A DNA stretch of 45,895 nt, taken from contig CALVIC010000010.1 of NCBI GenBank assembly GCA_944329365.1, positions 1 to 45,895 on the forward strand, in the 5' to 3' direction. Source of the stretch: an uncultured Bacilli bacterium (lineage in GTDB: Bacteria; Bacillota_I; Bacilli_A; RF39; UBA660). How positions within the stretch are numbered: position 1 is the stretch's first letter; the number at the start of each line of letters is the position of its first letter. Position numbers and translations under genes: made by a program. The notes under the pieces were generated by a model. The model was not told the origin of the DNA. It worked only from the letters and a program-made list of their open reading frames with translations, and searched no databases. Of the stretch, positions 1 to 45,895 are shown piece by piece.

Positions 1-1
1 A

Positions 2-835
2 GAAGTACATGTAATAAATCATTTAAAAAGTAAAAATTTACCAGTACCCGAACATCTAAAAAATGTAGATGGTACAGATATGCTTGACCATCAAGGAAAT
101 ACCTGCATTTTAGAAAAATATATCGAAGGTGATACCATAGAAAAAAATACCGGTAATAAAGAGATGTTAAAAGAATCCGCTAAATATCTAGCCCTCATAA
201 TAAAAGGACTAGAAGACTATCCATATGATGACCTTTGGAACTGTAATTTAGATAAATATTCGGATAAAGAAACATTCAGCCAAAGTATTCAAAAATATAA
301 CCAGATTATCGAGCGCTCCAAAGGTGATAAATACGAAGACATAATTACTAAAGACCTAACGGATAAAATAGAAATGATTAAAACAATTTTGACTAAGGAT
401 TTAACCCAAATAAAAAATGTAACCGTCAAAGCTACCCACGGTGATTATAACGTTCTTCAGTTTATCTATGAAAAAGAACATATTAAAGCTGTCATTGACT
501 TTGCAAGTGCGGCTAAATTACCTGTTGTCTGGGAAATAATCCGTTCCTATAGTTACCTAGATAAAGAGGCTAAAAACGGAAAAATAAATATCGCTAATCT
601 AGTTTCTTATACCAAAGAATATTTAAAATATGAATTTTTAAATGAATATGACCTTAAATATATGCCATATATTTATCTAACTCAGCTTCTTAACAGTACC
701 TATGGTTATAAACAGTATCTTCAAAATCAAAATGAAGAACTCTTAAAATTCGGAATTGAAAGAACCAATTATTGCCGAACTCTTTTCAAAGATTCAGATG
801 AAATATCTCAAAAACTATTAAAATTAACTCTTTAG
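2..835 (+). CDS. APH-family phosphotransferase (5' end cut by window)
   Basis: The frame is open from base 2, so the gene starts outside the window; the internal ATG at 80 is not a convincing start because homologous-looking sequence precedes it and no ribosome site is visible. The visible part is the C-terminal lobe of an aminoglycoside/choline-kinase-type (APH) fold. The catalytic-loop motif appears as THGDYN, followed by VIDFASA where typical members have a D-F-D/E metal-binding motif; the second acidic residue is therefore replaced by Ala. Such proteins transfer phosphate from ATP to small hydroxylated substrates; the substrate cannot be told from sequence. A terminator hairpin starts inside the last codons, so this is the last gene of its transcript. 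Family confident, function not. Confidence 0.75.
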   Translation, partial: EVHVINHLKSKNLPVPEHLKNVDGTDMLDHQGNTCILEKYIEGDTIEKNTGNKEMLKESAKYLALIIKGLEDYPYDDLWNCNLDKYSDKETFSQSIQKYNQIIERSKGDKYEDIITKDLTDKIEMIKTILTKDLTQIKNVTVKATHGDYNVLQFIYEKEHIKAVIDFASAAKLPVVWEIIRSYSYLDKEAKNGKINIANLVSYTKEYLKYEFLNEYDLKYMPYIYLTQLLNSTYGYKQYLQNQNEELLKFGIERTNYCRTLFKDSDEISQKLLKLTL

Positions 836-858
836 AAATACTATCTAAGAGTTTTTTT
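826..858 (+). terminator. Intrinsic terminator after APH-like gene
   Basis: AACTCTTTAGA pairs with TCTAAGAGTT (one bulged T) around a short loop and is followed by a T-run. The 5' arm lies inside the last codons of the APH-like gene. Confidence 0.75.
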
Positions 859-880
859 AATTAACTATAAATATATATGT

Positions 881-886
881 TATAAT
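881..886 (+). promoter_or_regulatory. -10 element for exonuclease gene
   Basis: TATAAT with a weak TTAATT at 857-862 (18-base spacing). A transcript from this -10 would begin at about 892-894, after the ATG at 891, so that ATG cannot be the start. The next ATG, at 912, sits 6 bases after AGGAAG and is preferred. Confidence 0.5.
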
Positions 887-911
887 GTAAATGATACAAG
901 GAAGTGAAACA

Positions 912-1850
912 ATGAATTTAAATAATTTAAGACCTGTTAAAGGCAAAAGTCTAATCGAAACTCCATCTTCATTTGTCGTCTTTGATATAGAAACAACGGG
1001 ACTCGATTCCTTTGAAAACGAAATAATCGAAATAGGTGCCCTTAAAGTAAAAGATGGTAAAGTAGTTGACTCCTTTGATCATTTAATAAAACCATCTCAT
1101 CCCATAAATAGCTTTATAACTGACCTGACTGGAATAACCAACGAAATGGTTGAAAACGCCGAAAGTATTGAAGAAGTTTTAGAACAGTTTATAAACTTTA
1201 TCGGTGATAATATCTTAATGGGACATAATGTTAATTTTGATATTAATTTTGTCTATGACCATGCCGAAAAATATAATAATCATATTCTTAACAATGACTT
1301 CGTCGACACTCTTAGACTAGCTCGCCAGCTTCTTCCGAAACTACCTCACCATCGTTTAAGCGACCTAGCTGATTACTACAACATCGACAAAACCGGTCAT
1401 CACCGGGCCTTAAAAGATGTCGAAATGACTTTAGATGTTTATAACCATTTACTAGAAGAAATTATAAATCAATATGGAAACATAGAAAAATTTAAACAAA
1501 AAGTTTTTAGAAATAGCTATCGTAATTTTAATGACATCAAACCACAAACAACCGACATTGATGAAAATAATATCTTCTATAATAAAAATATCGTAATCAC
1601 TGGAGACTTTCAAAACATGCCAAGAAAAGAAGCTGTACAAAAAATAGTTAACCTCGGTGGGCATTACTCAGACAAAGTAAATGAAGAAACAGACTATGTT
1701 ATCGAAGGAAGTAAAAAAAGTAAATTTCAAAAAAATGCCAAAAGTACCAAACAATTACAAGCTGAAAAACTCATATCTGAAGGAGCTAACATAAAAATAT
1801 TAAATGAAGATGAATTTATGAAAATCATAAATGAACCTAGTTTATATTAA
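912..1850 (+). CDS. DEDD 3'-5' exonuclease (DNA pol III epsilon-like) with C-terminal BRCT domain
   Basis: A 312-residue protein. The N-terminal DnaQ-like exonuclease has Exo I (FDIETTG, D25 and E27), Exo II (GHNVNFD) and Exo III of the DEDDh type (HHRALKDVEMT). Residues from about 225 to the end form a BRCT-like module (VITGDF near its start, Gly-Gly turn, basic KKSKFQK segment). DnaQ-BRCT proteins occur widely in Bacillota and are thought to act in DNA repair or proofreading in the cytoplasm; here this is family inference. The start at 912 is chosen over 891 because of the ribosome site at 898-905 and the -10 at 881. It is followed after 14 bases by a decayed LysR gene that kept its own ribosome site. 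Confidence 0.85.
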   Translation: MNLNNLRPVKGKSLIETPSSFVVFDIETTGLDSFENEIIEIGALKVKDGKVVDSFDHLIKPSHPINSFITDLTGITNEMVENAESIEEVLEQFINFIGDNILMGHNVNFDINFVYDHAEKYNNHILNNDFVDTLRLARQLLPKLPHHRLSDLADYYNIDKTGHHRALKDVEMTLDVYNHLLEEIINQYGNIEKFKQKVFRNSYRNFNDIKPQTTDIDENNIFYNKNIVITGDFQNMPRKEAVQKIVNLGGHYSDKVNEETDYVIEGSKKSKFQKNAKSTKQLQAEKLISEGANIKILNEDEFMKIINEPSLY

Positions 1851-1864
1851 AAAGGAGAAAAATC

Positions 1865-2247
1865 ATAAACTTAAAATCCCTAGAATATTTTATCAAAGTC
1901 ATCGATACTAATTCTTTTACTAAAGCTGCCGAAGAATTATTCATCTCACAGTCAGCCATTTCCCAGCAAATCAAATCATTAGAAGATGAACTAGGATTTT
2001 CATTGCTAAACAGAAGTAAAAAAGAATTTACCTTAACTGAAGCCGAACTTATGGTTTCCGCCGGAATTGGTTTTTTACCTGTTGCCAGTAAAGTTAAAAA
2101 AAAACTGATGACGGAAGTATTACCTCACTTCCATTTATCAAAAACGAAGAAATTCTAAAATCAAAACTTTATGCCTTTTATAAAAAATCATTTGATGAAA
2201 GTATCTATGAGAAATTAACAAGTATTATCAAAAATGTTATAAAATAA
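1865..2247 (+). pseudogene. LysR-family regulator, degraded
   Basis: AGGAG at 1853 is followed at normal spacing by ATA where ATG is expected. The frame then reads the classic LysR winged-helix N-terminus (LKSLEYF, FTKAAEELFISQSAISQQI). After about 60 codons it jumps to what looks like the end of an effector domain (SAGIGFLPVA); LysR proteins are normally near 300 residues, so about 170 codons are missing. An A8 run near 2097-2104 then shifts frame; in the other frame the C-terminus continues (SLPFIKNEE to the TAA at 2245). Start loss, internal deletion and frameshift together make this a clear pseudogene. It probably once controlled the adjacent dehydrogenase and flavodoxin. Confidence 0.85.
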
Positions 2248-2268
2248 GGGAAAATCCTTATTTTTTTC
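2243..2268 (+). terminator. Intrinsic terminator after LysR remnant
   Basis: AATAAGG pairs with CCTTATT across a six-base loop (GAAAAT), followed by a T-run; it overlaps the stop codon of the remnant. Confidence 0.8.
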
Positions 2269-2358
2269 TTATAAGAAAAACTTATAAAAAGTGATAAAAA
2301 ACCGAGATAAATAATTTTTCAAAAAACTGTTATAATGAAAATGAAAGAAATGATTTAA

Positions 2359-3206
2359 ATAAAAAAAGATGTTGTAGTATTAATTGGTGCTGGTATAATC
2401 GGTGTTGCCTGTGCGAGAAGAGTCTCTGCTGGCAAACACTTAGTAGTTGCCGATTTAAATTAAGCAACAGCCAAATCCGTTGCCAAAGATTTATATAATG
2501 CCGGTTTTGAAACCAGTAGTCTGCAAGCTGATTTATCAAGTCGAGAGTCTATTTTAAACGTTATTAAAAAAGCTCAAAAATATGGAAATATTACTAACGT
2601 AATTAATGCAGCAGGAGTATCTCCATCCCAAGCTCCAATCAAAAAAATATTAGAAGTAGACTTATATGGTACATCGATGCTTTTAGAAGAGTTTGGAAAA
2701 GTTATTAGTGAAGGTGGAAGTTGTATCGTAATCTCTTCGCAATCAGGTCCTAGATTAGGTGCTTTAACTCAGGAAGAAAACGAATTACTTGCTTTAACTC
2801 CTACTGATGAATTATTAAAATTAGATATGCTAAAAGAAAAAATGTAAAAAATACATTAACAGCTTACCAACTTGCTAAAAGATGTAATGTTTTAAGAGTA
2901 GCTAGTGAAGCAGTTAAATAGGGTAAGAAAGGTGCAAGAGTAAATTCTATTTCTCCAGGAATAATTATTACGCCACTTGCCAATGATGAATTAAACGGTC
3001 CAAGAGGCGATAATTATAGAAAGATGCTTGAATCTGCTCCTGCCAAAAGAGCCGGAACTCCAGATGAAGTAGGGGATTTATGTGAATATTTAATGAGTAG
3101 CCGGGCCAATTTCATAACCGGTGCTGACTTTTTAATCGACGGTGGTGCCACTGCTTCATATTGGTATGGTGATTTAAGTTATATGAGAAATACCATGGGT
3201 AATTAG
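2359..3206 (+). pseudogene. Short-chain dehydrogenase/reductase (SDR), degraded
   Basis: The reading starts with ATA (2359) where ATG is expected, then VVVLIGAGIIG (Rossmann nucleotide-binding loop), VINAAGVSP (the NAAG motif), VISSQSG (catalytic Ser strand), AYQLAKR (Tyr-x-x-x-Lys) and SISPGII. Disruptions are a TAA at 2461-2463, a frameshift near 2845 in an A-rich stretch, and TAG at 2919-2921 where TGG (Trp) is likely. The last 60 codons (3024-3206) are open and could be mistaken for a gene. The enzyme would have been an NAD(P)-dependent oxidoreductase of about 280 residues. The gap to the intact flavodoxin is under 20 bases, which suggests a former redox operon. Confidence 0.85.
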
Positions 3207-3220
3207 AAAGGAAGATGAAT

Positions 3221-3742
3221 ATGGTATTTGGTAAAAAAGAAGATTATAAAGATAAAAAAAGTTTAATTATTTATTTTAGCCGAGCTGACGAAAATTATTC
3301 AGTTGGCTATATAGATAAGGGAAATACAGAAGTAATTGCTGAATATATTCAAAAGCTTACTGGTGCGGATATGTTTAAGGTTGAACCAGAAATTCCTTAT
3401 GCGAAGGATTATGATACTTGCATTAATGAAGCTAAAGAAAGACAAGCTAGTCATAATGCATCTATAAAAGAGGATATTCCAGATATTTCTAGTTATGAAG
3501 TAATTTATATTGGAAGTCCCGTTTACTGGGGTGATATGCCAGAAGAGTTAGTTACAGCTTTGAAAAATGTAGATCTCATTGGTAAGGTTATTAGACCATT
3601 TGTAACTCATGAAGGTTCTGGTTTAGCAAATATTCCAAGTCAAATTAAAGAGGTTTGTAAAGGAGCTGAAGTTATGAATGGACTTGCGATTCGAGGATCC
3701 GCTGTAGGTAGCTCTAAAAATAAAGTAGAAGAGTGGTTATAA
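3221..3742 (+). CDS. Flavodoxin-like FMN protein
   Basis: A 173-residue protein of the flavodoxin_4 type. LIIYFSRADENYSVG forms the first strand and phosphate-binding loop, IYIGSPVYWGDMPEE is the second FMN-contacting loop, and PFVTHEGSGLANIP matches the third. It has no signal peptide, so it is likely a cytoplasmic electron carrier or quinone/flavin reductase. The start at 3221 is chosen because AAGGAAG at 3208-3214 gives 6-base spacing; the ATG at 3215 would be too close. It follows the dead SDR gene closely, so it may have outlived its operon partner. Its base usage is G-rich compared with the C-rich upstream genes. A strong terminator follows. Confidence 0.88.
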   Translation: MVFGKKEDYKDKKSLIIYFSRADENYSVGYIDKGNTEVIAEYIQKLTGADMFKVEPEIPYAKDYDTCINEAKERQASHNASIKEDIPDISSYEVIYIGSPVYWGDMPEELVTALKNVDLIGKVIRPFVTHEGSGLANIPSQIKEVCKGAEVMNGLAIRGSAVGSSKNKVEEWL

Positions 3743-3755
3743 TTTTTATATAATG

Positions 3756-3785
3756 AAAACGTGCAACTGATTTTGCACGTTTTTA
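3756..3785 (+). terminator. Intrinsic terminator after flavodoxin gene
   Basis: AAAACGTGCAA pairs with TTGCACGTTTT around a six-base loop, ending in T's. Confidence 0.9.
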
Positions 3786-3797
3786 ATTTAAAATATA

Positions 3798-3826
3798 TTG
3801 CATATTATGTAACTATTCGTTATACT
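3798..3826 (+). promoter_or_regulatory. Promoter of toxin-like small gene
   Basis: TTGCAT (3798-3803), exactly 17 bases, TATACT (3821-3826). Predicted start near 3833, immediately before the repeat AAGGAATGTTCAATA. Confidence 0.75.
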
Positions 3827-3891
3827 TATATATAAGGAATGTTCAATAGAGTTGGTGCGACCTCTTATCAATTAGATTGGAGGTGAGGTTT

Positions 3892-3969
3892 ATGACTAAA
3901 AGAGAAAAAGCTCTTTATGCCATAATATCACTTCTATTTATATTAATATTTATTATATTATTTAAATAG
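3892..3969 (+). CDS. 25-residue hydrophobic peptide, candidate type I toxin
   Basis: The reading MTKREKALYAI, then a run of about 14 Ile/Leu/Phe residues, then FK and TAG gives a short basic N-terminus and one membrane helix, as in TxpA/BsrG/Fst-type toxins. A very strong ribosome site (GGAGGTG, 3879-3885) lies 6 bases before ATG. The upstream ACCTC (3860-3864) can pair with GAGGT (3880-3884) and hide it, a control feature common in type I toxin mRNAs. It has its own good promoter, and an opposing RNA terminates one base after its stop codon. No family could be assigned; the call rests on architecture. A harmless small membrane protein is the alternative. Confidence 0.6.
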   Translation: MTKREKALYAIISLLFILIFIILFK

Positions 3970-4053
3970 AAAAAGGCACCTAACTCATTTGCTTCAATGA
4001 TTTAGGTGCGATAAACAAATCGGTCGCATTCAACATTGTGGTATTGAACGTTC
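3970..4053 (-). ncRNA. Candidate antisense RNA (antitoxin) opposing toxin mRNA
   Basis: On the minus strand, TATAAT (4065-4060) directly precedes a transcript beginning near 4053. It ends in a 14-pair hairpin with one mismatch (3976-3989 with 3996-4009, loop TGCTTC) and a T-run at 3974-3970. A second promoter lies further upstream (4089-4117), so a longer 5' end near 4082 is possible. The RNA would be fully complementary to the 3' untranslated part of the toxin mRNA but would not overlap the peptide, like RatA/txpA-style 3'-overlap pairs. Confidence 0.6.
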
Positions 4054-4088
4054 CTTTTTATTATATGAGATTTCTCTCATCTATATAC

Positions 4089-4117
4089 ATTTTATCATAA
4101 ATTTAACTTTAAGGCAA
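4089..4117 (-). promoter_or_regulatory. Minus-strand promoter for antisense RNA
   Basis: On the minus strand: TTGCCT (4117-4112), 17 bases, TAAAAT (4094-4089). A TATAAT at 4065-4060 with a poor -35 is the alternative; its spacer contains the inverted repeat ATGAGA/TCTCAT. Confidence 0.5.
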
Positions 4118-4169
4118 ACTTATTATATTCAATAAAAGATTTAGTTTTATAGGTTAATTTTATTTAGTA

Positions 4170-4178
4170 TGGTATAAT
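4170..4178 (+). promoter_or_regulatory. Extended -10 promoter for VanZ-like gene
   Basis: TGG directly before TATAAT (4173-4178) makes an extended -10; no good -35 is visible. Confidence 0.5.
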
Positions 4179-4230
4179 TATTTTAATTAAAGGTTTCTTT
4201 AAAAAAAGTAAGTTGAAAGTAGGTAAAAAA

Positions 4231-5544
4231 ATGAATAAAAAAGTGAATTTAGTTTCCAGCATTATTATGTATGTAATAGCTGGGTTAGTATTATTATTTT
4301 ATTTTGGTATTGGTTTTATGGGCCAAATGACAGAAGTTTCAAGGTTAGTTTTATTAGGGGTGAGTTCGTTATTTTTGTATATTGGTGGGTTTTTGCTTTC
4401 AAAATATTTAGATAATAACAAACCGATGAAGATTAATTTGTATATATTTTTTGGACTATATTTGATACTTTTAATTACGCTTACTTTATTTGATAGTTTA
4501 TGGCTTCGAAATGGATTTAATTTTAGCGGTTTTGATAATATACAAGATAGAATTAATTTAGTACCATTTAAAACAATAATGACTTTTGCTAAAGAGTTTG
4601 ATAGTATGTATTCGACTAGCCAGATTATACTTAATTTATTTGGAAATGTTTGTGCATTTATGCCGATGGCTTTATTTTTACCACTTTTATTTAAAAGGCA
4701 AAATAAGGTTTTTCAGTTTGTGATTACTTTGATACTTATGATACTTGGAATTGAGTTTTTGCAATTAATAACTGGTTCTGGTAGGTTTGATATTGATGAT
4801 TTAATTTTAAATTTATTTGGTGCAGTTTTAGTTTATTTGCTTTTTAAGATTAAATCGGTAAAGGCTTTAATTCATAATATATTTTTACTTGAAAAAAATA
4901 AAATTAGTAAGAAATCTTATATAAAAATAATTTCATTTATAGTAATTGCTATAGTTTTATTTATGGGAGTTATTATATACAGAAATAAGTTATATGATAA
5001 AAATTATGAGGAGCATAGTAAAATATATAATCCTGAAATAACTTTTGAACATAGTGATGAGTGTAGTGATAATAATTTGTTTTATGAAGATGAGGTTTAT
5101 AAATATTATTTTGAGTGCTATGACAACGATGATTTTTATTTGATAGTTAATAATGAAGAAAAATATTATGTAAAGGATTTTTTGGATAGTTCAAAATATA
5201 ATTATGATATTGATATGCTTTTAAGTACTATGGATTACAATAATATTAAGTATAAAGTGGAAAATAAGTATCCGCATTTTAATATGAAGGTAAAAAATAC
5301 TTTTGGTAGTGCTTATTATGGACCAAGTGATGTTGATTCAGATATAGCTAAATTAGTTTTAAAGGATAAATCGGTAGATGTCAATAATTTAGAGTTTGAA
5401 GTTAGTATTATTCCTAAGAAAAGTGGGGAAGAAGTTATGAATGTTGATTTTGAAATTTATGAAGATGGTGAGACTAAAACGATAACTAAAAAGGTTAAGG
5501 TTACAGTTTATGAAGATTTGAATGTGACATATAAAGAGGAATAA
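4231..5544 (+). CDS. VanZ-like membrane protein with extracytoplasmic C-terminal domain
   Basis: A 437-residue protein. Several membrane helices fill the first ~210 residues and carry VanZ-family features: NLVPFKTI after a helix, ILNLFGNVCAFMPMALFLPLLF, and LQLITGSGRFDIDDLILNLF near the end of the domain. Another helix (about residues 235-255) is followed by about 180 acidic, Tyr/Asp-rich residues probably outside the cell. VanZ proteins are linked to low-level teicoplanin resistance and envelope functions, but most members are uncharacterised. The ATG at 4231 follows AGGT at 7 bases; the upstream TTG at 4213 has no ribosome site. The gene is single, with its own promoter and terminator. Strong G-over-C bias on the coding strand. 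Confidence 0.8.
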   Translation: MNKKVNLVSSIIMYVIAGLVLLFYFGIGFMGQMTEVSRLVLLGVSSLFLYIGGFLLSKYLDNNKPMKINLYIFFGLYLILLITLTLFDSLWLRNGFNFSGFDNIQDRINLVPFKTIMTFAKEFDSMYSTSQIILNLFGNVCAFMPMALFLPLLFKRQNKVFQFVITLILMILGIEFLQLITGSGRFDIDDLILNLFGAVLVYLLFKIKSVKALIHNIFLLEKNKISKKSYIKIISFIVIAIVLFMGVIIYRNKLYDKNYEEHSKIYNPEITFEHSDECSDNNLFYEDEVYKYYFECYDNDDFYLIVNNEEKYYVKDFLDSSKYNYDIDMLLSTMDYNNIKYKVENKYPHFNMKVKNTFGSAYYGPSDVDSDIAKLVLKDKSVDVNNLEFEVSIIPKKSGEEVMNVDFEIYEDGETKTITKKVKVTVYEDLNVTYKEE

Positions 5545-5570
5545 GTCAGATCTATCAGATTTGACTTTTT
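5543..5570 (+). terminator. Intrinsic terminator after VanZ-like gene
   Basis: AAGTCAGATCT pairs with AGATTTGACTT (one G-T pair), followed by T5; overlaps the stop codon. Confidence 0.85.
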
Positions 5571-5598
5571 GGTTATTTTGATATGTTGATGATATAAT
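5569..5598 (+). promoter_or_regulatory. Probable promoter of DUF3592-like gene
   Basis: TTGGTT (5569-5574), 18 bases, TATAAT (5593-5598). Only moderate because the -35 overlaps the preceding terminator. Confidence 0.4.
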
Positions 5599-5629
5599 TT
5601 AAATAGAATTTTGAGAAGGGAGGTTTTGG

Positions 5630-6166
5630 ATGAGTGATATGGAAATAATAAAAATTATTTTTGGAGTATTTTTAACTTTAGGTGGTATATTATTAATAGT
5701 TTTAGCTTTTAAATTCTTGTATAAATATTTGATTCAGGAGAAAAGATGTACATCTAAAACGGAAGGGATAATTAAAAGATATTCGTTTGTTTCAAATGGT
5801 GGACTGCATTTACCAATAGTTTATTATGAAGTCGATGGTAAGGAGTATAAGGTTAAAGGTCCAGAATATAAATGGATTATAGAAAAAACAGTAAGTACAC
5901 CGTTTAGTGAAAATAAAACTGATTATAAAGAAAATAATCAAAATATTACTATAAATAGATCTATGAATTCTTTTTCTGGAATATCTAAAGATCCGATTCG
6001 AGAGATGTATCCTATAAATTCTAAAATAGATGTTTTTTATGATTCTGATAATCCTAAATTAGCCTATGTACTTAGATACTGTAATATGAAAAGTTTCTTT
6101 TGGGCAATGCTGATTAGTGGGGTAGTCATTTTAATAATTGATATACTTATTTTAATTTGTTTATAA
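5630..6166 (+). CDS. Two-helix membrane protein, DUF3592-like
   Basis: A 178-residue protein with one membrane helix at each end (about 7-33 and 154-176) and a soluble middle. The middle carries TEGIIKRY, YYEVDGKEYKV and a late VFYDSDNPKLAYVLRY, the pattern of DUF3592-type proteins in which a beta domain sits between two helices. The role is unknown; such proteins are common next to small regulators in Bacillota. AGGGAGG at 5618-5624 places the start at 5630. A short promoter-like leader separates it from the VanZ-like gene, so it is probably transcribed alone or with the XRE-TM gene 105 bases downstream. Confidence 0.65.
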   Translation: MSDMEIIKIIFGVFLTLGGILLIVLAFKFLYKYLIQEKRCTSKTEGIIKRYSFVSNGGLHLPIVYYEVDGKEYKVKGPEYKWIIEKTVSTPFSENKTDYKENNQNITINRSMNSFSGISKDPIREMYPINSKIDVFYDSDNPKLAYVLRYCNMKSFFWAMLISGVVILIIDILILICL

Positions 6167-6271
6167 TTGATTATGATAAGATGTTAAAATTCTTTGACAA
6201 ACTTCCAAAGACATTTGATAGATTTGTTAAATACTTATAATTTATAATTTATTTGTGAAAGGAGAAGTTTT

Positions 6272-6622
6272 ATGAAATTAGGTGAAAACATTTTAAAGTT
6301 AAGAAAACAAAATGGATTATCACAAGAACAACTTGGTGATCAAGTTGGGGTGACCAGGCAGACTATTTCTAATTGGGAACTTGGAGAAACTGCCCCTAAT
6401 CCAGAACAATTAAAAGCTTTGTCAAAAGTATTAAATGTAAGTATTGATGAATTATTAGATAATGAAGTTAAGGAGGTTTTGATGAAGAAGGTTAGTAATA
6501 CAGAACAATTAGCTGGCATGACAATTAAAGGAATAAGAATTATTGGAAAAGGATTTTTAATATATGTTATTTTAGTTGCAATCGCACTTATTAGTTTATT
6601 TGTATATGCTTTAGTTAGATAA
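6272..6622 (+). CDS. XRE-family regulator with C-terminal membrane helix
   Basis: A 116-residue protein. Residues 1-65 are a standard XRE helix-turn-helix (ILKLRKQNGLSQEQLGDQVG, TRQTISNWELG). About 25 hydrophobic residues near 90-114 form one membrane helix. Membrane-tethered XRE proteins of this layout are frequent in Bacillota, often beside small membrane proteins that they may regulate or sense with; that is inference here. The start is fixed by AAAGGAG 6 bases before ATG. It sits among membrane protein genes (5630, 6745), so local control of these neighbours is plausible. Confidence 0.85.
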   Translation: MKLGENILKLRKQNGLSQEQLGDQVGVTRQTISNWELGETAPNPEQLKALSKVLNVSIDELLDNEVKEVLMKKVSNTEQLAGMTIKGIRIIGKGFLIYVILVAIALISLFVYALVR

Positions 6623-6631
6623 TTTGTTTGA

Positions 6632-6659
6632 TGGCTGGCGGCGTGCTGGCCTTTTTTTG
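6632..6659 (+). terminator. Weak terminator-like GC patch
   Basis: A GC-rich patch (GGCTGGCGGCGTGCTGGCC) with short complementary pieces is followed by T7. The stem is poor; the call rests mainly on the sudden GC content plus T-run after a stop codon. Confidence 0.4.
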
Positions 6660-6744
6660 TGTTTTTGTCGGTAGAAATAAAATTAATAAGAAGAGAATTA
6701 TAAAATATGATATACTGTTAATAGAAGAGAGGGTATGACGTATT

Positions 6745-6957
6745 ATGGGGAGTGGCTTTAAAGTATTTCAAATTTTTCAGTTTACTTTGTTTTTAGGAGT
6801 TAGCGTATTTTTATTCGCGAGAAGTGTAGATGGAACTGGAGCAGAAAATACTTTTGATGTAGCGTTTTTTAGTTTTTCTATATGGCTTGGGTTTTATTTA
6901 TTCTTACTAGCTACTGAATTTGGAATACGATTTTTATTGGTAATTAAGAAAAAGTGA
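6745..6957 (+). CDS. Small two-helix membrane protein
   Basis: A 70-residue protein with two hydrophobic stretches (about 8-25 and 40-65) separated by a loop containing VDGTGAENT, and a basic tail. I recognise no family. AGAGAGGG lies about 10 bases before ATG. It is followed after 12 bases by the 6970 gene, whose ribosome site overlaps its stop codon, so the two are probably co-transcribed. Confidence 0.6.
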   Translation: MGSGFKVFQIFQFTLFLGVSVFLFARSVDGTGAENTFDVAFFSFSIWLGFYLFLLATEFGIRFLLVIKKK

Positions 6958-6969
6958 GGAAAAAAATTT

Positions 6970-7674
6970 ATGAAGAAAAAAATTATAATTATTATTTTAG
7001 TTATAGTAGCTATTATAGCTGCGGTGTTTGGTTATATGGTTATCTCTGATATGCAGCAAGAAGATAAGCTTGATAAAGAATTTACTGAAGTTTTTGATTT
7101 GATGAATTTTGATAAGGGTATTGATGATACTACCAAAGATGAAATTAATAAGAAATTAGATAGAACAGTTACCAAAGGTGATTATGCGGTAGTAGAGAAG
7201 GCTTTGAAATCTTATTTAAAGGACTTTTTCGGTAACGCATCCGAGATTATGGATACTATAAACGATGACACAATAACAAATTTATTAACGGTAGAAAACT
7301 ATAAATCAGATGGTAAGGATTTTACAGAATCTAAAGAATATATTTCTAGTACTAGACAAAAATTAGAAGATTGTAAAGAAAAACTTTCAGAACTTTTGAC
7401 TAAAGAAAAAGTTATGTCATATATTGAAAATAAAAATTTAGATAGCTATTACGTGGATATATATGAAAAAGAGTTTGCTGATGAGATAGATTCGGAAGAT
7501 CATTCTGCCCAGGATTCAATTGATGAGTTAGTCCAATTATTAAACACATCAGAAGATATTTTAAATCTGTTATCAGATAATCAGAGTAGCTGGGAAATAG
7601 ATGGTGACAGTATTGTATTTACAAATGAAGGTATTAAAAACAAGTATGATGAACTTGTAGATTCAATAGGCTAG
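6970..7674 (+). CDS. Membrane-anchored extracytoplasmic protein of unknown function
   Basis: A 234-residue protein. Lysines then a 20-residue hydrophobic segment (about 5-25) form an uncleaved anchor or signal; no lipobox Cys is present. The rest is acidic and mostly helical, with heptad-like Leu spacing around 115-150 and 180-205, which suggests coiled coil. It resembles the anchored helical proteins common in gut Bacillota genomes, but I cannot name a family. The GTGAGGA ribosome site overlaps the end of the previous gene. A terminator starts at its last codons. Confidence 0.65.
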   Translation: MKKKIIIIILVIVAIIAAVFGYMVISDMQQEDKLDKEFTEVFDLMNFDKGIDDTTKDEINKKLDRTVTKGDYAVVEKALKSYLKDFFGNASEIMDTINDDTITNLLTVENYKSDGKDFTESKEYISSTRQKLEDCKEKLSELLTKEKVMSYIENKNLDSYYVDIYEKEFADEIDSEDHSAQDSIDELVQLLNTSEDILNLLSDNQSSWEIDGDSIVFTNEGIKNKYDELVDSIG

Positions 7675-7691
7675 TTTTAACTAGTCTTTTT
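7668..7691 (+). terminator. Intrinsic terminator
   Basis: GGCTAG pairs with CTAGTC (one G-T pair) around TTTTAA, followed by T5; it begins at the final codons of the 6970 gene. Confidence 0.65.
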
Positions 7692-7762
7692 GAGTGTTAA
7701 AAAGTTTATTTATTTTATGATATAATGTGGTTATTGAATTTTGTTTTAAAAGGAGATTATAA

Positions 7763-8077
7763 ATGAAAATAATTACGGTGTGTGGAAGTTTAAAATTTCA
7801 AAAAGAAATGATGGAAATATCTGAAAAGATGGAGTTATTAGGTAATTGTGTGATTACACCGATTTATCCAGTAAGAGACGATAAAAAAATATATACTAAA
7901 GAAGAAATTGCTATGTTTGATAAAATGCATAAAGAGAAAATTAAATTATCGAATGCTATTTTGGTTGTAAATGTTGATGGTTATATTGGCAAATCCACTA
8001 AAAGCGAAATTGAATATGCAAAAGCATTAGATAAAGAAATTATTTATTATACAGATATTGTAAATAATTTATGTTAG
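7763..8077 (+). CDS. Nucleoside 2-deoxyribosyltransferase-like protein
   Basis: A 104-residue protein. It begins ITVCGSLKF, a Rossmann-like first strand with the Gly-Ser/Thr turn of this superfamily. Later it has AILVVNVDGYIGKSTKSEI, where the Asn/Asp-Gly-Tyr-Ile-Gly and Ser-x-x-Glu-Ile elements match the nucleoside deoxyribosyltransferase/DUF4406 signature with its catalytic Glu. Members exchange bases on deoxynucleosides or hydrolyse nucleotides. AGGAG places the start. It is smaller than classic enzymes (about 150 residues) and closer to the compact phage/plasmid versions. It stands alone between a terminator and a frameshifted hydrolase. Confidence 0.75.
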   Translation: MKIITVCGSLKFQKEMMEISEKMELLGNCVITPIYPVRDDKKIYTKEEIAMFDKMHKEKIKLSNAILVVNVDGYIGKSTKSEIEYAKALDKEIIYYTDIVNNLC

Positions 8078-8139
8078 GACTAGGGGTTAATGTTTTGATT
8101 TTAATATATAAGAATTTAATTAGAAAGTGAGATTGAACG

Positions 8140-8761
8140 ATGAAAAATATTTTGATACATGGATTAGGTCAAAATGATACTAGTTGGAATATGGTTTCAG
8201 AGAAATTAGAGAAAAATGGTATTAAAGTGGAAACACCAAATTTATATTCGATGATAAAAGATAAGAGTTTTGATTATAATTCTTTGTTTAATGAGTTTAC
8301 GGATTACTTTAATAGTTTTGATGGAAAGCTAAATTTATGTGGACTTTCTTTAGGTGGTATTTTATCCCTTCATTATGCGAAAAGATTTCCTAATAAGGTT
8401 AATTCATTAATTTTAATTGGAACACCTTACAAAATACCAAAGTTTTTGTTTAAGGTGCAGGGAATAATTTTTCATTTGATGCCCAAATCTACTTTTTGAA
8501 AAAATAGGCTGTTTGAAGAAAGATTTTATTACACTTGTAAATTCGATGAGTAATTTAGATATGGCTTCTGATTTGGATAAGATAGAGTGTAGGACGTTAA
8601 TTTTATGTGGTGAGAAAGATAATCAAAATATGGAAGACGCTAGGTTATTAAATAATAATATAAAAAATAGTGAGTTTAAGATAATTAAAAATGCTTCTCA
8701 TGAGGTTAATATTGATAATCCAGATGAGACTTTCAATATGATTAATGACTTTTGGAGATAA
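8140..8761 (+). pseudogene. Alpha/beta hydrolase split by +1 frameshift
   Basis: The first frame (8140-8499) has LIHGLGQNDTSW (oxyanion-loop region) and LCGLSLGGILS, the nucleophile elbow G-x-S-x-G. It stops at TGA 8497-8499, directly after a T5 run (8493-8497). Removing one T restores STFEKIGC and continues to 8761, adding LILCGEKDN (acid Asp) and NASHEVN (catalytic His). All three triad residues are thus present but in two frames. Total length about 206 codons, normal for a small BioH/carboxylesterase-like hydrolase. Either a recent inactivation, a sequencing error in a homopolymer, or (less likely) recoding. The downstream frame keeps good coding character, so the lesion is young. Confidence 0.8.
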
Positions 8762-8773
8762 GGAGTTTATAAA

Positions 8774-9025
8774 ATGGATAAGGAAATAGAAGATGTAATT
8801 AAGAATATAGATGAGAAAAAAGAAGATAAAGTTGATTGGACAAGTGCCTGGGGTAAAAAATATCCAGTTTTATTAACGTATCTTAAAGTAGTAGATATAG
8901 ATAAATATTCTAAAGTAATAAGACAAATGTTAGATAGTTTAGCTAATGATTATGGATATAGCGAGTTAGATAGTATGCTGGTTTTAAAGGATATACTTTA
9001 TCACGAATGGAAAGATAAAAAGTAA
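8774..9025 (+). CDS. Hypothetical 83-residue protein
   Basis: Small acidic, probably helical protein with a conserved-looking centre (KVDWTSAWGKKYPVLLTYLK) and a C-terminal helical stretch ending in HEWKDKK. No membrane segment and no recognised family. AAGGAG begins at the stop codon of the frameshifted hydrolase and is 9 bases from ATG, so the two were probably co-transcribed. Nothing in the sequence reveals its function. Confidence 0.55.
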   Translation: MDKEIEDVIKNIDEKKEDKVDWTSAWGKKYPVLLTYLKVVDIDKYSKVIRQMLDSLANDYGYSELDSMLVLKDILYHEWKDKK

Positions 9026-9053
9026 AATGATTTTTTGAAAGTGATGTGAGATT

Positions 9054-9228
9054 GTGAATTATTATATGACATCTTTAGATAGATTTGTCTCAATAAGTAG
9101 TGAAGGATTAACTCCGAGAAATGAAGAAAACAGCAGTTGATTAATGATACTAAGGTTAAAGTTTTTTAGGAGTTTTTGAAGGTGCTATTGCATTGTTTGC
9201 AGATTTTGGCAAAGTGATATTTTCATGA
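9054..9228 (+). pseudogene. Degraded gene of unknown family
   Basis: A GTG-initiated frame reads NYYMTSLDRFVSISSEGL and PRNEEN, then TGA. After a shift it continues LINDTKVKV, a stop, and EGAIALFADFGKV before another TGA at 9226. The fragments line up as one protein N-terminus broken by at least two frameshifts and two stops. I recognise it only as a type of small uncharacterised protein seen in gut Bacillota; no function assigned. Confidence 0.55.
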
Positions 9229-9240
9229 TTTGAAGTTATT

Positions 9241-9408
9241 GAGTATATGGTGGCAAAGACAAAATTAGAAGATATTCATTATTGTGGTTTTAAAAATACA
9301 GGATGTAGCCGAGAAAATGTGTTTTTAAACGGAAAATATCACGACCTAATGTACATGGATATATTAAAAAATGAATTTACTGGAGATTTCATCAAAAGCG
9401 TTAAATAA
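9241..9408 (+). pseudogene. C-terminal fragment of a GNAT acetyltransferase
   Basis: The frame reads DIHYCGFKNTGCSRENVFLN, then GKYHDLMYMDIL. The pattern Gly-Phe, Arg-Glu-x-Val-x-x-Asn-Gly-x-Tyr-x-Asp-x-x-x-Met is the usual C-terminal strand pair of RimJ/RimL-type N-acetyltransferases. The rest of the domain is missing. It is joined to the previous remnant without a start, so this is the scar of a deletion. Confidence 0.65.
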
Positions 9409-9424
9409 TATATCAGCCCCCAAA

Positions 9425-9889
9425 ATGAAAAAAGTTTATTTAATTAGTGGTTCATATACTAGAAAAGGATTTACCAAAGAAATTCTCCGAAAATTAAAAC
9501 AATATATAAAAGAAACATATAACTTTTGCTTTGTCTCAGCTGACTTTGATGACACTAAAAAAATAAAGAAAGATGTGAAAAGATAGTTACCTGGTTTAAA
9601 GAGGGAAACATTGAATTTAATAAAATCCCTACAATCAATAACTCTCTAGAAGAAGCAAAAAAACTAATAAAACAAAGTGACGTTATCTTTTTAACCGGTG
9701 GCGACACTTTAAAACAGATAAAGGGAATAAACGATAAAAAAAAACGCTTTAAGAAAAAACAAAAAAATATATTGTACGGATGACAATTGCTGTATAATTC
9801 AAGAAGAGGGTAAAATCGAAATCCTTGGTAGTTATTGTATTTTAAATAATGGCAAAATTGAATTTTCTAACCTTGTTAATAAAATATAA
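9425..9889 (+). pseudogene. Peptidase S51 (dipeptidase E-like), degraded
   Basis: It starts MKKVYLISGSY and continues NFCFVSADFDD, a typical S51/class I glutaminase-like N-terminus. After a frameshift near 9570 the next frame gives VTWFKEGNIEFNKIPTI and VIFLTGGDTLKQI. The Gly-Gly-Asp-Thr-x-x-Gln pattern is an S51 hallmark. Another shift in an A-rich run near 9740 breaks the middle, and the end reads EEGKIEILGSYCILNNGKIE before TAA. The expected serine elbow of the family is lost in the collapsed part. The intact enzyme would cleave Asp-X dipeptides or similar. Clearly inactive. Confidence 0.7.
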
Positions 9890-9904
9890 AACTATATCTT
9901 AAAA

Positions 9905-9943
9905 AAAGAATAAATTACTAAATACTTGTAATTTATTCTTTTT
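9905..9943 (+). terminator. Strong intrinsic terminator after S51 remnant
   Basis: AAAGAATAAATTAC pairs perfectly with GTAATTTATTCTTT (14 pairs) around a 9-base loop and ends in T's. The A-run on the left would let it work on the minus strand too. Confidence 0.85.
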
Positions 9944-10052
9944 CATTATATAATGAATTTACAATTTAAATATTTGAAATTCAGAGCTATGACTGAAATT
10001 GTGTGGATTGAAACCAGAAAGATTATTTTTTTTGATAATAGGAGGTCATAAT

Positions 10053-10415
10053 ATGAATTTAAACGAATATTTAAATTGTCACAAATCTCGGAGTTTTAGT
10101 GAAACACTATTTTCGTTCATCGACAAAAGTGGTTTCAAAGACTCTATGATTTACAAAAAAGCTGATATAGATAGAAAATTATTTTCTAAAATCAGATGTA
10201 GTGAAAATTACATCCCAAGAAAAAACGTCATCATCAAATTATGCCTAGCTTTAAAGCTAAACCCCAGCGATTTTAATAAACTATTAAATTCAGCAGGGTA
10301 TAGTCTAAGTGAAAGTAAATTTGATAGAGTTATATCTTGGTGTCTAGAAAATAAAATTTACGACCTATCAAAAGTAAATAACTATCTATACACTTTTTGC
10401 GGCACTATTCTATAA
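10053..10415 (+). CDS. Small HTH-like protein of the type often fused to macrodomain or VWA proteins
   Basis: A 120-residue protein. The centre (YKKADIDRKLFSKIR, PRKNVIIKLCLALKLN, FNKLLNSAGYSLS) is an XRE-like helical bundle. From memory, this module also occurs as a C-terminal extension of macrodomain and other stress/ADP-ribose-related proteins in Clostridia; I cannot verify that here. DNA binding is plausible but unproven. GGAGGT 6 bases before ATG fixes the start; the longer frame from 9999 lacks a ribosome site. Two terminator hairpins end its transcript before the DUF2828 gene, so the two are neighbours but not one simple operon. Confidence 0.65.
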   Translation: MNLNEYLNCHKSRSFSETLFSFIDKSGFKDSMIYKKADIDRKLFSKIRCSENYIPRKNVIIKLCLALKLNPSDFNKLLNSAGYSLSESKFDRVISWCLENKIYDLSKVNNYLYTFCGTIL

Positions 10416-10447
10416 GTGCTTTTTTTGTCGCCTCAAAAGCGACCTTT
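10402..10447 (+). terminator. Tandem intrinsic terminators
   Basis: Hairpin 1: GCACT (10402-10406) with AGTGC (10415-10419), then T7. Hairpin 2: GTCGC with GCGAC around CTCAAAA, then CTTTTT. Confidence 0.7.
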
Positions 10448-10464
10448 TTAAATCTAAAAACATA

Positions 10465-10592
10465 TATAATTTAATTAACAAAGAAGTTCTTTGTTAAAGC
10501 CACTTACAGCATATCAATGGTTTGTTCGGATAATAATATGATTGGTAACCATATAAAAGTGGTACCACGCTGTGGCTTGTTTTTTGTTAATT
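10465..10592 (+). promoter_or_regulatory. Structured leader with T-box-like segment upstream of DUF2828 gene
   Basis: TATAAT at 10465-10470 predicts a transcript from about 10477. The leader contains a perfect 5' hairpin (TTAACAAAG / CTTTGTTAA), ATGGTT pairing with AACCAT, then GTGGTACCACGC, which resembles the T-box core (GGGTGGTACCGCG), and GTGGCTTG followed by T6. Four short segments can pair in exclusive ways: GCCAC (10499), GTGG (10559), CCAC (10565) and GTGGC (10572). That is what an attenuator looks like. In addition AATTAACAAA at the 5' end can pair with TTTGTTAATT next to the ribosome site. It is too short (about 115 bases) for an ordinary T-box, so the identity is open. Confidence 0.5.
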
Positions 10593-10604
10593 AGGAGGTG
10601 CTAT

Positions 10605-12047
10605 ATGACTTTAATAGATGAATTAAAAAAGAAAAATCTAGTAACCAATACTAAAGGTTCAAAATATTATGCTGAAAGCTATAATAGTAATTTAGATGTT
10701 TTTACTAAACTATCTAGATACATGTCTGATGAAGAGATTCTCAGATTATTTGATAATGCTTTAATCGAGGATGAAACTCTTGCACTTTCTAATTTGCTAT
10801 ATATTTTAGATATTAGAAACGGTAAAGGCGAAAGAAGAATCTTTAAAGTTATCTTTAAATACCTATGTGATAACTATCCTTCTTTAGCTTTAAAAACATT
10901 ACCATTTATAAGTGAACTTGGAAGATATGATTATATCTTAGAAGGAATAAACACTAAAATAGAAGATGATGTCATTGCTTTAATAGATAAACAATTAAAA
11001 GAAGATCTTAAAAGCGAATATCCAACACTACTTGCTAAATGGTTACCATCTCACCGGAGCCATAATGAAAATAATAAAATAGCTAAGATAATCATGAAAA
11101 AGCTAAATAAAACTGAAAAAGAATATCGTCTTATGTTATCGAGTCTAAGAAAGAAATTAAACATCATTGAAAAAAATCTAACTGAAAAAACATATGACAA
11201 TATTGATTTCAGTAAAGTTCCAACCAAAGCCATGATGAAATATACAAATGCCTTTCAAAAGAGAATGCCTCAAAAGTATGAACAGTATAAAGAAATTCTT
11301 AAGAAAGGTGAAAGTAAAATAAATACTGAAGGCTTGTTTGCCTATGAAATCATAAAAAAAATCATCACTAATAATGGTGATGACGAATTATATGATCTTA
11401 TGTGGCAAAATCAAAAAGATATCTTACAAGGATGTGATACTAACGCTCTTGTAATGGCCGACACTTCAGGTTCCATGTTTGCCTATAATGCTATTCCTTA
11501 TGCAACTTCTATCGGCCTTGCCCTATATACTGCCGAAAGAAATACTGGAATCTTTAAAAATCATTTTTTAACCTTTTCTTCACAGCCATATCTGTGCGAA
11601 GTAAAAGGCAAAACAATTAGAGAAAAAATAAATAATATTCCTTCCATAATTGCCAATACCGATATCGATAAAGCCTTTGAACTACTATTAACCACTGCTG
11701 AAGAAAACGGTTTAAACCAAACTGATCTCCCAAGTCATATTCTAATCATTTCCGATATGGAATTTGATGAAGGAACTTATACTGAAGAAGGCACAAACTT
11801 TGAAGGTTGGAAGAAAGCTTTTAAAAGAGTAGGGTACAAACTTCCAAAAATTATCTTTTGGAATGTTGCTGGAAACGTTAGAGGTCTCCCAGTTACCAAG
11901 TTCGATAATGATGTCGCAATGGTCAGTGGTTTTTCTACTAACATTTTAGAAAATCTTTTAACCTTAAAAGAATATAATCCAGTAGATGTTATGTTAGAAA
12001 AACTATCTAAATACTTAGAAATGTTAAATGAAAAAGACGTTGATTAA
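10605..12047 (+). CDS. DUF2828 protein: helical repeat region plus VWA domain
   Basis: A 480-residue protein. The N-terminal part reads LLYILDIRNGKGERRIFKVI, then ISELGRYDYIL and LLAKWLPSHRS, the usual DUF2828 signature in a helical scaffold. The C-terminal VWA-like domain has an intact metal-site motif VMADTSGSM (D286, S288, S290) and a later LIISDMEFDE. The arrangement of helical repeats followed by a VWA domain is shared with TROVE/Ro60 proteins, which bind Y RNAs; the relation of DUF2828 to TROVE is my inference. No signal peptide; cytoplasmic. AGGAGG at 10593-10598 sets the start at 10605. It is preceded by a structured leader and ended by a terminator, so it is a single-gene unit. Its substrate or RNA partner is unknown. 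Confidence 0.8.
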   Translation: MTLIDELKKKNLVTNTKGSKYYAESYNSNLDVFTKLSRYMSDEEILRLFDNALIEDETLALSNLLYILDIRNGKGERRIFKVIFKYLCDNYPSLALKTLPFISELGRYDYILEGINTKIEDDVIALIDKQLKEDLKSEYPTLLAKWLPSHRSHNENNKIAKIIMKKLNKTEKEYRLMLSSLRKKLNIIEKNLTEKTYDNIDFSKVPTKAMMKYTNAFQKRMPQKYEQYKEILKKGESKINTEGLFAYEIIKKIITNNGDDELYDLMWQNQKDILQGCDTNALVMADTSGSMFAYNAIPYATSIGLALYTAERNTGIFKNHFLTFSSQPYLCEVKGKTIREKINNIPSIIANTDIDKAFELLLTTAEENGLNQTDLPSHILIISDMEFDEGTYTEEGTNFEGWKKAFKRVGYKLPKIIFWNVAGNVRGLPVTKFDNDVAMVSGFSTNILENLLTLKEYNPVDVMLEKLSKYLEMLNEKDVD

Positions 12048-12064
12048 ATTCAAACGTCTTTTTA
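12033..12064 (+). terminator. Intrinsic terminator after DUF2828 gene
   Basis: AAAGACGTT pairs with AACGTCTTT around an 11-base loop holding the stop codon, then T's. Confidence 0.85.
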
Positions 12065-12300
12065 TATAAACTTATTTATAAAATCATTACAATCTTCATT
12101 TACTAAAATAGCCTTCTAATTTTGATAATTTAAATTTTTGTTCAAATTGTTAGTATAGATTTCATTAGAATAATTAATTGTGAGAAATTTGGTGTTAATA
12201 ATTTCATATGCTAAACATAACCTAAATTAGTTTTGCTAATCTTATTATGTACCATTAATAATCATTGAATTAATATTCTAAAAGACTCATCTAATTTCTT
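12062..12300 (-). pseudogene. Decayed copy of the small gene at 17610-17885
   Basis: Read on the minus strand, fragments TNLGYV, TKFLTINYSNEIYTNNLNKN and a short tail match NLNYIEPHK, TTFLAFNYSTDIYIGNLNRK of the intact gene 5.5 kb away, in the same order. The copy has several stops and at least one frameshift. It shows that the region once held two copies of this small accessory gene, or that the island is a partial duplication. Confidence 0.6.
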
Positions 12301-12356
12301 ATTTGATTATGTTAATCATAAATACCAATCTATCTTCTAGATTGATTTATAATAAA

Positions 12357-12385
12357 ATTTAAAAATCAATCATTTCTGATTGATT
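12357..12385 (-). terminator. Minus-strand intrinsic terminator
   Basis: On the minus strand AATCAATCA pairs with TGATTGATT around GAAA, followed by T5. It directly follows a degraded minus-strand frame. Confidence 0.6.
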
Positions 12386-12505
12386 CTCTATTAAAAGTTC
12401 AATTAAATATTCAAATGGAGCGAGTGTCGTAGTTATCTACAACTCTTTTCCAATAACGAAAGAGTACATATAATCTTCCGTTGCTATTAATAATATACCA
12501 TGATT
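12359..12505 (-). pseudogene. Degraded minus-strand gene fragment
   Basis: The minus-strand frame reads GILLIATEDYMYSFVIGKEL, an in-frame TAG, ITTTLAPFEYLIELLIENQS, then TAA inside a terminator. It has no start codon. The hydrophobic/acidic pattern looks protein-coding, but I do not recognise the family. It ends in its own terminator, so it is the 3' part of a former gene. Confidence 0.45.
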
Positions 12506-12529
12506 TTAATATTTATAAAATACCTTTTG

Positions 12530-13129
12530 CTATTTTTTTGCTATTTCTATTAATATTGGTAATATTTGAATTGCAACATCAACACTTTTATCAAGTGTCC
12601 ATAATGCAATTTTTTTAGCTTTTTCCCATTTGTCTTTTCTGCTTTCTTTTGAATTATATATTGTTTTTTATTCTTTTATGATTTCCAAAAATTTATTAGT
12701 TTCCTCTGATGTTAATGATTTCATATTTTTAATATTATTACTTATCATATCAAAATCTAATATCATTTCTACTTTATTTGTATTTGAGTTTTGATTATTG
12801 TTATAGTTTACAAAAGTAGGTGTAGAATTATTAAAGCTTTCGAAGAATATAATATCATAATCTTATAAATATCCTTCTAATTTGCTCCTCATAATATATA
12901 GATTTTCACGGGCTGAATCTATTCCTATATTGTTGTAATCGAATCCATAATTATCTGACCAATTATACATACTTTTTCCCCAGTTAGATATTTTTGCTTG
13001 ATATTTTCCATCAATTTTCATATGTAAAGATTTTAAGTCTTTAAAGCTTTTATTGTTATCATCTAAATAATTGTTTATATTATCTATGTCATTTTTTATT
13101 GCTCTTTTGATTTGATTTTGTTTGCTCAT
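12530..13129 (-). pseudogene. Hypothetical protein gene with two in-frame TAA codons
   Basis: From ATG (13129, ribosome site GAGAGGA) the frame reads SKQNQIKRAIKND through a Trp-rich centre to KLEGYL, where TAA occurs (12863-12865). The same frame stays open beyond it (DYDIIFFESFNNS, LTSEETNKFLEIIKE), meets a second TAA, then continues KESRKDKWEKAKKIALWTLD and DVAIQILPILIEIAKK to TAG at 12530-12532. The last part resembles a C-terminal helical module, with Lys-Trp-Glu then a hydrophobic helix, seen on uncharacterised phage and island proteins. One frame with two nonsense codons and no frameshift suggests recent inactivation. It overlaps the upstream gene by 41 bases, so the two formed an operon. 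The first 88 codons could still be translated. Confidence 0.65.
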
Positions 13130-13793
13130 CTTTATTCCTCTCTGTATATCCACTAACAATAGTCCTCATATATGTATCTTGAATATTATGAAATTGAACT
13201 ATATTTGCTTCTATATTTTTTAATTCTTTTTCTAAATTCTTAGTATTTTTCTCTATTTTTTGATTTACCTGTTTCAATTCATCAATTTCGGAGATATATA
13301 CCAAAAACCTGGAATATTGTTCAAAATCTATTTCGGTGGATTCTTTGTAATTTTTAAATCCATTTACTTTTTTGTAGGTGTAATTTACTTTTAAAGTTTT
13401 TTTATCAAATTTATCTAAAATATCTGGAATAATTACTCCTAAACATATAATCCATTTTTTATTAGGAAAAATTGTAAGATTATTAATCTTATTATCATAT
13501 AAGTGTTTTTGCTCTCTTTCTGGTAATTGCTTTATAAACTCATCATCATAACTAATACCTGTAACTTTAAGTGGAACTTTTCCAACATTTCTAATAACAA
13601 TACAAGCTAGATTTGATTTGACTAATTCAAATGATATTTGTAAATAAGGTCTACTATTTTCTAATTTATCTTTTAATAACATAGATATAGTAATCCAAGA
13701 ACCAATTAATGCTATAAGACTAATTAAATCACCAAATGAAAAATTAGATAAATTATTAATACTATTAATTAGCTCATCAATTTTACTGTTCAT
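13089..13793 (-). CDS. Membrane-anchored hypothetical protein with coiled coil
   Basis: A 234-residue protein. An N-terminal amphipathic part, then one membrane helix (about 22-40), then a beta-rich domain (YLQISFELVKSNLACIVIRN, VGKVPLKVTGISYDD) that resembles the Ig-like domain seen in many uncharacterised Bacillota membrane proteins. A Lys/Glu-rich coiled coil occupies about 170-205 (EIDELKQVNQKIEKNTKNLE). AGGAGG lies 6 bases before ATG. The promoter upstream is near-consensus. The following gene overlaps its 3' end but is broken. The function is unknown; position in an accessory island suggests phage or plasmid biology. Confidence 0.65.
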   Translation of the reverse strand: MNSKIDELINSINNLSNFSFGDLISLIALIGSWITISMLLKDKLENSRPYLQISFELVKSNLACIVIRNVGKVPLKVTGISYDDEFIKQLPEREQKHLYDNKINNLTIFPNKKWIICLGVIIPDILDKFDKKTLKVNYTYKKVNGFKNYKESTEIDFEQYSRFLVYISEIDELKQVNQKIEKNTKNLEKELKNIEANIVQFHNIQDTYMRTIVSGYTERNKDEQTKSNQKSNKK

Positions 13794-13818
13794 AGGTATG
13801 CCTCCTTTAATTGGTTAA

Positions 13819-13847
13819 ATTATACAATGGATTTTAATTTAAATCAA
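13819..13847 (-). promoter_or_regulatory. Promoter of minus-strand two-gene operon
   Basis: On the minus strand: TTGATT (13847-13842), 17 bases, TATAAT (13824-13819). AGGAGG and ATG follow within 30 bases. Confidence 0.8.
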
Positions 13848-14047
13848 TTTTTGAATGTGCATAAATGCCGAGTGTCTCTAGCAAAATGATACTCTTTAAA
13901 TAAAACTTACAATACTTAAGGCAATTTATAATAGATGATACTTTTTGTAATTTTAAAAATTAATTGTGCGATGAATTTAATGTGAATTTATGATATAATT
14001 TTATTTATAAGATAACATATAATCTTTTGTGTGGTTGGTGATAATTT

Positions 14048-16147
14048 ATGGATATGGAACAAAAAAATAAATATATTGAACAATACATTAATAATATCGC
14101 ATTACAAATAAATGATAAATACAAAGGTCTGATGGACGAAGATAAAATATCTAGAGCGATAAATATGTTTAAAGATTCTTCTGATGACCTAGAAACTGTA
14201 ATAATGCCAAGAATAAATGAACTTGCTCAAAAAGTTATTAATGACTTTCTTGAATTTCAAAAACAAATTCAGGAATTAATGAAAACAAACCCAGAGCAAC
14301 AGCAAAACGATTTAGCAACCTTAGATTTGAACACAGAACAAAATGGAATATATTTAAGCCAACAACAAATTGATTTATTAATGATAACTGATATTAACAC
14401 AAAAGAAGAACTAAAAGATTACATTGAAAATATATGTGGTCAATTTCCCAACATGAAAGTTGAAGATGTTATTTCAAATTTTGATTCCATAATGTCACTA
14501 GAACAATTAGAAGAAGCAAAAAGAACTTTGTATCAAAAATACCAAGATGGATTAATTAGTTATTTAGATAATGCTCGAATGAGTGATATTCAAAAGGCAA
14601 AAGTAAAATTAGAAAGACTTGGAATTAATGGTCAAGAGTTAGATTATTGTTTAACATTAGTATCTCAAAGTAGAATTAGTGAAGCATTTAATTATTTAGG
14701 GCAAAAATATGGCGATAATTTTATAACCAAGTTTAATCGTTCTATGAATGATGATTTTGAAAATATCAAAGATGTATCTTATGATGAAATGAAAAGTTTA
14801 TCTGAAATGATAAAACGTGATAAATCTATAGATACGATAATTGTAGCGACAGGAAAATTTGATAACTCAATTTATCAAACTATGAACGGAAAAGTTTTTG
14901 ATCCATATTTAACTGGTAAAGCATTACAGTTTTGTTATTCCAATAAAAAACATATGAGATATCATGCTTTGTTTGATCAAGCCCATGTTGATAATTTATT
15001 AAAGCAAGGAAAAGGATTAAAGAATCACGACCAAATACTTGCTGAGATGAAAGCCTATGTAAAAATGTCTATGGATTATATTGAAAAAAATAATAGACAA
15101 TTACCAGATGGCACAATGTTGATAAATACAGTTGAAGTATTTAATGAACTTGTAGAAAAAAATAAATCAGATAAAAGTTCTCCATATTCTATGGTATGGG
15201 AAAAATATTTTGGAATAACTATTGAAGAAATAATGTCTTGCTTTGATGGAATTAAGAAGCCTGATGGCGTTGAATTTATGTACAATGAGACAACATTAAC
15301 TGAAAGTCTTCAAAAAAGAGCAATGGTAGAGAAAGTATTATATCAAATAGAACAAAAACAATCTGGATTTATTGATGTTATAGGAGATCAAATGCATTTA
15401 TCTGATGAGGATGTAATGGCAAAAAAAGGATTACAAAACTTAATAGAAACAGCACAAATGCTTAAAAGATTCCAAGATGGTAAAGTAGTTGTTGATGGTC
15501 AAATAAAAGAAATAAAACCTAAAAAAACAGAATGTACCGAACACGATTTTCATTTTACAAAAGCTTTTTTAGAAAATATAAGCATATTAAATCACAGTGG
15601 TCAAAATACTGATTTATGGTCTATCAAAAAAGGTATGCAAGATATAATTTCTAAAACTTATAATCAGAATGGAGTAAAATTCGAAAAAAGTACATACTGG
15701 TCTTTATTTGGGAAGAATGACCATAATATAGTTCGAGCTAATATAAGTATTCAAAAAGAAAATTTTGAAAGAAGAAAAAAAGGATTACCAGAGAAAAGTT
15801 TAATTAAAACTATGTCAGCAGGTTTAATTCCTGATGGGGAAGCATTTTCAAGTATTAAAAGCCTAAAATCAGAAAAAGATTTACAACACAAGGAAGAAAA
15901 TAAATTTTTTGATCAAAGAAGTCAAGGCGAGATTGAAATAGCAAAGCAAATTAACCAAAAAAATCAAATGATAAAACAGCAAAAAGAGCAAACAAGACAA
16001 ATGAATAAACCAAAAGTAAGGACTTTAAGTGCTCATTCATCTAATTCTTCTCAAAATAAAGGCTTTACTAATGTACTTATATTATCATTAATTGCTAGTT
16101 TTGTTGCTGGAGCATTATTTATGATTGTTTATATGATTGTTAGGTAA
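14048..16147 (+). CDS. GH10-like (xylanase-fold) protein, no signal peptide, C-terminal membrane anchor
   Basis: A 699-residue protein. Residues 1-240 are helical and Gln/Asp/Ile-rich. Residues about 255-570 follow the order of GH10 motifs: KALQFCYSNKKHMRYHALFD (like the RGHTLVWH strand), VEVFNELVE (like VVNE, acid/base candidate E367), MYNETTLTESLQKRAMVEKV (like YNDYN with the following helix), IDVIGDQMHLS (like IDGIGLQSH), TECTEHD (like ITELD, nucleophile candidate E498) and STYWSLFGKND (like the closing Trp strand). Both glutamates seem conserved. After a Lys/Gln-rich linker, a single helix (about 676-697) ends the chain. GH10 enzymes are normally secreted; here no signal peptide exists, so the domain would face the cytoplasm. 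The ribosome site is weak (GGTTGGTG). The next gene follows after 6 bases. Confidence 0.65.
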   Translation: MDMEQKNKYIEQYINNIALQINDKYKGLMDEDKISRAINMFKDSSDDLETVIMPRINELAQKVINDFLEFQKQIQELMKTNPEQQQNDLATLDLNTEQNGIYLSQQQIDLLMITDINTKEELKDYIENICGQFPNMKVEDVISNFDSIMSLEQLEEAKRTLYQKYQDGLISYLDNARMSDIQKAKVKLERLGINGQELDYCLTLVSQSRISEAFNYLGQKYGDNFITKFNRSMNDDFENIKDVSYDEMKSLSEMIKRDKSIDTIIVATGKFDNSIYQTMNGKVFDPYLTGKALQFCYSNKKHMRYHALFDQAHVDNLLKQGKGLKNHDQILAEMKAYVKMSMDYIEKNNRQLPDGTMLINTVEVFNELVEKNKSDKSSPYSMVWEKYFGITIEEIMSCFDGIKKPDGVEFMYNETTLTESLQKRAMVEKVLYQIEQKQSGFIDVIGDQMHLSDEDVMAKKGLQNLIETAQMLKRFQDGKVVVDGQIKEIKPKKTECTEHDFHFTKAFLENISILNHSGQNTDLWSIKKGMQDIISKTYNQNGVKFEKSTYWSLFGKNDHNIVRANISIQKENFERRKKGLPEKSLIKTMSAGLIPDGEAFSSIKSLKSEKDLQHKEENKFFDQRSQGEIEIAKQINQKNQMIKQQKEQTRQMNKPKVRTLSAHSSNSSQNKGFTNVLILSLIASFVAGALFMIVYMIVR

Positions 16148-16153
16148 TAATTT

Positions 16154-16762
16154 ATGAGTACAGATTTAAATTTAAAAATATTAGAATCGTATGTTGAGAT
16201 AGATAAAATACAAGATGAAATTAATAATAAAATGTTTAATTTCATTACTAATGCTAATCAACTTGTTGAATTATCAGAGGATGATTATCAGATAGAAAAA
16301 ACAATAAAATTAAATAAAATATCACTTAAAAGTTATATTTTGGATTCACCTTGTTGTTCTTCTTTGCAAGAAAATAATATAACTAATTATTCAATAGAAG
16401 AATTAAAAAATTTTTTTGTTAAATATGAAAAAATATATAATGAAGATTTATCAAAATATTATTTGGCACTTTCTTTATATGAAATACTAGAAGAAATTGA
16501 AAAATTAATAGATAAGAAAATTGAAAGAGAAATTAGTGAGATTAGTAACATTTTCAATGATATTAGAAATATTCAAAATATAGTATCTGATGAATATGAA
16601 AAGTTATATTTTGACTCTAAAAATAAAATAAATACTGAATATAAAAATAATAAAATTAATGATATGGCGTACAATTTATGCATTCAATTATTAAATGATA
16701 TCTTTAATTTTTATATGAATGGTTATCCTAATATTCCAGATGAATACTTATATAAAGAATAA
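16154..16762 (+). CDS. Hypothetical helical protein, partner of the GH10-like gene
   Basis: A 202-residue protein, acidic and Asn/Ile/Lys-rich, probably all helical with a long amphipathic stretch (about 105-150) that may be coiled coil. A Cys pair occurs in SPCCSSLQ. No membrane segment and no recognised family. It starts 6 bases after the stop of the GH10-like gene, so translation is probably coupled; the two likely act together. A long hairpin terminator follows after about 80 bases. Confidence 0.6.
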   Translation: MSTDLNLKILESYVEIDKIQDEINNKMFNFITNANQLVELSEDDYQIEKTIKLNKISLKSYILDSPCCSSLQENNITNYSIEELKNFFVKYEKIYNEDLSKYYLALSLYEILEEIEKLIDKKIEREISEISNIFNDIRNIQNIVSDEYEKLYFDSKNKINTEYKNNKINDMAYNLCIQLLNDIFNFYMNGYPNIPDEYLYKE

Positions 16763-16840
16763 ATTTGTTTATTGTTATTATTACATCGAAAACTTAATGA
16801 TAAGCAAATTAAATTATTATTTGTGTGATACTTAATGATA

Positions 16841-16902
16841 AAATTGACACTCTGATATAAAAAGGATTGTTTCCTTAATTTATATATAGTGTCAATTTTT
16901 TA
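16841..16902 (+). terminator. Long hairpin terminator (both strands)
   Basis: AAATTGACACT pairs with AGTGTCAATTT; an inner stem AAGGA/TTCCTT closes most of the loop; T6 follows. The region is A/T-symmetric enough to end minus-strand transcripts from the coiled-coil remnant too. Confidence 0.75.
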
Positions 16903-17606
16903 CTAAAACTATAATTTCTAAATCTAAGTCATCATGGTCTTTGTGTTTATCATTTTCTTTATTCCAATCATAATCATTTTTTATGTCAGTAATGGTTTTA
17001 TCACTAAATATTCCATGTCCGTATAAGTCTTTTGAAAATTCCCAATAATCTTCACGCTCTTTGTCTTTTCCAAGTATTTTATGTTTGATAAAGTTAACTA
17101 ATCTATTAAATAAATCTTTAAAGTAATCTACTAGTTCTTCAAGATGTTTATTATCTTTTTTTAACTCTTTAATCTCTTTATTTTTGTTTTCAATATTCTT
17201 TGATAAAGTATTTACTTTAAGAGATAAAGCCTCATTATTTTCAGTTAGTATTTTAATTTTTTCTCTATTTTCCTCTAGTTCAGTATCAACATTATTTAGG
17301 GTAACTGATAGTTTTTCAGTTCGTTTAAAATCAGAGTTTGTTTGTTGGGCTTTATCAATATATTCTAAAATTTTATTTTTATCATCTTCGGAAATAGTAT
17401 AGGTATTTTTTACTATTGGTGCTTTTTTTAGATTATTGACTGTGTCTTTAATATCTGTGGTACTTTTATCAAGTTCACTAGATTTTTTACTGGCTATTTC
17501 TAGTGCTTTTTATCTTTTTCCATTTGGTCTTTCATGGCTTGATAAACTCCCATATCTTTGACATTTATATCTTTGTTTCTGCCTTTTTCTTTCTTTTTCA
17601 AAATGC
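16892..17606 (-). pseudogene. Coiled-coil remnant, possibly the C-terminus of a plasmid mobilization (MobV/Pre) protein
   Basis: Read on the minus strand, the frame KGRNKDINVKDMGVYQAMKD breaks at an A5 run (17517-17521), then continues in another frame as LEIASKKSSELDKSTTDIKD, followed by a long Lys/Glu coiled coil and NRLVNFIKHKILGKDKERED to TGA at 16892. There is no start codon; it begins right behind the stop of the 17610 gene. Long coiled-coil tails of this kind close MobV/Pre relaxases of small Bacillota plasmids, but the catalytic N-terminus is absent, so this assignment is tentative. The single frameshift and lack of start make it a remnant either way. Confidence 0.5.
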
Positions 17607-17609
17607 CAT

Positions 17610-17885
17610 TTAAGCCATATTCTTAATATAATCTTCTAATTCTACGAGTTTAATCTTTCTATTTAGATTACCTATATAAATATCAGTAGAATAATTAAAG
17701 GCTAGAAAAGTAGTATTATTTACAACGATTTTATGGGGTTCAATGTAGTTTAAGTTTGTATTGTTAATTCTTTTGATACTTCCATTAGTAATAGTAGGAG
17801 TAACGTGACAGAACTCACAAATAAACTCAATACGTTGTTTCAAACTTTTTTCCATTTCTAACTCTTGTGTAGTAAACTTTATCAT
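17610..17885 (-). CDS. Small accessory protein, 91 residues, unknown function
   Basis: It starts MIKFTTQELEMEKSLKQRIE and contains HVTPTITNGSIKRINNTNLN and YIEPHKIVVNN, followed by FLAFNYSTDIYIGNLNR. It appears beta-rich and soluble, with two Cys near residue 26. AAGGATGG lies about 8 bases before the ATG at 17885; a GTG at 17897 is less likely. A decayed copy lies at 12062-12300. Its position beside a mobilization-like remnant suggests a plasmid or integrative-element gene. Function not recognised. Confidence 0.6.
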   Translation of the reverse strand: MIKFTTQELEMEKSLKQRIEFICEFCHVTPTITNGSIKRINNTNLNYIEPHKIVVNNTTFLAFNYSTDIYIGNLNRKIKLVELEDYIKNMA

Positions 17886-17924
17886 AATTAACACCATCCT
17901 TTCTTTTAGGATGATTTCTATGTA

Positions 17925-17947
17925 CTTCCAAGCCCTACGGGAGTTCG
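17925..17947 (+). other. Inverted tRNA-Gly-like fragment A
   Basis: Plus-strand CTTCCAAGC then CTACGGGAGTTCG match the anticodon loop and variable/T-arm part of the tRNA-Gly(TCC) at 20832-20905, with a small gap. It lies in reverse orientation about 75 bases past the 3' end of tRNA-Gly(CCC). No acceptor or D-arm remains, so it is not a gene. Confidence 0.5.
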
Positions 17948-17953
17948 GAACAC

Positions 17954-17980
17954 AAAAAAATCAATCCAAACGGATTGATT
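17954..17980 (-). terminator. Terminator of tRNA-Gly(CCC) transcript
   Basis: On the minus strand AATCAATCC pairs with GGATTGATT around GTTT, followed by T7. Confidence 0.85.
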
Positions 17981-18022
17981 ATATGTTAAGTTCAAACATA
18001 AAAGTTCGAACAGAAACGTCAC

Positions 18023-18096
18023 TGGAGCACGTGACGGGAATCGGACCCGCATCTTAGGCTTGGGAAGCCCATGTTCTACCACTAAACTACACATGC
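18023..18096 (-). tRNA. tRNA-Gly (CCC anticodon)
   Basis: Minus-strand cloverleaf of 74 bases with encoded CCA. The acceptor GCATGTG pairs with CACGTGC (one G-U). The D-arm is TAGTTTAGTGGTAGA. The anticodon stem TGGGC/GCCTA holds the loop TTCCCAA, anticodon CCC. The T-arm is CGGGTCCGATTCCCG. A CCC-reading tRNA-Gly is optional in low-GC genomes, so its presence beside an accessory island is notable. A terminator follows at 17954-17980. Confidence 0.93.
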
Positions 18097-18143
18097 ACAC
18101 TAAAATTATATCACTAATCATCTAAAATCAAAAGTAGGGAAGA

Positions 18144-19130
18144 CTATTTTATAAAAATACTTATCACATCCTTTAAAACCTTTTTCCCTAAATCATCGAT
18201 ACTTATCTTTGAAAGTAACTTATTAATATTAGACAGTTTTAACTCGTTAAAGTTTTTTGCTCCTGTTAATTTTAAAAGACCAAAGAAACCTTCAACAAGT
18301 CTTTTTCTCTTTTCCAAATCTTGTTTTTCAAGCCAGTTATTGAATATTTTTCTCGCCTTAATACTAAAAGCAGATAACTTGCCATTAACTAAAATTCCAC
18401 CAAAACAAAGCCAAGAGAACAAATCGTGTTGCTTAAAACCACTTTCTTTAGATTTAACGACTTGATATCTGTTTGTGTTGTTAAGTAAAATGCCAACCAC
18501 GCTTTCTTCCGGCAAAAACATCTTTAACTTTTTTTCAAGCCTTAAAAAACCACTTGAATTAAAAACTTTTTCTAGGAAACCTGGACCATCATTATTATAA
18601 ACAAACTTAATCCTTTTAAAAATATCATCGTCAATTTCTAAAACACTTGCCATAGCTAAATTTCCACCTTTACTGTGCCCACCAACGTATATTAACTTAT
18701 CATCTTCATTTATATGATTGACTAAATAATCCTTAGCAAGCCTCTGGGCAGGAACCGGATAATCATAACCAAGTTCAAAATCTTCCTTCCATCCAATAAT
18801 TGAATTATCAGTTCCCCTAAATGCTACATAACAAATATCATTTAACCTTATAGTTATTGCACCAAACTGAGTCTCGTCATTGACAATATTTACATAATCC
18901 CAAAGTTCTAAACCCTTATACCTTATACTATCTAACACCTCAAATAAAAGACCAGCCGCAGGATGATTGCTTTTTTTAAGAACCTTATTAGGTAAAAATA
19001 ACCCGTCGATTTCCCTTCGCCCAAGTGGAAGATAAGCAAACGCCGCACAAACTAAATTATCTACGTCATTCCACTTATAATCATCAAAACTTATATTTTT
19101 ATAATAATTAACATAATCATTTACATTCAT
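18144..19130 (-). CDS. DUF2974 lipase-like alpha/beta hydrolase
   Basis: A 328-residue protein. FGAITIRLNDICYVAFRGTD is the N-terminal strand pair with the Phe-Arg-Gly-Thr-Asp signature of lipase_3-like enzymes. YVGGHSKGGNLAMASV is the nucleophile elbow (G-H-S-K-G). VYNNDGPGF matches the following strand with the likely acid residue, and VGILLNN with KESGFKQHDLFSW may carry the catalytic His. These are the features of DUF2974 (Mbeg1-like) proteins, cytoplasmic in this case because no signal peptide is seen. The substrate is unknown. It is the last gene of a minus-strand run containing three tandem paralogues, 22 bases after the previous stop. No clear AGGAGG precedes the ATG. Confidence 0.8.
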   Translation of the reverse strand: MNVNDYVNYYKNISFDDYKWNDVDNLVCAAFAYLPLGRREIDGLFLPNKVLKKSNHPAAGLLFEVLDSIRYKGLELWDYVNIVNDETQFGAITIRLNDICYVAFRGTDNSIIGWKEDFELGYDYPVPAQRLAKDYLVNHINEDDKLIYVGGHSKGGNLAMASVLEIDDDIFKRIKFVYNNDGPGFLEKVFNSSGFLRLEKKLKMFLPEESVVGILLNNTNRYQVVKSKESGFKQHDLFSWLCFGGILVNGKLSAFSIKARKIFNNWLEKQDLEKRKRLVEGFFGLLKLTGAKNFNELKLSNINKLLSKISIDDLGKKVLKDVISIFIK

Positions 19131-19152
19131 ATTAAATTATATTAAAAAAAGA

Positions 19153-19632
19153 TTACCTTATACGCGGTAAACTTTTAATTAATTTTTTTATTCTTGATTC
19201 AGGCACTTTAGCCAAACTGTCTTGTATAAAATCTGGGAAAATAATCTTACTTTTTCCTTTTTTGACAGACTTAATATCTTTAAGTTGATTAATAATAAAA
19301 TTATATTTAATAATTTCTAAATTAGACTCATTTAAATTGTCATAATTATTATTATTAGTGACACGTTCAATATCATCATAATATAAATCTATCTCTTTAT
19401 CAATCTCTTCACTAGATAAATTTATACAATCATTAAAATCAATAATATAATCTAATGAAGTAATTAAATCTTTGTCTTTTCCAGTTACAAGCAGAAAATC
19501 AGATACTGTTTTCGAAACGCTATTATAATATAAACTTAAATTTCTAAAATTTATATTATTACCTTCCAAAAAATGTATATAACGTAAATCTGTGTTTTGA
19601 ATATATAAAGAACCATTTTTTATAATTTTCAT
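19153..19632 (-). CDS. Tandem paralogue family, member 1 (159 residues)
   Basis: It starts MKIIKNGSLYIQNTDLRYIH and has the family core SLDYIIDFNDCINLSSEEID, then an acidic helix. The same layout (MK(I/V) start, a strand with Gln-x-x-Asp-Leu, then an Ile-Asp-Phe-Asp/Asn motif, then a helix with paired Glu/Lys) occurs in the two genes upstream. The ATG at 19632 is preferred over the GTG at 19644 because it aligns the three starts. I do not recognise the family; it is soluble and possibly protein-binding. It overlaps or abuts its neighbours, so it belongs to the same transcript as the DUF2974 gene. Confidence 0.6.
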   Translation of the reverse strand: MKIIKNGSLYIQNTDLRYIHFLEGNNINFRNLSLYYNSVSKTVSDFLLVTGKDKDLITSLDYIIDFNDCINLSSEEIDKEIDLYYDDIERVTNNNNYDNLNESNLEIIKYNFIINQLKDIKSVKKGKSKIIFPDFIQDSLAKVPESRIKKLIKSLPRIR

Positions 19633-19640
19633 TTCTATTT

Positions 19641-20102
19641 TCACCTTTTAACTAGTACATTTGAACTCTTCTTACTGTAAGCATTCATATAATCATTAAC
19701 CATGTTATTCATTAAAGCAAGACTGCGCTCAGTATCTTTTTTTAAAGATTCAAAATTAGAAATTGGCATAATCAAATTTTTACCACACATTCTAAAATAA
19801 TTCTTGCATAAATTATCCATCTTCTTTTCGATACAGTGAATCTTTCTACATAAATCAGCTAATGACATTTCTTGAATGTCATCAAAATCGACAATATAAT
19901 CATTACTCATAATTAAGTCGATATCTAGCACACTCGAAAATTTTAGATAATAAATATCATCTGCCTTAAGAATGGCTACCTTATAATTGTTTCAATCAAG
20001 AAGTTGATAAACCTCTCTTTGATAGTCAGAACAATTACCTAAAAAATATAAATCTTTAATTTGAACATTCACACAGCCTAACTCTCTGTCTAGTATTTTC
20101 AT
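19641..20102 (-). pseudogene. Tandem paralogue family, member 2, interrupted by TGA
   Basis: From ATG at 20102 it reads MKILDRELGCVNVQIKDLYF and then meets TGA at codon 37 (19994-19992). The same frame goes on: NNYKVAILKADDIYYLKFS, then SNDYIVDFDDIQEMSLADLC, to TGA at 19641. A single nonsense codon splits an otherwise clean 153-codon gene; TGG (Trp) is one change away. Because TGA ends several housekeeping genes here, recoding to Trp is unlikely. A GTG at 19931 could restart translation of the last 96 codons. It lies between two intact paralogues. Confidence 0.65.
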
Positions 20103-20194
20103 AAGCATTCCTTTCTAACAGATAACAAAGCTCCTTAAAAAGGAGACTTGGTATCAAAAATTATAGCACATAATTTTTCCTATTACAATATAAA

Positions 20195-20644
20195 TTATCT
20201 TTTGCTAAAATAATATAACCTTTTACTTAAAACATCATTCTTATCATAAGACTCTAAATCACTAATAACAAATCTATTATTATTCTTTAAATAGAGAATA
20301 GCTTTTAAATCAAATATTATATTATTCTCTTTGTCATATAAACTTCTATCCAAAACCTTATCAATTTTCTTTATTAACTTACTATGCTTATTTATTTCTT
20401 TTTCTATATCTTCATTGTCAAACTTCATAACCTTATCAAAGTCGATAATCCATGATAGTCTGTCAAAATAATCAATTAATTTTGAATCAAATTCTATAAA
20501 ATCAAAGTCATGACCTTTTTTCGCCCAAAATCTATTACTAAGAGTGATTCCCCAAACTGAAAAAGGAATTGCATTATCCGTATTAAAAAGCAAAACCAAA
20601 TCTTTCGCTTGGACCCAAATTTTTTCGTCTTTAAAAACTTTCAT
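20195..20644 (-). CDS. Tandem paralogue family, member 3 (149 residues)
   Basis: It starts MKVFKDEKIWVQAKDLVLLF and has the core LSWIIDFDKVMKFDNEDIEK, followed by a Lys/Asp helical stretch ending KLIKKIDKVLD. It aligns with the two downstream genes in start, spacing and core motif, but sequence identity looks low, so the copies are old or fast-evolving. AGAGGCG lies about 8 bases before ATG. It is the first gene of the minus-strand run that ends with the DUF2974 hydrolase. No function assigned. Confidence 0.6.
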   Translation of the reverse strand: MKVFKDEKIWVQAKDLVLLFNTDNAIPFSVWGITLSNRFWAKKGHDFDFIEFDSKLIDYFDRLSWIIDFDKVMKFDNEDIEKEINKHSKLIKKIDKVLDRSLYDKENNIIFDLKAILYLKNNNRFVISDLESYDKNDVLSKRLYYFSKR

Positions 20645-20748
20645 ATTTAATCGCCTCTGATAAAATAAATTTCACAGGAAACAATAATATCATTTTTTAA
20701 TTTAAATTTCAAATAAAAATTAAAAATGTTAATTGAAATTTAAAATTT

Positions 20749-20776
20749 CTTCCCAAGCTTGACTACGGCAGTTCGA
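20749..20776 (+). other. Inverted tRNA-Gly-like fragment B
   Basis: Plus-strand CTTCCCAAGC, then TTGACTACGGCAGTTCGA resembles the anticodon loop to T-loop of tRNA-Gly(TCC) (CTTCCAAGC, TGACTACGGGAGTTCGA) with two inserted bases and one change. It lies in reverse orientation about 55 bases past the tRNA's 3' end, like fragment A. A T6 run follows, so it could also work as a weak plus-strand terminator. Confidence 0.5.
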
Positions 20777-20782
20777 GTTTTT

Positions 20783-20821
20783 TGTAAAATAAAACTTACA
20801 GAACTATGTATCCTGTAAGTT
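20783..20821 (-). terminator. Terminator of tRNA-Gly(TCC) transcript
   Basis: On the minus strand AACTTACAG pairs with CTGTAAGTT across an 11-base loop and is followed by a T-rich tract (TTATTTTAC). Confidence 0.8.
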
Positions 20822-20831
20822 AGTTTCATAA

Positions 20832-20905
20832 TGGAGCAGGTGAGGAGAATCGAACTCCCGTAGTCAGCTTGGAAGGCTGGGGTTCTACCATTGAACTACA
20901 CCTGC
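20832..20905 (-). tRNA. tRNA-Gly (TCC anticodon)
   Basis: Minus-strand cloverleaf of 74 bases with encoded CCA. The acceptor GCAGGTG pairs with CACCTGC. The D-arm is TAGTTCAATGGTAGA. The anticodon stem with loop CTTCCAA gives TCC. The T-arm is GGGAGTTCGATTCTCC. It has its own terminator. This is the general tRNA-Gly decoder for GGA/GGG. Confidence 0.95.
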
Positions 20906-21003
20906 ATCAGTAGACAATATAAATTATACTGATAAAATTAAATTATGTCAAGCACCCCAGCCCAAATTTTAAAAATTAAAAAAATTTAACTAAAAAGTAG
21001 TAA

Positions 21004-21786
21004 CTATCCAAGCCCATGCTTTCGTTTAAACCTCTCGTTCATCGCCCAAATAATATCGTCAGATAAGTGATACCACTTTATCTGAATATAATCGCGGTAA
21101 CTTTCGTATTTACTATTGTAATTAAGACACCTATTAAGTGGTTGATAAAAAAGCGAACCAAACCCCAAACCGGTTCTTTTGATATCTCTGTTATGCATAA
21201 TCGCCTCCGTAATCTCCGAAGGCGTAATCCAAATAAAATCATTAACAGTCCCATATATAAGCGCATCTATCTTATCCTTTGAATTATTGCCCAGTAAAAC
21301 AAAACGGTGTACAGCCTCTCTTATCACATCTTTCTGATTAAAATAAAAATTAATCATATCTAACTTATCTTGATGTTTATCCTTGTACTCTAAAGAACTA
21401 ACTCTTTTAGACCCGCTGCCATCTATGGTCCCATCGCCATAATGAAAAAGACAAACCTCATTAATAACTGGATCTCCAAATCCAATACTTCTAAGAAAAG
21501 AAATAAAACTGTCTAGCTTCTCGATATGCACCGAATTTTTAATTCCCTTTTTAATACTAATTCCTTTTTCTGTACCTCCGATCTTCATAAAAATATCTGA
21601 TTTCTGCTTATTGAAATTTATCCGACAAGAAATAACCGAATCCGGGTTAACCTCTCCAAAAAGATAAAAAAGCAAATCATCGAAAAGGAGACTCAGATCA
21701 CAAACCCGTCTTCCATTTAAATACCGCATAAACTCATCCTCATTTTTAAAACCACTTATGTCCTTATTAAAAGGTTTTATTTCCAT
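21004..21786 (-). CDS. Hypothetical protein, possible PD-(D/E)XK nuclease-like fold
   Basis: A 260-residue soluble protein. RINFNKQKSDIFMKIGG followed by ISIKKGIKNSVHIEKLD gives an Asp, a beta strand and Ser-Ile-Lys-Lys-Gly spaced like the metal-binding core of restriction-endonuclease-fold proteins (D...SxK in place of D...ExK). The C-terminal half holds many aromatic residues (FIWITPSEITEAI, GFGSLFYQPLNRC). I infer the fold; no family is certain. AGAGGTGAT lies before ATG. It is a single gene between a tRNA and spoVS. Alternative: a structural protein without catalytic activity. Confidence 0.55.
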   Translation of the reverse strand: MEIKPFNKDISGFKNEDEFMRYLNGRRVCDLSLLFDDLLFYLFGEVNPDSVISCRINFNKQKSDIFMKIGGTEKGISIKKGIKNSVHIEKLDSFISFLRSIGFGDPVINEVCLFHYGDGTIDGSGSKRVSSLEYKDKHQDKLDMINFYFNQKDVIREAVHRFVLLGNNSKDKIDALIYGTVNDFIWITPSEITEAIMHNRDIKRTGLGFGSLFYQPLNRCLNYNSKYESYRDYIQIKWYHLSDDIIWAMNERFKRKHGLG

Positions 21787-21846
21787 AAATTATCACCTCT
21801 ATAAATATATATAGAGCGTAAACATTAAATTTCCTTTTTTAAAAAC

Positions 21847-21872
21847 AAAAAAGGCCATAAAAGACCTATCTT
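21847..21872 (-). terminator. Intrinsic terminator after spoVS
   Basis: On the minus strand AGGTC pairs with GGCCT (one G-U) around TTTTAT, followed by T7. Confidence 0.75.
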
Positions 21873-22126
21873 GATTCAACAATTAATTTGATAGCCGTTC
21901 TTTCCTCGCCATCGATTATAATGTCGGTAAAAGCTGGAATACAAATTAAATTCTTCCCACTTGGTGCTACAAAACCACGCGCAATCGCAATCGCCTTAAT
22001 CGCTTGATTAAGCGCACCCGCACCAATTGCTTGAATCTCTACATTCCCTTTCTCTCTAAAAACATTTGCCAAAGCTCCAGCTACCGAACTAGGATTAGAT
22101 TTTGCTCTTACTTTAAGTGTTTCCAT
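21866..22126 (-). CDS. spoVS: Stage V sporulation protein S-like protein
   Basis: An 86-residue protein with the full SpoVS pattern: LKVRAKSNPSSVAGALANVF, EIQAIGAGALNQAIKAIAIA, RGFVAPSGKNLICIPAF and a C-terminal beta strand with DGEERTAIKLIVE. SpoVS is an Alba-like small protein of about 86 residues; in Bacillus it is needed for spore coat and septation steps, but it is also kept in non-sporulating relatives, where its role is unknown. AAAGGAGG is at normal distance. Single gene, own terminator. No other sporulation gene lies in the window. Confidence 0.95.
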   Translation of the reverse strand: METLKVRAKSNPSSVAGALANVFREKGNVEIQAIGAGALNQAIKAIAIARGFVAPSGKNLICIPAFTDIIIDGEERTAIKLIVESR

Positions 22127-22240
22127 AATTATTTCCTCCTTTGATACTAAAATATATTAAACAGAAAAAACTAATATTCCAAATTATTTACAAAACAGTA
22201 AAAAACATTTATAATTAAAAGAAGAAAGAGGGCGGATAAA

Positions 22241-22942
22241 ATGAACTACACAAAACCTAGTATTGTCGACGTAACCCTAATGGACGACAAAGGAAGATCG
22301 CTATATTTTCATGACATGTCAGAAACCTCAAGACCCCTTGAACTCCTTCTTCACACCGCCTATAACAATGAAATAATCCCATCCATTGCCAGCCCTGGAG
22401 AAGGCCCAAAATCTTTGGCTTATATAATCTTCCATCTAAACCCCAAAAAACTAAACGTTATCGGTTGCCTTATGGACCTAACCACCGAAATACCAAACTG
22501 TGAATTCAACATCAGAAGTGATAGTACATCAAAAATATATGTCGAATTATCATGTGACCCTGAAGATGGTGACCAAATGTTTACCAGAATCAAAGAAAAA
22601 ATTGAAGACAACATGATAAACACGAATCACACTCATAACTATCAAATTATGTCAACCGTCTATAACATTGCCAAAATAACCGAAGATGTCATAAACGCCC
22701 AAATACTATTTGCCACCAACGCTAAACTGTATACTCAAGGTAAATGTGGTATGTCAATTTACAAAGAAAAACAAAATACCAAAGTAAGCGTCAAAAATGC
22801 GGTTCCTATAAGTTCTGTCATCGAAGAAATAAAAACCAAAGCAGCCCTAAAATTGCCAACCGTTTTCTTCTGTACATTTGAAGAACTTAGAAACTTCTAC
22901 TTTGAATTAGACGATACAGTTTACGGAAAGGAAGATGAATAA
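22241..22942 (+). CDS. Hypothetical 233-residue protein upstream of sufU
   Basis: Soluble mixed alpha/beta protein without signal peptide or helix anchor. Some segments look conserved (VTLMDDKGRSLYFHDMSE, AYIIFHLNPKKLNVIGC, KLPTVFFCTFEELRNFYFE), but I recognise no family. It is not SufD, SufC or SufS: it has neither ATPase motifs nor a PLP lysine. AGGGCGG is a weak ribosome site. Its last codons overlap the ribosome site of sufU, so the two are co-transcribed and it may serve Fe-S assembly or share regulation. Confidence 0.6.
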   Translation: MNYTKPSIVDVTLMDDKGRSLYFHDMSETSRPLELLLHTAYNNEIIPSIASPGEGPKSLAYIIFHLNPKKLNVIGCLMDLTTEIPNCEFNIRSDSTSKIYVELSCDPEDGDQMFTRIKEKIEDNMINTNHTHNYQIMSTVYNIAKITEDVINAQILFATNAKLYTQGKCGMSIYKEKQNTKVSVKNAVPISSVIEEIKTKAALKLPTVFFCTFEELRNFYFELDDTVYGKEDE

Positions 22943-22943
22943 T

Positions 22944-23375
22944 ATGGAACCCGAAATAAAAAGAAACATAATCCTAGATCACTACCAAAATCCGAGAAAT
23001 AAAGGCCTGACGGGCAATAAAGACTATAAAACGATAAACATGAATAACGAAAGCTGTATCGACGAAGTAAACCTCGAGATAAAGGTTGAAAATGGCATAA
23101 TAAAAGACATCAAATTTGACGGTGAAGCCTGTGCCATCTGTACTAGCTCTACATCAATAATGACAGATACCCTAATTGGCAAAACAACTGAAGAAGCAAA
23201 AAAAATCCTTCAAAATTTCTTAAACATGCTTGACGAAAAACCATACGACAAAGAAATGTTAGAAGAAGCAATAGTCTATGATGACATTCATAAACAACCG
23301 AATAGAAAAAAATGCGCCTTACTGTCATGGTGGGGAATTGAAAAATTATTAAACGAACTAGAGGCCTCAAAATAA
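22944..23375 (+). CDS. sufU: Fe-S cluster assembly sulfurtransferase SufU
   Basis: A 143-residue protein of normal SufU length. KRNIILDHYQNPRNKG is the usual start. The zinc/sulfur-accepting residues are C38 and D40 (ESCIDEV, where most have PxCGD), C63 and C66 (GEACAICTSS) and C124 (RKKCALLSW). SufU takes persulfide from the cysteine desulfurase SufS in Gram-positive bacteria. The Gly next to the first Cys is replaced by Ile, a small departure. The ATG at 22944 is preferred over 22935, which lies directly against AAGGAAG. SufB follows after about 50 bases; no SufC, SufD or SufS is in the window. Confidence 0.9.
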   Translation: MEPEIKRNIILDHYQNPRNKGLTGNKDYKTINMNNESCIDEVNLEIKVENGIIKDIKFDGEACAICTSSTSIMTDTLIGKTTEEAKKILQNFLNMLDEKPYDKEMLEEAIVYDDIHKQPNRKKCALLSWWGIEKLLNELEASK

Positions 23376-23424
23376 GGCTTTTTATTTTTCCTCAAATATG
23401 TTACAATTACTGTGGGTGAAAAAA

Positions 23425-24738
23425 ATGACGAAAGAATATGGACTCGATGAAGAAAAAATCATCGAAATATCTAAATATAAAAAAGAACCAAAATGGATGA
23501 CAGACTTTCGCCTTAAAGCATATAGAACTTATAAAGAAATGCCTAATCCCGATTTTGGTCCTGAAATAGATCTAGACTTTGATAGCCTAAATTACTTTAA
23601 AAAAGTAACCAAAGATACCAAAGCCGCAAGAACATGGGATGAATGCCCAATTAAAGACACTTTCGCCGAAATTGGTCTAATCGATGCCGAAAAGAAATAC
23701 TTAGATGGTATTGGTGCCCAATACGAAAGTGAAGTGGTTTACCAAAGTATGATAAAAGAGTTAGAAGAGAAAGGTGTCATTTTCTGCAGCATGGATGAAG
23801 CCCTACAAAAACACCCAGACATCTTTAAAAAATACTTCAACACCTTAATACCGTATAACGACAACAAGTATGCCGCCCTAAACGGTGCTGTATGGAGCGG
23901 AGGAACATTTATCTATGTCCCACCTCACGTAACTATCGAAAGACCACTCCAAGCCTATTTCCGAATTGACACTAAAAACATGGGACAGTTCGAAAGAACC
24001 TTGATAATAGTAGATGAAGATAGTCACGTTCACTATATGGAAGGATGCACTGCAACTTACCACACAACAGGCTCACTTCACGCCGCTGTAGTCGAAGTGT
24101 TTGTCGAAAAAAACGCCAGTTGCCGTTTTACAACCATTCAAAACTGGGCCAACAACATCTATAATTTAGTAACCGAAAGAGCCCAAGTTGAAGAAAACGG
24201 AACCATGGAATGGATAGATGGTAACATAGGAGCCAAAATCAACATGAAATACCCATCATGTATCCTAAAAGGCCAAGGTGCGAGTGGTAGTTGTATCTCA
24301 GTAGCCGTTGCCAGCAACGGCCAATACCAAGACGCCGGAGCAAAAGCCATTCACCTCGCACCAAATACGACAAGTAACATAGTAAGTAAATCAATCGCCG
24401 CCAACGGTGGAGTTGCTAATTATCGCGGCAAAGTATACATCGATAAAGCTGCTGAAAACGCCAAAAGTATTATCAAATGTGACACCATCCTTTTAGATAA
24501 ACACTCTAAAAGTGATACCATTCCAACTAACATCGTCGATAATCCAACATCTTATCTCGAGCACGAAGCTACAGTATCTAAACTCGATGAAGAAAAACTA
24601 TTCTATCTGATGAGTAGGGGACTTAACGAAGATCGTGCCAAAGAATTGTTAATCATTGGCTTTATCGACGAATTTAGAGAAAACTTACCGATGGAATATG
24701 CCGTCGAATTAAATGCTCTGCTCAAAAACTATTTCTAA
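23425..24738 (+). CDS. sufB: Fe-S cluster scaffold protein SufB
   Basis: A 438-residue protein, slightly shorter than usual SufB. It has PKWMTDFRLKAYRTY, ALNGAVWSGGTFIYVPPHV, EDSHVHYMEGCTAT, and the C-terminal FLMSRGL-like helix (LFYLMSRGLNEDRAKELLI). SufB forms the scaffold with SufC and SufD, and builds Fe-S clusters in the cytoplasm. The ATG at 23425 follows GGGTGA; the frame upstream has no ribosome site. A weak hairpin and T-run after sufU may lower read-through, so sufB may have its own promoter (TACAAT near 23402). Confidence 0.93.
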   Translation: MTKEYGLDEEKIIEISKYKKEPKWMTDFRLKAYRTYKEMPNPDFGPEIDLDFDSLNYFKKVTKDTKAARTWDECPIKDTFAEIGLIDAEKKYLDGIGAQYESEVVYQSMIKELEEKGVIFCSMDEALQKHPDIFKKYFNTLIPYNDNKYAALNGAVWSGGTFIYVPPHVTIERPLQAYFRIDTKNMGQFERTLIIVDEDSHVHYMEGCTATYHTTGSLHAAVVEVFVEKNASCRFTTIQNWANNIYNLVTERAQVEENGTMEWIDGNIGAKINMKYPSCILKGQGASGSCISVAVASNGQYQDAGAKAIHLAPNTTSNIVSKSIAANGGVANYRGKVYIDKAAENAKSIIKCDTILLDKHSKSDTIPTNIVDNPTSYLEHEATVSKLDEEKLFYLMSRGLNEDRAKELLIIGFIDEFRENLPMEYAVELNALLKNYF

Positions 24739-24750
24739 GGAGGTATAAAA

Positions 24751-25089
24751 ATGAAAGGTAAATGGGGAGTAATTGTAATTATCATCATTATAGTTGTCGC
24801 CGTAGTAACTGGCCTCCTCTTCTTCAAACAATCTGAAGAAAATCTTCAGGCCGAAGAAAAGAGAATGAAAAAAGCCGCCGAAAGTTACTTTGATAAATAC
24901 ATGAGTTCAAACGAAAGTACGCAAGTATATATAGTTACCTTAGGTATGCTTGAAAAGGCAAACAATAATGGTGAAGAATATGACCTTACAGGTTTAGAAG
25001 ATTGCAGTAAAACTGATACAGTTGCAGAAATAACGATTAATTATCAAAATGGTAAACCTAAAAAAACCGAAGTTACTTTAAAATGTTAG
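24751..25089 (+). CDS. Small membrane-anchored extracytoplasmic protein
   Basis: A 112-residue protein. Residues 6-27 form one hydrophobic helix (VIVIIIIIVVAVVTGLLFF), then a charged helix (KKAAESYFDKYM), then a beta-rich tail with two Cys (LEDCSKTDTV and the final LKC) that could form a disulfide. The layout recalls pilin-like minor proteins but lacks a prepilin site. AAGGAGG is well placed 13 bases after sufB, so the gene is probably transcribed with it. Function unknown. Confidence 0.6.
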   Translation: MKGKWGVIVIIIIIVVAVVTGLLFFKQSEENLQAEEKRMKKAAESYFDKYMSSNESTQVYIVTLGMLEKANNNGEEYDLTGLEDCSKTDTVAEITINYQNGKPKKTEVTLKC

Positions 25090-25104
25090 TAACTTCTTTT
25101 TTTT
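25069..25104 (+). terminator. Intrinsic terminator
   Basis: GAAGTTACT pairs with AGTAACTTC across a 10-base loop holding the end of the gene, then T8. Confidence 0.9.
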
Positions 25105-25321
25105 GTAATTTTTCAAAAACCTCTAACAAAAAGCTAAATTACCTGTAGAATATATAATTTAAAGTTAAATTCAAACAGAAAATAGCCTTTAAAACGCCAA
25201 ATCTCTTTTGAAAAAAAGTAAATTAACAAATTACTAGTCTAAATTGTCAAATTACTATTTGAATAAAGCAAAAAAATAACTGGAAGTAAAAAAATGCTTT
25301 ATAAATTGCCATTTCTCTCAT

Positions 25322-25350
25322 TTGCAAGAAGCGAACGAATTATGTATATT
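25322..25350 (+). promoter_or_regulatory. Promoter of ssb
   Basis: TTGCAA (25322-25327), 17 bases, TATATT (25345-25350). A start near 25357 leaves a very short leader before AGGAGG (25362). The 220 bases before it (25105-25321) hold no gene that I can support. Confidence 0.65.
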
Positions 25351-25374
25351 ATGGGCGTGAAAGGAGGAAAAATT

Positions 25375-25701
25375 TTGTTGAATCAAATTGTTTTAGTTGG
25401 TCGTCTTGCCAATGACCCAGAATTATACGAAACAGAAACAGGCAAAAAAGTAGCGAGGGTAGTCTTAGCCGTCCCAAGGCCATACAAGAACGTCGAAGGT
25501 GAATATGAAAGCGATTTTATTAGCTGTAAATTATGGCAAGGAGTTGCCACCAGTACAACTGACTACTGCAAAAAAGGTGACCTCGTTGGTATCAAAGGAC
25601 GACTTCAAACATATAATTATGAAACAGAAGAAGGAAAAAAATACCTAACAGAGGTCATCGCTGAAAAAGTCACATTTTTATCAAGTAAAAACAAGGACTA
25701 A
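25375..25701 (+). CDS. ssb: Single-stranded DNA-binding protein
   Basis: A 108-residue protein consisting only of the OB-fold: NQIVLVGRLANDPELYETET, VARVVLAVPRPYKN, DFISCKLWQGVA, GDLVGIKGRLQTYNYET. The flexible tail with the acidic Asp-Phe tip that binds partner proteins in long SSBs is missing, so this resembles the short SsbB-type or a second copy. The start codon is TTG at 25375, 7 bases after AGGAGG (another TTG follows directly). A longer frame upstream has no ribosome site and would begin before the promoter. Convergent with an XRE gene; they share a terminator. Confidence 0.9.
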   Translation: MLNQIVLVGRLANDPELYETETGKKVARVVLAVPRPYKNVEGEYESDFISCKLWQGVATSTTDYCKKGDLVGIKGRLQTYNYETEEGKKYLTEVIAEKVTFLSSKNKD

Positions 25702-25716
25702 ATATCCTTGTTTTTT
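25690..25716. terminator. Bidirectional terminator between ssb and XRE gene
   Basis: AACAAGGA pairs with TCCTTGTT around CTAAATA, with T6 on one side and A-run on the other. It covers both stop codons. Confidence 0.9.
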
Positions 25717-25904
25717 AATTCCTCGTAAAAAATATCATCAGGTTTCATATCAAAAATCTTTGCTATCTTAATTGCCATAATATAAGATAACCTTCTTCGG
25801 CCGTTTTCTATTTGCCAGTAAAAAGGTTTACTGATATTTAATTTATCGCTCATATCCTGACAAGTAAAATTATTTTTTTGTCTGAGCTCCTTTAATTCGT
25901 TCAT
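25698..25904 (-). CDS. XRE-family transcriptional regulator (short)
   Basis: A 68-residue protein that is only a helix-turn-helix domain: NELKELRQKNNFTCQDMSDK, SKPFYWQIENGRR, then AIKIAKIFDMKPDDIFYEE. AGGAGG 7 bases before the ATG at 25904 fixes the start; the longer frame has none. It is transcribed away from the XRE gene at 26034. Its near-consensus promoter overlaps one arm of the repeat TTAACTT/AAGTTAA, so auto- or cross-repression is likely. Confidence 0.85.
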   Translation of the reverse strand: MNELKELRQKNNFTCQDMSDKLNISKPFYWQIENGRRRLSYIMAIKIAKIFDMKPDDIFYEELKNKDI

Positions 25905-25922
25905 ATTCGACCTCCTATTTAT

Positions 25923-25951
25923 ATTATATATTAACTTAAAGTGATTATCAA
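25923..25951 (-). promoter_or_regulatory. Promoter of minus-strand XRE gene with operator arm
   Basis: On the minus strand: TTGATA (25951-25946), 17 bases, TATAAT (25928-25923). TTAACTT (25931-25937) lies inside the spacer and is repeated inverted as AAGTTAA at 25968-25974, next to the divergent promoter. Confidence 0.75.
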
Positions 25952-25980
25952 GCAATTAAGTAACATAAAGTTAATTTAAT

Positions 25981-26008
25981 TTTCTTTATAACCAAAGCTT
26001 GTTATAAT
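25981..26008 (+). promoter_or_regulatory. Promoter of plus-strand XRE gene
   Basis: TTTCTT (25981-25986), 16 bases, TATAAT (26003-26008). The operator-like AAGTTAA at 25968-25974 lies just upstream. Confidence 0.55.
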
Positions 26009-26033
26009 TAGTTAACGAAAGGATAACGATAAT

Positions 26034-26399
26034 ATGTTGAATGAAACACTAAAAAATGCACGTAAACAAAAGAAATTAACTCAGACAGAACTTGCTAATA
26101 TAATAGGTGTCAAGCCGGCTGAAGTTTCCCAATATGAGTCAGGAAAACGTACTCCGAGATTCAACGTTTTAATCAAAATACTTGATACCCTAGACCTTTC
26201 AGCCGACGTTGCTTTAGGTCGTGAACAATCTGTTGTCAGTGAAGATAGCGATTACAGCATAAGAGTATCTAAAAAAGATTTAAACATTCTTTCAGCTATT
26301 AAAAATTACCCGGAGTTATATAAACTATTATATGAAAACCCGGAGCGCAGTTCTAAAATGTTAAATAATAATTTATCAAAACTTTTCCCTAAAGAATAA
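26034..26399 (+). CDS. XRE-family transcriptional regulator
   Basis: A 121-residue protein. Residues 1-65 are an XRE helix-turn-helix (LKNARKQKKLTQTELANIIG, KPAEVSQYESGKRTPRF). The rest is helical with DYSIRVSKKDLNILSAIKNY and may be a small effector or dimerisation part. AAAGG lies about 11 bases before the ATG. It is divergent from the short XRE gene with a shared 130-base control region. Possibly a phage-repressor-like pair left by an old element, or a local stress switch; the target genes are not evident. A terminator follows. Confidence 0.85.
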   Translation: MLNETLKNARKQKKLTQTELANIIGVKPAEVSQYESGKRTPRFNVLIKILDTLDLSADVALGREQSVVSEDSDYSIRVSKKDLNILSAIKNYPELYKLLYENPERSSKMLNNNLSKLFPKE

Positions 26400-26426
26400 T
26401 CTAGAATCCCCAAACTCTAGATTTTT
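26398..26426 (+). terminator. Intrinsic terminator after XRE gene
   Basis: AATCTAGA pairs with TCTAGATT around a 10-base loop, followed by T's. The next 215 bases (26427-26644) contain no gene that I can support. Confidence 0.85.
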
Positions 26427-26644
26427 ATTTACAAGCAAACCAAATAAGTACTGTCATAAATGCACTAAAAAAAGTCATATCGTCCAAATAAAAAGTAACG
26501 AAATACATATTTAGTTATAATCAAAATATAAATAGATGATGATCACTCTGGTAATTGTTCTCAAAATAAAACTTAAAATAGCTTCATAAAAAATATCATT
26601 TTTACACCTTTTAACACACCTAAAGTAAAATAATACTACCATTT

Positions 26645-26678
26645 TCCTCCGGCTTATATTAAAATAAAAGCAGGAGGA
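26645..26678 (+). promoter_or_regulatory. Hairpin that hides the ribosome site of the phosphorylase gene
   Basis: TCCTCCGGCTT pairs with AAGCAGGAGGA (one G-A mismatch) around an A/T loop. The 3' arm contains the Shine-Dalgarno sequence GGAGG, and T6 follows directly. The element could act as an intrinsic terminator and as a ribosome-site lock. Confidence 0.65.
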
Positions 26679-26684
26679 TTTTTT

Positions 26685-27947
26685 ATGAACATATTAGACA
26701 TAATTGATAAAAAAGAAAAAAATCAAAAATTAACTAAAGAAGAATTAGAATATGCCGTAAACGGATTTTTAAATGGAGAAATCAAAGACTATCAAATGTC
26801 GGCCTTTCTAACTGAAATTGACCTCCTAGGTTTATCTGATGAAGAAACCCTAAATCTAACAGACATAATGTTAAAAAGTGGTGAAACCTTAAACCTAGGC
26901 ATAGATACCGTCGACAAACATTCAACTGGTGGCGTCGGTGATAAAACGACTATTATCCTCGCGCCCTTAGTCGCTTCGCTCGGTGTCAGTGTTGCCAAAA
27001 TGAGTGGGCGAGGCCTTGGTCACACCGGGGGAACCATCGATAAACTAGAATCAATACCCGGTTTTAAAACTTCAATGACTCTTGAACAATTTAAAAACCA
27101 AGTCAAAAAAATTCAAATTGCCCTAGTTGGTCAAATGGGTAACTTAGTTCCAGCCGACAAAAAAATATATGCTCTAAGAGATGTCACTGGAACAGTTGAT
27201 TCCATTCCTCTAATTGCCTCAAGCGTTATGAGTAAAAAATTAGCTAGTGGTTCAAACAAAATCGTCATCGACCTAAAAGTTGGCACAGGTGCCCTTGTCG
27301 ATAATCTTGAAGATGCCAAAACTCTAGGAAATCTAATGATCAAAATTGGAAAACATTATCATAAAGACACTGCCTGTCTGCTTACTAATATGTATGAACC
27401 TCTAGGGCTTGCCGTTGGTAACTCACTCGAAGTAATCGAAAGCATAAACACCCTCAAAGGTAAAGGCCCAAAAGATGTTACAGAACTAGTCTTAGACCTT
27501 GCCGCTCTAATGGTGTCTATGGAAAAAGGAATATCTGAAGAAGAAGCTAAAGCCAAAGCTTTAGAAAACCTTCAAAATGGTAAAGCTTACCACAAATTCT
27601 TAGAGTGGATAATCGCTCAAGGCGGGAATATTGAAGGCTTAAAAACAGCTCAAAATACAAAAACAATAACCTCATCTAAATCGGGTTACATAAGTAAAAT
27701 TGATGCCCTGGCTATCGGAAAATTAGCGAGAAAATTAGGCGCGGGAAGACTCAAAGAAGGCGACGAAATTGACTTCGAAGTAGGATTTGTCCTAAATAAA
27801 AAAGTAGGGGATAAAATCACCGACGGTGAATCCCTAATTACCGTCTACTATAACGACAAACAAGTAAGCGACGAAGAAATACTAAATTGCTTTGAAATAA
27901 GTGATTATCAAATTACGCCAAAATTAATTATCGGCAAACTTAAATAA
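26685..27947 (+). CDS. pdp: Pyrimidine-nucleoside (thymidine) phosphorylase
   Basis: A 420-residue protein, normal for the family. The signature appears as KHSTGGVGDKTT, with SGRGLGHTGGTIDKLESIPG next. VPADKKIYALRDVTGTVDS binds the substrate and IASSVMSKKLASGS the phosphate region. LKVGTGALV and a C-terminal alpha/beta domain follow. The enzyme splits uridine, thymidine or deoxyuridine with phosphate to base and (deoxy)ribose-1-phosphate for salvage. I cannot tell Pdp from DeoA with certainty; the Gram-positive context favours Pdp. The start is fixed by GGAGG. Expression is probably limited by the hairpin described at 26645-26678. Confidence 0.92.
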   Translation: MNILDIIDKKEKNQKLTKEELEYAVNGFLNGEIKDYQMSAFLTEIDLLGLSDEETLNLTDIMLKSGETLNLGIDTVDKHSTGGVGDKTTIILAPLVASLGVSVAKMSGRGLGHTGGTIDKLESIPGFKTSMTLEQFKNQVKKIQIALVGQMGNLVPADKKIYALRDVTGTVDSIPLIASSVMSKKLASGSNKIVIDLKVGTGALVDNLEDAKTLGNLMIKIGKHYHKDTACLLTNMYEPLGLAVGNSLEVIESINTLKGKGPKDVTELVLDLAALMVSMEKGISEEEAKAKALENLQNGKAYHKFLEWIIAQGGNIEGLKTAQNTKTITSSKSGYISKIDALAIGKLARKLGAGRLKEGDEIDFEVGFVLNKKVGDKITDGESLITVYYNDKQVSDEEILNCFEISDYQITPKLIIGKLK

Positions 27948-27959
27948 TTTGCCTATTCT

Positions 27960-27990
27960 AAAAGAACTTACCAAAAAAGCTCTTTTTTCT
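27960..27990 (+). terminator. Probable terminator after phosphorylase gene
   Basis: AAAAGAACTT pairs with AAGCTCTTTT (one mismatch) around ACCAAAA and continues into T's. Confidence 0.55.
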
Positions 27991-28026
27991 TTAAAAAAAC
28001 TAGTATAATAAAATTAGGTGATTGAA

Positions 28027-29790
28027 ATGATAATAACTAAAACTAAATTTATCAATTATACAAAATGTCCAAGATATATAAACAAGGATATTCCTACTGA
28101 AGATTTATCCTTTGACGAATACCTCGAAGAAGAAATGAACATGAACTTTGAAGACATGCTCAGTGAAATGGGTGGCGAAACCCTAGACGAAAAGCACCTT
28201 AAAACCATGCTTCCATACTATAACGAAGTAGAAAGAGAAGCAGCTATAGAATCCCAAAGACAATTTACAGGTAAGTTTAACTATTCGCGAAAAACCCATA
28301 ATCAAACAAAATTCGAGTGTAAAATAAATAACTTAGACTACCTCTGTTACGTCGACGTTTACAATGAATCGGCCGAAATAAACATCATCGAAGCCAAATC
28401 CACAACCATAAACACCTTTCTTAAAATTGCCAAAGAACCAATATTTAAAAAAGAAGGAAACATATATAATTTGCTTTCTTATGAAAAGATAAAAGATAAA
28501 ATGACTGAAAAAACATATGATAAAATCAAGAGCAAACTTTTAGACCGCTTCTCAAAACCCGGTCATTACATATATGATTTAGCCGTTCAAAGATATTTTA
28601 TCGAAAAAAAACATCAATCTAAAAAAATAAACTATTATCTAGCTGTTTTAAATCCAAACTATACCTTTGATGGAACCTATAAAAATAAAATGCCAAATTA
28701 CTCTCCCAATAAAACTGGAAACCTTATAAACTTAATCGATGTAACCTCACTTACTGAAGAATATCAGCCCAAAGTCGACGAAGATCGCCTTCTTCTTGAA
28801 AAGTACTTGGATAAATATCTAGACCATGAAGTTCCCAAAGATGTGTGCTGCCCAAACGCTAGAGAAATTGAATGTCCATGCCTAGATATTTGCTTTGACT
28901 ATCTTCCGAAACAAAACAGTATATATAGTTATCTAGACAGCAGCCGAGGATTTAAAAAAGACGGAATAAATTATACCTGTGAAGACTTGATAAAAAAAGG
29001 ATATTATAAAATCGTCGATGTTCCAGACGAATACCTAAACCGTGAAAAAAACAGAATTCAAAAACATTCTATCAAAACAAACACCTCATACATAGATAAA
29101 GCCAAAATCAAAGCCGGATTAGCTCAAATTAAATATCCAATTTATCATTTAGACTTTGAAACCTTCCCGTGTCCACTTCCAAGATTTAAGGGCGAGCACC
29201 CTTATACTCAATCAGTCTTCCAATTTTCCCTTCACATTCAAAAAGAAGAAGGAAAATTAGACAAACAAAAAGATCACTATGGCTATCTTGCCAAAGACTT
29301 AAATGATCATCGATTAGAATTAGTTAAAACCCTATGTAGCCTAATTAAAGACGATGGAACTGTTTTGGTTTATAATGATGCTTTTGAAAAAACGAGACTT
29401 AAAGAGCTATCTGAAATATTCCCAGAATATAAAGAAAAACTTTTATCCGTTAGAAACAATATAGTGGACCTTCTAAACATTGTTAAGTCAAACACCAAAC
29501 TGTATGAAAAACTTGGTTTTACCAAAGAACAAGCTTCCCTTCCAAATTACTATAGTCCTAACATGAATGGCTCATTTTCCATTAAAAAAGTTCTTCCGTC
29601 ACTATCAAACCTAACTTATGAAGGTATGGACATCGGAAACGGAGTCGAAGCTCTCATAACCTATGCAAATTTTAATAATTATTCTAAAGAAGAATATAAT
29701 TACAAATATAATAAATTAATCGAATACTGCGCCCAAGATACTTATGCTATGTTTGAGGTTTTAGAAGGCCTAAGAAAATGCGTTAAATAA
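28027..29790 (+). CDS. DUF2779 protein: Cas4/Dna2-like Fe-S nuclease region plus DEDD exonuclease domain
   Basis: A 587-residue protein. YTKCPRYI near the start gives the first Cys. CYVDVYNESAEINIIEAKST holds the PD-(D/E)XK core (Asp...Glu-Ala-Lys), and CCPNAREIECPCLDIC gives the remaining Cys of a likely Fe-S cluster, the Cas4/AddB layout. From about residue 375, YHLDFETFPCPLP opens a DEDD exonuclease; VYNDAFEKTRLKEL and YCAQDTYAMFEVL complete it. DUF2779 proteins are widespread in gut bacteria without known function; nucleic-acid processing is inferred. The ATG at 28027 follows AGGTGAT; the GTG at 28018 overlaps that site. A TATAAT lies at 28004. No cas genes are nearby. Confidence 0.8.
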   Translation: MIITKTKFINYTKCPRYINKDIPTEDLSFDEYLEEEMNMNFEDMLSEMGGETLDEKHLKTMLPYYNEVEREAAIESQRQFTGKFNYSRKTHNQTKFECKINNLDYLCYVDVYNESAEINIIEAKSTTINTFLKIAKEPIFKKEGNIYNLLSYEKIKDKMTEKTYDKIKSKLLDRFSKPGHYIYDLAVQRYFIEKKHQSKKINYYLAVLNPNYTFDGTYKNKMPNYSPNKTGNLINLIDVTSLTEEYQPKVDEDRLLLEKYLDKYLDHEVPKDVCCPNAREIECPCLDICFDYLPKQNSIYSYLDSSRGFKKDGINYTCEDLIKKGYYKIVDVPDEYLNREKNRIQKHSIKTNTSYIDKAKIKAGLAQIKYPIYHLDFETFPCPLPRFKGEHPYTQSVFQFSLHIQKEEGKLDKQKDHYGYLAKDLNDHRLELVKTLCSLIKDDGTVLVYNDAFEKTRLKELSEIFPEYKEKLLSVRNNIVDLLNIVKSNTKLYEKLGFTKEQASLPNYYSPNMNGSFSIKKVLPSLSNLTYEGMDIGNGVEALITYANFNNYSKEEYNYKYNKLIEYCAQDTYAMFEVLEGLRKCVK

Positions 29791-29863
29791 ATGTCAAATT
29801 TTAACTAAAGCCTTGAAATTAAAAGAAATTAGGTATATCCTATACATATAGGAGCGTGAGAAA

Positions 29864-30064
29864 ATGATATATCCATCAATTGATTCAATTATGCAAAAAA
29901 TAAGCTCAAAATATTTGTTAGTAAACATAGTTTCTAAAAGAGCCAAAGAAATGGACGAAACTAAGCATTATCAAATGCCAGAAAACGAATATAAATCAGC
30001 AAAATCCATTGGTAGAGCACTAGAAGAAGTTGAAAAAGGCTTAATCCATATCAAGGAAGATTAA
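29864..30064 (+). CDS. rpoZ: RNA polymerase omega subunit
   Basis: A 66-residue protein. YPSIDSIMQKISSKYLLVNI and VSKRAKEMDE are the start of omega, followed by SAKSIGRALEEVEKGLI. Omega helps assemble beta-prime. Its length is normal for Bacillota. TAGGAGC lies 9 bases before ATG. It is a single gene with a terminator behind it; the usual partners gmk and coaBC are not adjacent. Confidence 0.88.
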   Translation: MIYPSIDSIMQKISSKYLLVNIVSKRAKEMDETKHYQMPENEYKSAKSIGRALEEVEKGLIHIKED

Positions 30065-30070
30065 TGCTTT

Positions 30071-30097
30071 AAAAGTAACATAACTTGTTGCTTTTTT
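30071..30097 (+). terminator. Intrinsic terminator after rpoZ
   Basis: AAAAGTAACA pairs with TGTTGCTTTT (one U-G) around TAACT, then more T's. Confidence 0.85.
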
Positions 30098-30137
30098 TAG
30101 TAAAATGTGGTAAATTATATGAAGTTGGAGGGATAAC

Positions 30138-30353
30138 ATGGAAATATTGTTAATAATTATCTCAATTCTTTTAATCGCAATCGTCATCTTACAAAGTAAC
30201 AAAGCTGAAAGTGCTTCAAGTGCGATTTTAGGTGGTAACGATGAGTTGTTCGCTCATCGTAAAGAGCGTGGTAGTGAACTTATTATCACAAGACTCACTG
30301 CCGTCTTAGGTGCTGTTTTCTTTATTGTTTGCTTAATCATGGAATTTGTCTAA
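30138..30353 (+). CDS. secG: Preprotein translocase subunit SecG
   Basis: A 71-residue protein with two membrane helices (about 2-19 and 50-70) joined by a short loop with SNKAESASSAILGGNDELF, the typical SecG signature of Gly/Ser-rich cytoplasmic loop. It assists SecYE in protein export. GGAGGG is 7 bases before ATG. Single gene; the frequent neighbours rnr and smpB are absent. Confidence 0.9.
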   Translation: MEILLIIISILLIAIVILQSNKAESASSAILGGNDELFAHRKERGSELIITRLTAVLGAVFFIVCLIMEFV

Positions 30354-30435
30354 AAAGACAATCTCTTTTAATTGTAAAATTGTAATATAAATGTAAACCT
30401 TTAAAAATATTACTGAAAATAAACATATAAACTAT

Positions 30436-30466
30436 AAATAATAGATGCAAATTCTATTATTTTTTA
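30436..30466 (+). terminator. Intrinsic terminator after secG
   Basis: AAATAATAGA pairs with TCTATTATTT around TGCAAAT, followed by T's. A weaker hairpin (AAAAGA/TCTTTT) lies right at the secG stop. Confidence 0.8.
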
Positions 30467-30474
30467 TATTTTTT

Positions 30475-30483
30475 TGCTATAAT
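30475..30483 (+). promoter_or_regulatory. Extended -10 promoter of the rlmN-prpC-prkC operon
   Basis: TGC directly before TATAAT (30478-30483). The predicted start near 30490 excludes the ATG at 30482 and supports the ATG at 30503. Confidence 0.6.
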
Positions 30484-30502
30484 GAATGGTAGGGTGGAAT
30501 TT

Positions 30503-31525
30503 ATGAATATATATGGACAAACACTTGAAAAATTAGAAAATTATTTTGAATGTATTGGTCAGAAAAAATTTAAAGCTACCCAAGTTTATGACTGGCTTTA
30601 TAAAAAGAAAGTAACATCCTTTGATGAAATGACCAATATCAAAAAAGACGTGATTATTAAGTTAAAAGAAGACTTTAAAATAGATAAACCCCAAATTATT
30701 GCCAAGCAAACAGGAAGAGACGTTTACAAATACCTCTTCGAACTAGCTGATGGCAATAAGGTTGAAGCTGTTTTAATGATTCACGATTATGGTATAAGTT
30801 TATGCGTCTCAACTCAAGTAGGTTGTAATATGGGATGCATATTTTGTGAAAGTGGTAGACTAAAAAAAGTCAGAAACCTAGAAACCTCTGAAATGGTTGG
30901 ACAAGTTATGGAAGTTGAAAGAGATTCGCATCTAAAAATCACTCATATCGTTATCATGGGAATAGGTGAACCCTTTGATAACTATAATAACGTTATGAAT
31001 TTTATTAAAATCATCAACAGTGGTAAAGGCTTGGAAATAGGAGCTAGACATATAACCGTTTCAACTTGTGGTATCGTTCCTAAAATAAGAGAATTTACCG
31101 CCGAAAACCTCCAAGTCAACCTAGCTATTTCACTTCATGCCCCAAACGATGAACTTCGAAGCTCCATTATGAAAATCAACAAAGCATATCCACTTAAAGA
31201 ACTAATGGCAGCTATCAAAGATTATATCGATAAAACTCATAGACGTGTAACCTTTGAATATATTATGCTTAAAGGAATAAACGATTCAGATGAATGTGCT
31301 TATGAACTTGCCCATCTTTTAAAAGGCTTAAACTGTTATGTCAATTTAATCCCGTATAATGAAACAAGTCACATAAACTTAGAAAAAACTGAAGAAAAAG
31401 CTCGCATGCACTTTTACGACTTACTAAAAAAACAAGGGATAAGTGTAACTATCCGTAAAGAATTTGGCGGCGACGTGTCGGCAGCTTGCGGCCAATTAAG
31501 ATCTAATTATGAGGAGGTAAAATAA
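30503..31525 (+). CDS. rlmN: Dual-specificity 23S rRNA/tRNA adenine-C2 methyltransferase RlmN
   Basis: A 340-residue radical-SAM enzyme. The cluster motif CNMGCIFC gives C108, C112 and C115. GIGEPFDNY follows, then ARHITVSTCGIVPKI, LAISLHAPNDELR, FEYIMLKGINDS and the catalytic Cys near the end in SAACGQLRSN. RlmN methylates A2503 of 23S rRNA and A37 of some tRNAs. AGGGTGG 6 bases before ATG and the -10 position set the start at 30503. The stop TAA overlaps the start of prpC (TAATG), so the operon is translationally coupled. Confidence 0.93.
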   Translation: MNIYGQTLEKLENYFECIGQKKFKATQVYDWLYKKKVTSFDEMTNIKKDVIIKLKEDFKIDKPQIIAKQTGRDVYKYLFELADGNKVEAVLMIHDYGISLCVSTQVGCNMGCIFCESGRLKKVRNLETSEMVGQVMEVERDSHLKITHIVIMGIGEPFDNYNNVMNFIKIINSGKGLEIGARHITVSTCGIVPKIREFTAENLQVNLAISLHAPNDELRSSIMKINKAYPLKELMAAIKDYIDKTHRRVTFEYIMLKGINDSDECAYELAHLLKGLNCYVNLIPYNETSHINLEKTEEKARMHFYDLLKKQGISVTIRKEFGGDVSAACGQLRSNYEEVK

Positions 31526-32259
31526 TGGAATTTTCATACCTAACTGATCCCGGCAAAGTCAGGGACCATAATGAAGATAGCGTTACAATAGTTAAAAATC
31601 AAACTGGTGAAGTCCTGATGATTGTTGCGGACGGTATGGGTGGCCATAAAGGTGGTGAAATCGCCTCATCGATTGCCATCACTCATATTGGTAAAAGATT
31701 TACCGATACCAGTACCGTTGGTAATAAAGAAGATGCCATCAGTTTTCTAAAAGAAGTTGTCAGTGAAGCTAATATGCTTCTATATAAATATACCGAGAAG
31801 AACCCTGAAAGTGCCGGTATGGGGACGACCATAGTTATGGCCCTGCTGACAAAAGACTTTCTACTATTTGGCAACATAGGTGATTCATCAGGTTACGTTA
31901 TCAAAAATAAAAAATTATACAAAATAACAAACGACCACACTTTAGTTAATTTGCTTGTAAAATCAGGCGAATTAACTCCCGAAGAGGCCAAACATCATCC
32001 GCGAAAAAACGTCCTAATGAGAGCCTTAGGAACCAATATCAGTGTTGAAATGGATATCTTTGACGTTGAAACTGATGTCGAAGGAATCCTACTTTGTAGT
32101 GATGGCCTTACTAACATGCTTGAAGACGATCAAATTGAAAATGTTTTAGATAGTAATCTTTCAATCGATGAAAAGTTACAAAAACTAATCTATAAATGTA
32201 ATAACCGAGGTGGAACCGACAATATCTCAGTTGCTTATCTAAAGAAGGAGGATCAATAA
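31525..32259 (+). CDS. prpC: PP2C-type serine/threonine phosphatase (PrpC/Stp)
   Basis: A 244-residue protein, usual length. DPGKVRDHNEDS, VADGMGGHKGGEIAS, GMGTTIVMALL, FLLFGNIGDSSGYV, ITNDHTLV, LLCSDGLTNML and NNRGGTDNISV are the standard PP2C metal-site and core motifs. It reverses phosphorylation by the PASTA kinase encoded next. The start overlaps the rlmN stop and its own stop overlaps the prkC start, the classical Bacillota order rlmN-prpC-prkC-rsgA-rpe. Cytoplasmic. Confidence 0.95.
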   Translation: MEFSYLTDPGKVRDHNEDSVTIVKNQTGEVLMIVADGMGGHKGGEIASSIAITHIGKRFTDTSTVGNKEDAISFLKEVVSEANMLLYKYTEKNPESAGMGTTIVMALLTKDFLLFGNIGDSSGYVIKNKKLYKITNDHTLVNLLVKSGELTPEEAKHHPRKNVLMRALGTNISVEMDIFDVETDVEGILLCSDGLTNMLEDDQIENVLDSNLSIDEKLQKLIYKCNNRGGTDNISVAYLKKEDQ

Positions 32260-34004
32260 TGGTAAATAAAGGGGATATGATTAATGACCGTTATCAAATA
32301 ATTAGGTCAATAGGCGAAGGAGGAATGGCAAACGTTTATCTTGCCGAAGATACAATTCTCAATCGTAGAGTTGCCGTCAAAATTCTTCGCGGAGATTTGG
32401 CTAGTGATGAAAAATTTGTCCGTCGTTTCCAGCGCGAAGCAATTTCCGCAAGCTCATTAAACGACCCAAACATCGTTGAAGTCTATGATGTCGGCGAAGA
32501 CGATGGTAAATACTTTATCGTCATGGAATACGTTGAAGGAAAAACCTTAAAACAATTAATCAAAAAACGTGGAAGTCTAACACTTCCAGAAGTAATAGAC
32601 ATTATGTTGCAGCTTACTAAAGCCATCGCCCATGCTCACGAAAGCTACATTATTCATCGTGATATCAAACCACAAAACGTTATCATCCTCGAAGATGGAA
32701 CCGTTAAAATCATGGACTTTGGTATCGCTGTGGCTCTAAACTCTGGCGACCTAACCCAAACCAACAGTGTCATGGGAACCGTTTATTACATCCCACCAGA
32801 GCAAGCCAATGGTGGAGCAGCTACTATCAAAAGTGATATCTATTCTTTAGGTATCCTTATGTATGAACTTGTAACAGGTCACGTTCCATTTAAAGGTGAC
32901 AATCCAGTTGAAGTTGCCCTTAAACATATGAAAGAACCGCTTCCGAGCATCTGTGAATACGACCCAGATATGCCGCAAAGTATCGAAAACATTATTCTAA
33001 GGGCCTCAGCTAAAAATCCTAAAAACCGTTATGAATCAGCTATGGAAATGCACGATGACCTAAAAACAGCTCTAGCCCCTGAAAGATTTAACGAGCCTAA
33101 AATAAAATACGATTACCCGGAAACTGGTTTTGATAACGAAGATTCTCCAAAAAATAAAGAATCGCGTTCCGCACGCCGCGAAGACCAAGATGAAAAGAAA
33201 AAAGATAAAAAAATGAATAAAGCCTTAATAATTATCGGAAGTATTATTGTCGTTCTAATTATCGCTTTAATTACAGTATTTTTAATAGTTCCAAGAATTA
33301 TGAACAATCAGGAAATCGAAATACCAGACGTTTCAGGTATGACAGTCAATAAAGCCGAAAGCACCCTAGAAGAAGAAGGATTTACAGTTGCTGAAAAAAC
33401 AAAAAAAGAAAACAGTGACGAAGTCAAGAAAAATCACGTTATCGACACCGAACCGGGAATTGGCCGAACTGTTAAAAAAAGTACAGAAATTACCTTGATA
33501 GTATCCAAAGGAACCGACAAAATCGAAATCGAAGATTATGAAGGTAAAAACTATTACGAAATCAAAGCTCAGTTGGAAGCCAAAGGCATTAAAGTAATAA
33601 CTGAACCAAAAAGAGTTCCAAATACTGATAATGCCAAAGAAGGAACCATTTTAGACCAAGATGTCGAACCAGGTGAAAAACTCGGCAAAGGTGATACTAT
33701 TACTCTAATCATTCCAAATGTGTATACTAGTTATCCAAACTTTGTCGAAGGTGGATACAGCGAAACCAGTGTCAGACAGTTCTGCGAAGAAAATGGTGTA
33801 ACCTTAAATGTTACATATGTTGTTGACCCAACCAGTGAAAACGGAACAATAATTAGTCAAAATAAACAATATGGTGGTGAAGTAAAAAAAGGTGACATTT
33901 TAAATATACGTGTTGTCAAAAATGAAGCTCAAACTCCGGAAGAACCAGAACCTGAAAATAACGATCAAGCCCAAACTCCAACTGAAAGTACTGAAAATCA
34001 ATGA
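32259..34004 (+). CDS. prkC: PASTA-domain serine/threonine kinase PrkC/Stk
   Basis: A 581-residue protein. The kinase domain (about 10-270) has GEGGMANVYLAED, K41 in VAVKIL, HRDIKPQN with D135 and DFG at 153. A Lys/Asp-rich juxtamembrane region precedes one helix (about 321-345). Outside lie three PASTA repeats (about 353-417, 418-487, 488-560), then a Pro/Glu/Gln/Thr-rich tail. PASTA repeats bind muropeptides or lipid II, linking wall state to phosphorylation of growth and translation proteins, probably including RsgA next door. The stop TGA overlaps the rsgA ATG (ATGA). Confidence 0.95.
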   Translation: MVNKGDMINDRYQIIRSIGEGGMANVYLAEDTILNRRVAVKILRGDLASDEKFVRRFQREAISASSLNDPNIVEVYDVGEDDGKYFIVMEYVEGKTLKQLIKKRGSLTLPEVIDIMLQLTKAIAHAHESYIIHRDIKPQNVIILEDGTVKIMDFGIAVALNSGDLTQTNSVMGTVYYIPPEQANGGAATIKSDIYSLGILMYELVTGHVPFKGDNPVEVALKHMKEPLPSICEYDPDMPQSIENIILRASAKNPKNRYESAMEMHDDLKTALAPERFNEPKIKYDYPETGFDNEDSPKNKESRSARREDQDEKKKDKKMNKALIIIGSIIVVLIIALITVFLIVPRIMNNQEIEIPDVSGMTVNKAESTLEEEGFTVAEKTKKENSDEVKKNHVIDTEPGIGRTVKKSTEITLIVSKGTDKIEIEDYEGKNYYEIKAQLEAKGIKVITEPKRVPNTDNAKEGTILDQDVEPGEKLGKGDTITLIIPNVYTSYPNFVEGGYSETSVRQFCEENGVTLNVTYVVDPTSENGTIISQNKQYGGEVKKGDILNIRVVKNEAQTPEEPEPENNDQAQTPTESTENQ

Positions 34005-34834
34005 TTGGCCGGATTATCAAATTATTAAGCAATGACTACACCATCAAAGCTGGAAATCAAAATTACACATGTAAAGCTCGGGGTAAATTTCGAAACTTAA
34101 AACAAACACCCTTAGTCGGTGATTATGTAGAATTTGATGAAAAAAACCATTACATTTTAGAAATTAAACCTCGTAAAAACATTTTGCCAAGACCTCCCGT
34201 ATCTAATGTTGATACATCTTATCTTATAACAAGTCTAAAGGAGCCGGATTTCTCTTCCGCTCTTTTAGACAAGCTTATTTTAATCAGTGAATATAACCAC
34301 ATAAATCCAGTTATCGTCTTTACTAAACAAGATTTACTTACCAAAGAAGAAAAAGAAAAGATAAAACCAATCTTAAAATACTATCAAAATCTCGGCTATA
34401 AAGTATTTCTAAATAATCAAATTACTGAAATAGAACAAACGTTTAAAGATAAATTTTGCGTTTTTACTGGCCAAAGTGGAGCCGGCAAATCGACCTTGAT
34501 TAATAAAATCGATCCGAGTTTGAACTTACAGACAAACGAAATATCTAAAGCCTTAAATAGAGGTAAACACACAACTAGACACACCGAAGCCCTCGAACTA
34601 GCTGGTGGTTTAGTTGCCGATACCCCAGGCTTTTCCGCACTAGATCTCTCTAATCTAACCAAAGAAGACATCCGCAATAATTTTACCGAATTTAATAACT
34701 TTGAATGTAAATATAGAGATTGTATCCATGTCAAGGAAGACGGCTGTCTCGTTAAAGAAAAAGTCAAAAAAGGCGAAATTCTCCAAAGTCGTTACGAAAA
34801 TTATTTAAGTTTTTTACAAGACAAGAAAGTGTGA
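34001..34834 (+). CDS. rsgA: Ribosome small-subunit-dependent GTPase RsgA
   Basis: A 277-residue protein, slightly short. An N-terminal OB fold is followed by a circularly permuted GTPase: FTKQD (G4), then GQSGAGKST (G1, residues 157-165), LNRGKHTTRH (G2) and ADTPGFSAL (G3). The C-terminal zinc site is CKYRDCIH with a later Cys. RsgA helps mature the 30S subunit. Start overlaps prkC by four bases; stop TGA overlaps a GTG of the next gene region. In Bacillota it is a known target of PrkC-type kinases. Confidence 0.95.
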   Translation: MIGRIIKLLSNDYTIKAGNQNYTCKARGKFRNLKQTPLVGDYVEFDEKNHYILEIKPRKNILPRPPVSNVDTSYLITSLKEPDFSSALLDKLILISEYNHINPVIVFTKQDLLTKEEKEKIKPILKYYQNLGYKVFLNNQITEIEQTFKDKFCVFTGQSGAGKSTLINKIDPSLNLQTNEISKALNRGKHTTRHTEALELAGGLVADTPGFSALDLSNLTKEDIRNNFTEFNNFECKYRDCIHVKEDGCLVKEKVKKGEILQSRYENYLSFLQDKKV

Positions 34835-34839
34835 TAAAT

Positions 34840-35475
34840 ATGAAAATATCAGGTTCATTTCTAACCATTCAAGATGACCAAAACAAAATAACTAAATTAA
34901 ACGAAGTTACCGATTATATGCACTTTGACGTTATGGACGGGAAATTTACCTCTCGTCCAACTTTACCATTTAAGGAAATAATAGACAAAACAACTAGCGT
35001 TACTAATCCTAAAGATATCCATCTCATGGTTATAGACATCAAAAAATACGTCGATGAAGTAATTAAAGTAAAACCCGAATATATAACTTTCCATATCGAA
35101 GCTACATTTAATCCTAAAGACATCATTAAATACATTAAAAACAAGAATGTTAAAGTAGGTCTTGCCCTTAATCCAGAAACCGAAACTAAAACCATATATA
35201 AATACTTAAACCAAGTTGACTTAGTTTTAGTAATGTCTGTCCATCCGGGAGCCGGAGGTCAAAAATTTATCGATGTCACTTCTAAAATAAAAGACCTCAA
35301 AAAATATCGAGAATCCAATAACTTAAACTATATAATTGAAATCGATGGTGGGATTAATGACGAAACAATCAAAAAAGTTAAAGATGCCGATTTAGTCGTC
35401 GTTGGTTCATACATAACGAATCATGATAACTTTGAAGCGCAAGTTAATAATCTAAGGAGGAGTTTAAATGAATAA
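34840..35475 (+). CDS. rpe: Ribulose-phosphate 3-epimerase
   Basis: A 211-residue TIM-barrel enzyme. Key parts are MHFDVMDGKFTSRPT (metal His and Asp), DIHLMVI, YITFHIEA, LVLVMSVHPGAGGQKF and EIDGGINDETI with the second Asp. It interconverts ribulose-5-phosphate and xylulose-5-phosphate. The usual Ser-Pro-Ser near the N-terminus is replaced by SGSFLT. The start at 34840 is preferred to GTG 34831 inside rsgA; the ribosome site is weak, so coupling to rsgA is likely. Its end overlaps the pilin-like gene by 8 bases. Confidence 0.92.
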   Translation: MKISGSFLTIQDDQNKITKLNEVTDYMHFDVMDGKFTSRPTLPFKEIIDKTTSVTNPKDIHLMVIDIKKYVDEVIKVKPEYITFHIEATFNPKDIIKYIKNKNVKVGLALNPETETKTIYKYLNQVDLVLVMSVHPGAGGQKFIDVTSKIKDLKKYRESNNLNYIIEIDGGINDETIKKVKDADLVVVGSYITNHDNFEAQVNNLRRSLNE

Positions 35476-35878
35476 AAAAGCCTTTACCTTAGCTGAACTA
35501 TTAGGAGTTATTGTCATCTTGGGAATTATTGGAACTATAGCGATAATTGCCATCGACAGTAATATCAAAAATGGTCGTTATCAAACTTGCCTCGCCCAAA
35601 ATCAAAACCTTATCGAAGGAGCAAAAACCTTAGTAACTGAATATCCCAGCGTCCTTCCAAATGCCGGTGGGAAAACAGTGTTAAGCGTCGATATTCTAAA
35701 AAACGGTGGAGAGGTAAATGGAGTGACTGTCGAAGGTGGTCACATCGATCAAAACCTCGAAAATCCAATGACTGAAAAACCATATACAAACAACGTAAAA
35801 GTTGTAATTACATCTTCTAACGGAACTAAGTTTAATTACGAAGTTACTGCTCCAGATAATGAAAAATGTCAAAAATAG
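35468..35878 (+). CDS. Type IV pilin-like (pseudopilin) protein
   Basis: A 136-residue protein. MNKKA then FTLAELLGVIVILGIIGTIA is a class III prepilin start: short basic leader, cleavage before Phe, Glu at +5 and a long hydrophobic helix. Ala stands at -1 where Gly is usual, so processing may differ. The rest is a small beta-rich head with two Cys (YQTCLAQ and DNEKCQK) that may be joined. No peptidase, ATPase or other pilus gene is in the window. AGGAGG lies inside the end of rpe. Possible roles are competence or surface adhesion. It lies between rpe and nifJ, an unusual place. Confidence 0.8.
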   Translation: MNKKAFTLAELLGVIVILGIIGTIAIIAIDSNIKNGRYQTCLAQNQNLIEGAKTLVTEYPSVLPNAGGKTVLSVDILKNGGEVNGVTVEGGHIDQNLENPMTEKPYTNNVKVVITSSNGTKFNYEVTAPDNEKCQK

Positions 35879-35889
35879 GGGGAATGAAT

Positions 35890-38800
35890 ATGAAACGAAT
35901 AATCGCTGATGGAAATGAAGCCTGTTCAAGAGCTTCATATCTTTTTACTGAACTAGCTGGAATCTACCCAATCACCCCATCAACACCAATGCCTGAAAAT
36001 ATCGACAAATGGAGTGGGGAAGGTAAGAAAAATATCTTTGGTGAAATTCCTAAAGTTGTTGAAATGCAAAGTGAGGCTGGTGCTATTGGACTTGTCCATG
36101 GAGCGCTTCAATCCGGAACTCTAGCAACCACTTATACAGCTAGCCAAGGACTTCTTTTAATGATTCCAAATCTTTATAAAATAGCTGGTGAAATGTGGCC
36201 ATTCGTCATGCATGTAGCTGCCCGAAGTCTCTCGACCCATGCCCTAAGTATCTTTGGCGATCATCAAGATGTTTATAGTGTCAGAAGTACTGGCATATGC
36301 ATGCTTGCTTCTTCCTCAGTTGAAGATGCTTATTATTTGGCCCTAGTTGCCCATCTTTCGAGCTTAAAAGCATCCCTTCCATTTCTTCATTTCTTTGATG
36401 GCTTTCGAACTAGCCATGAATTAAACAAAATAACAATTTTAGACGAAGAAGACATAAAACCTTTAATTCCAATTGATGCCTTAGAAAAATTTAGAAGCCG
36501 GGCCTTAACTAAAAACACTGTAACTCGTGGAACAAACCAAAATCCTGATATTTATTTTCAAATAACTGAATCTCGAAATCGTTTTTATAATGTAACTCCG
36601 GATATCGTCAACCATTATATGCAGGAAATCAATAAGTTATCTGGTAAAAACTATAAACCATTTAATTACTACGGAAGTAAAACAGCTAAAAAAGTAATCG
36701 TTGCCATGGGCTCAGTTTGTGAAACAATCAAAGAAACAATCGATTATCTAGGTGGTGAAATTGGACTTATCGAAGTTCACCTATATCGTCCATTTAGTTC
36801 AAAATATCTCCTTGATGTTTTACCAGAAACTACTGAAAAGATTGCCGTTCTTGACCGAACCAAAGAAGCCGGAAGTGCGGGTGAGCCCCTTTATCTAGAT
36901 GTTTCATCTGTCCTTAGAGATAAAAACATAAAAGTCGCCAGAGGACGTTATGGCCTCTCTAGTAAAGATACAACTCCAGGTATGATAAAAGCTGTCTATG
37001 ACATGTTAGATAATCCTAAGCCCGAATTTACAATCGGTATCGACGATGACGTTACTAATTTAAGCTTAAAATATTCAAACATCAATACTAACCATACATC
37101 TGAATTTTTGATATACGGTTATGGTAGTGACGGTATGGTCAGCTGTAGCAAATCTTTGATAAATATAATTGGAACCAAAGAAAATCAATATGTTCAAGGA
37201 TACTTTGAATATGACTCTAAAAAGTCGGGTGGGGTAACCGCCAGCCATCTAAGATTTTCTAAAGAAAAAATTAGATCGACTTACTTTGTTCACAATCCGG
37301 AATTAGTTGTTATATCTAAAGATACTTATTTAGAAAACTTTGATCCAATCTCTGATATCAAAGAAAATGGAACACTTCTAATAAACACCTCTAAAACTGA
37401 AGAAGAAATCTTGGAAGCTCTAAAGCCTTTTAAAAAGACTTTAAATACCAAAAACATCTCTTTATATATTATCGACGCTGATAAAATAGCTAGAGAAAAT
37501 AACCTAAATCGTAAAATAAGTATGATTATGGAAAAAGCCATATTTAATCTTACTAATCTCATAGACGAAAAAGAAGCCACTCAAAAATTAGAAGAATATA
37601 TTATTAAAAAATTTGCCGTTAAATCTAAAACAGTTGCTGAAAATAACCTTAAATCTCTAAAAGACGTCGATGCCATGATAAAGCACGTTAAACTAGACAC
37701 AAGCTCCCAAGAACTAGACTTCAATTCGAAAACCATTTATGATGCTCTATCTCATCGCGAAGGAGGAAAACTTAAAGTTTCAGATTTTTCTGGGTATGAA
37801 GATGGAACATTCATTCATACCGAACCAGAAATGCAAAATATCAGCGAATTTGTTCCAAAATGGATTCAAGAAAATTGTATTCAATGTGGCATGTGTTCCT
37901 TAGTTTGTCCTCATGGTGTCATTAGACCATTTTTATTAAACGAAGAAGAATATAAATCCGCACCCGGTTACATTCAAAGAGAATGTAAACCGGCCCTAGG
38001 TATTCCAAATCATTATTATATAATCGCTATATCTGCCAAAAATTGTACTGGTTGTGGCGTTTGTATAAACACCTGTCCTGGCCTTAGAGGTAATAAAGCT
38101 TTGGCCTTTGAAAGTCTAAAAGATAGTAAAAATGATCTTATATTTGATTATCTAATCGAAAACGTTACCGAAAAACATAACTTCAAAAAAGAGACCATCA
38201 AAGGAAGCCAATTTATTCAGCCTAAATTCTGCTTCCACGGGGCTTGTGCCGGATGTGGTGAAACGGCCTACATCAAATTACTTACTCAATTGACTGGTGA
38301 CAATTTGATAATTGCCAACGCTACCGGTTGTTCATCAATCTATGGTGGTGAACTTCCGAATGCTCCGTACCAAGTTCCATGGGCCAGCAGTCTTTTCGAA
38401 GACAACGCGGAATTCGGTTACGGTATCTTGATGGGCTACGAAAACAAACGCGACCAAATTCGAACCATTATGCAAAAGGGTAGAGACCATCTGTTTACTA
38501 AATGGTTGGAAAACGAAGACGATTACGAAATAACCAAAGAAATCTCTAATCAAATCGATTATGAAAAATATCCGGAATTAAAACCATTTAAAGATTATAT
38601 TCCTGCCAAAAGCATATGGGAAATAGGTGGTGACGGTTGGGCATACGACATTGGTTTTAGTGGTATCGACCACGTCCTATCTAGTGGTGAGAATGTTAAA
38701 ATATTAGTCTTAGATACAGAGGTATATTCTAATACCGGTGGTCAAGTATCGAAAGCTACTCCAGAAGGTATGGTTGCCCAGTTTGCCAGCCGTGGTAAAA

Positions 38801-39240
38801 AGACTTACCGTAAAGATTTGGCGCGAATTGCCATGTCCTATCCAAACACCTATGTTGCTCAAATATGCCTAGGTGGTAATATGCTTCAAACAATCAATGC
38901 TCTAAGTGAAGCTATCAAACATAAAGGTCCAGCTTTAATAATAGCCTACTGTCCATGCATATCCCATGGTCTTAAAGGTGGAATGGGACAAAGTATTTCT
39001 TCTGAAGCCCTTGCCACTAAATGTGGCTATTTCCCATTGTTTAGATACGATGGAACCACTGAAACCTTCACCTTAGACACCAAAAATCCTAATTTTGATC
39101 TTTATGAAGAATATCTAAATACCCAAACCAGATACTCCATGTTAAAAAATGTTAATAAAGAAGAAGCTGACAATATGCTTAAACTCAACAAAGAAGCAGC
39201 CATCAAAAGATTTAATTATTATAAAAACCTCACTAATTAA
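35890..39240 (+). CDS. nifJ: Pyruvate:ferredoxin (flavodoxin) oxidoreductase
   Basis: A 1116-residue single-chain PFOR. The N-terminal pyruvate domain has GIYPITPSTPMPENIDKWSG, then ASQGLLLMIPNLYKIAGE. Two 4Fe-4S motifs are CIQCGMCSLVCP and CTGCGVCINTCP; the third cluster uses FHGACAGCGETA and later CPCISHG. TPP/Mg binding sits in the region ILVLDTEVYSNTGGQ. The enzyme converts pyruvate and CoA to acetyl-CoA, CO2 and reduced ferredoxin, central to anaerobic metabolism. AGGGGG 7 bases before ATG at 35890 fixes the start. The flavodoxin at 3221 could be an electron acceptor. A terminator ends the long operon. Confidence 0.97.
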   Translation: MKRIIADGNEACSRASYLFTELAGIYPITPSTPMPENIDKWSGEGKKNIFGEIPKVVEMQSEAGAIGLVHGALQSGTLATTYTASQGLLLMIPNLYKIAGEMWPFVMHVAARSLSTHALSIFGDHQDVYSVRSTGICMLASSSVEDAYYLALVAHLSSLKASLPFLHFFDGFRTSHELNKITILDEEDIKPLIPIDALEKFRSRALTKNTVTRGTNQNPDIYFQITESRNRFYNVTPDIVNHYMQEINKLSGKNYKPFNYYGSKTAKKVIVAMGSVCETIKETIDYLGGEIGLIEVHLYRPFSSKYLLDVLPETTEKIAVLDRTKEAGSAGEPLYLDVSSVLRDKNIKVARGRYGLSSKDTTPGMIKAVYDMLDNPKPEFTIGIDDDVTNLSLKYSNINTNHTSEFLIYGYGSDGMVSCSKSLINIIGTKENQYVQGYFEYDSKKSGGVTASHLRFSKEKIRSTYFVHNPELVVISKDTYLENFDPISDIKENGTLLINTSKTEEEILEALKPFKKTLNTKNISLYIIDADKIARENNLNRKISMIMEKAIFNLTNLIDEKEATQKLEEYIIKKFAVKSKTVAENNLKSLKDVDAMIKHVKLDTSSQELDFNSKTIYDALSHREGGKLKVSDFSGYEDGTFIHTEPEMQNISEFVPKWIQENCIQCGMCSLVCPHGVIRPFLLNEEEYKSAPGYIQRECKPALGIPNHYYIIAISAKNCTGCGVCINTCPGLRGNKALAFESLKDSKNDLIFDYLIENVTEKHNFKKETIKGSQFIQPKFCFHGACAGCGETAYIKLLTQLTGDNLIIANATGCSSIYGGELPNAPYQVPWASSLFEDNAEFGYGILMGYENKRDQIRTIMQKGRDHLFTKWLENEDDYEITKEISNQIDYEKYPELKPFKDYIPAKSIWEIGGDGWAYDIGFSGIDHVLSSGENVKILVLDTEVYSNTGGQVSKATPEGMVAQFASRGKKTYRKDLARIAMSYPNTYVAQICLGGNMLQTINALSEAIKHKGPALIIAYCPCISHGLKGGMGQSISSEALATKCGYFPLFRYDGTTETFTLDTKNPNFDLYEEYLNTQTRYSMLKNVNKEEADNMLKLNKEAAIKRFNYYKNLTN

Positions 39241-39255
39241 TTTACATTAAAAACA

Positions 39256-39287
39256 AAAAACAACATTTTACATCTTGTTGTTTTTTT
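39256..39287 (+). terminator. Intrinsic terminator after nifJ
   Basis: AAAACAACA pairs with TTGTTGTTT around a 9-base loop and is followed by T7. Confidence 0.85.
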
Positions 39288-39294
39288 AATGTTT

Positions 39295-39322
39295 TGATAC
39301 AATTATATTGTATAGTAAAATC
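39295..39322 (+). promoter_or_regulatory. Probable promoter of surface protein gene
   Basis: TTGATA, 16 bases, TAAAAT, lying between the nifJ terminator and GAGGAGA. The predicted start agrees with the ATG at 39335, not 39308. Confidence 0.45.
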
Positions 39323-39334
39323 GAGGAGATAGTT

Positions 39335-39964
39335 ATGAAAAACAAATTAATTATTTTTGCAGTATTAATTTTAAGTTTATTTATGATTCCAGGCAATCTA
39401 GTTAAAGCTGACGACAAGTTGTTTGACGTTGCCATAACTGGAATTACTAGCCGAAAAGTAATCGGTAGTGCCTCTAATCGTGAAGATCCAAGCTTTACCG
39501 ATGATACTGCAACATTTAAAACCAATTTAACCTTACCGGGTGACTCCATGACATACGAAATTACTGTTCGAAATCGTGGAAGTATCGAAGCTATTTTAAA
39601 CCAAATAAGTACCACTGAAACAGAAAATCCAGCTATCATCTTTAGCTATTCTGGAATATCTGAAGGTGACACTCTAAGTCCAGGCGCCGAAACAAAATTC
39701 GAGGTCACTGTCACATATAACAGTGAAACGACAACTCAGCCGGCCAATTTGGCCAGTGATTTAACGATAGCTTTAAATTACGAACAAAATGGTGAAGCCC
39801 CAATCGTTACTCCTCCAGGAGGCATGGTTGACTTAGGTGGCGATGTCAAAGTACCTGCAACCTCTGCTTATGCCTCAATTACCGTTATTCTTTTAGGACT
39901 GCTTTGTATAATCGTTTCAATAATAGTTACAAAGCGTATGACAGAATCTAAAGAGGAAAACTAA
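39335..39964 (+). CDS. Cell-surface protein with Ig-like domain and C-terminal anchor
   Basis: A 209-residue protein. Residues 1-27 are a signal peptide (basic start, hydrophobic core, cleavage near VKADD). The middle is a beta-sandwich resembling DUF11/camelysin-type Ig domains (LPGDSMTYEITVRNRGSIEA, LSPGAETKFEVTVTYN). The end is VPATSAYA, a hydrophobic helix and a basic tail, the layout of a sorting signal but without LPxTG. It may be sortase-anchored by a variant motif or simply membrane-anchored. GAGGAGA fixes the start. Own promoter and terminator. No sortase in the window. Confidence 0.7.
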   Translation: MKNKLIIFAVLILSLFMIPGNLVKADDKLFDVAITGITSRKVIGSASNREDPSFTDDTATFKTNLTLPGDSMTYEITVRNRGSIEAILNQISTTETENPAIIFSYSGISEGDTLSPGAETKFEVTVTYNSETTTQPANLASDLTIALNYEQNGEAPIVTPPGGMVDLGGDVKVPATSAYASITVILLGLLCIIVSIIVTKRMTESKEEN

Positions 39965-39988
39965 AAAGAGTTAAAAAACTCTTTTTTT
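39963..39988 (+). terminator. Intrinsic terminator after surface protein gene
   Basis: AAAAGAGTT pairs with AACTCTTTT around AAAA, followed by T's. Confidence 0.92.
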
Positions 39989-40040
39989 CATTTAAAAAAA
40001 GGAAATCTAAGAAAAACATAGTATAATTATATTAGAAAGC

Positions 40041-40142
40041 AAAAAAAGAGATAGTCCCCCCTGAAGGACTACCTCAAATAAAAGAATAAAAAGGGGCTGG
40101 CTAGTTTACACTAGCGCCAATCCAACATAAATTGAATTGGTG
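40041..40142 (-). ncRNA. Candidate minus-strand small RNA between surface protein gene and recG
   Basis: From a strong promoter (see 40149-40176), the minus strand shows three hairpins: CCAATTC.../GGATTGG, then GGCGCTAG/CTAGCC with T5 (first terminator, near 40088-40118), then GAGGTAGTCC/GGACTATCTC with T7 (second terminator, 40041-40075). The loop of the last hairpin exposes TTCAGGGG. No open frame of useful size exists on this strand. Two product sizes are expected, about 50 and 100 bases. It lies antisense to the recG leader region. Confidence 0.6.
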
Positions 40143-40148
40143 ATATAT

Positions 40149-40176
40149 ATAATATCAGAAAAAAAATATATGTCAA
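40149..40176 (-). promoter_or_regulatory. Promoter of the minus-strand small RNA
   Basis: On the minus strand: TTGACA (40176-40171, perfect), 16 bases, TATTAT (40154-40149). Confidence 0.65.
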
Positions 40177-40212
40177 TATATTTTTAAAATTTTTTAAAAA
40201 AAGGAGAAAAAT

Positions 40213-42195
40213 ATGCAACTAAGTCAAATAAAAGGAATAGGTCTTAGTAGTGAAAAACATTTAAATGAACTTGGAATATACACAGCTGAAGACCTAATAG
40301 AATACTACCCATTTAAATATGAAATACTCGAAAACACCGATCATCAAACCATCAAAGACGGCGACAAAGTAGTTATTGGCGGAATATGCGAAAATAAACC
40401 AAACGTCTTTCATTTTAATCGCAAACTAAATAAAATGTCATTTCGCCTAAACACTGGAGATTTCATCACTAACGTCACTATATTTAATCGGGCCTTTCTC
40501 AAGACCAAAATTGATATTGGAACCGTTTTAACTGTTGTTGGTAAATACGATCAAAAACACAACCTTATTACCGCTAGTAACCTGAAATTTGGAATTCTTA
40601 CCAAGCCAGAAATAACTCCAGTTTATCATGCTTCTTTTAAAATAAATTCATCTAAGATTGCCAAATTTATCGCTAGTGCCTTAAAAACTACAAAAGTAAA
40701 ATCTCTAATTCCAAATTATCTAAGTGAAAAATATCATTTCATCTCCAAAGAAGAAGCCGTAAAAATAGTTCATCATCCAAACAGTAAACAAGAATTAGAT
40801 AAAGCCCTAACTGTTTTAAAATACGAAGAAATATTTGAATTCATGTTTAAGATCGAGCATCTTAAGAACCTAAAACAAAAAGAAGGAGGTATTCAAAGAA
40901 ACCTCGACACCACAAAAATCTATGAATTTATAAATAACCTGCCATTTAAATTGACCAAAGATCAATTGACAGCTGCTAAAGAAATAACTGAAGATATGAT
41001 GAGTCCTTACCGAATGAATAGATTACTTCAAGGAGACGTCGGAAGCGGCAAAACGATAGTTGCCGTAATCAGCTTGTATTTAAACTATCTCTCCGGTTAC
41101 CAAGGTGCCTTAATGGCCCCAACAGAAATTCTTGCCCAGCAGCACTATAATACGATAACTAAACTCCTTCCTAATTTAAATATCGTTCTACTTACTGGTA
41201 AGTTAAAATCAAAAGAAAAAAGAGAAGCAAAAGAACTAATCTCTTCTGGCAAAGCAAACATCATAATTGGAACACATGCCCTTATAAGTGAAGATGTAAC
41301 ATATCAAAATCTCGGATTAGTTATCACTGATGAGCAGCACCGTTTTGGTGTAAACCAAAGAAGTAATTTAAGAAACAAAGGAAAAAGTCCAGACATCTTA
41401 TACATGAGCGCGACCCCAATTCCCAGAACCTACGCTTTAACCCTTTATGGCGACATGGATATAACTAGTATTAAAACTATGCCAAAGGGCCGAAAACCAG
41501 TCAAAACCTATTTAAAAAGTGAAAAACAAATAACTGAAGTTTTATATATGATTCTAGATGAAATAAAAAAAGGTCACCAAATCTATATTGTCGCCCCGCT
41601 AATCGAAGAAAGTGACAAAATAGATTTAGAAAACGTTTATAAATTAGAAGAAAAGTTTACTAAAGCCTTTGGCAAAATCTGCAAAATAGGTCTTATGCAT
41701 GGCAAACTCAGTAATGAGGAAAAAGATCAAGTGATGAATGACTTTAAAGAAGGGAAAACCAAAATTTTAATAAGTACAACTGTTATTGAAGTCGGCGTCG
41801 ATGTTCCTAAAGCGACGATGATTATCATCTTCGATAGTTATCGCTTTGGACTTTCAGCACTCCATCAATTAAGAGGGCGAGTAGGGCGTAATGATTTAGA
41901 CTCTTACTGCATACTTATCAGCGATAGAGAAACCAAAAGACTTGAAGTTTTAACCAAGACAAATGACGGTTTTAAAATAAGTGAAGAAGACTTTAAACTT
42001 CGTGGCGGCGGTGAAATATTTGGCCTAAGACAAAGTGGTGACATGAACTTTAAACTAGCTGATATAAAAAACGATTATAATATGCTTGTTAAAGTCAAAG
42101 AAGATGCTGAAAACTTTGTAAAATCAAAGAAATATTTAGAACCCGAAAATAAAGAAATAACTGAAAAACTTTGCGGTAATGAAGGTCTTGATTAA
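40213..42195 (+). CDS. recG: ATP-dependent DNA helicase RecG
   Basis: A 660-residue protein, normal length. The N-terminal wedge/OB domain is followed by Walker A GDVGSGKT, APTEILAQQHY, DEQHRFGVNQRS (motif II), YMSATPIPRTYALTLYGDMD, TTVIEVGVDVPKAT and HQLRGRVGRND (motif VI). RecG reverses stalled forks and processes Holliday junctions. AAGGAG sits 7 bases before ATG. It is a single gene in this window. Opposite-strand small RNA and a downstream small RNA gene flank it. A weak hairpin (CTTGA.../TTTTTTTCAAG) may end its transcript near 42235. Confidence 0.95.
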   Translation: MQLSQIKGIGLSSEKHLNELGIYTAEDLIEYYPFKYEILENTDHQTIKDGDKVVIGGICENKPNVFHFNRKLNKMSFRLNTGDFITNVTIFNRAFLKTKIDIGTVLTVVGKYDQKHNLITASNLKFGILTKPEITPVYHASFKINSSKIAKFIASALKTTKVKSLIPNYLSEKYHFISKEEAVKIVHHPNSKQELDKALTVLKYEEIFEFMFKIEHLKNLKQKEGGIQRNLDTTKIYEFINNLPFKLTKDQLTAAKEITEDMMSPYRMNRLLQGDVGSGKTIVAVISLYLNYLSGYQGALMAPTEILAQQHYNTITKLLPNLNIVLLTGKLKSKEKREAKELISSGKANIIIGTHALISEDVTYQNLGLVITDEQHRFGVNQRSNLRNKGKSPDILYMSATPIPRTYALTLYGDMDITSIKTMPKGRKPVKTYLKSEKQITEVLYMILDEIKKGHQIYIVAPLIEESDKIDLENVYKLEEKFTKAFGKICKIGLMHGKLSNEEKDQVMNDFKEGKTKILISTTVIEVGVDVPKATMIIIFDSYRFGLSALHQLRGRVGRNDLDSYCILISDRETKRLEVLTKTNDGFKISEEDFKLRGGGEIFGLRQSGDMNFKLADIKNDYNMLVKVKEDAENFVKSKKYLEPENKEITEKLCGNEGLD

Positions 42196-42231
42196 AAAGT
42201 GTCAAAAATACAAAAAACTGTTTTTTTCAAG

Positions 42232-42260
42232 TTGACTTTACTCATAAAATTTCGTATACT
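42232..42260 (+). promoter_or_regulatory. Promoter of small RNA downstream of recG
   Basis: TTGACT (42232-42237), 17 bases, TATACT (42255-42260): near consensus, with no open frame behind it. Confidence 0.8.
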
Positions 42261-42266
42261 TTTTAT

Positions 42267-42362
42267 AGCATAGGCACTCCGGCCTATGCAAGCTGCTTAC
42301 GCTTTTAAAGTGAGTAGCTAACCAAACCCCCTGAAGAGCCGAGAAATCGGCTCACTTTTTGT
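42267..42362 (+). ncRNA. Candidate structured small RNA (about 95 bases)
   Basis: Behind a strong promoter come three hairpins and no reading frame. (1) GCATAGGC/GCCTATGC with loop ACTCCG. (2) AGCTGCTTAC/GTGAGTAGCT, ten pairs with two G-U. Then a single-stranded CCAAACCCCCTGAA. (3) GAGCCGA/TCGGCTC with a GAAA tetraloop and T5, an ideal terminator. Compact size and G-U compensated stems argue for a real RNA gene. It matches none of tmRNA, RNase P RNA, 6S or SRP RNA as I know them. An attenuator for the 42555 gene is less likely because that gene has its own promoter. Confidence 0.7.
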
Positions 42363-42419
42363 TTTAAGTCAGTATTTATAAGGGTTTGTAAGGCGTTTGT
42401 TGATTTCTTGAAAATTCTT

Positions 42420-42436
42420 GGGAACAAATGGGGAAC
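42420..42436. repeat. Tandem GGGAAC pair
   Basis: GGGAAC at 42420-42425 and again at 42431-42436, 11 bases apart. Repeats of this kind are often seen near the ends of elements moved by tyrosine recombinases, and a truncated recombinase gene lies 3 kb away. Too short to be certain. Confidence 0.3.
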
Positions 42437-42464
42437 GAATTTTGTTAAAATTGAAGTGAATCTA

Positions 42465-42533
42465 CTGACATTTTAAGGTAAAAGTAGTATAATAAAATCA
42501 TAATAAATCTACACAATTATAGTGTAGTTTTTT
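42465..42533 (+). promoter_or_regulatory. Promoter and leader terminator of the 938-residue protein gene
   Basis: CTGACA (42465-42470), 17 bases, TATAAT (42488-42493). About 15 bases after the -10, CTACAC (42509-42514) pairs with GTGTAG (42522-42527) and T6 follows: an intrinsic terminator inside the leader, before AAGGAGG. Most transcripts should stop here unless something relieves it. Confidence 0.7.
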
Positions 42534-42554
42534 CTTTTATAAGGAGGATAATAT

Positions 42555-45371
42555 ATGTCTGAAAAAATTAAAAAAGCAAAAGAACAAATGTTGAAAGAGT
42601 ATTTATCATCTCAGCTGATATATGTAGAATATACATCTTATATTGAAAATAAAGTAAAAAATATTCTTATTGAAAACGGGATAAAATATCAGTCTTTAAG
42701 TAGTCGTGTTAAATCTTATGACTCATTGGAAAATAAGTTGACTGAAAAAATAATAAATGGCGTTTGTAAAGATATAAAGAAGATAAATGATCTTAGTGGT
42801 GTAAGAGTTATTTTTTATGATGAAGAAGAATTAAAAAAATTTAATAGTATTATCTATGATGAATTTAATGTTAAATCATATAGACCATCAGAAGACATTA
42901 TGGAGTATGATGGCATTAACATAACTGTTTCGTTAAAAAAGTATTTTAATAAATTTAAAGGATTATTATGTGAAATACAATTGACGACATTGTTATCTCA
43001 TGCCATGAATGAATTTGGACATAATATAATTTATAAAGACATAGATGAATTACAATCAAAAGATGGTAAAGAATACGACAAAATCAAGAATACATTTGAA
43101 AACGTTAGGAAAGATATATTGAAGATAATGGCTAGTCTAGAATTTATTAATAGGCGTGTATATAGCATTAAAACTGGGGCTAAAAATATAGAAATATTAT
43201 TAGGTGAAGATTTTAACGAGAGATTAAAGTCGGTTAAATCTTTAAATGAGTTAGAAGAAATAATCAATAAGATGATCGAGGTTATTCCATTAGTTAATGA
43301 ATATGAGGAAAAATACAAAAAAATATATGATTCTGGAATAATATACTCGATAGTTAAAAAGTTTGGTGAATTACCTGCTGAATCTGCTAAATTATTAAAT
43401 TATGATACATATGAATACAAATATGGTAAACTGTTAGAATTTTTGCAAAGTTATAAATACTTATGGATTGATGATTTTAAAAGTATAATTTCCATTTTAT
43501 ATATGATATCAGTAGATAATAATATAATAGAAAAGTTTGATAAATTTATAGAGAATTTAGTGATTTCTGATAAAGTTGATTCAAATAGAGGTTTTGCCAA
43601 CTATAATATCCATGAGATAGTTTATTCAACTATATTTGATAAAGATTTAGATGATTATGTCAGAATAAAACTAGCTGAATACTTTTGCGATATAAATTAC
43701 AATTACTGCGAAGAAGTAGGGATGAATAAAATATCTTTTATAAGTAATAAGGTAAACCCTAACGAAAATTATAAAGATAAAATATATAAGGCAATAAAAG
43801 TAATATTTGATATTTTCTTTACTCGACATTCTAAGAATGCATTGCATGCATTAATTAATATTAATTGTGATTTAGAAAGAAATACAGATATATTTGACTA
43901 TAATCCAATATATGAGTTATTTTATGATAATTATGATGAAATTGATGTATATAGCAAAAATGAATTATATAAGTCTGTAAGTGCTTGGAAAAATACAAAA
44001 CTAAAAAATAGCAAATTCTATAAAAAATTAAAGAAAGATAAAATTCAAAATATATATGCAATGCTATTTAACTTTTTTATTGATGAAATACCAGGAGCAA
44101 AGTATTCTGAAAAAGAAGAATTTAGAACTAATTACTTAAATGAATATATTAAAAACTTTAATGACGGTAACGTTAAAGAAATTATAGCTATACTAAATAC
44201 AATGGACAATGAAGATATTAATAATTTGAATGTTTATAATGCCGGAAGATTTTTAATTGATATAGGATCGTTAGAAAAATATGGCAAGGAAATAATTGAA
44301 ATAAAGTGGAATGAATTCATATTACTCGGAATAATAAAAAAAGATAAGAACTACCAATTTACAATAGACAATGAGAGTAAAGCAGAAAAAATTATTGAGG
44401 CGATGCTTCGAGCAGGAAATATAGATCTAAATATTATAAATAAATTAATAGCATTTTCTGAAAAAACTAAAAGCGAAAATTTGGAAATTAGGATAGTAAA
44501 ACTTATATTTAATAACATTGATTTAGTAATTAATAAAGAACATAAAGATTATGCACTAAATATAATAAAAAAATATAATAGTATTACTAAGGGAATCATG
44601 GGTGAAATATTATATAACCCCCATACTGAGAAAAAGATTATAGAAGAATATAACTATACTGAAATTTGTATATTGTTAGAAAATTTTAGATATAGTGAAT
44701 TTAATAGGTTAGACGAGTTCTTCTTAAACGACTTGTTTGAAAAATATCCCGAAGATTTAAGAAATCTACTTAAGCAAAGAATAAAAGATAATCCAAATAG
44801 CAATTTATACAATTCATACAGTCATATTAATCTAACAGGTAGTTCTAATTATAATGAAGAAAAATATAATAATTTAAAACTTTGTATGGAATTGTTAAAA
44901 GCAAATGATTATTATAAAATTTCTAATTATATACATTACTTAATTGGCGAATATAATGATGAATTAGGTGATGATGTACTTGAGTATTTAAAAGAAAATG
45001 ATAATTATGATAGTTATACAAAAGTAATTGATTTATGCAGATTATTTGATGTTTCATTATCTTGCTGGAAAATATACGAATATATAATATCAAAAATTGA
45101 TTCCAATGATAAATTATTAAATGAAATCGACTGCCTTTTATTCAATACTGGAGTTGTTACAGGAGAATATGGTATTGCAAATTCTTTTAACGAAAAATAT
45201 ATGTTTTTTAAAGGCCTAAAATCAAAAAATAAAAAAGTTAAGGAATTTGTAAATAAGGAAATCGTGAGATTTAAAATATTATATCAAGATGAAAAAAATA
45301 AAAGAGATAAGGATAGAATAATAAAAGAAACTAAATACAATCTTGAAAACAAAAATACCGATGAAAACTAA
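42555..45371 (+). CDS. Large RelA/SpoT-like nucleotidyltransferase protein with long helical C-terminus
   Basis: A 938-residue soluble protein. Residues about 40-165 carry the RelA/SpoT synthetase pattern: SSRVKSYDSLENKL, INDLSGVRVIFYDEEE (D79, R84), LLCEIQLTTLLSHAMNEFGH (E140, H149, H156) and IIYKD. The metal-binding Asp and catalytic Glu are present; the Tyr-x-Ser-x-His segment of ppGpp synthetases is replaced by GINITVSLKK, so the product may not be ppGpp. No HD hydrolase, TGS or ACT domain follows. The remaining ~750 residues look like tandem helices (HEAT-like) rich in Asn/Ile/Tyr. AAGGAGG lies 9 bases before ATG. The gene is alone, attenuated, and beside a recombinase remnant, as for defence or abortive-infection genes; this role is inference. 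Confidence 0.7.
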   Translation: MSEKIKKAKEQMLKEYLSSQLIYVEYTSYIENKVKNILIENGIKYQSLSSRVKSYDSLENKLTEKIINGVCKDIKKINDLSGVRVIFYDEEELKKFNSIIYDEFNVKSYRPSEDIMEYDGINITVSLKKYFNKFKGLLCEIQLTTLLSHAMNEFGHNIIYKDIDELQSKDGKEYDKIKNTFENVRKDILKIMASLEFINRRVYSIKTGAKNIEILLGEDFNERLKSVKSLNELEEIINKMIEVIPLVNEYEEKYKKIYDSGIIYSIVKKFGELPAESAKLLNYDTYEYKYGKLLEFLQSYKYLWIDDFKSIISILYMISVDNNIIEKFDKFIENLVISDKVDSNRGFANYNIHEIVYSTIFDKDLDDYVRIKLAEYFCDINYNYCEEVGMNKISFISNKVNPNENYKDKIYKAIKVIFDIFFTRHSKNALHALININCDLERNTDIFDYNPIYELFYDNYDEIDVYSKNELYKSVSAWKNTKLKNSKFYKKLKKDKIQNIYAMLFNFFIDEIPGAKYSEKEEFRTNYLNEYIKNFNDGNVKEIIAILNTMDNEDINNLNVYNAGRFLIDIGSLEKYGKEIIEIKWNEFILLGIIKKDKNYQFTIDNESKAEKIIEAMLRAGNIDLNIINKLIAFSEKTKSENLEIRIVKLIFNNIDLVINKEHKDYALNIIKKYNSITKGIMGEILYNPHTEKKIIEEYNYTEICILLENFRYSEFNRLDEFFLNDLFEKYPEDLRNLLKQRIKDNPNSNLYNSYSHINLTGSSNYNEEKYNNLKLCMELLKANDYYKISNYIHYLIGEYNDELGDDVLEYLKENDNYDSYTKVIDLCRLFDVSLSCWKIYEYIISKIDSNDKLLNEIDCLLFNTGVVTGEYGIANSFNEKYMFFKGLKSKNKKVKEFVNKEIVRFKILYQDEKNKRDKDRIIKETKYNLENKNTDEN

Positions 45372-45790
45372 TCATCGGTTTTGTTATCTTCTAAAGTATC
45401 TATAACATTTATTATTTCATCTAAAGTACTAATGAATAAATGTGAATAAGTTTTTAATGTTTCTTCTATTTTAGTATGTCCTAAATATTTAGCAACTACC
45501 TGAATGTTAGCACCTTTATTAATTAACAGTGATGCACAGGAATGTCTAAAATCATGAATTCTAATAATCTTTAAACCTGCAAGTGTAGCTAGTTTAGTTC
45601 TTCTAAGATATATATTAGAATCAGCTATAGGTTTAGCATCAGAAACCACAAAGAAGTCATCATTAAATCCATAGTAGTCTTTTTTATCCTGCTCATAGAG
45701 CATTTTAAGGTCATTTAACAAGACTTTGGTAATAGGAACTATTCTTCTACTGTCTCTTGTCTTAGTATCTGAAAATTCGAATACATACAG
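45368..45790 (-). pseudogene. Tyrosine recombinase/integrase, C-terminal part only
   Basis: The minus-strand frame reads FEFSDTKTRDSRRIVPITKV, then HDFRHSCASLLINKG (His-x-x-Arg box) and KYLGHTKIEETLKTYSHL (Leu-Gly-His and the nucleophile Tyr). These are the last ~140 residues of a phage/ICE-type integrase of about 380. The frame closes at a TAA (45793-45791), exactly where the DNA turns into unrelated plus-strand coding sequence, so the N-terminal half was cut off. The arm-binding domain and first catalytic Arg are missing. Its stop overlaps the end of the 938-residue gene by four bases. Confidence 0.85.
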
Positions 45791-45895
45791 TTAAAACTTG
45801 GAAAAGAAAATTTGTAAATCATCCTGAATTATATCCTAATGCAGGTGTTGGCAGTGGTAGCCCCAAAGAAAAAGATTTAACCAAAGAAGATTATA
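45766..45895 (+). CDS. Start of a phage-like gene, possibly terminase small subunit (cut by window)
   Basis: The frame is open from 45766 to the window end and reads HTVKTWKRKFVNHPELYPNA, then a Gly/Ser-rich GVGSGSPKEKD. Val-Lys-x-Trp-Lys followed by a Gly/Pro/Lys linker is typical after the recognition helix of phage terminase small subunits. No start codon is visible, so the beginning was probably lost at the junction with the integrase remnant. Tentative. Confidence 0.3.

Follow-up and report, generated by a model that had tools for sequence, protein, structure and literature searches.

A predicted tail-anchored GH10-family protein of uncultured Bacilli as one probable allele of a mobile two-gene cassette with an exchangeable core

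In this study, we report that a gene encoding a GH10-family protein with a predicted C-terminal membrane anchor is, as sequence comparison indicates with high confidence, one allele of a modular cassette with an exchangeable core. The exchange of the core, with the N-terminal module, the tail and a downstream partner gene kept, is apparent from the alignments and was missed by an earlier note on this DNA, which had described the pair of open reading frames. The window, that is, the whole stretch of 45,895 nucleotides that was analysed, is a chromosomal contig of a 1.30 Mb draft genome from RF39, an uncultivated order of Bacilli with strongly reduced genomes (PMC6784871). Gene 1 (14048-16147), identified by Pfam, alignment, structure modelling and hydropathy, encodes the tail-anchored GH10 protein of 699 aa and is followed after 6 bases by gene 2 (16154-16762), an all-helical constant partner of 202 aa recognised by profile searches and a structure model; these and all features below lie on the forward strand unless marked (-). 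Both open reading frames are real, as described earlier, and are under purifying selection: measured against homologues that are 82-92% identical, the GH10 core has a dN/dS of ~0.19-0.24 and the partner one of 0.29. The sequences themselves show that the protein belongs to GH10 and has intact catalytic motifs, that cores are exchanged, that tail and partner co-occur, and that the two genes are mobile.

The exchange is visible when the window protein is aligned with the products of sister cassettes. The window protein shares with L107 and L117 its N-terminal module (identities of 62% and 51%) and its tail (58% and 54%), and with L108 and L109 its tail (62% and 56%), but its core matches none of these four; the N-terminal module of L109 is 30% identical to that of the window protein. 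L124 shares 56% identity in the core and only 25% in the tail. At the DNA level, just the ends and the partner align between the window and L107, L117, L108, L109 and L111. The pattern is that of a polymorphic system, in which the same constant parts accompany exchanged enzymatic domains. The whole cassette block spans 14036-16802, and the DNA that it shares with L012 (93%) and L013 (86%) consists of the two genes alone, set in unrelated flanks; blastn placed the limits at 14036-16802 (L012), 14034-16799 (L013) and 14036-16759 (L015). These limits indicate that the cassette moves among strains of small-genome uncultured Bacilli as a two-gene block. In a FastTree phylogeny, the GH10 cores of cassettes fell at three places, the window type being sister (support 0.998) to cytosolic GH10 proteins that have neither module nor tail, and the topology points to at least three lineages as the origin of these cores. 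In the L012 copy, which is 92% identical, the open reading frame of gene 1 stops early in the tail linker (~3101) and homology continues to 3324, presumably owing to a frameshift or an assembly error.

The distribution of the cassette was determined in 386 genomes of the bacterial family. The partner profile matched 27 of them at E <= 0.001, four with weak partial matches only. Strong tail matches (E < 1e-20) and strong partner matches (E < 1e-42) occurred in an identical set of 18 genomes, the partner always downstream of the tail gene on the same strand; as the tail profile was derived from partner neighbours, the informative part of this agreement is that no strong tail was found without a partner. 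The tail (~80 residues) and the partner (~200 residues) are constant among cassettes and the core varies. Six of the 18 cores are GH10, three have no assigned family, one is an S41 peptidase and one belongs to the HopA1 family, the last two scoring above Pfam cut-offs, and the remainder are HExxH zincin-like (four), nucleotidyltransferase-like (two) or alpha/beta-hydrolase-like (one), labels given from motifs and lying below Pfam-level support. Two of the GH10 cores are degenerate or broken, and one also carries an HExxH region. Degeneration among the relatives takes the form of a missing acid/base Glu (L074 and L068) or the loss of both the nucleophile region and the Trp of the last strand (L113). 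The HopA1 family comprises a plant-pathogen effector and also lyases of lanthipeptide pathways (PMC9486802), so the name alone is no proof of an effector role.

The window protein almost certainly belongs to GH10. A search of the genome with the Pfam profile PF00331 gave it 37.1 bits (E 9e-10), above the curated cut-off of 22.1 bits, whereas GH10 was absent from the results of a default hmmscan of the entire protein, probably because of the speed filters of that program; automatic annotation would thus probably label gene 1 hypothetical. Homologues gave the same Pfam assignment, with E 6.8e-9 for one that is 82% identical and E 5.8e-22 for one that is 33% identical, the latter also matching PDB xylanases by sequence (1.4e-10). 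An AlphaFold model built from a six-sequence alignment had a mean pLDDT of 72.7, and its top Foldseek matches were GH10 xylanases. VIA-align superposed it with Z 21.3, at 3.1-3.4 A over 278-288 residues, and its partners at Z ~21 included TsXylA, Thermotoga Xyn10B and other GH10 xylanases. The model contains a (beta/alpha)8 barrel of the GH10-xylanase type, and both the profile score and the structural comparison that had been proposed as a check thus bear out the GH10-like domain of the earlier note.

The two Glu residues that had been put forward as catalytic candidates proved to be conserved. E367 (codon 15146-15148), the predicted acid/base, lies in an FNE motif, and E498 (codon 15539-15541), the predicted nucleophile, in a TEHD motif, both assigned from alignment and family conservation. 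The alignment of six sequences shows no variation at N366/E367 and T497/E498. Among 25 family sequences, 23 have Glu in the E367 column and 24 in the E498 column; the exceptions are L068 and L074, which have lost E367, and L110, an alignment slip. The window protein keeps H306, N366/E367, Q448/H450, T497/E498 and W551, which we take to be the equivalents of the GH10 catalytic and -1 subsite residues. The ENxMK motif of known xylanases touches sugars further out; the corresponding position in the window protein, residues 267-270, reads ATGK. The sequence YDEMK (residues 245-249) was considered as this motif and rejected on the alignment. With the catalytic and -1 residues present but ENxMK replaced, the enzyme is probably active and need not be a xylanase. 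The motifs of the window copy give no indication of the loss of catalysis that had been raised as a possibility, though a small number of its relatives are degenerate.

The anatomy of the protein differs in part from what had been described. Residues 1-80 (14048-14287) form an N-terminal module of three predicted helices, modelled mostly at pLDDT >90, which is also found with other cores and alone as a small protein. The barrel starts at NGIYLSQQQIDLL (14330-14395), with its first strand at ~residues 99-103 according to the secondary structure of the model and the structural alignments, which begin at model residues 79-95 when xylanases are compared; the model thus places the start of the barrel near residue 95, behind a separate domain 1-80. 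A helical insertion of ~130 residues (~residues 117-245; 14396-14782, boundaries approximate and deduced) lies between barrel strands 1 and 2, and is also present in cytosolic relatives that have neither module nor tail. The '240-residue helical part' of the earlier note is accordingly not one block: the strand at ~99-103 stands between the module 1-80 and the insertion at ~115-245. The remaining GH10 catalytic domain, delimited by Pfam, model and alignment, covers residues 246-595 (14783-15832). An alignment of 20 proteins defined the constant C-terminal tail, residues 621-699 (15908-16144), made up of an FxxRSxxEIxIxxQIKxKN helix, a basic linker and a membrane helix; in the model, a helix at residues 626-652 follows the barrel, ahead of the linker and the membrane helix. 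The latter, at ~residues 674-698 (16067-16141), carries a conserved GFxN...G motif and was located by model, alignment and hydropathy. In L121, a cassette protein encoded at 3937-5394 holds the N-terminal module in three tandem copies (residues 6-208), an arrangement which suggests a repeatable binding module.

Hydropathy analysis of the window protein identified a single membrane segment, at 671-699, preceded by a net charge of +5 in the 25 residues on its N-terminal side, and hydropathy of the first 78 residues did not exceed 0.41. The 23 cassette proteins examined behaved alike: none has an N-terminal hydrophobic segment, all have one membrane helix at the extreme C-terminus, and its N-side flank is net positive in 22. 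Secretion by a signal peptide was rejected on this basis (0/23 with a hydrophobic N-terminus). A lone C-terminal helix with a basic N-side flank, in a protein predicted to have no signal peptide, makes a cytoplasm-facing tail anchor the best reading of these sequences, and very probably the right one; the absence of a signal peptide, the single C-terminal helix and, as a prediction, the cytoplasmic side agree with what the earlier note had proposed. In the same genus, small proteins (L046-L053) also end in a GFxN...G membrane-helix tail and occupy conserved positions between murE and a uvrD-like helicase gene or between the dUTPase and methionyl-tRNA synthetase genes; they appear to be a tail-anchored housekeeping family, and a tail of this kind is therefore not in itself a sign of an effector.

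The partner was modelled with confidence as an all-helical protein (pLDDT 92.5). Foldseek returned no match to this model at E under 0.001, and no function was read from the fold. Its description as a 202-residue protein of no known identity holds, as it matches no family and no solved fold. No match was found in plasmid, phage and viral-contig collections, on which ground an origin from these sources was rejected, and beyond the members of the family the partner was not found among 346 genomes of the class. The partner is constant across payloads and not specific to any of them; those of L015 (GH10) and L109 (nucleotidyltransferase-like) are 88% identical. Tail and partner distances are correlated (Mantel r 0.83, p 1e-4), with a contribution from shared ancestry. 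Together with the co-occurrence of tail and partner, this correlated divergence suggests that the partner acts on the tail or the module.

We propose that gene 1 encodes a retaining glycoside hydrolase of the GH10 family which would be the exchangeable payload of the two-gene cassette. The last helix of the constant tail would insert in the cytoplasmic membrane with the enzyme facing the cytoplasm, and the N-terminal module and the partner would bind the payload or organise it; the partner would act most likely via the tail, as an adaptor, chaperone or regulator. The cassette would travel between strains, unrelated enzymes replacing the core while the ends and the partner stay. The target should be reachable from the inner membrane face, which for GH10 could mean a glycan that is imported or linked to a lipid. 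What we infer in this scheme is the topology, the binding of the partner to the tail, the role as an effector and the substrate. The exchange of enzymes in the core argues for a role in conflict or interaction, and it is likely that the cassette serves as an effector or in conflict in one form or another, be it tethered, exported or in defence; that it is a polymorphic effector system tethered at the inner membrane face has about an even chance of being correct. No cognate immunity gene is evident.

Export of the payload to act in another cell, the tail helix and the partner forming a membrane-domain and chaperone pair for secretion, appears unlikely. Chaperoned effectors do share the build of constant ends, a variable enzymatic core and a constant partner (compare Eag, PMC12881460), a HopA1-family domain that passes its Pfam cut-off forms one of the payloads, and peptidase-like and esterase-like cores recur. 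However, no secretion system is linked to the cassette, the type VI secretion system is a Gram-negative machine, and no immunity genes were identified. WXG100 proteins were present in 5 of the 20 genomes tested and absent from that of the window, and cargo of a type VII system was rejected for want of a systematic link. Somewhat more doubtful still is an anti-phage or other defence module in which the partner would be the sensor and the swappable enzyme, held at the membrane, the effector. Effector swapping about a constant partner and the patchy, mobile distribution would fit, but PADLOC gave no match for the cores and for the partner only a weak one (E 0.0015), and no defence genes were associated with the cassette in the neighbourhoods listed. 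GH10 and S41 enzymes are not known as usual defence effectors, which also counts against this reading.

Digestion of imported xylo-oligosaccharides by an ordinary xylanase that is merely held at the membrane is very unlikely. Intracellular GH10 xylanases such as IXT6/XynA2 of Geobacillus and TsXylA of Thermoanaerobacterium cut imported xylo-oligosaccharides (PMC4194401), so the earlier view that a cytoplasmic GH10 has no obvious known role is not supported; the best structural matches include TsXylA and IXT6, and the closest relatives of the window protein are cytosolic GH10 proteins of 480-550 aa in chromosomal settings. These xylanases share with gene 1 the GH10 barrel (Z 20-21), the two catalytic Glu and the absence of a signal peptide, but unlike gene 1 they have no N-terminal module, helical insertion, membrane tail or partner, and they sit in xylan-use pathways. 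No such pathway was found here: GH43 was present in 0 of 20 related genomes, including that of the window, and xylose isomerase above the cut-off in 0 of 20, a search of draft genomes in which GH43 stood for the beta-xylosidases. Their absence makes a feeding role less likely, and the change of the distal glycone motif to ATGK and the replacement of the core by unrelated enzymes in sister cassettes count against it as well. That the GH10 domain is catalytically dead and serves as a scaffold or binding domain is more improbable again; the degenerate relatives lend it some support, whereas the window protein retains the full set of conserved residues from H306 to W551 listed above, at dN/dS ~0.2.

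The proposed tethered polymorphic effector cassette shares with polymorphic toxins and Eag-chaperoned T6SS effectors the constant parts, the swappable enzymatic payload and the small conserved partner beside a membrane-domain protein, but differs from them in that its membrane part is C-terminal and its payload is predicted to be cytoplasmic, with no signal, known secretion system or payload-specific immunity gene identified. As far as Pfam, NCBIfam and PADLOC were searched, none of them names the cassette as a family, and a text search with partial coverage of the literature retrieved no paper joining these features, which is weak evidence for novelty. It is conceivable, though we put this forward only tentatively, that small-genome uncultured Bacilli hold a new mobile polymorphic system in which a tail anchor and a partner display or deliver enzymes, with GH10 recruited as a weapon at least three times. 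Its payloads would then comprise a glycosidase, peptidases and nucleotidyltransferase-like, esterase-like and HopA1-like proteins, used in conflict or host interaction. GH10 enzymes are usually viewed as secreted xylanases or as xylanases of imported sugars, and a swappable, tethered GH10 suggests that a modular intracellular effector system can take payloads from among the carbohydrate enzymes. The constant tail and partner also provide a handle for listing payloads across uncultured gut Bacilli.

A different arrangement of non-secreted GH10 was observed in the same bacterial family, where four proteins (L058, L061, L065 and L071) have GH10 fused to a PHP phosphoesterase, both domains above the Pfam cut-off. 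No described enzyme is known to combine the two, and a phosphorylated glycan is possibly the substrate. The fusions resemble gene 1 in the non-secreted GH10 and in the same kind of N-terminal extension, and differ from it in the PHP domain and, mostly, in lacking such a tail; the partner profile found no partner of the gene 2 type in their genomes.

The surroundings of the cassettes were also inspected. Integration at tRNA genes was rejected, tRNAs lying near some copies but not consistently, and so were special repeats at the cassette ends, where the sole common 5' element is a ribosome-binding stretch and none was convincing. A MobV-type relaxase, called by sequence and not by HMM, was seen near L015, L110 and L111. 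Upstream of gene 1, L014, L015, L107, L109 and L117 have a conserved gene set that encodes a divergent LysR regulator and between two and four uncharacterised proteins, one of them Cys-rich; some of these sets also contain a small protein that corresponds to the N-terminal module alone. In the window, a relative of the 260-aa open reading frame at 21004-21786 (-) lies just downstream of the L013 cassette (67% DNA identity over ~390 bases). At the contig end, 45368-45721 (-) encodes the C-terminal part of a protein that is tyrosine-recombinase-like by sequence, adjoined by the gene for a 938-aa protein whose start resembles the RelA/SpoT nucleotidyltransferase.
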